DNA of 64,000 nucleotides from Hydnum rufescens UP504 (taxonomy: Eukaryota > Basidiomycota > Agaricomycetes > Cantharellales > Hydnaceae), in the NCBI GenBank assembly GCA_014904985.1, contig MU129061.1, forward strand, positions 90,434 to 154,433. The letters run 5' to 3'. Numbering within the stretch: the first letter of the stretch is position 1; the number at the start of each line of letters is the position of its first letter. The translations under genes were made by a program, and so were the position numbers. Under the pieces are notes generated by a model. That model searched no databases. It was not told where the DNA came from and saw only the letters and a program-made list of their open reading frames with translations. Positions 1-64,000 of this stretch are shown piece after piece.

Positions 1-5
1 GACAC

Positions 6-193
6 ATGGGCAAGCTTATGATGGAGGTGCTGATCAAACCTACTGTGGTATGCTTCAGAAAGACGGGATCCGACACTTCCTTGGGATTGTCCCATCAAGT
101 GTCGATCCCGTCTCTCTGAAGCATACCACAGTAGGTTTGATCAACTCCTCTGAATGTTAGCAATGTTAATTCCTCCATCACAAGCTTGCCCAT
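6..193. mobile_element. Foldback MITE-like element
   Basis: The two ends are inverted copies of 22 nt, ATGGGCAAGCTT(A/G)TGATGGAGG at 6-27 and its reverse complement at 172-193. A second pair of nearly complementary arms lies inside (31-77 and 98-143), so the segment can fold into one long hairpin. About 28 nt at 144-171 is unpaired. No coding capacity is visible, and the left flank is too short to test for a target-site duplication. Length and structure suit a non-autonomous foldback DNA transposon; the superfamily is not determined. Confidence 0.75.
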
Positions 194-1051
194 ACGTCGA
201 CAGTTGAAGGGACTCACATCCCTTACCCTCGACCTTAGTGGTCAAGCCCTCGGTGCGCGGTGACACTGTCCCGAATACTGACGCGTCAAAACGCATAACG
301 AACGCCCTTCATGGGTGCCAATAGTTATCTGGCAGGTTAGATCACAGCCCCATTGTCATCTAAGAAGTTCGATTGACGCAAACAACCCACTGACCGTGGG
401 AATGACTGGATCGCAAAACGGATTGACCTTCTTTTAGAACCAGTCCGCGAAACACTGCCTCCAGTGACCTGACAATATTAGTGTGCTTTTGAAGGTCTTC
501 GAAAACAATATTGAGAAGGAGGTTATCTCCGAGGGCCTGACTCCCGAGTGGCATGCAGCATTGGTTTTCCTTCATACAGTGTTTTCGAAAGGGTCAGCTT
601 TGAGCACTTGACATCATCCAGGGCACGCGGTTAACATCCTTCCACCACAAGGGAAGTTGAGTAGACGTTTGCCATTAGATTCGATCACGGCGTCCTCGGA
701 ATCAAAATTAGCTCCTGGTTGTCGTTCGTCCTAGGATTGTGTTGACAGCAACATGTTGTTCATGCCGGTTTAGTCGCCTAGGCTGATAAATATCTTGCTT
801 ATATTTCTATGGTCTGGTCCTGCTCCCTCCGATATTCTGGAGGATCTGTTTGTTTCCCGGAGTTGTGTGGATGCTTCGCAGCCCTCAAAATATTTCCCCC
901 ACCGATGAATGCGCCGTATGCCCGGGTCTAAGAACCATGATCCTCCAACACGATGACAGCTTCAAGCACCTCGAGCCCATTGTTTCTAGATTCAATGGCC
1001 TCCTTACTAGGCATGAGAGAGATGGCTGTGTCCGGCAGAGATTGACTTGGT
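194..1051. other. Intergenic, no gene recognised
   Basis: Only short open frames without recognisable domains occur here. The last part lies upstream of the thioesterase relic and may have been its promoter. I see no RNA gene or repeat. Confidence 0.5.
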
Positions 1052-1980
1052 ATGGCCTCTCCCTGGACCCAGATCGTCGTCCCCGCCCAAGGAAACCACA
1101 CCGCGACCGTCCTTCTCTTCTATGGCTTTGAGGAAAAGAAAATGGCAAGATGTGGCTCCCGATTGCGACTGAACTCTCCGAACGACTGCCTCACGTCAAG
1201 TTCATCCTGCCAAATGCGAATGCCAGGCCGATCACTGCTTGGGGTGGTGCGGTCTTCCCTGCATGGTTAGTTTTTTCTCGTACCGGTTTGGAAGAAGCCC
1301 ATATTTCTATTCGTCGTCGTGGCCATGGCCTCATGATCAGTCTGGATTGAGATTTTGTATTTCTCTCTCTTTCTGGATCCTAGGTTTGTTTGATACCAGG
1401 ACGGAGGTGATGGGAGAGGACGGGGGCGATGAGGGTATATTGGCCACAGCCATATCCATCAACCATCTGATCTAGTCTAAAATCGCCGGCGGAATCGCCC
1501 CACATCGCATCATCCTAGGCGGCTTCTCACAGGGGGGAGTTGCAACACTCCTTACGGCGCTGACGACAGAACATCACATTGGTGGCGTATCTTGTCTTTC
1601 AGGATGGCTCGCACTTCGTGCGAAAATTCACAGGGTGAGCGCCTGTTTCTTTTACTGCATATTCATTCACCACCTGGGATGTGTATTCGTTACTTGTTCC
1701 TTGCTGATCATATCGCGAACCCGGTGCAACGATTTCAGCTTGCGTTGCACGCCGTTTCTATGAAGATGTACTTATTGGCGCACGGCACACTGGATACCGT
1801 CGTCTCAATGGCCCTCTTCTCTGAATCGTGCCAGGTGATGACAGATAAACAGAAGCTAAGCATCCCCCCTCGTGACATAGGCGACGGGCCTAGGCCTGGC
1901 CTAGCCACGCATATATACGAGGGGATGGAGCATGCAAGCGATCCGAGAGAGACCCTGGATCTACTCTACTGCGGTGGCTA
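1052..1980 (+). pseudogene. Acyl-protein thioesterase (APT1-like) pseudogene
   Basis: Acyl-protein thioesterases are cytosolic alpha/beta hydrolases that remove S-palmitoyl groups from proteins. The relic keeps the family order: a start reading MASP, the strand IVVPA..HTATV near 1075, ILPNANARPIT..GGAVFPAW near 1200-1268, the nucleophile elbow GFSQGG near 1520, and a C-terminal block Y.GMEHASDP near 1915-1950 carrying the catalytic His. It is broken. The HGLGD..DGW oxyanion region is lost through a frame change near 1140. The junction after FPAW is out of frame. A TAG interrupts the frame near 1473. The expected catalytic ADP motif reads ANP. Splicing alone does not repair these defects, so it is called a decayed copy rather than an intron-rich gene. 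Confidence 0.8.
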
Positions 1981-4945
1981 GCGGCCGTTCTATCTTCCCC
2001 CCTTTCTTTCTCGGAGGCACTGCAATAATTGAGGGTGTGTGACGGAGCAGGGTCACAATAGAGGGGAAGCGCATACATGGTAGTCGAGCACTACTGTATC
2101 TCGTCCGCGTCCCTGGTTCAGCTGTCATCATCAGGTGGTTGCGACTGGAAAGGCAGGAGCGTCCTCGTTCCTCGGCTCGATACCTTTGTGGGGCGAATGA
2201 ATATGTAGGAATTGAAAGATTAAGTAAACTCTACTTGAAGAGCAGCCAATTTACTGAAACCACCGTTTCCAGGGGGAGGAAGGGGAGCCTCGTGGAACAC
2301 CCTGGGAATACTGTAATAGCACCCCCGGTACCTGTAATGGAGTGCTCCGAGGGGCTCGAGCTGTTCCGCAGCATTCATATGCATGTAAAATGAAATGCGG
2401 AAACTCATCTGATCCCAAGGCATGCTCTAATGTACTCGCTATTTGCTGAAGCTATGGACAATAGAAGGTCATAAACAGGGGCGAGCCTGGATCGTAGATG
2501 TTATCATAGAGCCTCAGTGTAGAGCCGCGTACCTGCAGCGAAGCAACATATATGCAATCCCTGGAGCTACTTGGGAAATTGGTATCTGTATTGGTATCTG
2601 TATGGGTATTGGAGAGCGACGGGGGGTACTGCAAGTGGCCGCAAGTCATGCGCAGCGACATAGCTGTGCATTACTGAATTCCCCACTAATAAAAACGATG
2701 AAATTGCAAAGCGCATACATGAAATGTACGTGGCATGACCAAGTGGTAACCATCGGACACATGACCTCCAAACCCTAATGCACGTCCCCCCCACACAGCA
2801 ACCTCGAAACACCCACCCTTCACGTGATGCATACTCCCCCAAGTTGAGATCCGCACGGATAACTCGCACATGGATGCACCAACCACGCACTACCTAGCAT
2901 CTCCTCTATATTCGTCCGTGCCCCCGCATGCTCGGCCCTTTCGAGGTTGAGTGGAAGGCGAAACCAATAGGAGCGTAGTCTTTACACGCGGATCGCGCAG
3001 GTGATTTACAGGAACAATAGGAAAATTCGAAAATGGGAGAGGATTCGAGGATCCGCTGAACTTTGGGGGTATCACCATGTAGCCGATAGATGAAATGTCT
3101 CCAAGGGAAAACGAGAGCAATTGGTCATCGGCTGGTTGCGTGTCAAAAGATGTGCCTCTCACAGTGGACAACTCTCTGATGCCACTGGCAGGAATCGTTC
3201 GACCGATCCTATTATTATTCACGAATAATCATCTGAACCGAGAAGGGTAACCCCGTGGATGATCCGCGGTCCTACGCTGCATACTCGAAATTCTGAATCC
3301 ATTCTGTTCATACGGAAGCACCCTGCGCCGGGCATCAGTCCACCGGTATTCTGATACCCTGGACGATAGCGGCGGAAATTTTAATAAGGGAAGAGAGCTG
3401 TGGAAAAAATAGCAAAGGGCTAGGCGCATCAGCTCCGTTCAGTAGGGGGTCAGTGGTCCGTTGCGGAATTCTTCTGAATCTACAGTTCAGCCGAACGGAC
3501 ATGAATACAGTATTCTTCTCGACTCTGAGCTTGGGAATAAGCATTGACAGGAGGCGAACAGGAGCAATAATACTCTTTGTCAGCAGCCGAATTGACTCAG
3601 CCAACCACAAAATTAGACGCCGGTGAGACTTCGGCAAGCGGCGATCCCACCGAAGCGAGTAGGTTACTATGAAAACGCGAGACAAAGGGTAATGGTTGTG
3701 GAGGACGACAAAGGCCGTTAGAGCTCCTTGCTGTGAAAGGCGAGGGTGTGAAGACGACGCGGATTAGAATATTCTTGGAATTCAACGGGGTCGTGATGGG
3801 ATTGCCAGAAACGGGGATGAAACAGAAAAAACTAGGTGCGAAAATCAAAGATGGAAACTCGATCAGCGGCATCAGCCATTCAAGTTTTGCGGCAAGTTGC
3901 GGAGGACTTGGTTGGGCACCGCTCACCCCGGCCTCATAGTGACGGGCATCCCTGTGATGGGCGGGGGCGGGCGGATTGCCAGTGAAGCAAGCAAGCAAGC
4001 CGTGCCCACGGATCCCGGCCATTTCCGGGGTGAATCTGACCTGGGTGCGTGGGGCGCGGCTGTGGCCCGCGAAAGGAAACAAGAAAGCTGCCTGCGCAAA
4101 ATCATACCAATAATTGGGGTGGGGGTGGTGGCGTGATGCGCCTGCCCATTCCTGCCTGACAGATGCATTGCGATCCCTCTCTTCACACGAGGCATCTGGG
4201 TGCATTCTGCATGGCTTGATGCACGGCTTGAGATGCACGGCTCGAGATGCACGGCTTGATGCACAACACAACTTACATGCATTCAGTGTTTTCATTAACC
4301 CTTCGCTTAAGCCGATGCCCTCGCAATTATTCTGCAGTAATTCTGCAGTCCCACACCCGCTCCCACTAAGGCTAGAGCTCTGCGCTGACCTCCTCCATGG
4401 CAAATCATTGGGATTATTGAATCATTTTTTATTACTATTACTCTACGTGGATGTGGATGTGGACGTGGACAGGACGTGTCAATACATTGGGAGGACTATT
4501 GGGAGACTTTCCTAAATGTCCACTGATCTCGTGAGCATCCCACACCGCTCTTCCGAATAGGGAAAATCTTCCAGGGACCACCTACGCCCCAAGAGGAAGG
4601 ACTCAGAGCGGATGGAAGTTGCCGGTTCGACAGGCGCGGTAAATTCCTCGCGTGGCAACACGATTTTAATTATTTCCATTCCCTCACAGCTCCTCCTGTC
4701 TGGAAGCTTTATAAGGAGTGAGGAACTGGACCGAGGGCCAAGTGACTCTTCTCCCCGACTTTCCCTAAGCGCCTTTGTTGCTCCTCTGCAAGTCCACGAT
4801 CGTCTCCAAGGTCACCTGCTAAAACTTAAGTACGCCCATCTTCGCCCGGGTTTGCTCCTCCCTTCATACACAGAACGCCCAAGCCGTCATCCTCTCACAA
4901 TCCACAAAAAGAGGTACCAGAACGACTTCCACGACGCCCCCTCTC
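1981..4945. other. Intergenic, no supported gene
   Basis: Several open frames overlap on both strands, the longest being 268 codons on the minus strand at 3597-4403, but none shows a domain, consistent codon use or convincing introns. A short tandem repeat of a GATGCACGGCTTGA-like unit lies at about 4204-4262. The segment 4560-4945 is CT-rich and ends in the promoter of the next gene. Confidence 0.5.
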
Positions 4946-4952
4946 TATATAA
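4946..4952 (+). promoter_or_regulatory. TATA box
   Basis: TATATAA lies 31 nt upstream of the ATG at 4983, in a CT-rich stretch, and the start codon has the context CCACCACCATG. This fits a fungal core promoter with a very short leader for the gene that follows. Confidence 0.6.
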
Positions 4953-4982
4953 CAACCTTCTCTCTCCCAGTGTTCCACCACC

Positions 4983-6369
4983 ATGTCTTCCTCTCACTCG
5001 TCATCTCCAGACGATCTGCTCTTCTACATGTCCCCGGTAGCCTCAGGCCTCGCCCGCAGACCCCCTTCCACCAATTCAGCGTGCACATCGCAGCCCGCGT
5101 ATCCACAGGATCTCACGCAGGCCACAGGCGCCAGCACTAGAGCTCCTATACACCGTGCCCCGTTTCTCCCCCCATCCTCTTCTCACTGAGCGTGCACATC
5201 CTACTGGCGCCTCGCGCCCCTTCCACCGCACCCCCAAAAAAGCCCCCGCAGAGCAACGCCTGCCTGTCCAATCCCTTGCACTTTCAACCTCCTCCTCCTC
5301 GTCATCCTTCTACTCGACTCCCTCTGCCTCCTTCGACACCTCTTCTCTCGCGACTCGGGGCATCCCCATCCCCAAGCAACGACGCCAATACCAGCATGGG
5401 TCCGACGATCCCAGCGGCCACGACCGTTCTCTACCAGAGTCACATGTTGACTTCCTTTCGATGACTGCCTCCACATCTTCCGACGGGGAGGACCTCGTTA
5501 TCTCTCCCGCTCTCAGTCAGGCCCTATTACATGGTGTCATGGACATCAGCGAAGGGGATGAAGACAACCGGAGCCGTGGTGCCGATGACATGGATGATTC
5601 TGCCTCCATGTCCTCCTCGTTCTCGTGCTGTTGCGATTCCTTCCCGACCGTACCCTCTACTCCAGCACATGCCCTCCGGAAACCCTTGGTTCTTGAGGCC
5701 AACGGTCGACTCCAAACCCCTCGTTCACCCGTACTTGCCAAAACGTCCCAACCAACGGTAGCCTTGTCGTTGTCTACCGAGACCTCTTTCGCACATCCCC
5801 CTCTCACCATTTATCATCTGGACCGTAATCTTCGTCATTTTCCACTGCGTCAAAATGTCTCAACCCCCTCAAAACATGTCCAAGATGGCAACCAAGTCCT
5901 CAAGCCTTCATTCTACAGTCCCCCTCGACTCCCCCCGTCACCCCTGACACAAAGCCGGCTCCTCGATGACGATAGTGCCCGCTCTGTGGTTCTTGACGGC
6001 CCTGCCAACCAATTCAACGCCACAGACTCCGAAGGCGGTGCATTTATGGATCCATTCCACTTTGGTCCATTCCCTTTTGATCGCATAGGCGCTCTTGCTC
6101 TTCAGCTCCGCGCCAACGGGGATCGTGGTCGTCACCGTGGTGGGCTTCATTTTGAAGGTGCCGCTCCCTCCACTTTCAAAGATTTCGGTCGCATCCGGAG
6201 GAGCAATGTCGTGGCTGTAGAGCGTGATACCCAATTGAAGCACGATCTAGCGGTTCGCCCTGCCTTACGTTTAAGGGCTCGGCACCGCCCTCACCCTGGA
6301 CTCACACTCAAAAATGAAAACGAGGATGACGACAAGATATTCGCAGAGAGGGGCCGAAAAGGGCGATAA
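4983..6369 (+). CDS. Ser/Pro-rich hypothetical protein, frame-disrupted
   Basis: I do not recognise a conserved domain. The ATG at 4983 has good context and a TATA box upstream. Its frame starts MSSSHSSSPDDLLFYMSP and stops at 5189. The main body, about 405 codons ending in TAA at 6369, is in another frame that is open only from 5041. A short unrecognised intron or a frameshift between about 5041 and 5189 must join them; no GT-AG pair there is compelling. The body is rich in Ser, Pro, Thr and Asp, with poly-Ser runs, an acidic DISEGDEDNRSRGADDMDD patch and Arg-rich C-terminal segments, as in disordered fungal nuclear or signalling proteins. Similar low-complexity proteins are common in Agaricomycetes; no function is inferred. 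Confidence 0.6.
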
Positions 6370-9300
6370 AAATGGCCTCTGGTTAGGCTACATGCAGGAT
6401 ATGCGTGAGTCTTATTCACGGGTTCCATTGTCTATTTCGCTCACGAGCGCAGGTGCAGGCTCCAAGTTCCACTTCACTCGCAGTCCAATATAGAATATTG
6501 GCTCCGAATCCCTCAAAACACCTCTACCTCCGTTCTGTTACAAAAACGATGTGACACGCTATCCGCACCGAGAAATGTCCCCACTCACTTATTCGACGTC
6601 CTTTCGATCGTATCGTCATCTCCCTGTTTCATAGCCATCTCGCCTCCCCTTGTCAATGCATCTTATCAGAACCCGCTTTTCAAATGAATTCCCCAACTGT
6701 GTCACTATAACCCACTAGATGGAGACCGAATAGCCAACTCGATCTCCGCCCTTTATATATCATGATCATGAACACATCAGCCTCTCCTATCTCGTCTCGA
6801 AACCCGGCTCCACCAAAATAAAATCGCCTAGTCCTTCTGGACCGATCAATTCTACATTTCATCTCCTCTTCGCACCTGTCGCATCCGTTTTTCCAGCCAA
6901 CGGGTCATAACCAGCAAATTTCTCCCAATTCTTCGCACGTACACAAAGAACCCAGGTCCCCATCTCAATTTTTCGCCTGCATTATAATGAGCACTTAGCA
7001 CACCCTTTCAATCTTTTTTTTTTCATTCTTTGTTCGTCACCTACTTCGTTTCCTTCCCACAAGAACCCTCGCGCTGTGATCATATACTCGGCCTCGCTTT
7101 TTCGTTTCCTTTTGTTCGCTCCACATCCTATTTCATCGCTCTCGCAGCACTCACCATACCCGCATCGCATTTGCATCCCGTTCGTTGTCTCTACATTCAT
7201 TCCCACTTTACTAAATCGAGCATCTCCCTCCCAGCAAAAAGCATCATCCCTCTATTCCGTCTCTTCAATTTCATCGATCACACATCCACCACGCTTGCTC
7301 ACACCTTTGTACAATTTTCTCTTCTTCTTTCCTCCTTCAGCCATCTATACACACACACACGTACACCCATATCTACATCAGACCTATCTCCATACGTGAA
7401 CGTAGCGAACTCTGGCCGCGACTAAAAAAGAATCAAGAGATCCGAATCTCCGACGAGGAAACTATGGACCCACGGGTACGGGTGGGCCTAGAAGAAGCAC
7501 AGTGAGATTACCTTGCTATTCGATTGCATATATATCCGGCAAAAGAGGGGCCTAGGGGCGATGGTGTCATAGATTAAAATCTCAAGTACAATTCAGTTGC
7601 TCTAGATCCGGTTCCATCCAAGGCCAGCAGCACAGCGAGAAAGCGCCATTAAAGAAAAAGAAATTGGGAATAGATTGAGGCCGTGTACTCGTGTAGTGTA
7701 GTGTACGTACGACAACACTGTGTACCGACGTACGTGCTAGTGACTTGGGTGGTGAATTGGGATCCTAGCTTGGCCCACGCGGGCAAATCCAGAGCCGAGC
7801 CCTCGTACGATCGTAGTTCATGCGATTCCAATTTAGAGTAGGTGTACATTTTACGGTTGCGACTAGCCTATTTGAGGATCGCGTGACATCGGCGGAGAGG
7901 GTTAACGTTTCGAGATGGTCTATAAATTATATTACAATATTTTCGAGTGCGCGCGCGTGCACGCGCGCGCGGGGGGGGGGTGTTGGTAATGGGAGCATTG
8001 GCAAAAGGAATGACAACTCCGAACTCAGCAAGATCCAGATAGGTTAGATGTGTCCAGCTTGATCGAAATGGGTGCGCGTACCTGGGCTCAGGCGCGCTTA
8101 GACCAGGGGCAGACAAATTTAATTGGAGGCAACGACAGATTGGAAAAACCAATCAAGGCCGCATATATGGGCGGTGGAGGTGTCTTTCTGGCAGGATCCC
8201 ACTATCACTGGTCATATCTTATTACACCTAAATCATTTGGCAAGTTTGAAAGGCGATAGGAGGGTGCCTAGATTTGGGGGTGAACACAGCAGTGCACCGC
8301 CCATCCATTCAGAAAAGTGTGAGGAATCGTATAATATTGATTAGCAGTCTCGGTACGACCCGATGCTCATCAATTCTCACCGGCATTCGCTTGAACGAAC
8401 ATGCGTACGTACGCCTTTGTGCTTCTGGAGAGAAACCCGTTCTAGAGGGCCGTCCGTCCCTGGGATTATTTTTCTCAGAGCGCTGATTCGTCGGCGTTTG
8501 GAGACATTTTGTCAGTTTATGGACGATGCGATTTATTCTCTCGCTTGCAGTCAGTCGGTCGATCTTCCTTCCATATTTTGGGGATGCTTCAGAGCGTTCA
8601 CAGTTCGTGATTATCGTCCTAAATTATTGTTCGGATCATTAGTAGGCAGACCAGGTCGTTTCATTGTGTACCACATGCACGCACGAGAGAACTCGTCATG
8701 CGTGTGAGTTCGGTGTCCAATTGACCCCCCCATCCTCGTGCTTATCTATGACTTTGCCGACCGCAGGGATTTAATGTCCCTACAACGCAAGCTTTTTTTC
8801 TTGTGACAGTTGGACCATTCCCCGTCTGCGTTTTTTTCTCTGGGATTTTCGTGCGGCCGCGGACCGTATTATCACTGGAACCGAATTACTTGTACGCCCG
8901 AACATGTTTCCTTTCCCACCACTTCCTTCAACTTTGATTTCATTCATTCCAGGACAGGGTGTCCTAATATCGGTGAGGGGACTGGGAAAGTTACGTGCAT
9001 ATTGACCATATTACTAACAAGGATTACTCTCCAGTAAATATGGCGAAGAGAGATAGATTCGTGAGTATCTGCATCGTTGGCATTTAGGAACATTCGTGCC
9101 TCTGGGTAAGAAGTGTAGATGCTGGCTGGTGCTACTTGATACGGATTCAGTACGCCTACCCCATCATTCTTCCTCACCCAGTGCTGCTGGACTTTCTCTA
9201 TGCAGCGAATGCGTACGTACGAGGAGTTCTGGGTTCGACAGTCGCCTTGTATACGAGCTATCCTCGTGCGAATTGTCCATTGTAAATGCCTGTCGCGATT

Positions 9301-10700
9301 GACCTGATCAATGCAGGTTGCCGGACACAATGGGATTATGGGGGTTTCGAGCATCGCCAGGTACAGGAGGCACCGTGGACAGGCGCCGTCACACCATTGG
9401 CAGGTTTGGTGCTATACTTCCGGTACTCACGACAAATTGATATCCAACGACCTCGTTATGTCCAACCTGCGCGGGGCCATTCTTGAGGGTGCTCTCGAAG
9501 GGGGCTGAGAAGGAGGATCAGTACCGCACCACTTGTCTATAAGTGAATTTCCCTTCGATTCCGTACTGCTATGCTCAATCGTGTATTCCAACGACTGGGA
9601 GAAGGGGGGTGTGGCTGGGGAAGGCGCTGGTGCTGGTGGCCATGGAGGGCATGTTGCTCAAGAGCTTCGCCTTTCGGATGCTCACCCATAGCTTAGACGT
9701 GCGAGGGGGTTTCATGGTATCGCACCTTTGACGTCCGTCCGTGGCGGCCACGCGCAGCACAGCCCTGCCCGCAAGGATGCACCCGAGTCGAGGAGGAATG
9801 TTAGTGTATTCATAGCAGCCGAGAACGTTCTTATACTAAGTGCAGGGATACTATAATTAATCCACCCGATTGGTGGATATTATTATGTCATGCTTGCTCA
9901 CTAATGACGGTAACTGTCATGCCACACTATATACAGTATGCTGGCTCCAATGAGCCTGCGGGGAGAGATTGGCATTACAACGACAGGTGCTGAGCGAGCG
10001 GAGAAGGGTGTGCGGCGGGCCTGACCGCAGATCCGCACACCCGTCTTCTCACGCCCGCCTGCCACCTCGTGGATGCTGACAACCGATTCAAGTCCTTTAT
10101 CCGCGGCGGCCATAGGGTTTAATGATAAACCCATTTCTCAGGATCCATTGGAAGCAGATGGGCGCCGGTACGGCGGAGACGGTGGTGGTGGTGGCGGGAT
10201 GGGAAAGAATGATCCTTGGTCGTGGGATAAGGGGGGGAAGGAGACAATTTTTTTTATAGACAACCGGCGTTTGCAAAGATTGAGGGGCCCGCTTCATGCA
10301 TGCTCTTGCTTGGATCTCCATGGTCGTGTGAGAGAGAAAAAACTAATTATTACGTGAGGGTCTATGTCGTGAGCTCTCTGAGCAAATTAAAGGCACCCTG
10401 GGGAGCGAGAAGTTCAAGGAGGTGCCGGTTATTTTTCAAGGGATTGATTGCAATACACAGAAATCCACGAGGTAGCGGCGGCCTAACCGTGGGAATGCTC
10501 CTTCGGGGATTTACTCTGGGCCACCCAAGACGAAGCTAAGCTACATTAAGTGGATAGCCACAACCGTCTATATATTCGGTAATCGCCGTGCCACCGCCGT
10601 CGGCGGATGTCGGGATCCTGTCGGTGCGTGTCACCCCAAGTTACTGCCTCCAAAGTTCAAAGCAAACGCATTTTTGGCGTCGCTGAAATGATGCCTCTTT
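6370..10700. other. Intergenic, no supported gene
   Basis: The part 6880-7420 is strongly CT-rich on the plus strand and ends in a short CA run near 7350, like a fungal promoter or 5' leader, but no matching coding region follows. At 7948-7980 there is an alternating CG/CA stretch running into eleven G residues. The rest holds only short, overlapping open frames on both strands, and I could not recognise a domain. Confidence 0.45.
7948..7980. repeat. Alternating purine-pyrimidine tract plus G-run
   Basis: GCGCGCGCGTGCACGCGCGC is followed by a run of about eleven G. Such alternating CG/CA DNA is prone to the Z form. It lies in an intergenic region with no gene nearby. Confidence 0.7.
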
Positions 10701-10709
10701 CGGGCACTT

Positions 10710-11990
10710 AATTCCCCCAAAAGTATTCGACTTCACGCCCTCCAACCGAACCTCGAGAATTCTTTCCAGATGGGAGGAAGTTCAGCCGTCTGTGTCCGTT
10801 TGGGGATCGCGTACCGCATCCTCGCTCGATATCGAGCTCGCTTAGGTGACTATCAAGCGCAACCCTGCGGACTATTCTTCTTTATATCACACACTCCGCA
10901 GCATGAGCAGACTTATCGCTCTGAACAGATAACAAGGGCTTATTTGGCTTCCTTCCCCCTTGAGTACATGGTGATTTTTTTTTTTTCCAATTTGCATATA
11001 TATCCAGGTGTTCATATGCTATTCCAAGCGAATCCCATGCGTAAAAATCGCCGGCGATTGGGCACCATTCTATCCCTCAATATCCGAAAAGTCACCGAAG
11101 GTTTTGATGGAACATAGACTCACGAACAGCATCTATATTATGTTGATATCTGCATGAGAAATGGAAATGACCACCCAAGCAGCAGATCTGGGAGCCAAGG
11201 CATGGTATTCTAAACGGATCAAGTCCAAAGAAAATTACCGAGCTTTGTCGGGTGCGGATTGGAAAATTTCCCCCCAAAAACATTCCAGTTTTCGCCCGCC
11301 AACCGAATATCGAATCTCGAGAACAAGATAGCAGATAATTCAACCGTCTGTGTCCAGCTACCAGCTATTTTAGGAGTCGCTGCATCGTCGCTTGATCATT
11401 TCAAATACCGAAGTCGCTCGGCTATCAAGCGCAACCCTCCAGACTCTGCCCCCTCATATGGCATATTCTCCAGCGTAGACCAAACTTGTCACTCCGATCC
11501 AAATGGCTAAATACCAGGCGCTTATTCGACTCCTTCCCCCTTGAGTACATTCACTACACGGTCCTTTTCTAATTCTCACTTTATAGATAGATATATAGGT
11601 GTTGATGTGCAATTTCAAGCCAATCTCATGCGCAAAAGTTGCCGGCAATTGGGCGCTTATGCCCATTCTTTCCCTCAATATCCGGAAGGTCATCTCGATC
11701 CCATTAAGCACCCTAGCGGCAATCGGGCTGTCGAACGCGTTGGAGATAAGGCTACCGCAATGGAGAAGGGCAGTTCTCAGGCCCGGCTCATCGCGTTTAG
11801 GATTTTGATGCAATACAAACTGAGAACAAACATTTACATCAGCTTGGGAGCGCATGGATGAGCAATGGCGGTAACCACGTAAGCAGCAGGTCTGAGAGAA
11901 AGATGGTGTTTTACACTGAAGTCCAAAGAGAATTATCAGCTTTATCAGGCACGAGCTACATAAGTACTGTAGACAGGTGCGGATTAGATA
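10710..11990. repeat. Diverged tandem duplication of an approximately 600 bp unit
   Basis: Two consecutive blocks (about 10710-11260 and 11265-11990) share the same order of short matches. Examples are CTCGAGAA then CCGTCTGTGTCC then CTATCAAGCGCAACCCT, then CCTTCCCCCTTGAGTACAT, TCATGCGYAAAA and CCCTCAATATCCG. Spacing differs by indels and identity is moderate. No open frame spans either copy, so this is an old duplication of non-coding or decayed DNA. Confidence 0.65.
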
Positions 11991-13889
11991 TTTTCTATTC
12001 GCGAACTCCCAACGATTATCATCATTCTGGTTACGTTTTCATTCCCTAATCCCGGGCTCTATTGGCACCTTCATGTTTGAGAAAGACAATCTGATTCGTA
12101 TACCGGGTAAACGCCGAGAGCGACGTTCAGATTCGAATTGGCGTCTGGGCATCGCCGGCACTAATAGAATTGCATCCGAATCCCCTGGCAATTCGTGACG
12201 GCTGCCCGCCTTCGCTCGCGTATGCTTTCTAGTTCACATACTTTCCCGGTGTGACATCTTAGATTAGCAGTGGCTGCGTCTCGGTTAACTCGCTGCTATT
12301 GACATGACCCCAAATTGGCACACCCTCCTCAATCTACATTTGCTCGTCATACCGCACGACTGGCTCAATCAATGGTCTTCGTGGCGAAATGAGCATGATA
12401 TCGACTGCTTATCCTTATTCCTTGTGCTAGTTATAGTGTCACTATCCTGATCGCTCCGATCCTGCTATCTTCTATAAGAAACATCCTGGCTGGTAATTCG
12501 TCTCTTTAACCGCGATGCGGGTCTAGATCCCCGGGATACTTCGCTTACAGTATCAGAGAGAGCCTCGCTTACTTACTCTTGAACGAACCCCGCATGTAGT
12601 CGAAGTCCTCTTGTCATATGGCCTTATTCAGTGGTTCTTGGCTGCAGTTCGGTTGCTGCGCACTTACGGCACCTCCCTGAACTCCCTATCGCAGGGATGG
12701 CGGAAGTTTACAGTAATGGTACATTTTATCCAATCCTCAATTCCGACCTTGATATTCGCGAGGCGAACCTCGGCCAGGGTTTCTCATTTTCAGTACACGC
12801 CCGGCTTCCCAAGCCATTTCCCAAAGAGATTCATCATTGGTCTCCATCCCTCATTATTGATGACAACTCCTGGTAGGGCCGACCCAACGTGGTTGAAGGA
12901 TTTTGCACGTCGACGACAGTCAACTTATCTCGGTTCTGCTGCTGTCATTTTTTTTTAGTTTCGATCTGCTAATCTCATTCAGCCCCTTGACACCGCCATA
13001 CAAGGCATTCGTTGCTTCACTGTCACGTGTCCACCTGTCCTGCAGTATGTATTCGGAGCACTTACTCCGGATGTGACAGGGGGTTATCAATCCCCGATCT
13101 ATGGAATATCCAGACAGGGAATAATCCACGGTGCCACATGGTCCAACGCAACGATCATACCATACAGCCTAATATGGAATTCCCCAAAGTTTGTGGCTTG
13201 GTTTCAATGATTTAGAATTAAAGAAGATAATGGGGGGTTTCACAGTCACAAACAGTTCCCAAATTCCTTCAAATCAATTTTCGAATTACAAAGCCACAGC
13301 CCTTTTCATTGCAATATGGAAAATTTCTATGCGAAGCCACACTTGGTGTGAGGGATCATGCTAGGGGATCCCTAGTTAATGCCAGGTTGTGGTTAGCCCT
13401 GTAGTGCCCTAGTGGAAAACCCCTAGTGAGATAAGGAGTACTCTCCTATTTTGACCCATGGTTGGTCACGCATCACAGGGACTTTTTTCTGACCCCCAGA
13501 AATGTGCTCGGAACCTCATTGGGGTTCAGATCTGGAGGTTCTGCAAACAGATTTCCATATCAATGAACCATTGGTTGAAATGGTGCAGTATAGAGCAGGT
13601 CCAGAGTCAAGTCCTGGCTCTCCCATACAGTAGTCTTCTCACACTTGGCCCCACTCGCTGATTTTGAAATGAAATCCAATTATGGCATGGTGAACTAGGT
13701 GGCTGGAAATTCGCAGGGCTACAGTACATTTGGGAGTGTTAGAATCGGGGGATGGGCAAGTATTGCTTAGCAGCATGTATAGTTTCTTGGAATGTACTGA
13801 ACCCCTCTGGTTGAGCTCTGATCAAATGCTATACATATGTTATCTCTATGACTCTTGGTGGCTCCACACCGATTCTTCAACAGGGAGTA
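11991..13889. other. Intergenic, no supported gene
   Basis: Short open frames only, the longest near 12611-12958 on the plus strand, with no recognised domain. A perfect 15 nt palindrome CTAGGGGATCCCTAG occurs near 13361. I cannot assign a function. Confidence 0.4.
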
Positions 13890-14029
13890 CTGTGATGTTA
13901 CGACCGTAAGTCAGATCGATAAGAAAAAATATTTTTAAACATTGCTGATCTGGGCACCGATAAACCTCGGAGCGTGTTTCCGGGGGTCAGTGGTGACCTG
14001 TGACCCGACTTAAGGTCGTAACACTACAG
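13890..14029. mobile_element. Small MITE with TA target duplication
   Basis: The ends are inverted repeats: CTGTGATGTTACGACCGTAAGTC at the left and, reverse-complemented, CTGTAGTGTTACGACCTTAAGTC at the right, with four differences. Both ends are flanked by TA (13888-13889 and 14030-14031), the target preference of the Tc1/mariner superfamily. At 140 bp with an A/T-rich middle and no coding capacity it is a non-autonomous element. Confidence 0.75.
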
Positions 14030-14031
14030 TA

Positions 14032-17000
14032 CTTAACAATTCGTGGACTGTGAAACTTATGGATAAAGATATTGTCGGAGTGCACCACATGCAGAAGATT
14101 GTCTCTATGGGGCCCATACCGCAACAGGTTATCACAGATGCGAGGATAGACGGAACATGCCGTGCTAAGTCGAGAATATTTCAGGCACATCCTGTCGAAG
14201 ACTCGAAGCCATAATGGTGTAGACGATGTCTTCCAACCAAGGAAACCTAGGACAACAAATGATCCATTGTGTCAGGTAACTCCTGTCAATGGAGGGATTA
14301 TTTACTTCACCATTCAAGGCCGATCCCCCCGGATTTGACTGACCCCGTCGTCGCAGGTTGGGGTGCATCGAGCGAGGTGGATTTAGGCGTACAAATCCGA
14401 TTCTGAATTGACATCGACTGCCTTGATTCGGACAGTTTCGGCAAATAGAATTGCGACAAACTTTTCGTTCCTCACCAACGTATCCACACAAAGGATACCT
14501 CGAGTCTCATGGGGCTCCTCTTGTTTCGGCACTCCGATTGCATTCGAGTCTTGGTCCCCTTTCTTTGGAATAAACGTGTCATTTCGTCTCCCGTTGATGC
14601 AGGGATAGCCTGCCACTGATCAAGTGTGTTGACTGATGGGATCTTACGCAATGGCCCTGTAAGCACTGTCCGTAACGACGATATGGTATTTTCTCCCTCA
14701 ACTTTCGAATGTCCTGGAATGGGTATTTTCAGTCGTCCGGTCTTCCGGAATGGCGCTACATTGAACATGGTGGGGTGTTCTCTACGATATTGGACTTTGT
14801 TTATTTGTTGAAATATATTTCGAAGATGAAATCTCGGGCTCAAACAATCCAGAGTATGCATCGTGTGGCAGATGTAATTTTCCATCATACTCGAAGGAAC
14901 TTAGCTCACTGTCACTCATTTATGGCTGGAGTCTCCGATACTCGACGTTTATGTCGTTGATTTATCAGCCTCCCTGTCGGACAGGTGTACTTTCCGCTTC
15001 TTGGGTTGTCCCTCTATAACTGTCTCCATCGCTACTTCAATGGCAACGGAGGGTCTGGCCCTCCTCCCAATGTCAACTTGGATTGTGAGAAGGCAACATG
15101 CTTTCCAGATATATGGAATTGTTCAGGAGAGGCAGTCCTCTCAATCAGGGCTCGCGTCTCCCTTTACCATAGGGCGATCGTCCGCTGATTCTCAGAATCC
15201 AATAGCTCTCTTCCATGGAAACTTGTGCAACCGGTTCAGGTAAGCAAGAGGTAGAGATCCTTTGTCCGGACCAGGGATGAGACTAACGATTCCGGCGCCC
15301 AGGACTTCTTCAATAGTTCCTCAGGCCGGGAATTGTGGCGTGCGACCAGATGGCCTTCGATTGTGTGGGGGTCGCTAATGTCATGCATAAGGCAATACTT
15401 CAGCCGACCCTGCAGCCGTTCCCGGTGTCTTCACCCCGTTCTTGCGTCGAAGTTGATATACATGCAACTGAGCCCTGACCTTGGGCTCCAATTGCTAGCG
15501 GCATCTCCCCTACTGGGGTGGATAGAGGAGCACTGGTCTGAACGATTGAGGATTCTCTCAAGGTTATTCCCCGTTAAGCATCCCAATCGGCATAGTCTTC
15601 AGAGCGACACACTTCGTATCCACTCAAGCTGCTTCGAATCTCTTTACGTGTGCAATGCAAGTGAGTGGGCCATCTACTATTCTCCACGCGGGACCACGGT
15701 TGTGACATTTCTAATCCTTAGCCCTAATGCAGAGTGCGGCCCGGCATGTGTCCAATTTTCTGGAAGCCGCTACAGAATTCATTCGGTTTTGTGGAAAGCC
15801 ACTCAGTTGCCATATTGGTCACGCGAGTCCATACATCTGGTTCTGGCGATTCCCTGTCGTAAGTCTCTGTTGCAAACGGTACGACGAGCCCGATAGCGTC
15901 CTGGGACTCGGACGGTTGGTGTGTTTTCCCTAGACTATAAAGGGAGGAATGTTAGCAATTCCAAGCGGATCACTAGCCGAGATCCTGAGATCGAGGTGTA
16001 TGTAACGAGACCAAAGCAAGGCCCCATTCTCCCTAATCTATACATGTTCTTGGGCCTTAGCGACTTAGATCCGATGCAATCTTTTGGTGATGATCGGGAG
16101 CGTCCCTTTGATTCACACAGAGATCCATAGGATTCCAGTGAGTCCCTTGGCCAAACAATAGGCGCCATTACTAAATGTGGATTTTATCGTGTACATGATC
16201 GTCTGGGTGTCATTGCCGCTTCTGTAAACTTCAGTCTTTGGCCCTGTCCTCATCATCCACATCATCCAAGTAGATTGATCAGAATGATATTCTTGCTGGT
16301 CGGAGTCATTCCAGGTCGCATGCACACTCATTCACGATTAGTATGAATCATTGATCCCAAAAGCTCCTGGATCCTCGGCGTCCATGTTTTCCGAAAGCCA
16401 TCGAAGTCTGTTATATGGGGCAAGCCCAGCCACTTGTCTGCCGGGGCCTTTTCCCTTTACCTATTGCAAGCAATTGCACTGCTTTTTCATGTCGAACATG
16501 TCGGCCACATGGGGCGTGCCGCTAGGGGAGGCTCGTGTTGTCCGACTTATTCTTTCAGAAGAGTGGGCAGGAATGCAATTCGATTTTGACGGGGGTGCGA
16601 TTCTGCTGCCTTGGCGCCACTTCACGACCATGAACAAAATCAATGGCGCTTCGGTGTCTCTAATATGGTGTTGCCTACGCAATGGGTTCCAGAAACAATG
16701 ACACCGCTCCATAGGGTGAGATTCCATCCGTGAATCATCATAGCGCGTGAAGTGCTGACGGTGATTCCCAGGATCGCTTATGAGAGCTTTGAGACTGACA
16801 ACGCTTCAGGTTCTGGATCGTTGAGGTTCATTGACGTAAAGCGCCTTGTGAGCGGGCCGCCTTCTCTCCTGAACTTCAGGATCAAATTTTGTGGATGAGA
16901 TATGATTCGCGTATACAAACGCCCGTTTTACCTTCACCCTGCCCTTCCATTTGTACTATACCAATTCAATTGTGGCGAGGGATTTGTTACTACTGTAGGG

Positions 17001-17764
17001 AATATTCTAACGGCTCACAAAGATGGTAGTGCTCTGATGTGATGGCTAGCCATTGAAAGCTTAGTGAAATCCGGGCACCACGATAATTGGGTAACATATA
17101 TACCCGCTCCTGATTTACACCCTTGGCCTACTTGGTTCAGATCGGTTGCGTGATATATCCCAAACGCTACATGCTCCTTTACTTTCAACTTTCAACGTCT
17201 AAACCTTGATACTTTTTCACACAGTAGAATAGCCTCATCCCGGACCGCAAGGGAACGATCAGTGACGAGTCCACCCCCTCGTCCCTGCTTCGCTAATATC
17301 AGATGGCCTGCTCCAGCTAATCCATTTTCCCCATAACTGTCGAGCGTGTAAGGGAGCATCCGAGCCCGGGTGGCTCTCATTCATCTGTGCCATCTGATCA
17401 CACAAAGAAGGGTGAATAATAAATAGCTGTGCAGGATTCTAGGCATCGTTGTAAGCGAAAGAACCATAAAAATTGGGAGACGCTACCGCCACAAAGCACG
17501 TGTGGACGGGAGTAGTAGATACCTTTGCGGAACCTTTGTACTACTCACACCGGCACATCGGAAACACAATTGAGAAGTAAGGGCGTGGGTATGTTGGATG
17601 AAAGCAAACCTATCCTGGTAGAATGATGGGGGTCATCTAACCTGATTAGTGACCACTGACTACGTGATCGAGGGTGGGTGTGCCACATTCCCACAGGAAA
17701 TGGTGGGCGACCATCACGGAAGACAGCTCGGCTCCGGAGTTGATGGAGAATTTGGTAGGGTAGG
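14032..17764. other. Gene-poor segment, possibly decayed repeat DNA
   Basis: Open frames of 60 to 187 codons overlap on both strands (for example 14472-14888 minus and 15333-15896 plus) with frequent stops between them. The density of mid-length frames suggests an old, heavily mutated coding element, but I could not match any part to a known transposase, integrase or host family. Confidence 0.35.
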
Positions 17765-18651
17765 CTATACATCGATATTTGCCTCGATCCACTTCCGAAC
17801 GGCCCCCTCAGACAGCCCCTCCCCCTCTCCGTCCGCCCACTCGATAGCACGCGCAAGGCATGCAGTCTGCTTAACTTCTGAGGCCTTGAACCACACGCGG
17901 CCGTTGGTTCCGATAGCCACTTCAAAAGGAAACCGCGCGCCGATGAAGCGAAGAAGGGGATGGGAATTTGACAATAAGCTGGCAGTGCCAATGATGGAGA
18001 CGTGGGTGTGAATGTATTTCTGGTAAATATTTTCGTCCAACTGAATACTCACGAGCGTGCAAGGCCAAGTGAACAGGTCACCATGAAACCTGATTTCAAC
18101 TCTCCAAATCCATCTGATTTGTGAGTGGTGGGATCCACGCATTCGATTTCAGGTTCCATATCGCGGTGCGCCAGGCACACCCGTGCATAAATCAAGGCTC
18201 CGATCTGGCATATAGATGAGATAAATGAGAACGACGATCGAGTGACCAACCCACTTTGAGATTCACACGGTTACGTTTTGTCGCACTTTCAAAGGCCAAT
18301 TCGTCGAGGGAAGCTTGGTGAGCAGAGCCTATGTCCACTCGGAAACCATTAGAATGTTTCGCTGTTATGATACCAACGACCGATTCTCCAGTACTTGGTG
18401 TGTACTGTACGCAAATCAGCATTTAATGGGTAGCAAATAACTGAAACACTGACCCGAACGAGGTTTCGCTCTACCCACCACTGTTTACCACCAATATTTT
18501 TAAGTAGCCCGGGTCTCGTTGCGATGATTGGATCATCGCCAGAGGATAATGACAATGGAGAAGAAATTTGTAGAAGTCCTGGGCCTAATTTCAGAGCACT
18601 GTGGGCGTTGGGACGAGCTAGGACTATATCTCCAGGGAGTACCACACTCAT
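17765..18651 (-). CDS. RRP40: Exosome complex cap subunit RRP40 (EXOSC3 family)
   Basis: RRP40 is one of the three S1/KH cap proteins of the RNA exosome, the nuclear and cytoplasmic 3'-5' RNA degradation complex; it binds RNA at the entry pore. Four exons read on the minus strand: 18651-18454, 18404-18255, 18204-18053 and 17978-17765. The introns of 49, 50 and 74 nt have donors GTCAGT, GTGGGT and GTGAGT. They give a 237-residue protein, close to the roughly 240 residues of yeast Rrp40. The N-terminal domain contains VVLPGDIV and IIATRPGLL. The S1 domain (about 70-150) starts GESVVGIITAKH and ends CLAHRDMEPEIECVD. The KH domain (about 165-237) has the RRP40-type GTNG loop at 190-193. The start is the ATG before SVVLPGDIV. 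All exons are open and in phase, so the gene appears functional. It is divergent to the nucleotidyltransferase gene. Confidence 0.92.
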
Positions 18652-19184
18652 GTTGTGAATGAAACGGCAACTTCCGTTGAGTTCGTGGTGATGAAACGTC
18701 AATGGTTTGCGTTTCCAGAACGTTGCACTAAGCGCCCGGGTGGCGTGTCCCTCCAACTTGGTACATTCACCCGGGTCCATTGAACGTAGCCATGGTTAGA
18801 ATAAATGAATTGGCTAGACGTGGAGACGCCCGTGCAGATCTAACTACATGTTTCTTTTTGTAACATCGTTTTTCTATCTCCTCGGGTCCACTAGCCGCTG
18901 GTCTGTCCTCATCATTTTCTCTCGCCGCCTACACCCTTCCCCCTAAAGGCATCACTTGAACAACCGGGATCGTAAGCCACACATCAATATCCTCTCGTGG
19001 ACTTGAACTGCATCATCTCACGTGGATTCGGTGTGTTACTTTTACATTGGCCGTCAGGGAGTCCATTGAACCAGATGCTCGAGCTCGGCTGTACTAAAGT
19101 TTCATCCTCGTTGTTAGGACGTCGACTTTCTCAACACTCATAACTCCCCGCAGTTTACGTTTTACCCCAGCATCTTTTTACTCC
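18652..19184. promoter_or_regulatory. Divergent promoter region between RRP40 and a nucleotidyltransferase gene
   Basis: This 533 bp gap separates two head-to-head start codons and contains no other supported gene. The sequence next to the 19185 start is pyrimidine-rich, as in many basidiomycete leaders. No specific operator could be recognised. Confidence 0.5.
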
Positions 19185-19846
19185 ATGGCTCTGGTCGTAG
19201 ATAATTCTACTCTTGCACAAGCTGCTCTCGCTGTTCACGATGTCCTCGAGCGCAATTCCCTTGCCCATGTTTTCCTCGGGGGCTTCGAGCTTGCTCTGTT
19301 GGGGAATACTCGGGGGACGAAGGATATAGACGTCGAGGTGGCCAAACCCTTCATTCGCGGTTTTCAAAAAGTGCGCGAGGCCTTTGAAGCTGACGAAGCC
19401 TTTCTTGTTTTCAATGGCACGACAGAGGAAGGGGTATGTGTCCCTTTTGTCTATCAACAAGGATCGTTACCAACTTGCTGCGCTAGATTCGTGCCATATG
19501 GGGTAGGGCGGTTGGAGTGGACATCCTTATGCGTGGCGGGGGCCGCTTCCCTCGATCTACGATGAACCTCACCATTGGACCACCCCTACCATTCGGACGG
19601 ACGCAGCCCACCCTCCCCTTCCTTACACCTACACACCTTCTTATTGAAAAAGTTCGTTGCGCAGGCGAGCGCCTCAAAGTGGTCGACGTTATCGATATAC
19701 TTTTCATCTACGATACTCTCGCAGTCCGCAATTCGAGAATCGACCTCTCGAAAGTTAGACGAAGGCTCACAGAGGATGAGATTGCGAGGGCCAGATCCAA
19801 TCACCCTGAGATCGGACGTGTTCTCGACGCGATTGCTGTGGCTTAG
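19185..19846 (+). CDS. Nucleotidyltransferase-fold protein
   Basis: Two exons, 19185-19433 and 19487-19846, are joined by a 53 nt phase-0 intron (GTATGT...CTAG) and give a 202-residue protein. The first exon carries the nucleotidyltransferase signature: LGGFELALLG (about 31-40), then TKDIDVEV with the Asp pair at 47 and 49. The third expected Asp is D95 in VGVDILMRG just after the splice, which also confirms the intron. Proteins of this fold transfer nucleotides to RNA, proteins or small molecules; similar single-domain proteins occur in many fungi without known function. All three acidic residues are present, so catalytic competence is plausible. The C-terminal half (LIEKVRCAGERLKVVDVIDI...) is helical in character. 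Substrate unknown. Confidence 0.82.
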
Positions 19847-20348
19847 CTGCGCTTTTGGTTTGACGCCCCTCACTTTGTGTTGAACGGAGACGATTGTTCC
19901 GTCAGTCTATGCCACCCCCTTTCCGCTCCGGTATTCTTCCGACATGGATGAAGTCATTTATTGGTTTCCCTTGGAAGGTTTCTCATAGATCTGCTGCTCT
20001 ATTCGTCGACATTCCATCGCGACTCATTCATTTCTCATGGCCCTGTTACAACCACCTATTGCGCCGCCTCATTTGCCCGAATTTCAATACGTATTTTTCG
20101 CCTACATCTCTTGTCGTTACATAATACAATCACGCAGCTGTTGTGACTCGAGTACATTCCTCTAAATTTGCGGCCGAACGCTCAGGGCTGTGTTTGATGG
20201 GGTTGTGAAGTCTAGAGCCGACACGAACGGAAGGATCTCACCAGACCCTAGCTACGCCTGCATCATCGGGATTTATGATTCGGCACACGTAACCCCACGA
20301 ATACTCCGGACCAGAGAAGTCATCCATCCATTATGTAAAATGGGAGTA
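19847..20348. other. Convergent intergenic region
   Basis: This lies between the convergent 3' ends of the nucleotidyltransferase and metallophosphoesterase genes. No open frame with support is present; it presumably holds both 3' untranslated regions. Confidence 0.6.
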
Positions 20349-22090
20349 TCAATTCGCCAGGTCAACGATAACCGGTTGAAAGGGTCTACATCCAAATGGA
20401 ACTTGGACACCACTCTTATCTCGGGCCCGGGGGCCGGTTGGAGCGTTTGCGCCATTGACAAAGACAGTTTCTTCCCGTCTGTCCATGTTCTTGCCATGAC
20501 GAGTGCCAGTGCCTGATCGACCGGCATCCGTACCAGGAACAATGGTGCCTTGGGGGTAGGGCGGTGGGTATGACGAAATGGGGGATATCATGGGGGAGGT
20601 ATTGGATGAGGGGTATGAAGTCGAGGGGAAGGAAGTGCTCAGAGGGGATAGTGGAGGAGTGGAATGAGGAATGGAGTCTGGATAAGTTTCCTTTTTGAAT
20701 CGACGATGATCGCCCTCAGAGCCGTAGGTGTCATCCTCATCCTCATCCGATCGATTTCGGTTCTGTGCTAGGAGTGTTTTCCGTCTGAGCCGATCAATTG
20801 CGCGCAAAGGAGATTCTGATAGTAAGTCAAATGTGCGATTCCGAGCGTGGCCTGGGGCTGGCAGAGAATTCGGAGTCAAATTGAATCTCAAAGGAGGGGA
20901 AGGTGTGGGGGCCCAAGATCTAATGATGGCACCGTGGTCTTCATGGATGTGCCCAAATACATGTAGGCGAGGACGCAAAATAGACACGCGCTCGGCGAGT
21001 TTAGGACATCCCTCATGGCGACCATGAAATGCCAAATCTAAAGTGTGCTCTGGTGGTCCGTGTGTGAGTCTGTACAATGACGTTAAGCTGATAGAAAGTC
21101 TGTACGAATAGTGGGAGCCTACAATATGTCGCATGGGGGAATCTGAGATGCAATTGCTAAAAAACATTGGAATCTAAGGTCAGCAGGCGGAGCACCCAGT
21201 TTACACTGCATATACCTGAAGCTTCGTCCCCTGGATGATAGTTGAAAGCCCAATTGCCGAAATATGGTTGCCACTACCATGCAAGTAGGAATTAGGAGGC
21301 AGATATGGGCCAAAGAGAGAGGGAAGAAACGCAACTGGCGAACCGTACACGGACCATACGTGTCCACCCTCATAAAGTTGAAATTCATATAGTTCGTCTT
21401 GCAAATAAACTATACCTGCTGCTTGGACTGTGGGGCTTCTCATGAGTGCGAGGATCTCATCAGAATCCTAGAAGACATCATGAGGCCGAGCATGAAGGAT
21501 GGGGATTCGAGAGCGGCAAGACTGCACCTCCTTGTCGTCTCGGTGGGGTTTCCACCGTTCGTAATTTAATTCATACCAATCCTTATGCAAAGGGAGGTCG
21601 TGGTTCCCGGCGATGATACTTCAATCACGTCTATAAGCTGGCATTTCCAAACAATTCTAAAAGCTGCTCACATCTTTAGCTTGTGGGGAAGACGAGCAAG
21701 CCACTGGAGAGTATGGTTTAGTTCCTCTTTCTTCCCACACGAGCTCAGGTCGCCGGAATGGAGGAGAATGTCACCATCAGGCACCTCAAAGGTCTGCGAG
21801 TGTGTATCACTTATACAGACAAAGCGGGTGGTACCATGCGATTGTGGTGGTGGCTCATTGGTGTCATACAGCAAATGCACAGTAGATCCAGATCCAGAAA
21901 GACGCGATCCAGTCACTGGTGGGGGAGCGCTTGAGAAATACGTAGGAGCAGTGCGGACGCCGGGGGTAGTGGGTGCACTAGTAATGCCGCCGAGTCGGGG
22001 ATGGAGGGCATCGCCTGCAGCGATAGAGTGTTTATCTTTATCGCCGCTGACAGTTGCTCGGCGAATACGGCCTGCGAGCGAGTTCAGCAT
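20349..22090 (-). CDS. Calcineurin-like metallophosphoesterase (MPPED-type fungal family)
   Basis: Six exons on the minus strand (22090-21672, 21618-21528, 21467-21336, 21273-21216, 21156-21123, 21069-20349) are separated by introns of 53 to 62 nt and give 484 residues. The full metallophosphoesterase motif set is present: SDTH (94-97), GD in HSGD (113-114), GNHD (144-147), TH before GPP (247-248) and GHIH (284-287). These bind a di-metal centre and cleave phosphoester bonds. The splices are supported because each restores a family motif, for example YGSP joined to WQPYFGNWAFNYHPGDEAS. After the last metal motif comes a long Ser/Pro/Asp-rich disordered insert (about 290-440). The FVN.AN...GPR and PFQPVIVDL blocks that close fungal members follow. 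Substrate is not known for this subfamily. All exons are open. Confidence 0.9.
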
Positions 22091-24079
22091 TGTACACTGA
22101 AGTGGAGATCAGATATGAGCATGATTATCATCAACACATTCAAAGGAAGCCTTGATTGATCTCAACGCGGCTGGCCATTCAACGTCGGCAACTTCCGAGG
22201 GCCAGCACCATCTCCGGCCAGCCGGATCAAGCACTTGGGAGGACCGGCTTCGCGGCAACGACCTTGGGCAGATGTGGATGCATGTATTTGCTTATAGTTC
22301 TTCTAGGACACTTCCAAGACTCGAAAATGGTGCTCTTACTTGTCTTGCCAGTGTTATGGCGCACGACTCTGCATATTTCTTGGTCTCTAACGAGCCGAGC
22401 CAATGGGCTTTGCAACACTTGGCGATGATCAGAAACCGATGATCAGAAAATGAGCTCTGGCTCCATTCTCAAAATTTGCATCGCCTGAGCGGTCGCGTTC
22501 TCATCAAAGAGGGTCCCTATCATATCCGTGGCAGGCCGAACACTGCACACAAACGGATCCTCAGATTGATCGTATGCCTGGCATGCATGGGTCCGGATTC
22601 CTCCGAAAATAGGCCTGTTTAGACTTGCTCTCGATCGCCTACCCGGACACCCTATCTCTCTTGTCCATTATCGGCTTGATGTACCTCTGCCTTCACCGTT
22701 GACCCCCTGTTCTCAGGCATCACGACCCTGATCATGCCATATCTTGTTCTTGTCTTGCCAAATGTCGTCGCCTCGTCTGTAATGTTTTTCTTGTACTGCT
22801 CGCTTTCAAGGACTGGTGAGACAGAAGAAGAAAATATGTCAGGAACAAATCATCAATGCCTGGTGTATGAGTCGAGTAATCGCATGTTGCACTACCCTCA
22901 GATTCGTAGCATCCATAATCGTTGTATGATTCGAAATAGGGCAAGGATTGTCAAAGCCATCCATTTCGCTTCCACAGCTCGAATCCCCATTTTTTTTTCA
23001 AGGCGGGCAACCCACCAGAAACCCCATTGAAGGCACCTTCTCCTGTGCGTCTTCCAAATACCACCGTCGCTGCTGCAAAAGATGGGCCACTTTTGCCGTT
23101 CGCACGGAATCACACCTGTATCCGCGCCTGTCCGCGCTCGTTTCGCGTCGATGGCTCTCGCCCTTCCTCATGAGCGAGGCGATGATGATGAAGAACAGGA
23201 GAACGGAAAAGCTGTTTGTGAAGAGCACCTCGCCAACCGCCGACGTCGTCGCAAGTACATTTTTTCTGCTTTCCACCCGTGTTTTTATGTGTCTCACATG
23301 AGATTCTATCTCTATGGCGGTCTCCTGGGATCAGGAGTCTCAGAAACTACACTGCATCCATGACAGTCATTGACCAATCGACGACTTCGTTCCAGCTTGC
23401 ATGAAATTCAAATCTCTTTAAACTTTCTTCTCGTTCTGGAAAGACTTGGTGCTTCGGAGACCGTATGCCCGCAAAAGGGGCAATGGTCCGGCCAGGGAAT
23501 CTCTTTGGACTCCGAATGTGGAAAGTGTCTGTCTCGATCTCAGACGGTGAATTGTGTTTGCCTCATTGCTCACATTACAAATCAATCCAGCGGCTTCTTT
23601 GCCTGTAGCTTCTGTACCCACTGATGACTCTGGGCCCAGTATGAAGCAAAACAGGCGCCACAACAGGAAACAAGCCCTGACACAGGTGTGTGCGCAATTT
23701 TTGAACTCATACATCTCGTTGAAAATTTCAAATCCCTCTTTTAGCCTCAATATCCGGCAAAAAGATGGCAAGGGCAAGGGGAAAGCAAACAAATAATACA
23801 TGAATTCAATGTATTCTTCCCCACATTTGCGTATATAATAAACTATGCCCTCTCAAAAAAAACACATACTGTATCGAAGACATTCAAAAATAACCCTGAA
23901 ATCCATTGCAACACACATCTCACCCAAGGTCATTTCCGCGAAGCCGGCCCTCCCAAGTTTAGATGCGCGCAAGGCCCTCGAACTAAGCACTGCAATAGGC
24001 AATCGCAACTCTAAAGAGGCCTCTTTTCGGAGGAATCCGGACGCGCACGTGGTGTCGCTCAGCCCGGTATCCCAAGGCT
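22091..24079. other. Intergenic, possible uncharacterised gene
   Basis: Between the divergent metallophosphoesterase and cyclin genes lie 2 kb with several mid-length open frames (for example 22948-23301 and 23082-23363 plus, 23418-23801 minus). The part 23040-23250 shows an acidic then Arg-rich plus-strand frame (HERGDDDEEQENGKAVCEE) that could be an exon, but I could not build a gene around it. Confidence 0.35.
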
Positions 24080-25585
24080 ATGTCCACGAATGTAAACCAT
24101 CCATATTTTAGTCCTAATGAGGTGGCCTTTCTCTGTGAAAGGCAGCGTGGTAAGATGGCGGAGTCACAGGAAGGGAAGCTACGGCTTCATGCGTGCGCTT
24201 TCATTGAAGCTGTAAGCTCGAAGATCGGCTTGTACGTCTGCTCCGTGGTATTCTGCGACTCTTGATGAAGCTGAAGACATCTCACAACTCAGTCCACGGG
24301 CCACAATTGCCACTGCACAAACCTTGTTCCATCGATTTTATTTGTTTTACCCGTGGAAGGCATTCAACTATCACGTACGTCTGGACATCACTTTCTGATA
24401 TACTTTCGCTCACACGCCTGCAGGATGTTGCAATGGCAACCTTGTACGTGTCGAGCAAAATGCATGACACTCTAAAAAAACCAAGGGATCTCCTTATGGT
24501 CTCGTACGGTGTACGATATCCCGAATTGGCAGCTAAAGTAAAACACGGCGGAGGCGAGGTGGAAATGGACCCCGCTGTAGGCCAACGTCAAGCCCTGAAG
24601 ATTTCCTTGTTCCCTCATCACCTTTGTTCAGACGGTGGATGAGGATCGTCGGAGATTGTTAGGCATCGAGCGATCCGTGATGGAGACCATTTGCTTCAAT
24701 TTCCGCGTCCGCCTGCCTTTTTCGTATGTTATCAAGGTGGCCCGAGAGCTCAAGGGTATGGCATATTTTCTCCATACGCTTCGTCCATTCCAGACTCTAA
24801 TCCAACCTAATCCCTTGCAGTTGGGAAACAATTGACCAAATTGGCCTGGAGGCTTTCCATCGATAGGTTGGCCCTGAATATCACCTTTCGACTGCATTTT
24901 TCTTTTAACCCCTGACCGCATTTGTCTTTCTTATTCCCAGCCACCGAACTCTTGCCCCCTTGCAATATCCACCCCATGTGCTAGCCTTGGCATCGATCCT
25001 TCTAGCTGCACTCCTGGATTCGCGAGAAGGCCCGTTCGGTGTCAAGGCAACGGATGACCAGCGGAGTAGTCATGAAATTGTTGCACTCTTAGGGGACAAG
25101 GGTCCATGGGAAGACCGGTTTCATGCCCAAGTGGAAGATCTCGAAGGCAAGCCGCCTGTCACCATTTTGATCGCGTACGCTTACGTTCAGGACATGCAGA
25201 AGTGTGTCATACAATACTTGACCTTCTCCTCAGTGCCGCATCAACAACGACAGTCGCAACGACGTCCCCTCAGACTCCTAATACGCCTACTTCGCCCTCT
25301 TCTTACTCATCTTATCACACTCCTGGGCACACGTCTACCTCCACGTCGTCGAGTATGGCACGGGTCTTGCAGGTCCAACCGCTTTATACCTCAGCCCAAC
25401 TCACTCAACTCAAGATATTCCTTCGCGAACGGCCGCATCCTTATCCTCCGCGCGACCGAGGTCCCATTCCTGGTCGTGATAATAGCTTATTTTTCCAGGA
25501 ACCGAAGACCCAGAACGGGGAAGAGGAGACCGCGCAGTCTGTGGGCGGGGGCACCGTGCGATTCCTGTTTGGGCCCGAGTTGTAA
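24080..25585 (+). CDS. CTK2: CTD kinase cyclin subunit (CTK2-like, cyclin K/T group)
   Basis: CTK2 is the cyclin subunit of the CTDK-I complex, which phosphorylates the RNA polymerase II C-terminal domain in the nucleus. Seven exons (24080-24231, 24293-24374, 24424-24576, 24632-24755, 24821-24866, 24941-25146, 25191-25585) give 385 residues. The first cyclin fold starts PYFSPNEVAFLCERQRGK and continues ACAFIEAVSSKIGFP, TIATAQTLFHRFYLFYPW and DVAMATLYVSSKMHDTLKK. RRRLLGIERSVMETICFNF and KQLTKLAWRLSIDSHRTLAPLQYPPHV belong to the second fold. The C-terminus is Ser/Thr/Pro-rich and ends VRFLFGPEL. Introns are 44 to 74 nt; the sixth (25147-25190) uses a GC donor (GCAAGC...TTCAG). Splicing restores one continuous frame, so the gene looks intact. 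Assignment to CTK2 rather than another transcriptional cyclin rests on recalled family patterns. Confidence 0.87.
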
Positions 25586-26520
25586 GCGATCGTGTGCTAC
25601 TCGTGCTTTAATTGGCATTGGATTGCTTTTTCATGAGATCGCTATAAGTAAGCCTTGACACACTGTAACGTTATGCAGTCCTGAGGTATCATCAGGTAGC
25701 GGCGACAAGTGCCAATCCCCGACTCTTAAGGTGGTCGTCATGTGGATATTTTCCATCAAGTTGGTTCGTGTATGCTCAAGGTATGAAGACAGGGTTCAAT
25801 TGAACTCATGAGGAGGGAAAAGAAGGATGAAGGAGAAGAGAATATGGAGCTTAGCATTGGAAGATGAAAAGAAGAACCATGTATACCACCCAAAGGAAAT
25901 CATGCATACGTCCTAGGTCACGTGCAAATGCCGTGCGACAGTATGATACGCTCAATGGCAAAATGGCCATTACGTACCACTGTAGATTATCTGCGATACA
26001 CTATCCTCGCAGTGCCCGCAAACCTCGGGAAGACAAGCGGATCGCACAAATCGTCGTTGGCAAGTGGGAAGTTTTGGCCCACTCTGTTGAATATCAAAGA
26101 GAGGAAGACATGGCGAGGAAACAAGAAGTAACGCAGGGTCGACAATATCGCGAATTAATCGACATAGCCGAGAGTCATGAAGGAGTCCTACTATTTGCGT
26201 GCTGCATATTCGCAGCCACATGGAGCCCGAGAGACACCCACAATCAGGGAACGTAAGGCACTCCTCCAAAAAAGGATCATGGCGCTTACAGTCTCAGAAC
26301 CGTATCCAAGGTTTCCAATCTGAAACGAGAAGGCAAAGCTGCATAATTCAATTTAAAGGACACTGTAGATTTGCCAATCATACAGAGCCTCGTCGCCCCA
26401 GAACGTAGGGAAGCAGCCGCCGTCTGGAGCTTTGCCTCCAGACAGACAAAATTGGAGAGCATGGACACTACAATTTTTCTCAACAGGGGTCCAAGTCACA
26501 TACGGCAAGTCAGAAGGATT
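25586..26520. other. Intergenic
   Basis: Downstream of the cyclin gene. A plus-strand frame of 130 codons (25864-26256) has no recognised domain. The right part may belong to the decayed esterase described next. Confidence 0.4.
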
Positions 26521-26690
26521 CAGATTGGAGGTGTGCACGAGGAGGTATGGGGAGAGGTGATATTGAACCATGACCACAATCGACCCGCTTGCGAGAGCAA
26601 AGCTTGCATGATCCATCCCCGCCCCCGTAGCGGACCCTTCGATGAGGGAGCCCCCATGAACCCTAGTTGCACTGATCAGCCCATGCTAAT
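26521..26690 (-). pseudogene. Type-B carboxylesterase fragment
   Basis: On the minus strand the sequence reads ATRVHGGSLIEGSATG, then DHASFALASGSIVVMVQYHLS. This matches the oxyanion-hole region of type-B carboxylesterases (usually W.HGG.f..GS...dg..fa...V.VVV.QYRLG). The catalytic GQSAG motif is not found in the expected downstream part, where stops and frame changes intervene. I read it as the relic of an esterase gene truncated before the copia insertion at 26873. Confidence 0.5.
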
Positions 26691-26872
26691 GGCAATTTCA
26701 CTGAGAAGCATTACAGCTGTTTTCATTGAAGTGCGGAAAACTACAGTAAAGACTCCTACCAGTCTTGACTTTCCGCCCCAGCCGGATGCAAACCGAAAAT
26801 TTGCTCGTGCTCTACCTCTAGTACCTGTACCAGCATTGTGGCTTTGGCCATTGGCCAAGATAATGTTGATAT

Positions 26873-27110
26873 TGTTCAAGTGGAGGAATGGGAAAGGCCT
26901 ACACAGACACCCAGAGTGGAACTGAGGTAGATTGGCTTAAGTCTTGATGTAGCAAGAGTTATATTGAGTATCTAACTAACCTGAGGTAGATTGGCTTAAG
27001 TCTTGATGTAGCAAGAGTTAAGCCATATCTGCCTCCATCACAACAACCATAAACAGGAAGCAAAAACAACAATAGCACAAAACAACTAATACAAGGGCAC
27101 AACTTCAACA
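26873..27110 (-). repeat. 3' LTR of copia-A
   Basis: A 238 bp LTR. Read on the minus strand it starts TGTTGAAG and ends CTTGAACA, with the canonical TG...CA ends. It contains two copies of a segment TGAGGTAGATTGGCTTAAG.. separated by about 20 bp. The left flank 26868-26872 is GATAT. Confidence 0.9.
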
Positions 27111-27120
27111 CTCCCACTTT
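27111..27120 (-). promoter_or_regulatory. Polypurine tract of copia-A
   Basis: The minus strand reads AAAGTGGGAG directly before the 3' LTR and just after the pol stop codon at 27119. This is the expected primer position for plus-strand DNA synthesis in LTR retrotransposons. Confidence 0.7.
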
Positions 27121-30100
27121 ACAAAGCAGAGTGAGAAACAAGCCCAAGAAGTGAAAGTACTCGAGAATGGGCTACAGTCTCAAGGGGCTTTGTAAGAACA
27201 TCTGCCCTCATCAAAGAAGTTGAAACATATTCAAGTGAAAATACCTTGTCCTCCACCTGTTCCCGAAGCCAATGGTATTTAGGCAGCAGATGCTGCATTC
27301 GGCTGTGGTGCTCTGGGTTCTTCCCAACTCTGATAGCTGACTGATTGTCAAGCCACAAAGTAGTTGCACCACTTGGAGGATATCCTAGTTCAGACATGAA
27401 ATTCCGAAACCAGACACCATCAGAGCCAGCCTCATTGGCAGCAATGTACTCTGCTTCTGTAGTAGACTTGGCTACAACAGATTGCCTCTTACTGCTCCAG
27501 TTTACCAAGCACTTGCCAATAAAGACAGCATGCCCACTAGTAGAGTGTGCCAAGTCAACATCCCCAGCATAGTCTGCATCAGAATAAATCTGAAGGCAGG
27601 TTGAGTCTTGTCCAGGACCATAGCAAAGCATAAGGTCCTTTGTACCAGCAAGGTACTTGAACACATGCTGAACTTGTTTCCAATGGGCCTGTCCTGGGTT
27701 TGCATTAAACCTACTTAGAGCTCCCACTGCAAAGCTGATGTCTGCACGTGTACCAACTGAAAGGTACATCAGACTGCCTACAGCTGAGAGATAAGGAACA
27801 GACTTCATGTACTCCAAGTCCTCAGGAGTCTGAGGGCAGTCTTCTTTAGTCAATGGACTTGACTTGGCCAGAGGAGTAGACACAGGGCGGGCATCAGCCA
27901 TATTGAAGCGGTCCAGGACATCACCAATGTGCTTCCTCTGGGAGAGATACAACCTCCGGTTAGCCCGGTCTCTGATGATCTCAATCCCTAGAGTGTACGC
28001 AACCGGACCTAAGTCACGGACCTTGTACTCAAGCTTGAGTTCCTCTTTAATGTGCTTTAGAAGTGGGACATTTTTACAGGCAATGATCAAATCATCCACA
28101 TAGGCTGGAATGATGACCTTGACACCGTCTTTAGCCCAGATCCACACACAGTGGTCAGAAGCACATCTTGAAAAACCAAACTTCACAAAGGTAGAGTGCA
28201 GCTTTATATACCACTGCCTTGGACTCTGCTTAAGTCCATACAAGGACTTCTTAAGGTGACAGACAAGGTGTTCTTGACCTGGGGCTGCAAAGCCTTCTGG
28301 CTGAGCCATGTAGATCTCCTCATCCAAGTCACCATTCAAGAATGCAGTGGAGATGTCCATATGGTCAATCTCCATGTCCTCAGCTGCAGCAATAGCCAGC
28401 ACAGTCCGTAAGGAAGCAAACTTGGCAACAGGGGCAAAGGTCTCAGTGTAATCAAGGTGGGGCTTCTGGGAGAAGCCTTTAGCCACCAACCGAGCCTTAT
28501 AACGCTCCACTGAGCCATCAGAGTTCAGCTTGACCTTGTAGACCCATCTAGAACCAATAGCCTTGCGCCCTGGAGGCAGCTCACATAGTTCCCAGGCCCC
28601 ATGTTCCTGGAGTGCATTGTACTCTTGTTCAGTGGCACATGCCATAGCTGAGCATCATCTCTAGTCATGGCTTCATGGTATGACCTTGGCTCAGAGGTAG
28701 AAGTGAGGAAGGCATACTCAATCAGTTCTGAGTGAGAGAGAGCTCTACCAGCATTAGCAGACTCCAGAGCAGCAATGTCAGCTTCAAGAGTTGATTCTGG
28801 AGTCCTTGCACTTTGCCTAGTGTTCCTCTTTTCTTTGGCATGCTGATAGGGGTGAGGGACCACCCACCATTCACGCATGGGACGACTAGAGTGCCCAGAA
28901 CGAGTGACATAAGGCTTAGAAGCACCAGGAGGACCAGTCTCAGAGGAGCCAGAGGGAGGTTCAGGAGTGTCAGTAGCTTCAGAATCAGGTCCAGGTCCAG
29001 GAGCAGGAGAAGAGGAAGATGAAGAAGGTACAGGGTCAGGAGCAGGAGAGTAGGAGACAGGAGGAGCAGGAGAAGGTGAAGGAGCAAAAGAAGATAAATC
29101 AGGAGGGTCCTCAGGATCAGCACTAGAGCCAGATTCAGAGTCAGAGTCATCAGATGGAGTGCTGACAGGCTCAACAGATGGCACTGAGGGGGAAGATGAT
29201 GTAGGAGAAAGATGAGTGCCAGCAGGTTCTCCCACTGAGCCTGGCTGTACTCCAGCCAGAGGCTCATACTTTGGATAATGTGGAAAGTGTTTTGCCCCAG
29301 GCATCTCAGTCTCCACAAAGTGCACATCACAGCGAGATGAATACCTCATTGGTTGTAGGATCCCAGCACTTCCAGCCCTTATAGTCAACAGGGTATCCAA
29401 GGAATATGCACTTCCTGGACTTAGGCTGAAAGGAAGTGCGCTTGTCTTTTTGTACATGGGCATAGGCCCTGCACCCAAAGACACGCAGGTGGGAGACAGA
29501 GGGTTTCTGACCATAGAAGGCTTCAAAGGGAGTCTTCCCAGTGACAGCAGAGGAGGGGGAGCGATTCAGAGTGTGCAGGAAACAGGAGAGAGCTTCACCC
29601 CAGAACTTGGAGGGCAAATGGGAGTCAGAGAGGAGAGAAGCAACACCTTCATCCAAAATGCGATTGGTGCGCTCAGCAACACCATTCTGTTGGGGGGTAG
29701 CCCGAGTGGTGTGCTGTCTCTCAATCCCATGCTCAAGCATGAATGCCTCCCACTGATTAGACATGTACTCACCACCCTTGTCATCCCTGAGAGCCTTGAG
29801 AGCCTTCCCAGTCTGTTTCTCTGCCCAAGATTTAAACTGCTTGAAGGCAGAGAATGCTTCACTCTTTTTATGGAGGAGCCAGACTCGTCGATAGCGGGAA
29901 GCATCATCAATGAAGGTGATCCAGTACCGATAGCCATTAGCTGTAGGCACAGAGATAGGGCCATGGAGATCAGAGTGGACCAGCTCAAGAGGGAGAGAGC
30001 GACGGGAGGACACAGTCTGGGGGAAGGGATGTCTAGTCTGCTTTCCATCCATGCAGGCAGGGCAGACTGGGGCCACAGAGGGAACAGTAGGGAGGACCAG

Positions 30101-31511
30101 GTCTGAAACAAGATGGTGCTCAACCAAGGATTTGAGACGTCCCACACTGATGTGGCCCAAACGACGATGCCAGAGATGATAGTCAGCTGTCTGGGCTGGA
30201 GAAGCCACCTGAGGCTGGACTACAGTGCTCCCACTCAACAGGGCAACTCTATCAGCTCCCACTGAGGCATAGAAGCGAGGAATGCCATCTCTAACAAACT
30301 CAAGAGTGTCAGACTCAATCACAACTCGAAAGGCATGTTTAGAGGTGAGAGTCAACACTGAGAGGAGATTTTGATTCAGATCAGGGACATGGAGGACACC
30401 AGAGAATATTACAGAGCGCAGAAGACGACCTTCTCTAACTGGAGAAAACTCAACAGTACCTACTCCAGCTGCATAAATAACCTGGCCATTGGCAACTCGA
30501 ATTGGAAGATTGCAGGGGGTATATGACTTGAACCACTCTCTATGAGGAGTCATATGAGAAGTGGCCCCTGTGTCTGCATTCCAAGAGTTAGGCAGGGAGC
30601 TGGAGAGGGAGAGAGGACGAATACTTGCAGCACCTGCAGACTCTGAGGGAGTCTGAGCATCCTGGGCAGTATTAGCTTTGCCCTTGCGAGGACGTTGCCT
30701 TTTGGATGAATCCTTGACTTCTTCCTTGGCCTTGGTGCTAGCATCTCTAAACTTGAAGCAGCGCTCAACAGTATGTCCACCTTTGCCACAAAAGGCACAA
30801 GAGAGGGTGGAGGCTGGAGCAACTGCAGCAGGAGATGCAGCAGGAGAAGCCACAGGATTGGCAGCAGCAGCAGCAGCAGTGACACCCAGGCGATGGGCTT
30901 CCTCATTCTTGAGGGCATCCTCAACCTGCTGCACTGTCAAGTGGGATTGGGCAAGCAGGGAGGTGGTCAAAGCACTGTACTGAGTGCCATTCAGGAGGAC
31001 AGAGATCAAGAGCTCCCTATCAGAGTCCTCAAGGGAGTAGGTGCCACCAGGACTGGCCACAATGGGAGGAGAGACTGGAGGAGGAGGACGAGTGGACTGC
31101 AGGAAACGCAGGCTTCCCTAGCACGAGAGATGAAGGCAGCCACTGCCTCAGAGGATCCTGCTTCACAGCCAGGAGGGACTGTAATGCATTATACCGAGTG
31201 GCAAAGGTGGAGGCACCATAGGTGTCCTTGATAGTGGTGAGAATCACCTGAGGGTCTGTGGATGAGAGAGACACACTCCTGAGCTCAGGAGAGAGGTGAC
31301 GACGAATTTCTCCCACAGCCTGGTCTCTAGCCTCCATACACTTGCGCCAATTCTTCAGATCTGTGACTGGATCAGGCACAGTAGTGTGTATCCAGTACCA
31401 CATGCCTTTGGCCCTGAGGTAATCCTCAATAGCAGGGGCCCAGAGGGAATAGTTGGCAGTGGTGAGGAGAGGGAGATTGGTAGAAGAGGTGGAAGTGGTA
31501 GTAGAGGACAT
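27119..31511 (-). pseudogene. copia-A gag-pol polyprotein, frameshifted
   Basis: The frame starts at the ATG at 31511 (MSSTTTSTS). Gag follows (NYSLWAPAIEDYLRAKGMWYWI), with a zinc knuckle CAFCGKGGHTVERC near 30750. Protease has WNADTGATSHMT, with DTGA as the active site. The GAG-pre-integrase HLWHRRLGHIS is followed by an integrase core with DLHGP, FIDDASR and NGVAERTN. A Ser/Pro/Asp-rich linker precedes the reverse transcriptase (RYKARLVAKGF, then catalytic YVDD near 28095). RNase H has YSDADYAGD and TEAEYIA, and the end reads ADVLTKPL. Frame changes are inferred near 31155, 31090, 29335 and 28635. At two of them copia-C has an extra base in a doubled nucleotide, so some may be base-calling errors. 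Confidence 0.88.
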
Positions 31512-32135
31512 ATTGGAGTGAGGGGAAAGAAATTCGAATTGTGAGGGAAGGAGTAATCCGATGACGACGAAATTTGACGAGACGATAGAGGACAGTGGGC
31601 ACTCCCAGCGGACGAAAGAACGAGGCGGAACGATGCACAGGAACGTCCAAAAAAGCGAAAACTTGAGAGGTGAACTCAACTAAGTGAGATGGACACCCTA
31701 GAGGATTTCGTGGGACGATGTGGACGGATCGGGCTGTAACTTGGTACGACGGTGGGGGCACTAGCGATGATAGTGTGTGTCAAATATGGGACGAATCGGA
31801 TGAGCGGATGGTGAGATATTCGCAATTTCAGGAATGAGGTAGGAGGAGCAGGTGACCACAGTAGTGATGACGAGACAACCAGTGGACCAAATCGCCTGAA
31901 AATTTGATGGAATGTAGGGGGCGTATGGGCGAGGCTGTGTGCAAAAAAGAGCAACGAACGGCCACGAATTGAGGGAGATATAAGCGATTGATGGAATGAG
32001 GAAAAGCGGCCAAAGAAGGATGAATAACTCAAGAACCACTGGATGGAATCGGCTGAAAATTGGTGTGGACAGCAGGTACAATGTGTAGAAGGCGTGTGCA
32101 CAGTTTCAGGACGATTGGAGCTAGGCCTGGGGCGA
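31512..32135 (-). other. copia-A untranslated leader
   Basis: About 620 bp between the primer site and the gag start, without a conserved frame. The same leader occurs at 33703-34214 and 36269-36888 (plus) and at 38368-38235 (minus), so it is a family-wide feature likely to hold packaging or translation signals. Confidence 0.7.
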
Positions 32136-32148
32136 TGGGCCCATAACC
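32136..32148 (-). promoter_or_regulatory. Primer-binding site, half-tRNA type
   Basis: Directly inside the 5' LTR the minus strand reads GGTTATGGGCCCA. This is complementary to TGGGCCCATAACC, the anticodon stem-loop of eukaryotic initiator methionine tRNA as known from vertebrates, and not to a tRNA 3' end. Drosophila copia and yeast Ty5 prime from this internal part using a cleaved half tRNA. The site is repeated at all four LTR copies with an adjacent leader. Confidence 0.8.
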
Positions 32149-32379
32149 TGTTCAAGTGGAGGAATGGGAAAGCCTACACAGACACCCAGAGTGGAACTGA
32201 GGTAGATGGCTTAAGCTTGATGTAGCAAGAGTATATGAGCATCTAACTAACTGAGGTAGATTGGCTTAAGCTTGATGTAGCAAGAGTTAAGCCATATCTG
32301 CCTCCATCACAACAACCATAAACAGGAAGCAAAAACAACAATAGCACAAAACAACTAATACAAGGGCACAACTTCAACA
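32149..32379 (-). repeat. 5' LTR of copia-A
   Basis: A 231 bp LTR with TGTTGAAG...TTGAACA ends on the minus strand and the same internal duplication as the 3' LTR. It is 7 bp shorter, mostly because doubled bases are single here (for example GGCC to GCC, TTGG to TGG, CCTG to CTG). It is followed on the right by GGTAC and then by copia-B sequence. Confidence 0.88.
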
Positions 32380-33511
32380 GGTACAAGGCTGCCATTGGAA
32401 AGGCACACCAGGAATGGTCAACTCGACTCAAGGCTAAGAAGGCCAAATCCAATGTTGCCAATGCACAAGACTCAGCGACTGAGACTGCTGCCAGTGCAAG
32501 TCCTCACTCCTCTTCTCCTTCCTCCCCTTCAGCCTCTGACTCCTGGAATGCAGACACAGGGGCCACTTCTCATATGACACCACACTGTCACTGGTTTGTG
32601 TCATATGCCCCTTGCAATGTTCCCATTTGCCTGGCCAATGGTGAAGTCATTAGAGCTGCTGGGGTGGGAACAGTGGAGTTTAGACCTGTGAAGGATGGTT
32701 GTTGACTTCAATCAGTCATCTTTAGTCATGTCCTACATGCTCCCTCCCTTGCTGACAATTTATTATCTGTTCTCTCCCTCACTTGCCATCATGGTTTCAT
32801 TGTGACCATACATGAGAAGGAAATGGATTTTAAAATGTGGTTCCACCCTGCACTTCACAGCAACCATTAAGGGAAATGTTGCATACCTTGATGGAAGGAC
32901 TGCCACCCAAGAAAGTGCCCAGTCTGTGCAGGTGGCCAAGGATTTGGAACTGTGGCATTGTCATCTAGGCCACATTGGTCATGATTGACTGACTCAACTT
33001 GTTGGAAAGGACCTTGTCACTGGCCTTAAAATTGACAACTTTGCTCCTTTTCCCACCCTCTGTAAGGCATGCATTCTGGGAAAGCAGCACAGATACCCCT
33101 TTCCCAAAATGGCCACCTCTTGTCACTCTAAAACCTCTGGAACTTGTCCACTCTGATCTCCATGGTCCTACCCCTGTTCGAACCTCCTCTGGATACTGGT
33201 ATTGGTCACCTTCATTGATGATGCCACTCATTATTGCTTTGTCTACCTATTGAAGACTAAGGACAAGACATTTGCTGCATTCAAACCAATTCAAGGCCCT
33301 TGCTGAGAACCAAACTGGAAGGACCATCAAGGCATTCAGAGATGACAAGGGTGGGAGTATATGTCCAAGCAGTGGGAGGACTTTATGAAAGAACATGGTA
33401 TTGCCCATGAGCACATGACTAGGCCACCCCTCAGCAGAATGGAGTAGCAGAAATCACAAATTGTATCCTAGAGAATGGAATCACCTCTATGCTCAGTGCT
33501 GCCCACCTCCC
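32380..33511 (+). pseudogene. Fragment of a second copia lineage (copia-B): protease and integrase part
   Basis: On the plus strand the sequence reads KAKKAKSNVANAQDS, then SWNADTGATSHMTPH (protease DTGA), then GVGTVEFRPVKDGC and LHAPSLADNLLSVLSLTCHHGF, then a decayed integrase part ending ATPQQNGVAEITNCILENG. It matches the copia-A order but differs clearly in sequence, so it is a related lineage. Frameshifts and stops are frequent, and both ends are cut exactly by LTR boundaries (32379 and 33512). Confidence 0.78.
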
Positions 33512-33689
33512 TGTTGAAGTTGTGCCCTTGTATTAGTTGTTTTGTGCTATTCTTTGTTTTGCTCCTGTTTATGGTTGTTGTGATGGAGGTGGATATGGCT
33601 TAACTCTTGCTACATCAAGACTTAAGCCAATCCACCTCAGTTCCACTCTGGGTGTCTGTGTAGGCCTTTCCCATTCCTCCACTTGAACA
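33512..33689 (+). repeat. copia-type LTR, plus orientation
   Basis: A 178 bp LTR with TGTTGAAG...TTGAACA ends and without the 60 bp duplication of copia-A. It is followed by a primer site GGTTATGGGCCCA (33690-33702) and leader, so it is the 5' LTR of a plus-oriented element. Left flank CTCCC. Confidence 0.87.
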
Positions 33690-34214
33690 GGTTATGGGCC
33701 CATTGCCCCAGGCCTAGCTCCAATCATCCTGAAACTGTGCACATGTGTTCTACACATTGTACTCACTGTCCACACCAATTTTCAGCTGATTCCATCCAGT
33801 GGTTCTTGAGATATTCATCCTTCTTTGGCTGCTTTTCCTCATTCCATCAATCACTTATATCTCCCTCAATTCATGGCTGTTCGTTGCTCTTTTTTGCACA
33901 CAGCCTCGCCCATATGCCCCCTACACTCCATCAAATTTTCAGGCGATTTGGTCCACTGGTTGTCTCGTCATCACTACTGTGGTCACCTGCTCCTCCTACC
34001 TCATTCCTAAAATTGTGAATATCTCATCATCCTCTCATCCGATTTGTCCCATATTTGATGCATGCTATCATCACTGGTGCCCTCACTGTCGTACCAAGTT
34101 ACAGCCCGATCCATGGACATTGTCCCACAAAATCCTCTAGGGTGTCCATCTCACTTAGTTGAGTTCACCTCTCAAGTTTTCGCTTTTTTGGACATTCCTG
34201 TGCATCGTTCTGCC
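33690..34214 (+). mobile_element. Leader fragment of a plus-oriented copia element
   Basis: Primer site plus about 510 bp of leader collinear with the copia-A leader. It stops at ...GCATCGTTCTGCC, where the foldback element E0 begins. In the other copies the leader continues with CTCGTTCTTTCG, so E0 interrupts it here. The rest of the element is not found next to E0 in this window. Confidence 0.8.
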
Positions 34215-36076
34215 CACCTTGGTCAGTCATCTAAGCCTACCTAGTTAGGTACCACTTCCGGGGCAGATAATGGTACCTAAGTAGGTCCCATCACTATTTT
34301 GGCCAAAATGGCCATTTTTATGATTTCACCTCCTGGCCCAGCATTGGCTGAAATGGCTGAAAATTGGCCGAAACTGGGACTTAGAGGATCAAGCCTTAGA
34401 CTTACATGACCTTGAGCTATGTGGGCTTATCAGGGTTAATCACCATTATTATTATTATATTCCCTCTGGTGTCCCATTTATAATTATTTATTTATTATCA
34501 TTATGATCATACATACCTGGGTGGGGGCAGTATTTGTTCAGCAGTCTCATCTTTTGTTCTTATTAACTTATGTACATGTATTTATTTTATTTAAAAATTC
34601 AATAAAAAAAGACCACACCCTAGCAGGTGTGGTACTGTCTGTTGCTTCCTCAGAAGTTCAGATGGGGGGTTGCCCGGTGTTCAGGCATGGGTTCAGGGGA
34701 CACACTGCTGGGGTGTTGGGTGGTATCTATTGCACGAGAATCTAGGAAAATATAATTAAATATAAGTTAAAAATTCAAAAAAAAACATACTTAGTAGCAC
34801 CACACACCCACCCTAAGGGGTGTGTGGTGCTTTCCATTGCTTGATTGGGGTTTGGCCAGCTCATTGGTGGCCATTGGGGGGGGGGGCGAGGATTGGCAAT
34901 TCACGGTTGGGCAGGTCATTTGGACAGGTCATGGGTTGTTGTTGGGGTGGGTCGTCATTTCAGGAGCTTCTAAAATAATCATACACATTAGTAAAAAAAT
35001 TCAAAGTGATGCAAAAGGAGCAGCTTGTGCTGCTCCTTTTGCATCACTGTAGATATAGAAAATAAAATAAAAATACCTTGTAGTACCACACACCTGCTTC
35101 AGCGGGTGTGTGGTACTCCTTTTGGCCCATGGTTGCGGGTTCTTGGATTTGGAGGTGGGGTTTTGTGCATCAAGGGGAGACCTAGAATAATCAATAATAC
35201 GTTAGTTTGAAAAAAAAAAAAAAAACAGAAGCAGCCCCAAAGAGCAGCTACTGCTGCTCTTTGGGCGCCATTGTACAAGAAACTCACTAGCTATTACCAC
35301 ACACCTGTGGCAGCGGGTGTGTGGTACCATATTTCATCTGTCATTGCATACATTGTGAGTGTTCGGGCACTGAGCTCTTGGATCAGGTTGCGGGTTGTGG
35401 GTGGCTGCGCACATCCCTTTTTTGTGCAGGGGGTTTTTGCACTGGGGGACAGATCAATCAGTAAATAACACATTAATTTAGAATTTAAAAAAAAAACAAA
35501 GGAAGCACCAAAAGAGCTGCTCTTGCTGCTCTTTTGGTGCTTTCCTACATCCTGTAATTAAAAACTTAGAAGGTATTACCACACACCTGCCGCAGTGGGT
35601 GTGTGGTATGTGATTTCATTGATCTCGTCAATCGTCATGTACAGGGGGCAGGCACTTGGGCTTGGGTGGCTCATCCATGTGTGGGTTTTCACATAGGGAA
35701 GGGACCTAGAACAATGAATAATAATACACTAGTAAAAAAAAAAGAAAACAGAGGTGCCAAAAGAGCAGCTTCTGCTGCTCTTTTGGCACCAATGGATTAC
35801 TAGTAGATGTACCTAATATTACCACACACCTGCTTTGGCAGGTGTGTGGTTTGTCTGGCACTTGTGTTGTTGCCATTCATGGGTCTCATTTGGTGGGCAG
35901 GTTGTTGTTCTCCTGTGTTTGTTTGTTGGCATTGTGGGTCCTGAGCTCAGATGACAACCTAGAAATAATACATCAGTAACAAAGAAAAAAAGAAAAAGAA
36001 AGGCCACACAAAAGGAGCAGCGTATGCTGCTCCTTTTGCATGGTTGTACTTACCATGGAATTACCACACACCTGCT
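34215..36076 (-). mobile_element. Foldback element E0, left end and left arm only
   Basis: E0 starts CACCTTGGTCAGTCA like E1 and is collinear with the E1 left arm (about 54206-56160) at high identity. On the minus strand it has intron-like cassettes with stem-loops of the GAGCAGC type near 35008-35045, 35233-35268, 35506-35541, 35754-35789 and 36008-36045. Stem-loops of the ACCACACACC type lie near 34798, 35088, 35297, 35579, 35820 and 36064. The array is cut at 36076 by a copia LTR inside the loop of the last stem-loop. The 8 bp left of E0 are GTTCTGCC; no second copy is seen, so the right half lies elsewhere or is lost. Confidence 0.82.
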
Positions 36077-36255
36077 TGTTGAAGTTGTGCCCTTGTATTA
36101 GTTGTTTTGTGCTATTGTTGTTTTTGCTTCCTGTTTATGGTTGTTGTGATGGAGGCAGATATGGCTTAACTCTTGCTACATCAAGACTTAAGCCAATCTA
36201 CCTCAGTTCCACTCTGGGTGTCTGTGTAGGCCTTTCCCATTCCTCCACTTGAACA
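36077..36255 (+). repeat. 5' LTR of copia-C
   Basis: A 179 bp LTR with TGTTGAAG...TTGAACA ends on the plus strand, without the 60 bp duplication. It is followed by the primer site GGTTATGGGCCCA at 36256-36268. It is inserted within a stem-loop of E0 with left flank CTGCT. Confidence 0.9.
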
Positions 36256-36888
36256 GGTTATGGGCCCATCGCCCCAGGCCTAGCTCCAATCGTCCTGAAA
36301 CTGTGCACACACCTTCTACACATCGTACCTGCTGTCCACACCAATTTTCAGCCGATTCCATCCAGTGGTTCTTGAGTTATTCATCCTTCTTTGGCCGCAT
36401 TTCCTCATTCCATCAATCGCTTATATCTCCCTCAATTCCTGGCCGTTCGTTGCTCTTTTTTGCACACAGCCTCGCCCATACGCCCCCTACATTCCATCGG
36501 ATTTTCAGGCGATTTGGTCCACTGGTTGTCTCGTCATCACTACTGTGGTCACCTGCTCCTCCTACCTCATTCCTGAAATTGCGAATATCTCACCATCCGC
36601 CCATCCGATTTGTCCCATATTTGACACACACTATCGTCGCTAGTGCCCCACCGTCGTACCACGTTACAGCCCGATCCGTCCACATCGTCCCACGAAATCC
36701 TCTAGGGTGTCCATCTCACTTAGTTGAGTTCACCTCTCAAGTTTTCGCTTTTTTGGACGTTCCTGGCATCGTTTCGCCTCGTTCTTTCGTCCCTGGGAGT
36801 GCCCACTGCCTCTATCGTCTCGTCAAATTTCGTCGTCATCGGATTACTCCTTCCCTCACAATTTGAATTTCTTTCCCCTCACTCCAAT

Positions 36889-38082
36889 ATGTCCTCTACT
36901 ACCACTTCCACCTCTTCTACCAATCTCCCTCTCCTCACCACTGCCAATTATTCCCTCTGGGCCCCTGCTATTGAGGATTACCTCAGGGCCAAGGGCATGT
37001 GGTACTGGATACACACCACTGTGCCTGATCCAGTCACAGATCTGAAGAATTGGCGCAAGTGTATGGAGGCTAGAGACCAGGCTGTGGGAGAAATTTGTCG
37101 TCACCTCTCTCCTGAGCTCAGGAGTGTGTCTCTCTCATCCACAGACCCTCAGGTGATTCTCACCACTATCAAGGACACCTATGGTGCCTCCACCTTTGCC
37201 ACTCGGTACAATGCATTACAGTCCCTCCTGGCTATGAAGCAGGAGTCCTCTGAGGCAGTGGCTGCCTTCATCTCACGTGATGTGCACTTTGTGGAGACTG
37301 AGATGCCTGGGGCAAAACACTTTCCACATTATCCAAAGTATGAGCCTCTGGCTGGAGTACAGCCAGGCTCAGTGGGAGAACCTGCTGGCACTCATCTTTC
37401 TCCTACATCATCTTCCCCCTCAGTGCCATCTATTGAGCCTGTCAGCACTCCATCTGATGACTCTGACTCTGAATCTGGCTCTAGTGCTGATCCTGAGGAC
37501 CCTCCTGATTTATCTTCATTTGCTCCTTCACCTTCTCCTGCTCCTCCTGTCTCCTATTCTCCTGCTCCTGACCCTGTACCTTCTTCATCTTCCCCTTCTC
37601 CTGCTCCTGGACCTGGACCTGATTCTGAAGCTACTGACTCTCCTGAACCTCCCTCTGGCTCCTCTGAGACTGGTCCTCCTGGTGCTTCTAAGCCTTATGT
37701 TACTCGTTCTGGGCGCTCTAGTCATCCCATGCGTGAATGGTGGGTGGTCCCTCACCCCTATCAGCATGCCAAAGAAAAGAGGAACACTAGGCAAAGTGCA
37801 AGGACTCCAGAATCAACTCTTGAAGCTGACATTGCTGCTCTGGAGTCTGCTAATGCTGGTAGAGCTCTCTCTCACTCAGAACTGATTGAGTATGCCTTCC
37901 TCACTTCTACCTCTGAGCCAAGGTCATACCATGAAGCCATGACTAGAGATGATGCTCAGCTATGGCATGTGGCCACTGAACAAGAGTACAATGCACTCCA
38001 GGAACATGGGGCCTGGGAACTATGTGAGCTGCCTCCAGGGGCAAGTCTATTGGTTCTAGATGGGTCTACAAGGTCAAGCTGA
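36889..38082 (+). CDS. Fused gag-linker reading frame of copia-C
   Basis: The ATG at 36889 (MSSTTTSTS) opens a 397-codon frame. The N-terminal half is the copia gag (SLWAPAIEDYLRAKGMWYW..., to EAVAAFISR). It is joined in frame to the Ser/Pro/Asp-rich linker that in copia-A separates integrase from reverse transcriptase (DVHFVETEMPGAKHFPHYP...), then runs into the first residues of the reverse transcriptase and ends at a frameshift after CELPPG. Zinc knuckle, protease and integrase are absent. Such gag-only derivatives can be mobilised in trans; whether this one is expressed is not known. The uninterrupted frame suggests it is fairly young. Confidence 0.75.
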   Translation: MSSTTTSTSSTNLPLLTTANYSLWAPAIEDYLRAKGMWYWIHTTVPDPVTDLKNWRKCMEARDQAVGEICRHLSPELRSVSLSSTDPQVILTTIKDTYGASTFATRYNALQSLLAMKQESSEAVAAFISRDVHFVETEMPGAKHFPHYPKYEPLAGVQPGSVGEPAGTHLSPTSSSPSVPSIEPVSTPSDDSDSESGSSADPEDPPDLSSFAPSPSPAPPVSYSPAPDPVPSSSSPSPAPGPGPDSEATDSPEPPSGSSETGPPGASKPYVTRSGRSSHPMREWWVVPHPYQHAKEKRNTRQSARTPESTLEADIAALESANAGRALSHSELIEYAFLTSTSEPRSYHEAMTRDDAQLWHVATEQEYNALQEHGAWELCELPPGASLLVLDGSTRSS

Positions 38083-38209
38083 ACTCTGATGCTCAGTGTT
38101 AGCTTATAAGGCTCGGTGGTGGCTTAAAGGCTTCTCCAGAGCCCCACCTTGATTACACTGAGACCTTTGCCCCTGTTGCCAAAGTTTTGCTTCCTTACAA
38201 TCTCTCTCT

Positions 38210-38234
38210 NNNNNNNNNNNNNNNNNNNNNNNNN
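38210..38234. other. Assembly gap (25 N)
   Basis: A run of 25 unknown bases inside repeated sequence. The left side is plus-oriented copia-C and the right side is the minus-oriented leader of a copia 5' end, so the join is between two contigs ending in repeats and its order should not be trusted. Confidence 0.95.
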
Positions 38235-38381
38235 GAAAAGCGGCCAAAGAAGATGAATAACTCAAGAACCACTTGATGGAATCGGCTGAAAATTGGTGTG
38301 GACAGCAAGGACAATGTGTAGAAGGCATGTGCACAGTTTCAGGACAATTGGAGCTAGGCCTGGGGCGATGGGCCCATAACC
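38235..38381 (-). mobile_element. Leader and primer site of a minus-oriented copia 5' end
   Basis: Starts at the gap with the copia leader (GAAAAGCGGCCAAAGAAG) and ends at the primer site (minus-strand GGTTATGGGCCCA, 38369-38381) next to the LTR. It is nearly identical to the leader of copia-A. Confidence 0.85.
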
Positions 38382-38559
38382 TGTTCAAGTGGAGGAATGG
38401 GAAAGCCTACACAGACACCCAGAGTGGAACTGAGGTAGATTGGCTTAAGTCTTGATGTAGCAAGAGTTAAGCCATATCTGCCTCCATCACAACAACCATA
38501 AACAGGAAGCAAAAACAACAATAGCACAAAACAACTAATACAAGGGCACAACTTCAACA
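38382..38559 (-). repeat. copia-type 5' LTR, minus orientation
   Basis: A 178 bp LTR with canonical ends and no internal duplication. The 5 bp to its right are GATAT (38560-38564), identical to the 5 bp left of the LTR at 26873. Confidence 0.9.
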
Positions 38560-38564
38560 GATAT

Positions 38565-39159
38565 TGAGCCATACTCCCGGATTCTATTTTTATCTCTTTT
38601 TCCTCTCTGAGACTCATCTACTTCATGGCTGATGAACCTATGGCTGAGCTTGTGATTAAGACCTACATAGAGACCCCCATTATTCTAGGATCCTACAAGC
38701 TGCAACACAGTCATGAAATCAGCCATCTGAATTTGATGTATACACATATTCCAAAAGCCACATGTGAAACCATCATGAAAATGCTATGAGAAGGGATACA
38801 TGTGAGTATCATAGTAGGCATCCTAAAATCCAGTAACCAGGAAGGATATCTACTGAGTAAATCCCTCTATGATAGGTTGAGAAAGTTCAATCAGGTATAT
38901 ACCATAATGGCCATGATGAAGAAGTATTGCTTCATGAAAATCTCATTATCAGTCATGGTGTGTGATGGATCCAGGTATCAGTTTTAATTTCTAATGGGGA
39001 CCTCTGGACTGACAGCAGTTGAAATATAGATGTCCATTGAGGCTGAGAGTGTATGGTTATGCCCAGATGATGTGCATTCAGTCCTTGCATGGTTTGAGCA
39101 CTTGAAGGAAAATAAGGAACTCCTTGGCTTTAAAGCAAGTAACCAAGAGCCCCCTCTGG
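38565..39159 (+). pseudogene. Unidentified decayed coding fragment, possibly Mutator-like transposase
   Basis: Plus-strand frames read MADEPMAELVIKTYIE (from 38624), then YDRLRKFNQVYTIMAMMKKY, then PDDVHSVLAWFEHLKENKEL and LLGFKASNQEPPLAP, with stops between them. The last block resembles the N-terminal part of Mutator-like transposases in which W..HLK precedes a PPP segment; this is a weak, remembered similarity. The frame is cut by E3 at 39160. Confidence 0.35.
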
Positions 39160-40952
39160 CACCCTGGTCAGCCACTTTTCCATATCATATTAGATATGAT
39201 GAGCATTGCATTTATCATATCTAACTAGATGTTTACACCAGGGGGCCCCTGCAATACAATCAAGGGGCCCAAGCAGCCCAGGGGCCCCTGGGGCCCCTAG
39301 CCATGGACTATTTAGTTATTATTATTATTATTATATACAATGATAGGCTCACCCAGTGGGGCTCACCTAATGAGGCATACTCAGTGTTGCCTGATATGGG
39401 AAGGACAACTGTATTGTGATTACCTAATGAGGTGGACTGTACAATACATGAGTTATAAGTAACTGGTCTAGCATGTATTGTGGTGGAACTGACTTTACCT
39501 CAGTGTTGCCTGATATGGGAAGGACACAAACCAGTCAGCCATAATTGTATATCTAGTTAGGCCCTTTTGCCTTGCTTTTATTCAATCTAAGAGCAGGTTT
39601 TTAGGTGGGGGCCCCTGGGGCCCACTGGGTGATTTCATGGCATGAGACAAGGGGCCCCATGGGGCCCCTTGCTCTGAACTTGCCTTCAGGTATCAGCCCA
39701 TGTATGAGACCAAGAGGTTCAAGGCCTTGTTCAAGACCAGTCAGAATAGGTACTTTCAATCAGGGTATTGGGATAGGTCCTGGCAAGCCCAGGAATGCCC
39801 CTGAATGGGTGAGCAGGCTATACAGACTTATTGGCAATTGGGATTATTTATTTATTACTATTTGTTCTCATTATCAGATTAATCCCCCTGCCTCCCCCAG
39901 ATCATAACACATAATTATTCATTTGTTATTATTATACTATTATACATGTATCATAGAGCTTATCCCCCCTCCCTCCCAGGGTTGCATGTTTATATTTGGC
40001 AGGGTTGCGGGTTTTTGTTTGGCAGGGTCACAGGACTAGTTGGGGGTAGGTGCGAGCAGTGAGGTCAGAAGAATACCTAGAATAGTACATTAGTGGAAAA
40101 AGAAAAGCCATGCAAAAGGAGCAGCCTGTGCTGCTCCTTTTGCACAATCTTACATATAGCCTGAGTACTTACTGTAAAAAATCACCACACCTGCCAAAGC
40201 AGGTGTGGCTCATGTGGGTTCTCAGCATTGCATCATTTCATGTCTTCATTGGGTGGTGGTTTTTGTTATCCAGGTGGGTCTCATTCAGTGCAGGGTTTTG
40301 GGTGGGTCATTGTTTGTGGGTTTGGTGGTCTCCATTTGGCTGTTCGTTCTCATTTGGCAGCCCTTCATTTTGTTGGTGGAGGTTCAGGCAATAACCTAAA
40401 AAAATCAAGTGTTAGTTAGACATTAAAACCAGCACAAAAAGAGCAGCCTTCACTGCTCTTTTTGCACCACTGTACGTATAGACATTAAAAACAAATTCAT
40501 CTTAAATTACCACACACCTGCCACAGCAGGTGTGTGGTTAGGGTGGTCTCTCATTAGGTGGGTGCCTGTTCAGTGCATTATCATTTGGTGGGGCTCATTG
40601 GGTGGGTGTTTGTTTGGTGGGCATTCATTTGGCAGTTGTCTATTCAGTAGATTGTCATTTGGGAGGGGGCTCATGTGTTCATTCGGCAGGTTCTGGTTCA
40701 GGTGATATCCTAGAAAAATCAATAATATGTTAGTTAAAATCATAACCAGTGCAAAAAGAGCAGCATTTGCTGCTCTTTTTGTGCAGTTGCATACACTACT
40801 TACCTTATATATATTACCCCATGCACCCTGCAATGTGTGTGGGGGTTTTTTGTATGGTGGGCCTCTGTTTGGCAGTCTGGGTTTGGCAGGTTTTGGTTGG
40901 GTGGCCATTCACATGTTGGGGTTTGGTCTGGCAGGTGGTGTTTGTATGGTGG
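39160..40952 (-). mobile_element. Foldback element E3, left end and part of left arm
   Basis: Starts CACCCTGGTCAGCCA, the same end type as E2. The subterminal part (39237-39302) holds repeated GGGGCCCC motifs as in E2. Three minus-strand cassettes follow, with GAGCAGC-type stem-loops near 40110-40143, 40432-40467 and 40748-40784, ACCACACACC-type stem-loops near 40190, 40508 and 40820, and acceptor-like CTA and branch-like GTTAGT signals between. It is truncated at 40952 by a gypsy LTR. Confidence 0.78.
39380..39526. repeat. Direct repeat of 28 nt inside E3
   Basis: CTCAGTGTTGCCTGATATGG and the following 8 nt occur at 39380-39407 and again at 39499-39526, 119 bp apart. This block (about 39340-39560) is missing at the corresponding place of E2, so it is probably a separate small insertion in E3. 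Confidence 0.7.
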
Positions 40953-41798
40953 TGTCAGGGCAACACTGCTGTTGAAGCCACAAACAGAAAGAGGAAAGAG
41001 ATTAATTAACCACATGCTATCACAGTGGGAATCCTGAGTATACACCACAACAAGTGACACACAAGTCTCGCACCTATCGCAGTGGGAATCCTGAGAGATC
41101 GAAACTGGTGATCCCCCAACTGTGAAGGGCTATAAATACTATTTCCTGCACACAGCCTCCAGCCTTCCAGAGTCTTCCGCCATCTTCCATAACCTTCCAG
41201 ATCCTCCTAGAATGCTGGCTCCACATCCCATCAATCAGCCTCCACAGCCACCATCACTAAGCCTCACTAAGCTGACACAGCCATGTTACAAATCCTGTGC
41301 GCACCTCCACATGGCTATGCCCCAACTTCCATATGTATCCCCCTTAGTGTATGTACTTCCAAGGCAGTGTATGCCTGGGTACTCCAAAGGTGTCCAAAGT
41401 GTCAAATGACCGTAATGATGTGGATGGAGTATGGATTCGGACAGGTGATGTGGATTCAGGGACTGGGGGTAGAGGAGGAGGAGGGGGAGTCTGGATTGGC
41501 AACTCCATGGACTCACATGGGGAACGAGGGAATGACAGGTGCTGACAAGGGTGCCAATGCTGCCACTGGTTGACTACCCAGCCCATAGCCCACTGGCCTG
41601 AGGCCCAATAGAATGAGGGCAATAATAATAAGAGAAATGCCAATAATGGCAAGGATGACAATAATCCCCGTAGTGAATGGAGGGAGAGAGGAGACAAGAG
41701 CATTTGAGGAAGTAGGCACCATATGATAGAGTCGATGAAGAATGATACTCTGATGGGTAAGTCCTTAGGCGGAAGCAAATGTCAATTTGATCCTGACA
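40953..41798 (-). repeat. 3' LTR of a Ty3/gypsy element
   Basis: An 846 bp LTR bounded by TGTCAGG and CCTGACA, perfect inverted ends. On the minus strand it is preceded by the purine tract AAAAGGGGGGTAA (41799 side), which fixes the orientation. It contains GCTATAAATA on the plus strand near 41130. It is about 90 percent or more identical to the solo LTR at 47136-47982. Confidence 0.9.
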
Positions 41799-43396
41799 TT
41801 ACCCCCCTTTTAGGACTCGGCATCACGATGAGTTTTCCTTGAGTCCAGTCAAATAAAGTATGCTGGGGGACCTCAGTAAAATTTTCGAAGCAGGTGAAAG
41901 GTAGGGTATCCCAGATAGCAGTGGCAATACGATGTGGGGAGTTTGGATGGAGGTGATGGAAGTCATCCAGGAGCTGTTTAGAGTTGCCGAGGTTTGATTC
42001 TGGTTCCCAACTGTTTTCCTCTGGGCCATAGCCTTTCCATTTAATGAGGTATTGCAGTTTTGTACAATAGAGATGACTCTCCAAAATTGTCTCAACCTCA
42101 TATTCAGTGTCACCCTTTGCTGTAATGATCAGTTTGGGTACTGGGGGCTGATGTCGCTCAGGAATATGATCAGGTACGAATGGGTGGAGTTTGCTGACAT
42201 GGAACACTGGGTGGACTCGTTGGAAGTTCCAGGTGAGTTTTAGCCAATTGGCCGATGGCGAGATAACTTTGTCAATCAGGAAGGGACCAAACCACTTGTC
42301 ATCAAACTTCTTGGTAGGGCGCGTTGTTGTGATGTTGTCTGCATCAAGCCAAACTTTATCCCCTTTTGCATAACTGGGTGCAGTTTGGCAATGAGCATCA
42401 TAGAAGCATGCCATGTCATGTGCTGCTTGGCGAAGAGCAGACTTGGCCTCTTCTGTGGCTTGCTTCATACGTTTCACAAACTCGTCAACAGCTTCCAGGT
42501 GGGTTTCCTGAGTAGGCTCTGTGCCCAGACATGGGTGTTGGCCTATCAAGTTCAAAAGGAGAGTGTTGGGTGGCAGAGTGAATGCAATTATTATAGGTGA
42601 ACTCTGCTAATGCCATCCAGTCATACCAATCATCCTGCCTCTCATTGACAAAGAGGCATAGATATTGTTTGATTTCCTGATTGACTTGCTCAGTCTGACC
42701 ATCAGTTTGAGGATGGTATGCCATAGACAGGGAAGTGTGAATGCCAAGGAGATGATTGAGTTCCTTCATAAAGGAGGATGCAAACTGGGGTCCCTGATCA
42801 CTGATAATTTCTTCAGGTAAGCCATGATGCTTCCAAACATGGTCACAATAGAGTCGAGCAAGTCCTACAGAGTCAACCTCATCTGTAGTTGGGATTGCAT
42901 GCATTCATTTTGATAGGCAGTCAACCACTACCCAAATTGCATTATATCCCCGACTGAGTGGGAGGCCTGTGATGAAGTCTGTGGTGATGATTTGCCATCG
43001 ATGATCTGGAACCCGATTTGGTTGGAGTTTCCCTAGTGGCATGGTGGGGAATGTTTTAGTGTGATTGCATCTGTCACACCCCCGTACATAGTCGGCAATA
43101 TATCATGTGATTCCTGGCCACCAGTAATTGTGAGTGACTAGCTCAACTGTCTTCCATTGACCAGGGTGCCCAGCCACAGGAGTGTCATGATGAGCCTTGA
43201 CAATGTCATGATGCAACTTGGGATTGTGTGGGACATAAACTTTTCCTCGGAGGAGGATAAGCCCATCAGATACAACCCAACCATCCTCCTCAGATCCATC
43301 CAGATCCTTTATTGCCTTGGCCACTGACTCATCTAAGTCCTTTGAGTCACGGATCCTCTGCTGGAAATCAGCCCCAAGACCACCTCGGTCAACCAC
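41782..43396 (-). pseudogene. Ty3/gypsy chromovirus pol, C-terminal part (integrase and chromodomain)
   Basis: The minus strand first shows the integrase zinc finger (AHHDTPVAGHPG, YWWPGI, CDRCNHT). The catalytic core follows, with TTDFITGLP, SDQGPQFASSF and YHPQTDGQTEQVNQ, which gives the D,D,E triad. After a frameshift near 42500 comes GDKVWLDADNI and a C-terminal chromodomain (YEVETILE, YLIKWKGYGPEENSWEPESNL). The protein stop lies inside the LTR, so the purine tract is translated. In-frame TGA codons occur near 43105 and 42904. Reverse transcriptase and gag are absent; the element is truncated at about 43400. Chromodomain integrases direct insertion to modified chromatin. Confidence 0.9.
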
Positions 43397-43793
43397 TTAG
43401 AGGGGCCTTAATAGGTATGTCAAACTGTGTCAAATCAAAAGCCTAGCAGGCATCAGAATCCTTTGATATCAAATAATTTCAGGAGGGTGACCTTAGGTCA
43501 ATCCATAAGTCTGCCCTTGGGGATTTTGATATCAAACTCACAACCTCCAAGGTTTCTCATGGTATGGCGGCAGATATCAAGTCAATTAATGTGTTATATA
43601 CATAGAGCAATTAACAAGAAGTTGAGTTCTTCAGAGATTAAGAAATTAAATCCAAGAAATAGGTGTAGTATATCAAATGAAGGGAAAACTTTTGTCTTAA
43701 AAAAGGCCAAGGGAAGGCAGAGGCACTCAAAGTGCATGAAGCACACAAAAGCATGCAAAGCACACATCCAAGATGGAGGTCGGGTGGAAGAAT
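43397..43793. other. Short non-coding segment
   Basis: Lies between the truncated gypsy and the 3' end of the next gene. It contains repeated GATATCAAA/TGATATCAAA words (for example near 43468, 43528 and 43574) but no gene. Confidence 0.5.
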
Positions 43794-46207
43794 TTAGAGA
43801 GGAAATCCGTCATCAAACCCTTGATTCAAGCCCAGGTTCAAATCAGGGTACCTAGCAAACAGGGATGCCATCAAAGGATTGTCATGTGGGTTGTATTCTT
43901 GCTGGTTTTGACCATATCCCCCGGCCCAGTCCATTGGACCATTGATGGCACCACTTGGAGCATTCCCACTAAATTGACCATTGACAACACCATTGACGGA
44001 AGACCCAGCGCCACCCCAAGTAGTTCCACTAGATTGACCACCAACAGAACTTGCTCCACCTGGATTTTCAAAAGTATCTGTTACAGGGCCATCATTGTCA
44101 CTGGGCTCATCAATGAATTCAGCAGACATTGGATGCTTAGGGCCCATCTTCTTTTTCTTCCGTGAGGGGCCATCACCTTGAGAGGCCTGTTTCCTGGGCC
44201 CAGAAGCACCGCCTGCGATGGAAGTCCCATTGGCACTGTTGGCATCAGATTCGTTTGGCTCCCCCAGTCCATCCACTTGAGCAACAGTCAGGAGCGGGTT
44301 ATTGAATTGATCAGAGACGATTACAGTGTCACTGGGAAGCTTCCCATTATTCTCCTGGGTGATATGCTTGAGCTGAGTAACTCAGACCTTTGTTGAATCA
44401 TCCGATGGCTGGAAAAAGGTATGCCAAAGTTTCTTCCAACTCTCTGTTCGGACTACAGAGACATCAAGGGACAAGAGACTTGGAAATTCAGATTCCGCAA
44501 CCCAATTCTCAATCTTCAACTCGTTGTTGGCAAGGAATTGGGGGAGACTTGCCCAAGGTATATGCGGTACCCAACCGATCAGAGGAGTGAGAAGGTTATT
44601 GAGCTCCTCTGAAATCTCCTTCTGCATCAGATGCATGGACTTTGGAATCTTTTGCTTCTGATTTTGGCGTAAAAGATGTTGCCCCTGATAGACCAGGATG
44701 TGGGAATGAATCATCTTCAACGACATACTGTCTTTTGGGAAAGACAAATTTAGCCAGTCCTTCATCGCTGGCAAGCTGGTGAATAGAGCATTCTGTTTTG
44801 AAGCCGCCTTGTCAGGAACACTGCTGACGATTCCACAGAACCTGTGGATGTTCATAGTGGCCATCCATTTCAAGTCATCCTTCCAGTGCTTCGTAGTCTG
44901 CTTAATGACTTTGCCCATCGTGGCCAGTGAGAGGGCAATATCAAAAGCTTGGGCTGCCTTTGAGGCATTGTGCTGATCCACAAGCTCCTTTGATTTCTTT
45001 TTCCATGCATCGGAGTCTTCACCACCGTGTGCAGCAATGAGCTCACGATAGGCTGGCTGTATGACTTTTTCCACATACTCGTGATGGGGATGGTCTGGCT
45101 TGGGGTCCTTCTCATATGAGGCCTGATACACATTCCATGGATTCCCAGCACTTTGCCATTCTCTTGTGCTTATTGCAAGGTTCCCGATCTGCATCACAGA
45201 CTCAAGAGGCCTGTCCCACTCTTTTGCCTTGTGCTCAAGCTCACGGTTCATGGATTCAACAATGCCTCTGATCTCAGCGACTTGTTCGTCCGTAAATGGT
45301 CCACCCTGTGATTTGATTTGCGCAGTGTCACCCTCCTCAGCAACCAAGTCGTCATCCTCAACATCTGGATTCCCATCATTTGGATTTGGTGGATCCAAAA
45401 TGACCAAATTTTCATGCTGATGATATAGACCAGAAGGCTTGACCTCATGATCAAAATCCCCAATGAATGGAGAATTGCCAAACGTGTGAGATGAGGTATG
45501 ACTTGGGGGCTGGGGAGACCAAGTGGCGGCCTGAGCAGGGGACTGAGCAGGAGACTGAGTGGGAGGATGACCATGAGAGCGATTGTGAGATTGAGCACAA
45601 TGAATATGGGGCAATGGAGCATGAGGAATATGCAGCAATTGAGCATGAGGAATATGGGGTGATTGAGCATGAGGAATACAGGGCGATTGAGCATGAGGAA
45701 TATGGGGTGATTGAGCACAAGGAATACGGGGCGATTGAGCATGAGGAATATGGGGTGATTGAGCACGAGAAAGACCAGGAAATGGAGTGGGAGAACCAGC
45801 AGGAGATGGGGAGTGACCAGCAGGATTCGAAGAATAAGGAATGGACTGTAGTGGAAGTCAATTTAAAGCAATCTAGGAAATAAAATGGATAGGAAATGCA
45901 CTGTAGGTACACTGGGATGGTTTCTAGATCGAGGTGGAGCGAGCTGAACCGTTTGTTGGTGCAATCGCAATGATGGAATGTCAATAAACCACTCATTACG
46001 CTGAGGGACAGGGCGCGTAATGGGGGTGCTGGAAGCTTCGCCAGTTGTGTCAGAAGACTCTCTTGTCTGGGGCCCACTAGCAGATTCACTGCTCATTGAA
46101 GGGACTGTGGTGTCATTGGTTATTGTAGAGGACTGGGCCATTCGACCTGCCGGGGTGGCAGCAGGCCTTGTGGTCCTTTTTTGGGCTTGATATGTCTTAG
46201 GTGGCAT
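43794..46207 (-). pseudogene. Hypothetical transposon-zone gene H1 with AQSPHIPH repeats
   Basis: I cannot name a family. A first exon may start at 46207 (MPPKTYQAQKRTTRPAATPAG) and end near 45905. The main frame runs from about 45850 to the TAA side at 43794. It opens with a tandem octapeptide AQSPHIPH or AQSPRIPC (about seven copies, 45610-45780) and a TQSPAQSPAQ segment. An acidic stretch follows, then a long helical, Trp-containing region (NPWNVYQASYEKDPKPD, HWKDDLKWMATMNIHRF), a basic RKKKKMGPKHPM patch and a Gly/Asn-rich C-terminus. One in-frame TGA at 44382 splits it; the frame stays open on both sides, so a single C-to-T change of CGA would explain it. The region lies among transposons and is co-oriented with H2 and H3. 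Confidence 0.55.
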
Positions 46208-47130
46208 ATCGGGCTAGGAGTCAGCTCGTGAAAAAAAGTAGTAGAAGTGGGGGGTACAGAAAGTGCACCCTTGCAACTTCAGGCTACAACATTGAGGGAA
46301 CAGATGGTGAGATATCACACAGTGCAAAGTAGGAATAGGGAGAGTGCAAAAAACTGTGCTGTCCTAAACCAGACTTTGAGGGATTGAAAGTGTAGGGTAG
46401 TTGGAAGACAGTGAGTGCAGCAGGAGTGAACGAGATGCCAAAAAAAGCAGATGGAAAGCAGGTGATAGGGGTGCAGTGTGCACCGTCTTTGACCAGACTC
46501 TCCAAGAACCCCCAAAGGCTGGCAAGAGGTAGGAGTGGAAGGTGTAGCCCTGGGACTTCACAGGTTTGTTGGAAGACAACCAAGAGCCAGTAGAAGGAGT
46601 GTAGTGGATGGAAAGTCTTCAGTGGAGCAGGAAATAGGGAGTGTATGGTCACACTGTCCAAAACCAGACTCCACCAGAGACTGTTAATGTTGTGTGAGTG
46701 AATGATATTCCTGGACATTGCCAGTAAATGATTCTTCAGTACAGACGGATGTATATATTATTGTATGAATGAGTACATGCGCGATATATGTAAGATGATA
46801 ATATTAACATCAAGGAATGGAGGATAGAGAGGAAAGTGCGGGAGGTCGAAGGCAATGATGGGATGCAGGAAATGGCAGAGGGAAGGCAGCAATGAGCTGG
46901 CGGTGTGGGGAAATGGGCTGGTGGCAAAGGGGATGGTCGAATAGCATATGAACGAGAGTAAGGCTAGAGATATACCTATTCATCAATCCACTTGTGGAAT
47001 CGAGGCTGGTCCCTATTTAACTCCAAGACAATACACCACACCGGCCAGATCCTTGTTCATCCAAAATTCTCCATGCTCGAACGAACCTCGCTCCCTCCAA
47101 GATCAGCATATGCCCATCTGGGGATCTGGT
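46208..47130. repeat. Upstream region of H1 with imperfect tandem repeats
   Basis: Between about 46260 and 46720 a unit of roughly 115-150 bp recurs imperfectly, marked by ACCAGACT (near 46368, 46491 and 46664). It is preceded each time by a CTGT-CC or CCGTCTTTG word and followed by a GTGYAG-rich stretch. It lies just upstream of H1, where a promoter is expected. The right part encodes the C-terminus of H2. Confidence 0.5.
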
Positions 47131-48985
47131 GTATGTGTCAGGGCGACACTGCCATCGAAGCCACAAACAGAAAGAGGAAAGAGATTAATTAACCACATGC
47201 TATCGCAGTGGGAATCCTGAGTATACACCACACAACAAGGGATACACAAGTCTCGCACCTATTGCAGTGGGAATCCTGAGAGATCGAAACTGGTGATCCC
47301 CCAACTGCGAAGGGCTATAAATACTATTTCCTGCACACAGCCTCCACCCTTCCAGAGCCTTCTGCCATCTTCCATAACCTTCCGGATCCTCCTAGAATGC
47401 TGGCTCCACAGCCCATCAGTCAGCCTCCACAGCCACCATCACTAAGCCTCACTAAGCTGACGCAGCTGTGTTATGAATCCTGTGCGCACCTCCACATGGC
47501 TATGCCCCAACTTCCATATGTATCCCCCTTAGCGTATGTACTTCCAAGGCAGTGTATGCCTGGGTACTCCAAAGGTGTCCAAAGTGTCAAATGACCGTAA
47601 TGACGTGGATGGAGTACAGATTGGGACAGGTGATGTGGATTCAGGGACTGGGGGTAGAGGAGGAGGAGGGGGAGTCTGGATTGGCAACTCCATGGACTCA
47701 CGTGGGGAGCGAGGGAACAACAGGTGCTGACAAGGGTGCCAATGCTGCCACTGGTTGACTACCCAGCCCATAGCCTGCTGGCTGAGGCCTGATAGAACAA
47801 GAGCAATAATAATAAGAGAAATGCCAATAATGGCAAGGATGACAATAACCCCCATAGTGAATGGAGGGAGAGAGGAGACAAGAGCATTTGAGGAAGTAGG
47901 CGCCATATGATAGAGTCGATGAAGAATGATACTCTGATGGGTAAGTCCTTAGGTGGAAGCAAATGTCAATTTGATCCTGACAGTATGTCAGATATCATCG
48001 TGCCCCCAGGCACTGGCCAAATGTTCTCACAGAAAGCCAAAGCAGTACCCTTTGCTGGAGCCCTGTGCATGATCATCTGCATCTCCATGCGTCGCATACC
48101 GACTGTCACGGAGCCTGGGTCTTCCTTTCATGCACAATGGAGTTGTCTGCTGAGCCATTCAGTGTCAAACTCGACACTAATCATGGCACGAGTTCGCTCA
48201 TGCTTGGGAGGAGCAGGACAAGGGTCAAGTAATGCAGGATACTGAATATAGTTGAGCATCTCAGGGATAGCATCACCAGGTGTCGCGTAAGGGCATGGTC
48301 CAACAGCCAGGAGCTCCTGGATCTCAGCAGTTGAGATTGCATTGATGTACACCTCCTGCATGTACCTTACTTCAGCGACTCCAAAACAATTCACCAGTGT
48401 ATCCATGTACAGGAAAGGGAGAAGTGTCTTGCCACTGCATGAAGATACCAAGATGCTCCGACATGAATCCTGTTTGGCCACGTCCTTGAAGAGGAGGTAC
48501 ATGTGGTACATCGCGCCCTTCTTCCGAATGGGTTTCACCCTCTGTGCTGCCAGCACACCCAGATGAGAGTTCTGGTGCACCCAGGTCAAGGGGTCCTCTT
48601 GGCCATCGACACCTGCAATATCCAATGCATACCATTGGGCTAGCCTCAGGCATTCTGGTGGAGGCCATGGCGTGCTCACGTCTGAAACACTCGGTGCAAC
48701 ACTGGCAGTAGGTGCCACAGAGCCTTGAGGAAACAGCGTTGGCGCAGGCCCTAAGTGACTCAGGAGAGGTGTAGCCTCAGGTTGGGGTGGTGATGGAGGA
48801 TCCTGATGACTGGGCAGCAGTCCAGAGGGCAGCGGCAGTGTCTGACTGTGGCAATGCAGTTGAGATGGGCCTGGACATGCATACTCTCGGGATGGAGAGA
48901 GGGACAGCCTCCATGCTGGCTGTGGCAGGGGCTGATGGGTTGGTGCCTTTGAAGATGAGGCACTCTGCCAAGGTCCATCCCGCAT
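47057..48985 (-). pseudogene. Hypothetical transposon-zone gene H2, interrupted by a solo LTR
   Basis: Unrecognised family. The frame from 48985 reads MRDGPWQSASSSK, a Pro-rich N-terminal third, then a folded region with WYALDIAGVDG, LTWVHQNSHLGV and LLPFLYMDTLVNCFGVAEV, ending near AEIQELLAVGPCPYATPG and CPAPPKHERTRAM. A TGA at 48128 interrupts it, but the same frame continues. If the gypsy solo LTR (47136-47982) and one GTATG copy are removed, the frame stays open for about 20 more codons to a TGA at 47057. So the gene was intact before one nonsense change and one insertion. The motif T..(E)LQ(E)LL..GPxPxA also occurs in H3, suggesting paralogy. The true start is uncertain. Confidence 0.55.
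47136..47982 (-). mobile_element. Solo gypsy LTR with target duplication
   Basis: An 847 bp LTR bounded by TGTCAGG...CCTGACA and flanked on both sides by GTATG (47131-47135 and 47983-47987). The matching flanks and the lack of any internal gypsy sequence show a solo LTR made by recombination between the two LTRs of one inserted element. Confidence 0.92.
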
Positions 48986-49299
48986 CTGCCCATCACAATC
49001 ATCCCTGAAGCAGCCATGGCTCTGGCACTCAAGCTCTTGGGACGCTCAGGAGCTTGATGGCTCCCATTGCCTTCCCAACTCCCCAGGTCATCCCCTTGGC
49101 GGTTCTCGTTGCACTGCTTGTGGCCCCCTTGGTGGCTCCAGGGGTGATCTTGGCCTTCCTTTGGGGTGGCCAGAGTGGAAGGACAGACCTTGACGAGTGG
49201 GAGACCAGGCTCGATGAGGAGGAGAGGGGGACCGATGAAAAGAAGACAGAGCAGGGCGGGGAGAAGGTGCCCGGCAATGGTGGGACCAGGCATGGCCGG

Positions 49300-50631
49300 T
49301 GTTGGAGGGATAAATCCCTACACCATAGAATCCTCATCCTTGGCCCATTTTCCCTATGAATGAATCAATTATATGTCACCGCACTCATTTAATTATATCG
49401 CCATTCATTTATTCATGAAATCAATTGGATTCCTACCCTTTCCAACCCATAATATCACCTCATTCCTTTACCATGTCCACCAGTCAATTTATTGACTATC
49501 TGCTGGACTTCAACAGTCCTCATCAAAAAGGGGCAGTTTATGCCCTACTTCAAGTCCATTTTCTTTGGACAAGGCAATTCAACTTGCCATCTTTCTTCAA
49601 GACTGGGTGACTTGCCTGCTCTTCCAAGTCATCCTACTGCCTTAAGGGCGACAGATTGTGATTATGTAATGATGCGGACCAGGCCTAGTTCCAATTCTGG
49701 ACTCACGGATTCATCACATGATCCAGATAGGGGCTGCACTACTCTGAAGGAGTATTTTTCGAATTTCTCTGTCAGTTTTGATCGGATCGACTCGAAACAA
49801 CCGCGACCAGAAATATACGTAATCGTACCTATCGAACGGTATTAAACACGAAATGAATGGATCAAAAATGCGGTCCCTGTAACAATATCTTGCCATGATT
49901 CATACTCTGAAGGAGTATTTTTCGAATTTTTCCGTCAGTTTTGATCAGATCAACTCGAAACAACCATGCCCTGAAAGCTGTTGAAAATGCGCATCGAACG
50001 ATACCAAGGGAAAAATGAGCGGACGCGAACTCCATTTTTCACAAGACAACTCCCTCCCCATGACTCCCCCTTTGCTCCACCATTCAAAATAGCGAATTAT
50101 TTCCGGTCCTCTTATGTCCGATGGAGAAGACCCTCAGGGCGACCTATTCCACTTTCCTTAAGGGAACTTGTCCAGGGTTGAAGGAGAAATAGCATGTAAT
50201 GTGTCAATCTCCCCTTTTATCGTGAAATTGGAATATCTCCATCAGTTTTGAAGATTTTAACTTGATTTCTTTTTCTCTGTGTGTCCCTTAAGTCCGACTT
50301 TTTTACTTTCCATTGAGTCAAAGTCTGGATTGTACATTAGGTGCAGCTAGCACACAAATTCATTAGTTCTCCCCCTCCCTCCAGTTTGAAGCTCCTTGAA
50401 CAGCTGCTGGTCCCTGGGTGATTTCTCACTACAAAAAGTGAATTCTAACTACACTTTGACTAAGGTCTCAAGAAGCGATTCTTAGGGTGTGGTAATTTGA
50501 CTGAAAGACACATTCTCACTTAATTGCTTGGGCTTTGTTGGCTCACTGCAATTTCCCCTGTTCAAAAGACCTTCCCCCACTTGAACCTGAACATCCAGAT
50601 TAGATCCATGATCCCTTCTTTTGTCCTATCC
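49300..50631. repeat. Non-coding segment with a tandem repeat
   Basis: A 65 bp block (ACTCTGAAGGAGTATTTTTC...GACTCGAAACAACC) occurs at 49741 and again at 49904, 163 bp apart. The adjacent text AGGCCTAGTTCCAATTCTGG near 49683 resembles the copia leader, so this may be the leader of another retroelement. No gene is seen in the rest. Confidence 0.45.
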
Positions 50632-52221
50632 TCAATGACGTGGACAGTAGTTGGATTGGTTTTCAACCATCCTGCTTACACCGGGGGGAGACAGGGACCG
50701 GTGGCAAAACGGTGCACAGTGGGGAGGGAATGACACATGAGGGGGAGACGGCACACGATGAAGAGGAGATGGCACATGACGAGGGGATCGTGCACGACAA
50801 GGGGATCGCGAACGATGAGGGGATTGTGAACGACGAGGGGATTGCAAATGATGAGGGGATCGCAAATGATGAGGGGATCGCGAACGATGAGGGGATCGCA
50901 CTTGATGAGGAGGCGGGGACAAACGATGGGGAGATGGTGCACAAGGTGGAAATGGGTCACTCACTGGAGTGACAGGAGAATACATGGGAGCGCGAGGAGA
51001 ACCAGGCTCAAGAGAAGTAGGGGTTGGGGTCGGAGTGCATGGCCAAGCAGGATTCGGCACAGAAGCAGGGGCAGAAGGAACAGGAAGGGCAGGAACTGGA
51101 GGGGCAGGAACCAGAGGGGCAGGAAGGGCAGGAACCGGAGGGGCAGGAACCAGAGGGGCAGGAAGGGCAGGAACTGGAGGGGCAGGAACTGGAGGGGCAG
51201 GAACCAGAGGGGCAGGAACAGAAGAGGGAGCAGGTGCAACAGAGGCATGTCCACCCTGTTGAAGGCGCACATGCTCTTCTGCTTCCCGTTTCAGTCTTTC
51301 TGCTTCAAGCCTTTGAGCCTCCTCCAGTGCTCTGATCCGGGGGGCTGCTGCTGTGTCTGCCTCGGCATGCCATCTCTCCTGGGCAAGTTTTTTCATCTGC
51401 TTTTTTTTCACCTTTGAGGGGCCATCAGAGGATCTCCACAATTGCATAACTGCAGTCTCGAAGTCAGTTTGGGGAGGCTTCCCATTGTGCCATTTCCCCC
51501 TCTTCTTCCCCTGGGCACCTTGAAGAACTTTAGTAATTTGAGACTTTGCAGTACCATCTCCACTTTTGGCAGTGAGTACTAGGGCCTTTGCTTCAGCCTC
51601 CTGTTTTGTGTCCAAGTGAGGAGTAGGATTGAGATCGTAGTCCCCCTCATTCTCCTAATTATCGTCATCCTCATTGTAGGGGTTCCCCATGATGTCATCG
51701 TAGATATTGAAACCATGATCCTCCATGTTATCACCCACTGCCTTTGATGAAGAAGCCATTGGACCATCGTCCTCATTGACATAGATTTTTATTGCCTCCC
51801 CGAATTTGTATTTGTAATAGAACTTTGGCACCTTGTATGTCTGGGCAGCAGGCCATGGGCCACAACCAAGGAAGTCCTGTAAAGTGACCACATCAGTCTC
51901 GCAAATTTTGCCAGCAGGCAAAATGCACGATGCAGCTTCACAGAGAGGACGATCATTGCGATCAAGTTCACCAGGATATCCCAAATGCAGCCTGATGAAC
52001 CAATTGACTGGGTGCTGCACATGAACCAGTGGAACCTCGACATGTATGATATACTCGGCGACATTGACATTCTGCTTGTCCCACTTCTTCATTGCAGCAA
52101 AATATTCGGCCGCTGCAGCTGTGGCTGCCTCGGGAGAGTTGGGACAATGATTGGGCACAGTATCACGATGGTCATGATGCGGATACTCCACGACACCAAA
52201 GACTGGTGTGCCCATTTGCAC
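50632..52221 (-). pseudogene. Hypothetical transposon-zone gene H3 with Pro/Ser-Arg repeats
   Basis: A 530-codon frame on the minus strand is interrupted once, by TAG at 51655-51657; both sides are in the same frame, so a CAG-to-TAG change would explain it. The N-terminal part has NVAEYIIHVEVPLVHVQHPVNWFIR and VVTLQDFLGCGPWPAAQTY, which resembles the GPxPxA motif of H2. The middle is Lys/Arg-rich (KVKKKQMKKLAQERWHAEAD) with a helical EEAQRLEAERLKREAEEH coil. Next come tandem PAPPVPALPAPLV repeats encoded by a GC-rich minisatellite (51060-51240), and SRSPHHLRSP-like repeats (50770-50900). Function unknown. Confidence 0.55.
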
Positions 52222-52430
52222 AAGATCATCTACTGCTTGATGATCCGCAGGAGTAAGAGGTAAGCGATATACAGCCCCTACTCATTGATCATCTATCCCA
52301 AAGACAGGAAGGTCCAGGTTGTAGGTGCGGGCAATGTGGTCGATGGCAAGATGGATCACATATTCAGCGTACCCTTGGCAGTCATAAGCAAACCTCATGA
52401 GTATGTTCAAGTGAACATCCCCACTTGCCC

Positions 52431-52557
52431 AAACTATGGTTGCCGCAGTTTGGTTTTGGTTCAGTTTTGACCAATCTGCTCAAAACTGTAACCTGACCAG
52501 CAGTCTGGTTTCATAGTGGTTCAGTTCTGGTTTAAACTCAGTTTAAACCAGAACCCC
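52431..52557. mobile_element. Small repeat element, GGTTTTGGT(T)CAG family
   Basis: Begins ACTATGGTTGCCGCAG and ends with the near-palindrome GGTTTAAACTCAGTTTAAACC. A second, longer copy lies at 57188-57357 with the same order of motifs (ATGGTTGCC, GGTTTTGGTCAG, AAACCT..CCTGACCAG, GGTTTAAACCTGGTTTAAAC). It has no coding capacity, so it is a MITE-like repeat. Confidence 0.6.
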
Positions 52558-54197
52558 AAGATAGGGAGTGAGCCACAGGTTTTGAGTAATTAAAAGTGAC
52601 TACTACAGAGTTTCTGTCTCCTTTGCATCCCACTTTCTATGCACACCCTGTTCATAGCCCTCCCTTTCTTCCATTTGTTCCCTGTGCATCTTCCGAAGGT
52701 GGCCCTTAGCCAGCTGTATCTTACCAAAGTGTTCTGAAGTCAACTGGGTATGCAAATAGCTATCAGTGTCTTTACTAGAAGAAAAAACCTGTTCACAAGG
52801 AACTGATGATGCTTGAATGGCCAAGTAATCCTGTGCCATCAATGTGAGAACCGGGTATTGGCCTGTGTGATCCTAATCCCATGCTTAGTATTAATGAAGT
52901 CTTAAAAGGGGGAGAAGGGCCGAGAGTAAATATACCTTCCACCATTTCAACATGTTGAAGTTAGCCTTGGGTGCAAGAGGATCTACAATATATGCATCCA
53001 ATTATTTGCAAGCCCCAGATTCAGATGCTTCCTTCAATCTTCATGCTGTGACTGCATGGACACAGTGAGCATTTCCGTAACCTGCCTCATATGTACTTGG
53101 GACCGCGGTGTTAGGAATAGCTGCAGTCAGGTGGGCTCACTTTGCATCATATCGTGACTTGTATTTGTCAAACTAATGAGACCAAGTCATCTGTGAGCAC
53201 ACATTACAATAGAGACCCAAAGACTGACCTCAATTCGGAATTTCTCAAGTGCCTGCTCCACCCATATATCTTCCCACTCCTCCTGGATATATAAGTCTTT
53301 CATGCGAGGGTCCAGTACTAGAGGGAATAGCATATTTACATCACCAGTACCAACATTATGACACAGGGATGAACACACATGAACTTGCAACCGCCACAAG
53401 TGAATGGTCCGAGAGGTTGTAATATTTAGTCATGAGCTTCATGCCTGCCATGATTGCAGGTGCAAGTGAAAACCGGGGCTGTCGCGACATGGCCTCCCAC
53501 TGCAAGATAAAATTCTCAAAGGCAATAAGCAACCTCCACATGGTTGGCTCACTCTTGCCTGAGAATTGTTGCTGTACGAGATCAGCCTCCTGAATGAAGG
53601 TGAGAATATTATTTAGTCCATCCAAGTCCTGAGAGATTACAACTCTCGTACTTGAAGGACTTCACTGATTAGATTAGTTAGCTCCCATTCGGTCTCAGTA
53701 AGGGCATATTGAGAGTATTTCAGTGTTCCTTTTTCCGGGGTAGGTACACCTTCTTCTCCATCAGCATAACGAGTGAATCAGATAATTGCCTAAGTGTACT
53801 TAAATTCACTTAGTTCCATACTAAACCCCAAATCCATGGCACTGCATGCTTGCCTTTTTTTGCTCTACTACTCGCTTCAAGGCACTCAGCCAGGACCCCC
53901 AGCATGTGACCACATACGCGATCAGTTCAAGTTCCTTGATTCTGACATCCCGGCAACACTGGTGAAGGAAGTTTTTTGTGAGAGGTGAGCAGCGGACCTC
54001 ATGATCATAACCCTTGGTATTAGTAAGAGCCCAAGAACTATAATAATCTGCATACCTTTATGATAAATGCATGGATTTTGAAGAGTAGGCTCCCAGCGGG
54101 AAATGGATTTGTAGAATCAGCTTCGTCCATGCCAGTAATCAGATTGATGATGTCGCCTTCATCATCTTTGGGATTCCCAATGTCAGTGTTAAACGAG

Positions 54198-54205
54198 GCA
54201 CCAGG
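54198..54205. repeat. Target-site duplication of E1, left copy
   Basis: GCACCAGG here and at 58566-58573. The 8 bp length is typical of hAT insertions, and removing E1 with one copy restores the host transposase frame. Confidence 0.9.
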
Positions 54206-54280
54206 CACCTTGGTCAGTCATCTAAGCCTACCCAGTTAGGTACCACTTCCAGGGCAGATAATGGTACCTAAGTAGGTCCC
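54206..54280 (+). repeat. Left terminal inverted repeat of E1
   Basis: Pairs with 58492-58565. The shared blocks are TGGTCAGTCA, TTAGGTACCACTT, GGGCAGA.AATGGTACCTAA and TAGGTCCC. The same end occurs at 34215 in E0. Confidence 0.88.
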
Positions 54281-54589
54281 ATCACTATTCCAGCCAAAAT
54301 GGCCATTTTTATGATTTCACCTCCTGGCCCAGAATTGGCCAAAATGGCTGAAAATTGGCTGAAAATTGGCTGAAACTGGGACTTAGAGGATCAAGCCTTA
54401 GACTTACATGACCTCTAGCTATGTGGGCTTATCAGGGTTAATCACCATTATTATTATATTCCCTCTGGTGTTCCATTTATAATTATTTATTTATTATCAT
54501 GATCATACATACCCAGGTGGGGGCAGTATTTGTTTGGCAGTCTGATCTTTTGTTCTTATTAACTTATGTACATGTATTTATTTTATTTA

Positions 54590-56730
54590 AAAATTCAATA
54601 AAAAAAAGACCACACCCTAGCAGGTGTGGTACTGTCTGTTGCTTCCTCAGAAGTTCAGATGGGGGGTCATCCAGTGTTCAGACGTGGGTTCAGGGGACAC
54701 ACTGCTGAGGTGTCGGGTGGTATCTATTGCACGAGAATCTAAGAAAATATAATTAAATATAAGTCAAAAATTCAAAAAAAAAAAACATACTTAGTAGCAC
54801 CACACACCCACCCTAAGGGGTGTGTGGTGCTTTCCGTTGCTGGATCAGGGGTTCAGCTGGCTCATTGGTGGCCATTGGGGGGAGTGAGGCTTGGCGGTTC
54901 ACCGTTGGGGGGGTCGTTTGGACGGGTCGTGGGTCGTCATTGGGGTGGGTCATCATTTCGGGAGCTTCTAAAATAATCATACACATTAGTAAAAAAAATT
55001 TGAAGTGATGCAAAAGGAGCAGCTTGTGCTGCTCCTTTTGCATCATTGCAGATACAGAAAATAAAATAAAAATACCTTGTAGTACCACACCCACCGAAGC
55101 AGGTGTGGTACTCATTTTGGCCCATGGTCACGGGTTCTGGGATCGGGTTGTGGGTGGCCGCGCACATTTCTTTTTCATCTTGGAAGTTGGCTGTGTTCTT
55201 GTTGGGTGGGGTTTTGTGCATTGAGGGGAGACCTAGAATAATCAATAATACGTTAGTTTGAAAAAAAAAACAGAAGCAGCACCCAAAGAGCAGCTACTGC
55301 TGCTCTTTGGGTGCCATTGTATGAGAAACTTACTAGCTATTACCACACACCTGCCGCAGTGGGTGTGTGGTACCATATTTCATCCATCATTGTGTACGTT
55401 GCGGGTGTTCGGGCGCTGGGCTCTTGGATTGGGTTGCGGGTTGCGGGTGGCAGGTGGCTGCACACATCCCTTTTTTGTGTGGGGGATTTTCGCGCTGGGG
55501 GACAGATCAATCAGTAAATAACACATTAATTTAAAAATAAAACAAAAAAAAACAAAGGAAGCACCAAAAGAGCAGCTTCTGCTGCTCTTTTGGTGCTTTC
55601 GTACATCCTGTAATTGAAAACCTGCAAGGTATTACCACACACCTGCCGCAGCAGGGGTGTGGTATGCGATTTTGTCAATCGTCATGTTCAGGGGGTGGGC
55701 ACTAGAGGCCTGTGTGGCTGTGCATTGACTGGTGTACTGGGGGCTCATCCATATTGTCATCAGGTGGGTTTTCACGTAGGGAAGGGACCTAGAACAATGA
55801 ATAATAATACATTAGTAAAAAAAAAGAAAACAGAGGTGCCAAAAGAGCAGCTTTTGCTGCTCTTTTGGCACTGGTGGGATTAGACATACCTAATATTACC
55901 ACACACCTGCCAAAGCAGGGTGTGTGGCACATGGTTTCGTTGATTGTCATTTCGGGGGGTGGGCACTCTGGGCTTGGGTGGCTGCACGTACTGGGGGCTC
56001 ATCCATGTCCTTGTCGGGTGGGTTTTCACAGAGGGAAGGAACCTATAAGAATGAATAATAATACCTTAGTAAAAAAAAGAAAACAGGAGTGCCAAAAGAG
56101 CAGCAGAAGCTGCTCTTTTGGCACGGGTGGGATTAGACATACCTAATATTACCACACACCTGCCGAAGTGGGTGTGTGGTTCCATCTGTGCTTTATGGTC
56201 TTGCATCATGGGTTTCTGGTCATTGGTTTCATCTGGTTAGCCGATTGGGGGCAGGTTTCGTTGGTTGGGGTTTTGGCAGGTTATGTTTGTAGCTTTCATT
56301 TTGGTGGGGGCTTTGTTGTGTGTTCAAATGAGAATATAGAATAATAAATAATAAGTTAGTAAAAAAGAAAAAAAAGAAAAGCCATGCAAAAGGAGCAGCA
56401 TATGCTGCTCCTTTTGCGTGGTTGTACAGATGCTTACCTTAAAGCTATCACACACCCACTGAAGTGGGTGTGTGGTTCCGTCTGGGTTTTGGCTGGCCAG
56501 CCATCATTGGCGGGTCGCATCTTCATTTCTGGGGGGGGGTGGGGGGGTGGTTCGTTCAGCAGGTTGTCATTTTGCTGCTTCTGGCCGATAACCTAGAATA
56601 ATAACTAATGTATTAGTTAAGAACTAAAATCAGCGCAAAAAGAGCAGCTTTCGCTGCTCTTTTTGTGCCACAGGAGAGGGGGGGGAACTCACCTTAATTA
56701 GTACCACACACCCGCTGCCGTGGGTGTGTG
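54590..56730 (-). repeat. E1 left arm: minus-oriented exon/intron-like cassettes
   Basis: Reading the minus strand, well-formed intron-like segments are 56692-56593 (GTGAGT...CTAG, with TTAACTAAT as branch site), 56142-56043 (GTATGT...ATAG), 55889-55789 (GTATGTC...CTAG), 55333-55232 (GTAAGT...CTAG) and 55075-54968 (GTATTT...TTTAG). Less regular ones lie near 56340-56450 and 55510-55640. Each holds a GAGCAGC...GCTGCTC stem-loop, and the exon-like part before each donor ends in an ACCACACACC...GGTGTGTGGT stem-loop. Exon-like lengths between clear introns include 153 (55890-56042) and 156 (55076-55231). The distal cassettes (54590-54800) lack the intronic stem-loop. Confidence 0.8.
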
Positions 56731-56780
56731 GTCGTGTGGTTGCCTTTCTGGCTGTTACGGGGTGTGGCTGCATACTTGCA

Positions 56781-56862
56781 ATTCAATGCCGGCAATTGCC
56801 AGTAATCAAGAAGTGCCCAAGTGCTGGCGCTTCTTGATTACTGGCAATTGCCGGCATTGAAT
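56781..56862. repeat. Central palindrome of E1
   Basis: Arms of 35 bp (ATTCAATGCCGGCAATTGCC plus AGTAATCAAGAAG) at 56781-56815 and 56828-56862 with a 12 bp loop; only one mismatch. It separates the two outward-facing cassette arrays. Its core words CAATGCC(A/G)GCAATTGCC and GCCCAAGTGC recur in the centre of E2. Confidence 0.9.
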
Positions 56863-56929
56863 CTGCATCTTTCTTCCCATCTCCATAACCATAACAGGCA
56901 ACTGCCTGGAAAGGCAAGCACATGACCAC

Positions 56930-58113
56930 ACACCTGCCACTGCAGGTGTGTGGTCATAAGGTGAGTTTTTTTCGCTAGTAGATACAACGGCACAAAAAGA
57001 GCAGCGAAAGCTGCTCTTTTTGCACTCCTTTAACTCTTTATACTAACACATCCTGTATTGTTCTATATTGAAGCCTGGGGTCTAAGGCACGATGAAAAGC
57101 CCCAAAATGAGGACCCAGACGGCAGCGAGCCAAACAAAGACATGCAAACGATGCAACACATGCAACGCGCCACACGAAGACGTGCCAAATATGGTTGCCA
57201 CGGTCAGGTTTTGGTCAGGTTTTGCCCAATTTGGGCAAAACCTAAACCTGACCAGGTTCCAAAATCACCCATGAGGGCAAAACCTGAACCTGACCTGAGG
57301 TTCAGTCTCATTCAGGTCAGGTTCAGGTTTAAACCTGGTTTAAACCTGAAACCTGAGGTATGAGGGAAGCCAACATTTTCAGGGGGTCCCTGCTCCTAGT
57401 AAATACAGCCGTGCAAAAAGAGCAGCAAAAGCTGCTCTTTTTGTGCTGCTTTCGAACTTTTTGCTAATGTGTCTTTAATTATTCTAGCTGGGCCTTTGTC
57501 CAACCCATGACATGACCAGAACCCAAACGCCAACGCAACACGCCAATGCGACCCGCCAATGCAACATGCCAATGCGACACAGCAACACGACCCACCAACA
57601 TGACATGACATGCCAACGCGTGAATGATGTGACATGCGGTGCCACGCCAAATGAGGATGCAACCGCGCCCAATGTGGGCCCCAGAAATCACACACCCACC
57701 CTGGCAGGTGTGTGGTCCTATATAAGGTGAGTACCCGTCCCCCCCAGTAGCTACGTACACCCACACAAAAAGAGCAGCCAAAGCTGCTCTTTTTGTGTGG
57801 TTTTTAATTCTTAACTAATTGAAAAGGTTTATCTGTAGGTCTCAACATCCCCTGAAAATAAATACCAATGCAACACCCCTGTAATCCCCCTTATCGACGC
57901 CTGAACAATGGGCACCCGTACGAACTGCTGTATGTACGAGCCAGAGTACATGGCCCCAGTACCCCACACCGCTGCAGCAGGTGTGGGGTACTACAAGGTA
58001 TGTTTTGTTTTTTATTTTTATTTCTTATTCTTGTGGCACAAAAAGAGCAGCATAAGCTGCTCTTTTTGTGCTGCATTACTGTTGTACTAATACTTTATTA
58101 TTTATTTCTCTAG
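56930..58113 (+). repeat. E1 right arm: plus-oriented exon/intron-like cassettes
   Basis: Intron-like segments are 56961-57073 (GTGAGT, TACTAAC at 57041, acceptor GAAG), about 57358-57487 (GTATGA...CTAG), 57727-57838 (GTGAGT, TTAACTAAT, GTAG) and 57998-58113 (GTATGT, TACTAAT, CTAG). Each contains a GAGCAGC-type stem-loop, near 56990, 57412, 57765 and 58036. ACCACACACC-type stem-loops end the preceding exon-like parts at about 56920, 57695 and 57963; the second intron lacks one because a repeat element (57188-57357) occupies its place. The last exon-like part after 58113 runs to the terminal repeat. Confidence 0.8.
57188..57357. mobile_element. Small repeat element inside E1
   Basis: Related to 52431-52557, with repeated CAGGTTTTGG and CTGAACCTGACC words and the near-palindrome GGTTTAAACCTGGTTTAAAC at its end. 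It sits in the exon-like part of a right-arm cassette, replacing the usual stem-loop before the donor. Confidence 0.6.
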
Positions 58114-58491
58114 ATCCTGAACCAGAATCCCCGTGAGCCCCCAAGCAGAACTGGCCGAACAAGATGTGGCAAACAATAACTATGAATGAACCCCCACAAA
58201 TGAAGACTGACCCCATGAGGGAGTGCCCAAAAGGAACCAGCCCCCGACCACACTCACTGCAGAGGGTATGGTGGGTATATGTGGGTGTGTGACCCACATA
58301 AACCATCCCCCCCTGTGGTGGCAGACCCCAGGGGGGTATAGTATAATATGTATATAATAATAGTAATAATAATAGTAATAAATAGTAAACAAATAATAAT
58401 AAATAAGTATATAATCTGGCACAGCCATGGACTGGCCAATAGATGGCCCAAAAACTGAATTGGAACAGCCTGATTTCGGCCGTAAGGTCTG

Positions 58492-58573
58492 GGGGACCTA
58501 TTAGGTACCATTTTCTGCCCCAAAAGTGGTACCTAAATTAGGTCCCCTATGTGACTGACCAGCCTGCACCAGG
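58492..58573 (-). repeat. Right terminal inverted repeat and target duplication of E1
   Basis: The terminal repeat occupies 58492-58565 and the 8 bp duplication GCACCAGG 58566-58573. The reverse complement starts AGGCTGGTCAGTCA and continues with TTTAGGTACCACTT, matching the left end. Confidence 0.88.
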
Positions 58574-59499
58574 AATTGCCATTGAAAGTCCCTTGATGAA
58601 GGCACCTTGAGCAAGGTTGATTGTATGCAACATACAGCTGCCCAAGCAATCAAAACATTAGACAAAGGAATAATGAGTCTAAATGACTCATACCAGACTC
58701 TGTTCTCAAGTGCGTCCCAATCATCAACACTGGCCACAGCGAGGAGTCCCTCCAATTCTTTCATTGCTGCATCATTCGCACTGGCATTATCTGAGGTGAT
58801 ATGGCCAAGCTAGGAAGTATCAAACACTTGTTAGTATCTGCTAAGAGGCAACTCCATTCTCATACCTTCGCTGGCATCATCATATCTTTTGTTAAGTCAA
58901 AGATGTGTGCCACCATATTAGCACCTGAGTGGGATCCAGGGAGTTCGGTAAAGGAAATGAGTTCCGACTGGAGCTCCCAGTCTGCTGTAATGAAATGGAC
59001 TGTAACAGCAATATACGCTTTCATGATGGATGAAGTCCACCCATCAAATGTAAGGGATACCTTCCCTGGAGCAGACTAGACAGGGATTAGAGTTAATGTG
59101 GAAGCAAGAGCAAGGAGTCCATACCTTAATCTGTTCCTTGAGGGACTCCTGGATCTCTCCCGCACGAGCCATAATTGACGACATGATTTTCGTTCATTTT
59201 GGGATATCCTCTCACTTGCTTTCATGGCACTTTGTTTGGTCTGGTACATCATCATTTCATGGAAAGAGCAGCCTGGTCAGCCAATTATCAGTATCTAATT
59301 AGATACTTTGAAGGTTGCATTTATATGCTCTAACTAGATATTAGACCTGGGGGGCCCCCAGGGGCCCCTGCAATTCAGTCGAGGGGGCTGGTCAAGCAGC
59401 CCAGGGGCCCCTGGGGCCCCTAGCCATTAGGATTATTTATTTATTTATTATTTATTTATTATTATTATTATATACAGTAGGCTCGCCCAGTGGGGCTCA

Positions 59500-61310
59500 C
59501 CCATGCACCCAAGAAGAGCAGCCTGTGGCTGCTCTTCTTGCGCACTTGTAGCAAAATGAAAATAACATACCGTAAATGATCACCCCCACCACAGCAGGGG
59601 TGTGGGCTTGCTTGGGGCCCGGCTTATATGCACATGTGGGGTTTGTTTGGGCATTTGTGTGGGGTCTGGTTCACCTGTTTGTGTGTGGCCTTGGTTGCTC
59701 GATTCTTATGGGGTGGGCCTAGCTCATGCGTTTGTGTGGCCCTGTTTGCCCATTTGCATGGGGCAGTTCATGTGGGTTCATGTCCAGGGGGTGGCTATTT
59801 TGTCACCTAAAATAAAAGATGTGTTAGTTAAATGTAATAAAGCGCAAGAAGAGCACCCCATGGCTGCTCTTCTTGTGTGATTGTAACTCTAGAGAGAAAA
59901 ACTTACCTTGAGAGTACCACACCCACCACAGCGGGTGTGGTACTCGCACATTCGCGGTTTTGTTCACGGGGTTTGATTTCACTCGGTAAGTTTGGGGTCA
60001 CGGGGCTTCGGGTCACGGGCTTTGGTTCGTGGGGTTTCAGGTTGTGGGTTTGGTGTCGGGGGTTCGTGTGGGGTTCAAGATCTAGAAAAATAAGGGTGTT
60101 AGTTAAACATTAAATCGCAAGAAGAGCAGCTTACGCTGCTCTTCTTGTGCCACAAAAATAAAATAAAATAACTCATCTTGGAGTACCACACACCCGCCGC
60201 AGCAGGTGTGTGGCTCCCTATTTTCCTGTGTGGCCCAGTTCGTGGGTTCATGTCAGTCATCAGTCGTTTCGCGGTTTCATTCATGGGGGCGGGCCTCTGT
60301 TCAGCGGGTTTGGCATCGCGGACCTCGGTTTGGCAGGTTTGGCGTCACAGGCCTTCGGTCAGCGGGTTGGGCATCTCAGGTTTTGATCCGTGGGTTTGGC
60401 GTTGCGGGGTTCAAGTTCAAGATCTAGAAAAATGAGCAGGTTAGTTAAATATTAAAGCATCGCAAGAAGAGCAGCTTACGCTGCTCTTCTTGCACCACAA
60501 AAATAAAAAAAATAAACAATAAACACTTATCTTGAAGTACCACACACCTGCCGCAGCAGGTGTGTGGTTCCTGGGGCCACTCGTTGGCTTCACATCGTTT
60601 TGTGTCTTTGCTGGTGGGGTGGTCCTTCACTCGCGGGGTTTCGTTTGGCGTGTGGCTTTTGGCGTGCGTTCGTGTCATGGGCTGTTGTTTTGGGGGGTTT
60701 GGGGTTCATTTGGTGGGTCCCTGTTTGGCAAGGGCCCGTTCCGCTCGTTCTTGTTGGGTGGTTCTTCATTTCGTTGGTTGTAGGGCAGGGGATAATCTAG
60801 AGAAAATCTTTACATTAGTGAGAAATTAAAACCAGCACAAAAGGAGCAGCTTTCGCTGCTCTTTTTGCATGGCTGGACATATTGGAGGGGGGGACTCATC
60901 TTATAGAGAACCACACACCCGCTGTAGTGGGTGTGGGGTTCATGCGGCCATTCACTGGGCGCATTGTCGTCTGTCATCATCGTGTTCGTCACGTTCGTCA
61001 CATTCGTCACATTCGTCGTGTTCGTCGTGTCCGTCATGTTCGTCGCGTTGTCACGGTCTTCCTTCTCACATTGTTGCCTGGCGTGGTCCTATTTGGGCCC
61101 TGGCAGGTCGGGCCTTCGTCGTTTGGCTGATCCCTAGGACCAGGTCATGATCTATATGAAAGGTGCTGTGTTAGTAAACAAGTTCAAAGCAGCGCAAAAA
61201 GAGCAGCTTTTGCTGCTCTTTTTGTGCTGTTGTATCTACTACAATAAAAAAAACTCACCTTGTGACCACACACCCACATCAGCGGGTGTGTGGTCATCTT
61301 TCCTTCTTTG
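59500..61310 (-). repeat. E2 left arm: minus-oriented cassettes
   Basis: Six GAGCAGC-type stem-loops lie near 59505, 59862, 60118, 60462, 60836 and 61192. Clear intron-like segments on the minus strand are 59906-59807 (GTAAGT...TTAG) and 61258-61152 (GTGAGT...ATAG). In three further cassettes (donors near 60170, 60530 and 60900) the expected GTGAGT or GTAAGT reads ATGAGT or ATAAGT, so the GT is lost while acceptor and branch-like signals remain. Outer stems differ from E1 (CAAGAAGAGCAGC / GCTGCTCTTCTTG) with matching changes on both sides. Confidence 0.75.
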
Positions 61311-61315
61311 GGTGG

Positions 61316-62033
61316 TTTCCCTGTTAGGTGGTGGTTGCGAGAGAAAGAAACACAACTCAATGCCAGCAATTGCCGGCATCCAAAAAGCGCCCAAGTGCAG
61401 CATCACGACTACAGTATGAATTAGTAGCAAGTGACTAAATGTAGAATAAATACCATATAATTAATATTTGTCAAAAGGAAATAAAGAGGCCATAACAATG
61501 AGTCAGAGTTCACTAAGGCATGCACGTTGCAAAGTGGATTGGGCGATTTCTATGCTTCACAATCGGCTCAAATTTAAATATATTGGTGGAATATATGTAC
61601 CCTACATGGGCGATCAATTATTTCAGGCGCTCCCTCCATTTTTCAATTTTTCATACCTTCAATTCCCTATTTTAGGGAATTGAAGGTACGAAAAATTGAA
61701 AAATGGAGGGAGCGCCCGAAATAATTGATCGCCCATGTAGGGTACATATATTCCACCAATATATTTAAATTTGAGCCAATTGTGAAGCATAGAAATCGCC
61801 CAATCCACTTTGCAATGTGCATGCCTTAGTGAACTCTGACTCATTGTTATGGCCTCTTTATTTCCTTTCGACAAATATTAATTATATGGTATTTATTCTA
61901 CATTTAGTCACTTGCTACTAATTCATACTGTAGTCGTGATGCCGCACTTGGGCGCTTTTTGGATGCCAGCAATTGCCAGCGTTGAGTTGTGTCACACCTT
62001 ACGCAACCACCTAACAAGGAAACTGCCCAAACA
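61316..62033. repeat. Long central palindrome of E2
   Basis: Two arms of about 350 bp are nearly perfect inverted copies around a 5 bp loop centred at 61671. From 61351 to 61991 the pairing has no indels and only scattered mismatches. A 71-codon frame therefore appears once on each strand (61468-61683 plus and 61659-61874 minus); it is a by-product of the symmetry and not clearly a gene. The outermost arms carry the E1 core words (CAATGCCAGCAATTGCC, GCGCCCAAGTGC), so the extra length lies between them. Confidence 0.93.
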
Positions 62034-62039
62034 GGAACT

Positions 62040-63770
62040 AGACAACCACACACCCGCTGTTGCGAGTGTGTGGTCACTAGGTGAGTTTTATTTTGGAATA
62101 GCTACGACAGCACAAAAAGAGCAGTGAAGCTGCTCTTTTTGCGCTGCTTTTACTTCTTAACTGATGCCCTTTTTGTTTAAATCTAGGTCTCATCTTTCAC
62201 ACGAACAAATAGCAACACGAAACCCCCAGTAGCCCCAGGTATCGACACCAGGCCAGTAAGAACAGGGGTGACCCGTATAACGACCCACCCGAACAAGAGT
62301 CCACACCTGAAAAGCAGGATGGTGCGTGGCCATGGAGTGAAATGAGGTACCACACATCCACCATGGCAGGTGTGTGGTACTATATGATTGTTTTTTTTTT
62401 GGTTATTTTTATTTTATTTTGTGGTGCAAGAAGAGCAGTGTTAGCTGCTCTTCTTGCAAAGTTTTAATGATTTAACTAATATTATTTATTTTCTAGATCT
62501 TGAACTCAAACTGGTATGAACCCGCAGAGCCAAACCCCGCGACCCCAAACCTGCCCAACGAACACCCGCCCAACAAACACCCGCACAAACACCCGCCCCA
62601 CGAACACCCGCCCAATGAACACCCACCCAATGAAAACTTGCCCAACGAAAACTTGCCATACGAACACCACCTGCCTGCCAAAACCCGACAATCCGCCAGC
62701 CGAGCATGGGCCAAACGCCTCCTGCCAAACCAAACTGTCCAAACCACACACCTGCTGAAGCGGGTGTGTGGTAATATTAGGTACATCTAATCCCACCGGT
62801 GCCAAAAGAGCAGCAGAAGCTGCTCTTTTGGCACCTCTGTTTTCTTTTTTTTTACTAATGTATTATTATTCATTCTTCTAGGTCTTTTCCCTCCGTGAAG
62901 ACCCACCCAATGAGGACATCGCGTACCATACACCTGCTTCGGCGGGTGTGTGGTACTAGGTGAGTTTTTTTATTATTACGCAGTGTACTGCAATGCCAAA
63001 AGAGTAGCCCTGGCTGCTCTTTTGGTGTTGCCTTCGTTTTTTTTCTTTACTAACATATCATTATTCTAGGTACATTTTACTGTGTGATATCCAACCCGAC
63101 GAATGCACAGATCAGGCCCAGGGCAAAACACAGGACCATGCAGCCACCCATACCCCCGATCCTCGACTTCCGCAACATATACGAGGACAAAACAAATATG
63201 GCGCCACACACCCGCTTCGGTGGGTGTGTGGCAATATTAGGTGAGTTTTCCCCCCTACAGGTGTGCGACGACACCAAAAGAGCAGCACCAGCTGCTCTTT
63301 TGGCATTGCCTTTGTTTTTTTTTTTCTTTACTAACATACTATTATTCTAGGTATCTCCACTGCCCAATATCCAACTCAACAAATGCACAGACCAGGTCCA
63401 AAGCAAAACACAGGACTGCGCCACCCCCCATACCCCCAACCCTTGATTTTCTGCAACAATGAAACACAAAACAAATACGGCACCACACACCCGCCGAAGC
63501 AGGGTGTGTGGCAATATTAGGTTAGTTTGTTTGATTATGAGGTGTACCACAATGCCAAGAGAGCAGCACCTGCTGCTCTTTTGGCATTCCCTTCAAATTT
63601 TTTCCTTTACTAACATATTAATCTTATTTTTACTTATTTAATCTAGGTTATCATACAATAGATACTGCCCATGATGTCCCCCCCCCTTTGAAAACTGGCC
63701 GAACCCCCAATGAGGCAAGGGAAGGTACCACACACCCACTAGGGCAGGTGTGTGGTGCTACTAGGTAGTT
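62040..63770 (+). repeat. E2 right arm: plus-oriented cassettes
   Basis: Intron-like segments are 62081-62186 (GTGAGT...CTAG), one ending at 62496, 62781-62881 (GTACAT, TACTAAT, CTAG), 62960-63069 (GTGAGT, TACTAAC, CTAG), 63241-63350 (GTGAGT, TACTAAC, CTAG) and 63521-63646 (GTTAGT, TACTAAC, CTAG). A further donor-like site is at 63765. Each contains a GAGCAGC-type stem-loop and a T-rich stretch before the branch site. Exon-like lengths are 78, 171, 170 and 118 for the last four; the 171 and 170 nt ones are clear duplicates. All end in CCACACACC...GGTGTGTGG followed by TACTAG or CAATATTAG at the splice donor. Confidence 0.85.
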
Positions 63771-64000
63771 TCCTGTGAATTTTTAAATAAATAAATAAAT
63801 AAATAATAAACAAGTCAATAAGAATGAAACATGGGATTCCCCATCATAAACAATGAGAAAATAATCACTGTGGTTGGCCCGATAAGCCCGTGTAGCCCGC
63901 TGACCCATTCAGGGGCCTTCCCAGGCCTTCCAGCACCTATCCTGATACCCCCCTCTTATATGACTTCTCCCTGGTCATTTTCTAAGTTCAGAGCCAGGGG

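Follow-up and report, generated by a model that had tools for sequence, protein, structure and literature searches.

E1, at positions 54206 to 58566 of the window (the 64,000-nucleotide stretch of Hydnum rufescens UP504 DNA analysed here), is a non-autonomous DNA transposon that has inserted precisely and whose interior consists of exon/intron-like cassettes facing outward from a central palindrome. For E1 and its relatives, our data establish the insertion, a common plan with strict polarity, covariation and constraint in the hairpins, and exons that are non-coding. We read the element as possibly a non-coding RNA gene that is mobile, bidirectional and rich in introns, and the explanation that we favour as a whole, with modest confidence, is that E1 is a decayed copy from a family of mobile paired RNA genes in which the hairpin is the module. 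The features of the insertion are as follows:

54206 to 58566, unstranded: E1, non-autonomous transposon, decayed, its central promoter-like region gone; ends set by comparison with other copies and empty sites
54199 to 54205, unstranded: left target duplication CACCAGG (the 8 bp of the initial annotation begin at 54198)
58567 to 58573, unstranded: right target duplication CACCAGG
54206 to 54220, plus strand: left terminal inverted repeat, CACCTTGGTCAGTCA
58552 to 58566, minus strand: right terminal inverted repeat, CAGGCTGGTCAGTCA when read inward
54236 to 54271, unstranded: left subterminal palindrome
58501 to 58536, unstranded: right subterminal palindrome

The left terminus at 54206 is exact, being the point at which the match starts in many of the 40 genomic copies scored, and 318 exact left termini occur genome-wide (reversed control: 0), which bears out the earlier claim of a family rather than a single odd locus. 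The initial annotation had placed the element at 54206 to 58565, an interval flanked on both sides by GCACCAGG; its left boundary stands, while the right one moves to 58566 once the terminal G of the family is included. The target duplication is present as described, only not as 8 bp, since 7 bp (CACCAGG) with the terminal G counted as element is the better reading. Among eight compared copies it measures 7 bp in three (E1, L065 and L067) and 8 bp in three (L066, L068 and L072), and is absent in two (L070 and L074); CA..TG ends are found in all eight. The terminal inverted repeats noted initially are a 15 bp pair, with weaker similarity over ~70 bp. When joined without the element, the flanks of E1 match six paralogous places, that is, empty sites, over 235-240 of 240 bases (93-98%). 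Because seven other copies share the same plan and these six empty sites exist, an assembly misjoin of the arms is unlikely. E1 thus has the defined ends, inverted repeats, target duplication and many copies of a non-autonomous cut-and-paste element.

As the initial annotation stated, E1 has no transposase: among the matches listed for KDZ and hAT, none falls within it, and the copies read contain no long open frame of the element's own. No KDZ gene was seen inside a family copy, and the end loci and KDZ neighbourhoods examined yielded no transposase with E1-family ends (CASSYTGGTCAGYCA). KDZ protein matches among the end loci are restricted to the flanks of L013 and L043; of 125 left ends set against 150 KDZ places, four face inward within 15 kb, all more than 8 kb off, and ten face outward. 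The genome holds 584 first-look KDZ candidates, with at least 154 matches, and at least 90 hAT C-terminal matches.

A non-autonomous hAT element, the class assigned initially, is a rather unlikely vehicle. The number of hAT matches in the genome and the 8-bp duplications in three of the eight copies speak for it, as do the 7 bp duplications that PMC12730594 gives for hAT7. However, the insertion of E1 is into one copy of a repeated gene and close to a hAT C-terminal match (52768-52881), and four of the six empty sites are ~1.2 kb from other hAT matches, which makes the neighbouring hAT sequence part of the target. PMC12730594 also gives CA..TG ends with 7 bp duplications for Kyakuja, to which the E1-family ends also appear to fit; hAT membership is therefore unsupported. 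Kyakuja (KDZ) resembles the E1 family in the CA..TG ends and in the 7 bp duplications of three of the eight copies, and KDZ genes are abundant in the genome, but it is described there as being without terminal inverted repeats, whereas E1 has 15-bp repeats, mixed 7 and 8 bp duplications in its family and no encoded transposase.

Covariance model R1 resolves the interior of E1 into eight minus-strand cassettes in the left arm and four plus-strand cassettes in the right arm, all pointing outward; two of them also belong to its training set, under the names L005 and L035:

54733 to 54850, minus strand: outermost left-arm cassette, without intron hairpin (59.8 bits)
54962 to 55131, minus strand: left-arm cassette
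55227 to 55393, minus strand: left-arm cassette (training-set member L005)
55512 to 55685, minus strand: left-arm cassette
55783 to 55950, minus strand: left-arm cassette
56037 to 56202, minus strand: left-arm cassette
56330 to 56498, minus strand: left-arm cassette
56587 to 56754, minus strand: innermost left-arm cassette, predicted intron 56593-56692 (fold z -7.05)
56903 to 57072, plus strand: innermost right-arm cassette
57322 to 57493, plus strand: right-arm cassette
57665 to 57844, plus strand: right-arm cassette, predicted intron 57727-57838 (training-set member L035)
57939 to 58119, plus strand: outermost right-arm cassette, predicted intron 57998-58113

Two outward-facing arrays around a palindrome had been described initially, and in six copies with a known centre all 72 matches to the model that score 52 bits or more indeed point outward. 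Between 54001 and 59000 there are 28 hairpins, as against 0, 1 and 0 in three mononucleotide shuffles.

Each cassette is composed, in order, of an A/C-rich exon, an exon hairpin, a donor (AAG/GTRAGT), an intron hairpin, a TACTAAC-type branch site and a TTCTAG-type acceptor. A strict donor and acceptor pair flanks 87 of 152 intron hairpins in the outward direction and none of the 152 inward, with 0.18% in shuffled flanks; for E1 itself the figures are 7 of 11 outward and 0 inward. The donor, branch site and acceptor are canonical and share one orientation, as in an array of spliceosomal introns, and the cassette introns would presumably be removed by the spliceosome. Splice-site frequencies in our alignment are conditioned, because its cassettes were picked by splice patterns. 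No intron-less genomic copy spanning an exon junction was found among the candidates scored (40 of 401 and 40 of 125). Single hairpins were considered as solo introns, and all five places read match array loci of the family. The exons are non-coding: stop codons are as frequent as in composition shuffles (six arms from four copies), and the lengths of the exons are not divisible by three, which rules out coding exons.

Both the exon and the intron hairpin are recovered by RNAalifold, with fold z of -9.1 and -7.1 for two cassettes, and both covary, 92.3% of 1582 cells being paired as against 32-51% in slid controls; none of 500 shuffles reaches any of five measures. The intron hairpin is the most constrained piece of the cassette, in its letters as well as in its pairing, while the exons drift. 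Its stem shows no transversion in 11,232 pairwise comparisons, compared with 7.6% and 3.3% in the exons and 10.4% in the remaining intron, and its mismatches are G-U in 61 cases vs A-C in 30. Exon-hairpin mismatches have no such polarity (35 G-U, 34 A-C), and stem differences between close copies are equal (115 C/T, 113 A/G), so that RNA-level polarity is not seen there. GNRA-type loops number 42 outward vs 1 inward (n=128); these loops may be inherited from a single ancestor. Compared with known small-RNA families, the intron hairpins give no match at gathering score and weak sub-threshold matches only. In other collections, the hairpin core occurs in five viral contigs, with one palindrome each, and in at least 119 bacterial stretches, two of the 80 listed having two palindromes; these matches are probably terminator-like.

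Could the hairpins instead act in cis on splicing, spacing or shielding the splice sites to secure recognition of all introns in a repetitive transcript, with a benefit to the element from having a well-expressed, spliced transcript? The fixed geometry of the cassette would suit such a role, with median distances of 38 nt from donor to hairpin core, 24 from core to branch site and 27 from branch site to acceptor, as would the exon-hairpin motif, which ends 8-14 nt 5' of the donor in 44 of 47 cases. Predicted accessibility, however, does not bear out hairpins that hold the 5' splice site open: for the donor it is 0.358 with hairpins vs 0.350 when scrambled, the value with hairpins being the higher one in 36 of 72; there is hardly a gain for the branch site (43/72), and the acceptor alone gains a little (48/72). 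The fold of L208:509-671 has the donor base-paired, and structure by itself leaves the conserved letters unexplained. We consider a cis role unlikely and, given the accessibility result, place it behind the reading of the hairpin as a module.

The centre of E1 and the other members of the family in the window are located as follows:

56781 to 56862, unstranded: central palindrome of E1, remnant of a larger promoter-like one, with the deletion junction at 56825-56831
34215 to 36115, unstranded: E0, an E1-type left end and left array, cut by another repeat (84% to E1; cassettes all on the minus strand)
39160 to 40867, unstranded: E3, partial copy whose end is of the E2 type (CACCCTGGTCAGCCA) and whose cassettes lie on the minus strand
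59269 to 64000, unstranded: E2, second-subfamily copy with end CAGCCTGGTCAGCCA and arrays on both sides of a palindrome, reaching the contig end
61173 to 62162, unstranded: central palindrome of E2 (self-complementarity 90%), which contains the first cassette of either array as well as promoter-like motifs

The initial annotation was right to see relatives in E0, E2 and E3, although shared ends do not hold for E2 and E3: these form a second subfamily, with ends that differ from the E1 type and the same cargo. Copies measure 4.4-5.4 kb, with several internal donor/acceptor pairs each and three to nine tandem cassettes per arm. Copies without cassette arrays, which the initial annotation had held would speak against it, were looked for: of 60 end loci, 56 carry one or more intron hairpins in the first ~1.5 kb, and in the remaining four (L009, L022, L025 and L029), examined as candidate autonomous copies, matches to other dispersed repeats or degraded hairpins are found instead.

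A further, new element of the plan is the promoter-like palindrome of ~750 bp that forms the centre of intact copies. CCAAT-like and then TATA-like motifs stand at fixed distances in 12 arms of it, motifs that were chosen after the alignment was seen and that read TCAAT in 2 of the 12. E1 is not the complete element it was first taken for, its palindrome being a deletion remnant; since ~564 bp of the centre are missing, it is a derivative produced by decay. Of 171 C>T/G>A differences between E1 and L066, 141 fall at CpG; CpG-rich copies are of the types L066, L067, L074 and L208. Within a copy, the two arms of the central palindrome resemble each other more closely (0.92-0.95 in four copies) than arms from different copies mostly do (0.71-0.86).

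The decay of E1 could also suggest that the cargo is neutral, a multi-intron sequence that was captured and then multiplied through tandem and inverted duplication, the homology of its cassettes reflecting recent copying without present function. Tandem and inverted repeats readily arise in non-autonomous elements. We nevertheless find this improbable, as the exons are far more diverged than the hairpins and splice signals, compensatory changes occur, and the whole plan is kept in two subfamilies with different ends. Palindromes working as DNA (protein-binding sites or cruciforms), with template switching or conversion between arms maintaining stem symmetry and splice-like signals hitch-hiking, would accommodate the unpolarised exon-hairpin mismatches, the equal C/T and A/G differences and the similarity of arms within a copy, but are very unlikely given the strict polarity of donor, branch site and acceptor, which persist amid changing intron letters, and the excess of G-U over A-C in the intron stem.

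Our preferred explanation remains that of a paired RNA gene. What E1 is under this explanation we hold to be highly probable: a decayed member of a large non-autonomous cut-and-paste family, whose transposase would be supplied from elsewhere in the genome, a Kyakuja/KDZ-type enzyme being the first candidate. An intact copy would be a symmetrical pair of RNA genes, its ~750 bp palindrome serving as two putative back-to-back promoters that drive two divergent non-coding transcripts outward through the three to nine cassettes, from which the spliceosome would take out the introns. As in a host gene, the hairpin would be the working module and the exons spacers. The function of the hairpin we can only suggest tentatively: recognised by a protein or RNA partner, its repeated copies may be of use to the element, the likeliest route being that they engage or divert RNA factors of the host. 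Taken to its full extent, a view to which we give slightly less than even credence, the family would be a DNA transposon carrying a selfish RNA gene, with hundreds of copies and at least two subfamilies with different ends. Each copy would be built around a back-to-back promoter palindrome driving two non-coding RNAs, divergent and spliced many times, that consist of tandem intron cassettes. Selection would act on the intron hairpin as RNA, so that the element would promote its own spread through RNA, or through splicing itself, and not through a protein.

Non-autonomous transposons are usually viewed as ends with filler or captured genes between them. The interior of the E1 family is an organised, polar and constrained exon/intron-like array, kept by two subfamilies with different ends. 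If transcribed and spliced, it would offer a natural system for studying how splicing, transposon silencing and non-coding transcription affect one another in fungi, and might also be where ready-made introns come from.

In Foldback/Galileo-type elements, inverted arrays of tandem repeats are themselves the long terminal inverted repeats. E1 likewise has inverted arrays of tandem repeats, but they are internal and carry splice signals, and its terminal inverted repeats, at 15 bp, are too short for the 'foldback' of the initial annotation. In snoRNA host genes and with intron-borne hairpin RNAs, drifting non-coding exons accompany one conserved structured piece per intron, a layout shared by the E1 family. 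The family differs from snoRNA and miRNA host genes in that its hairpins are near-identical and fall into no recognised RNA family at gathering score, the gene is mobile, and the exon has a hairpin too. Fungal hairpin RNAs are treated in PMC9757828. Introners, according to PMC9860276, combine DNA-transposon hallmarks with spliceosomal introns, each being one intron inserted in host genes. The E1 family shares this union of transposon hallmarks and intron signals, but where the whole introner is a single spliceable intron, the E1 family is a 4-5 kb element with many introns inside it and exons of its own.

E1, the non-autonomous transposon at window 54206-58566, whose interior holds two outward-facing arrays of exon/intron-like cassettes, was inspected base by base, and its ends were used as genome queries. 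Its left 133 bases gave 560 first-look candidates, the 40 scored being 96-100% identical and many beginning exactly at 54206, while the right end gave 662 (40 scored, 95-100%); a search for the 17-base left terminus without mismatch yields 318 genomic occurrences (151 + 167) versus 0 in a reversed control. The eight two-ended copies compared (E1 and the genomic copies L065, L066, L067, L068, L070, L072 and L074) all start with CACCT and finish with AGCCTG, and their target duplications measure 7 bp in three and 8 bp in three, with none in two, one of which (L070) has an N gap. With the element removed and its flanks joined, the E1 site aligns to six other places across 235-240 of 240 bases (93-98%) and, more weakly, to three further ones (76-78%). 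A hAT C-terminal match is found some 1.2 kb away from four of these six empty sites, as it is from E1 itself (window 52768-52881). E1 is therefore a precise insertion, its target being one copy of a repeated gene, probably a hAT gene.

The cassette plan and its polarity recur in the copies examined. The core of the intron hairpin is GAGCAGC-loop-GCTGCTC; extended by four A/T pairs, it has 3490 genomic occurrences versus 0 in the control. Around 152 intron hairpins from 58 end loci (E1's own two loci, duplicates and hairpins less than 110 nt from a sequence end excluded), a strict donor and acceptor together were found for 87 hairpins read outward, that is, from element centre to ends, versus 0 read inward; the donor alone gave 95 versus 2 and the acceptor alone 132 versus 4. 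With shuffled flanks (164 hairpins, all 60 loci, 20 rounds), both signals coincided in 0.18%. Collection by splice pattern, on which its splice-site frequencies are conditioned, yielded 192 cassettes (135 with the exon hairpin), 159 of them distinct, with a median intron length of 107 nt, and 72 non-redundant. A covariance model built from 50 of these 72 finds eight minus-strand and four plus-strand cassettes in E1. In the six copies whose centre is known (E1, L065, L066, L067, L072 and L074), all 72 matches that span the model at 52 bits or more point outward, with 7-9 cassettes in the left-end arm and 3-5 in the other; L068-L071 and L073, interrupted or lacking a clear centre, were searched but stand outside this count.

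Two relatives of E1 in the window form a second subfamily:

Window 59269-64000: E2, starting CAGCCTGGTCAGCCA
Window 39160-40867: E3, starting CACCCTGGTCAGCCA

They share with E1 the terminal core TGGTCAGYCA, the cassettes and the central palindrome, and differ in the remaining end sequence. A genome search with the E2-type end yielded 336 first-look candidates, and the 40 scored (90-100% alike) begin at 59269 or at most three bases before. Behind one such end, a 2-kb piece (L208) carries seven cassettes in a single direction, including a compensated stem, GACCAGC/GCTGGTC, so that on sequence the two kinds of ends carry an identical type of cargo. A 130-bp repeat occurs at at least four places in the window (26981-27110, 32250-32379, 36077-36206 and 38430-38559); three of these copies are identical, and one truncates E0, a further relative retaining the left end and left array. 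With RVT_2 nearby at 27122-28654, the repeat is probably the LTR end of Copia-type elements.

Both hairpins covary. RNAalifold recovered the two, and the written 32-pair structure pairs in 92.3% of 1582 cells, with double changes at 18 of 32 pairs, versus 32-51% pairing with slid partners. None of 500 shuffles equalled the real alignment on any of five measures, related sequences being liable, as the tool warns, to score above shuffles. Mismatches in the intron stem favour G-U over A-C (61 versus 30, p = 0.0015) and GNRA-type loops of the intron hairpin are directional (42 outward, 1 inward, n = 128), which point to the RNA level. Against this stand the balanced mismatches of the exon hairpin (G-U 35, A-C 34) and the equal C/T and A/G stem differences between close copies (115 versus 113), and the GNRA-type loop could instead be inherited, which weakens the RNA-level reading. 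The palindromes and hairpins might alternatively work as DNA.

Constraint is strongest in the intron stem. The last-cassette hairpin is kept in 27 of 28 right-end loci, and pairwise comparisons among such loci, which are non-independent, gave no stem transversion in 11,232. Elsewhere the transversion rate is 2.1% for splice signals, 2.7% for the exon hairpin, 7.6% and 3.3% for exon sequence and 10.4% for the remaining intron; transitions amount to 3.2% in the stem, 5.7% in splice signals and 6-15% across the exons, their hairpin and the intron. For 14 right-end loci, in pairs less than 20% diverged, stem transversions number 39 of 5537 versus 3004 of 61,440 outside. Exon sequence is rich in A and C, poor in T and non-coding. 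A neutral cargo is a further alternative. Another is that the hairpins act in cis on splicing, but they do not raise predicted donor accessibility across 72 cassettes (0.358 intact, 0.350 scrambled; higher in 36 of 72).

A palindrome around CCTTCAATTCCCTATTTAGGGAATTGAAGG lies at the centre of seven copies and of E2. The similarity between its two arms is 0.92-0.95 in L066, L067, L074 and E2 and 0.47-0.87 in L065, L068, L070 and L072; between copies, right arms are 0.71-0.86 alike, except in L065, L068 and L070 (0.96-0.97). In the 12 arms compared, which come from six copies and do not include those of L068 and L070, motifs picked after viewing the alignment recur at 117-129 nt from the centre (CCAATCC; TCAATCC in both L074 arms) and at 208-219 nt, which we take to be CCAAT-like and TATA-like, and the first donor follows at 392-427 nt, with one exception at 508. 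The palindrome may thus serve as a promoter. Relative to L066, E1 lacks 564 bp of this centre, the junction showing 7 bp of overlap, and of the 171 differences from L066 to E1 that are C>T or G>A, 141 fall at CpG; E1 looks like an old copy without promoter. CpG decay is strong in E1 (observed/expected 0.41) and in L065, L068, L070 and L072 (0.45-0.60), and there is none in L066, L067, L074 and L208 (0.9-1.06), a contrast that cytosine methylation would be expected to leave if some copies are silenced.

Our first reading is that the element would be a bidirectional, spliced non-coding gene with the intron hairpin as its working module. The sequences establish the insertion, the plan and its polarity, the covariation, the constraint and the lack of coding in the exons; promoter activity, transcription, splicing, a role for the hairpin and a benefit to the element are inferred. 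The intron-hairpin core also turns up in bacterial contigs and in a few viral ones, mostly as single palindromes that look like an intrinsic terminator, presumably by convergence. Among the matches listed, no element copy contained a KDZ or hAT gene. KDZ matches are very abundant in this genome, and KDZ transposase genes contain or directly adjoin two copies, L013 and L043. Among the titles and abstracts found in searches of an open-access library, none reported a transposon built of intron cassettes. The family is real and unusual, combining a cargo that we could match to no described system with a vehicle of a known kind, whose ends partly fit Kyakuja or hAT7 (PMC12730594).
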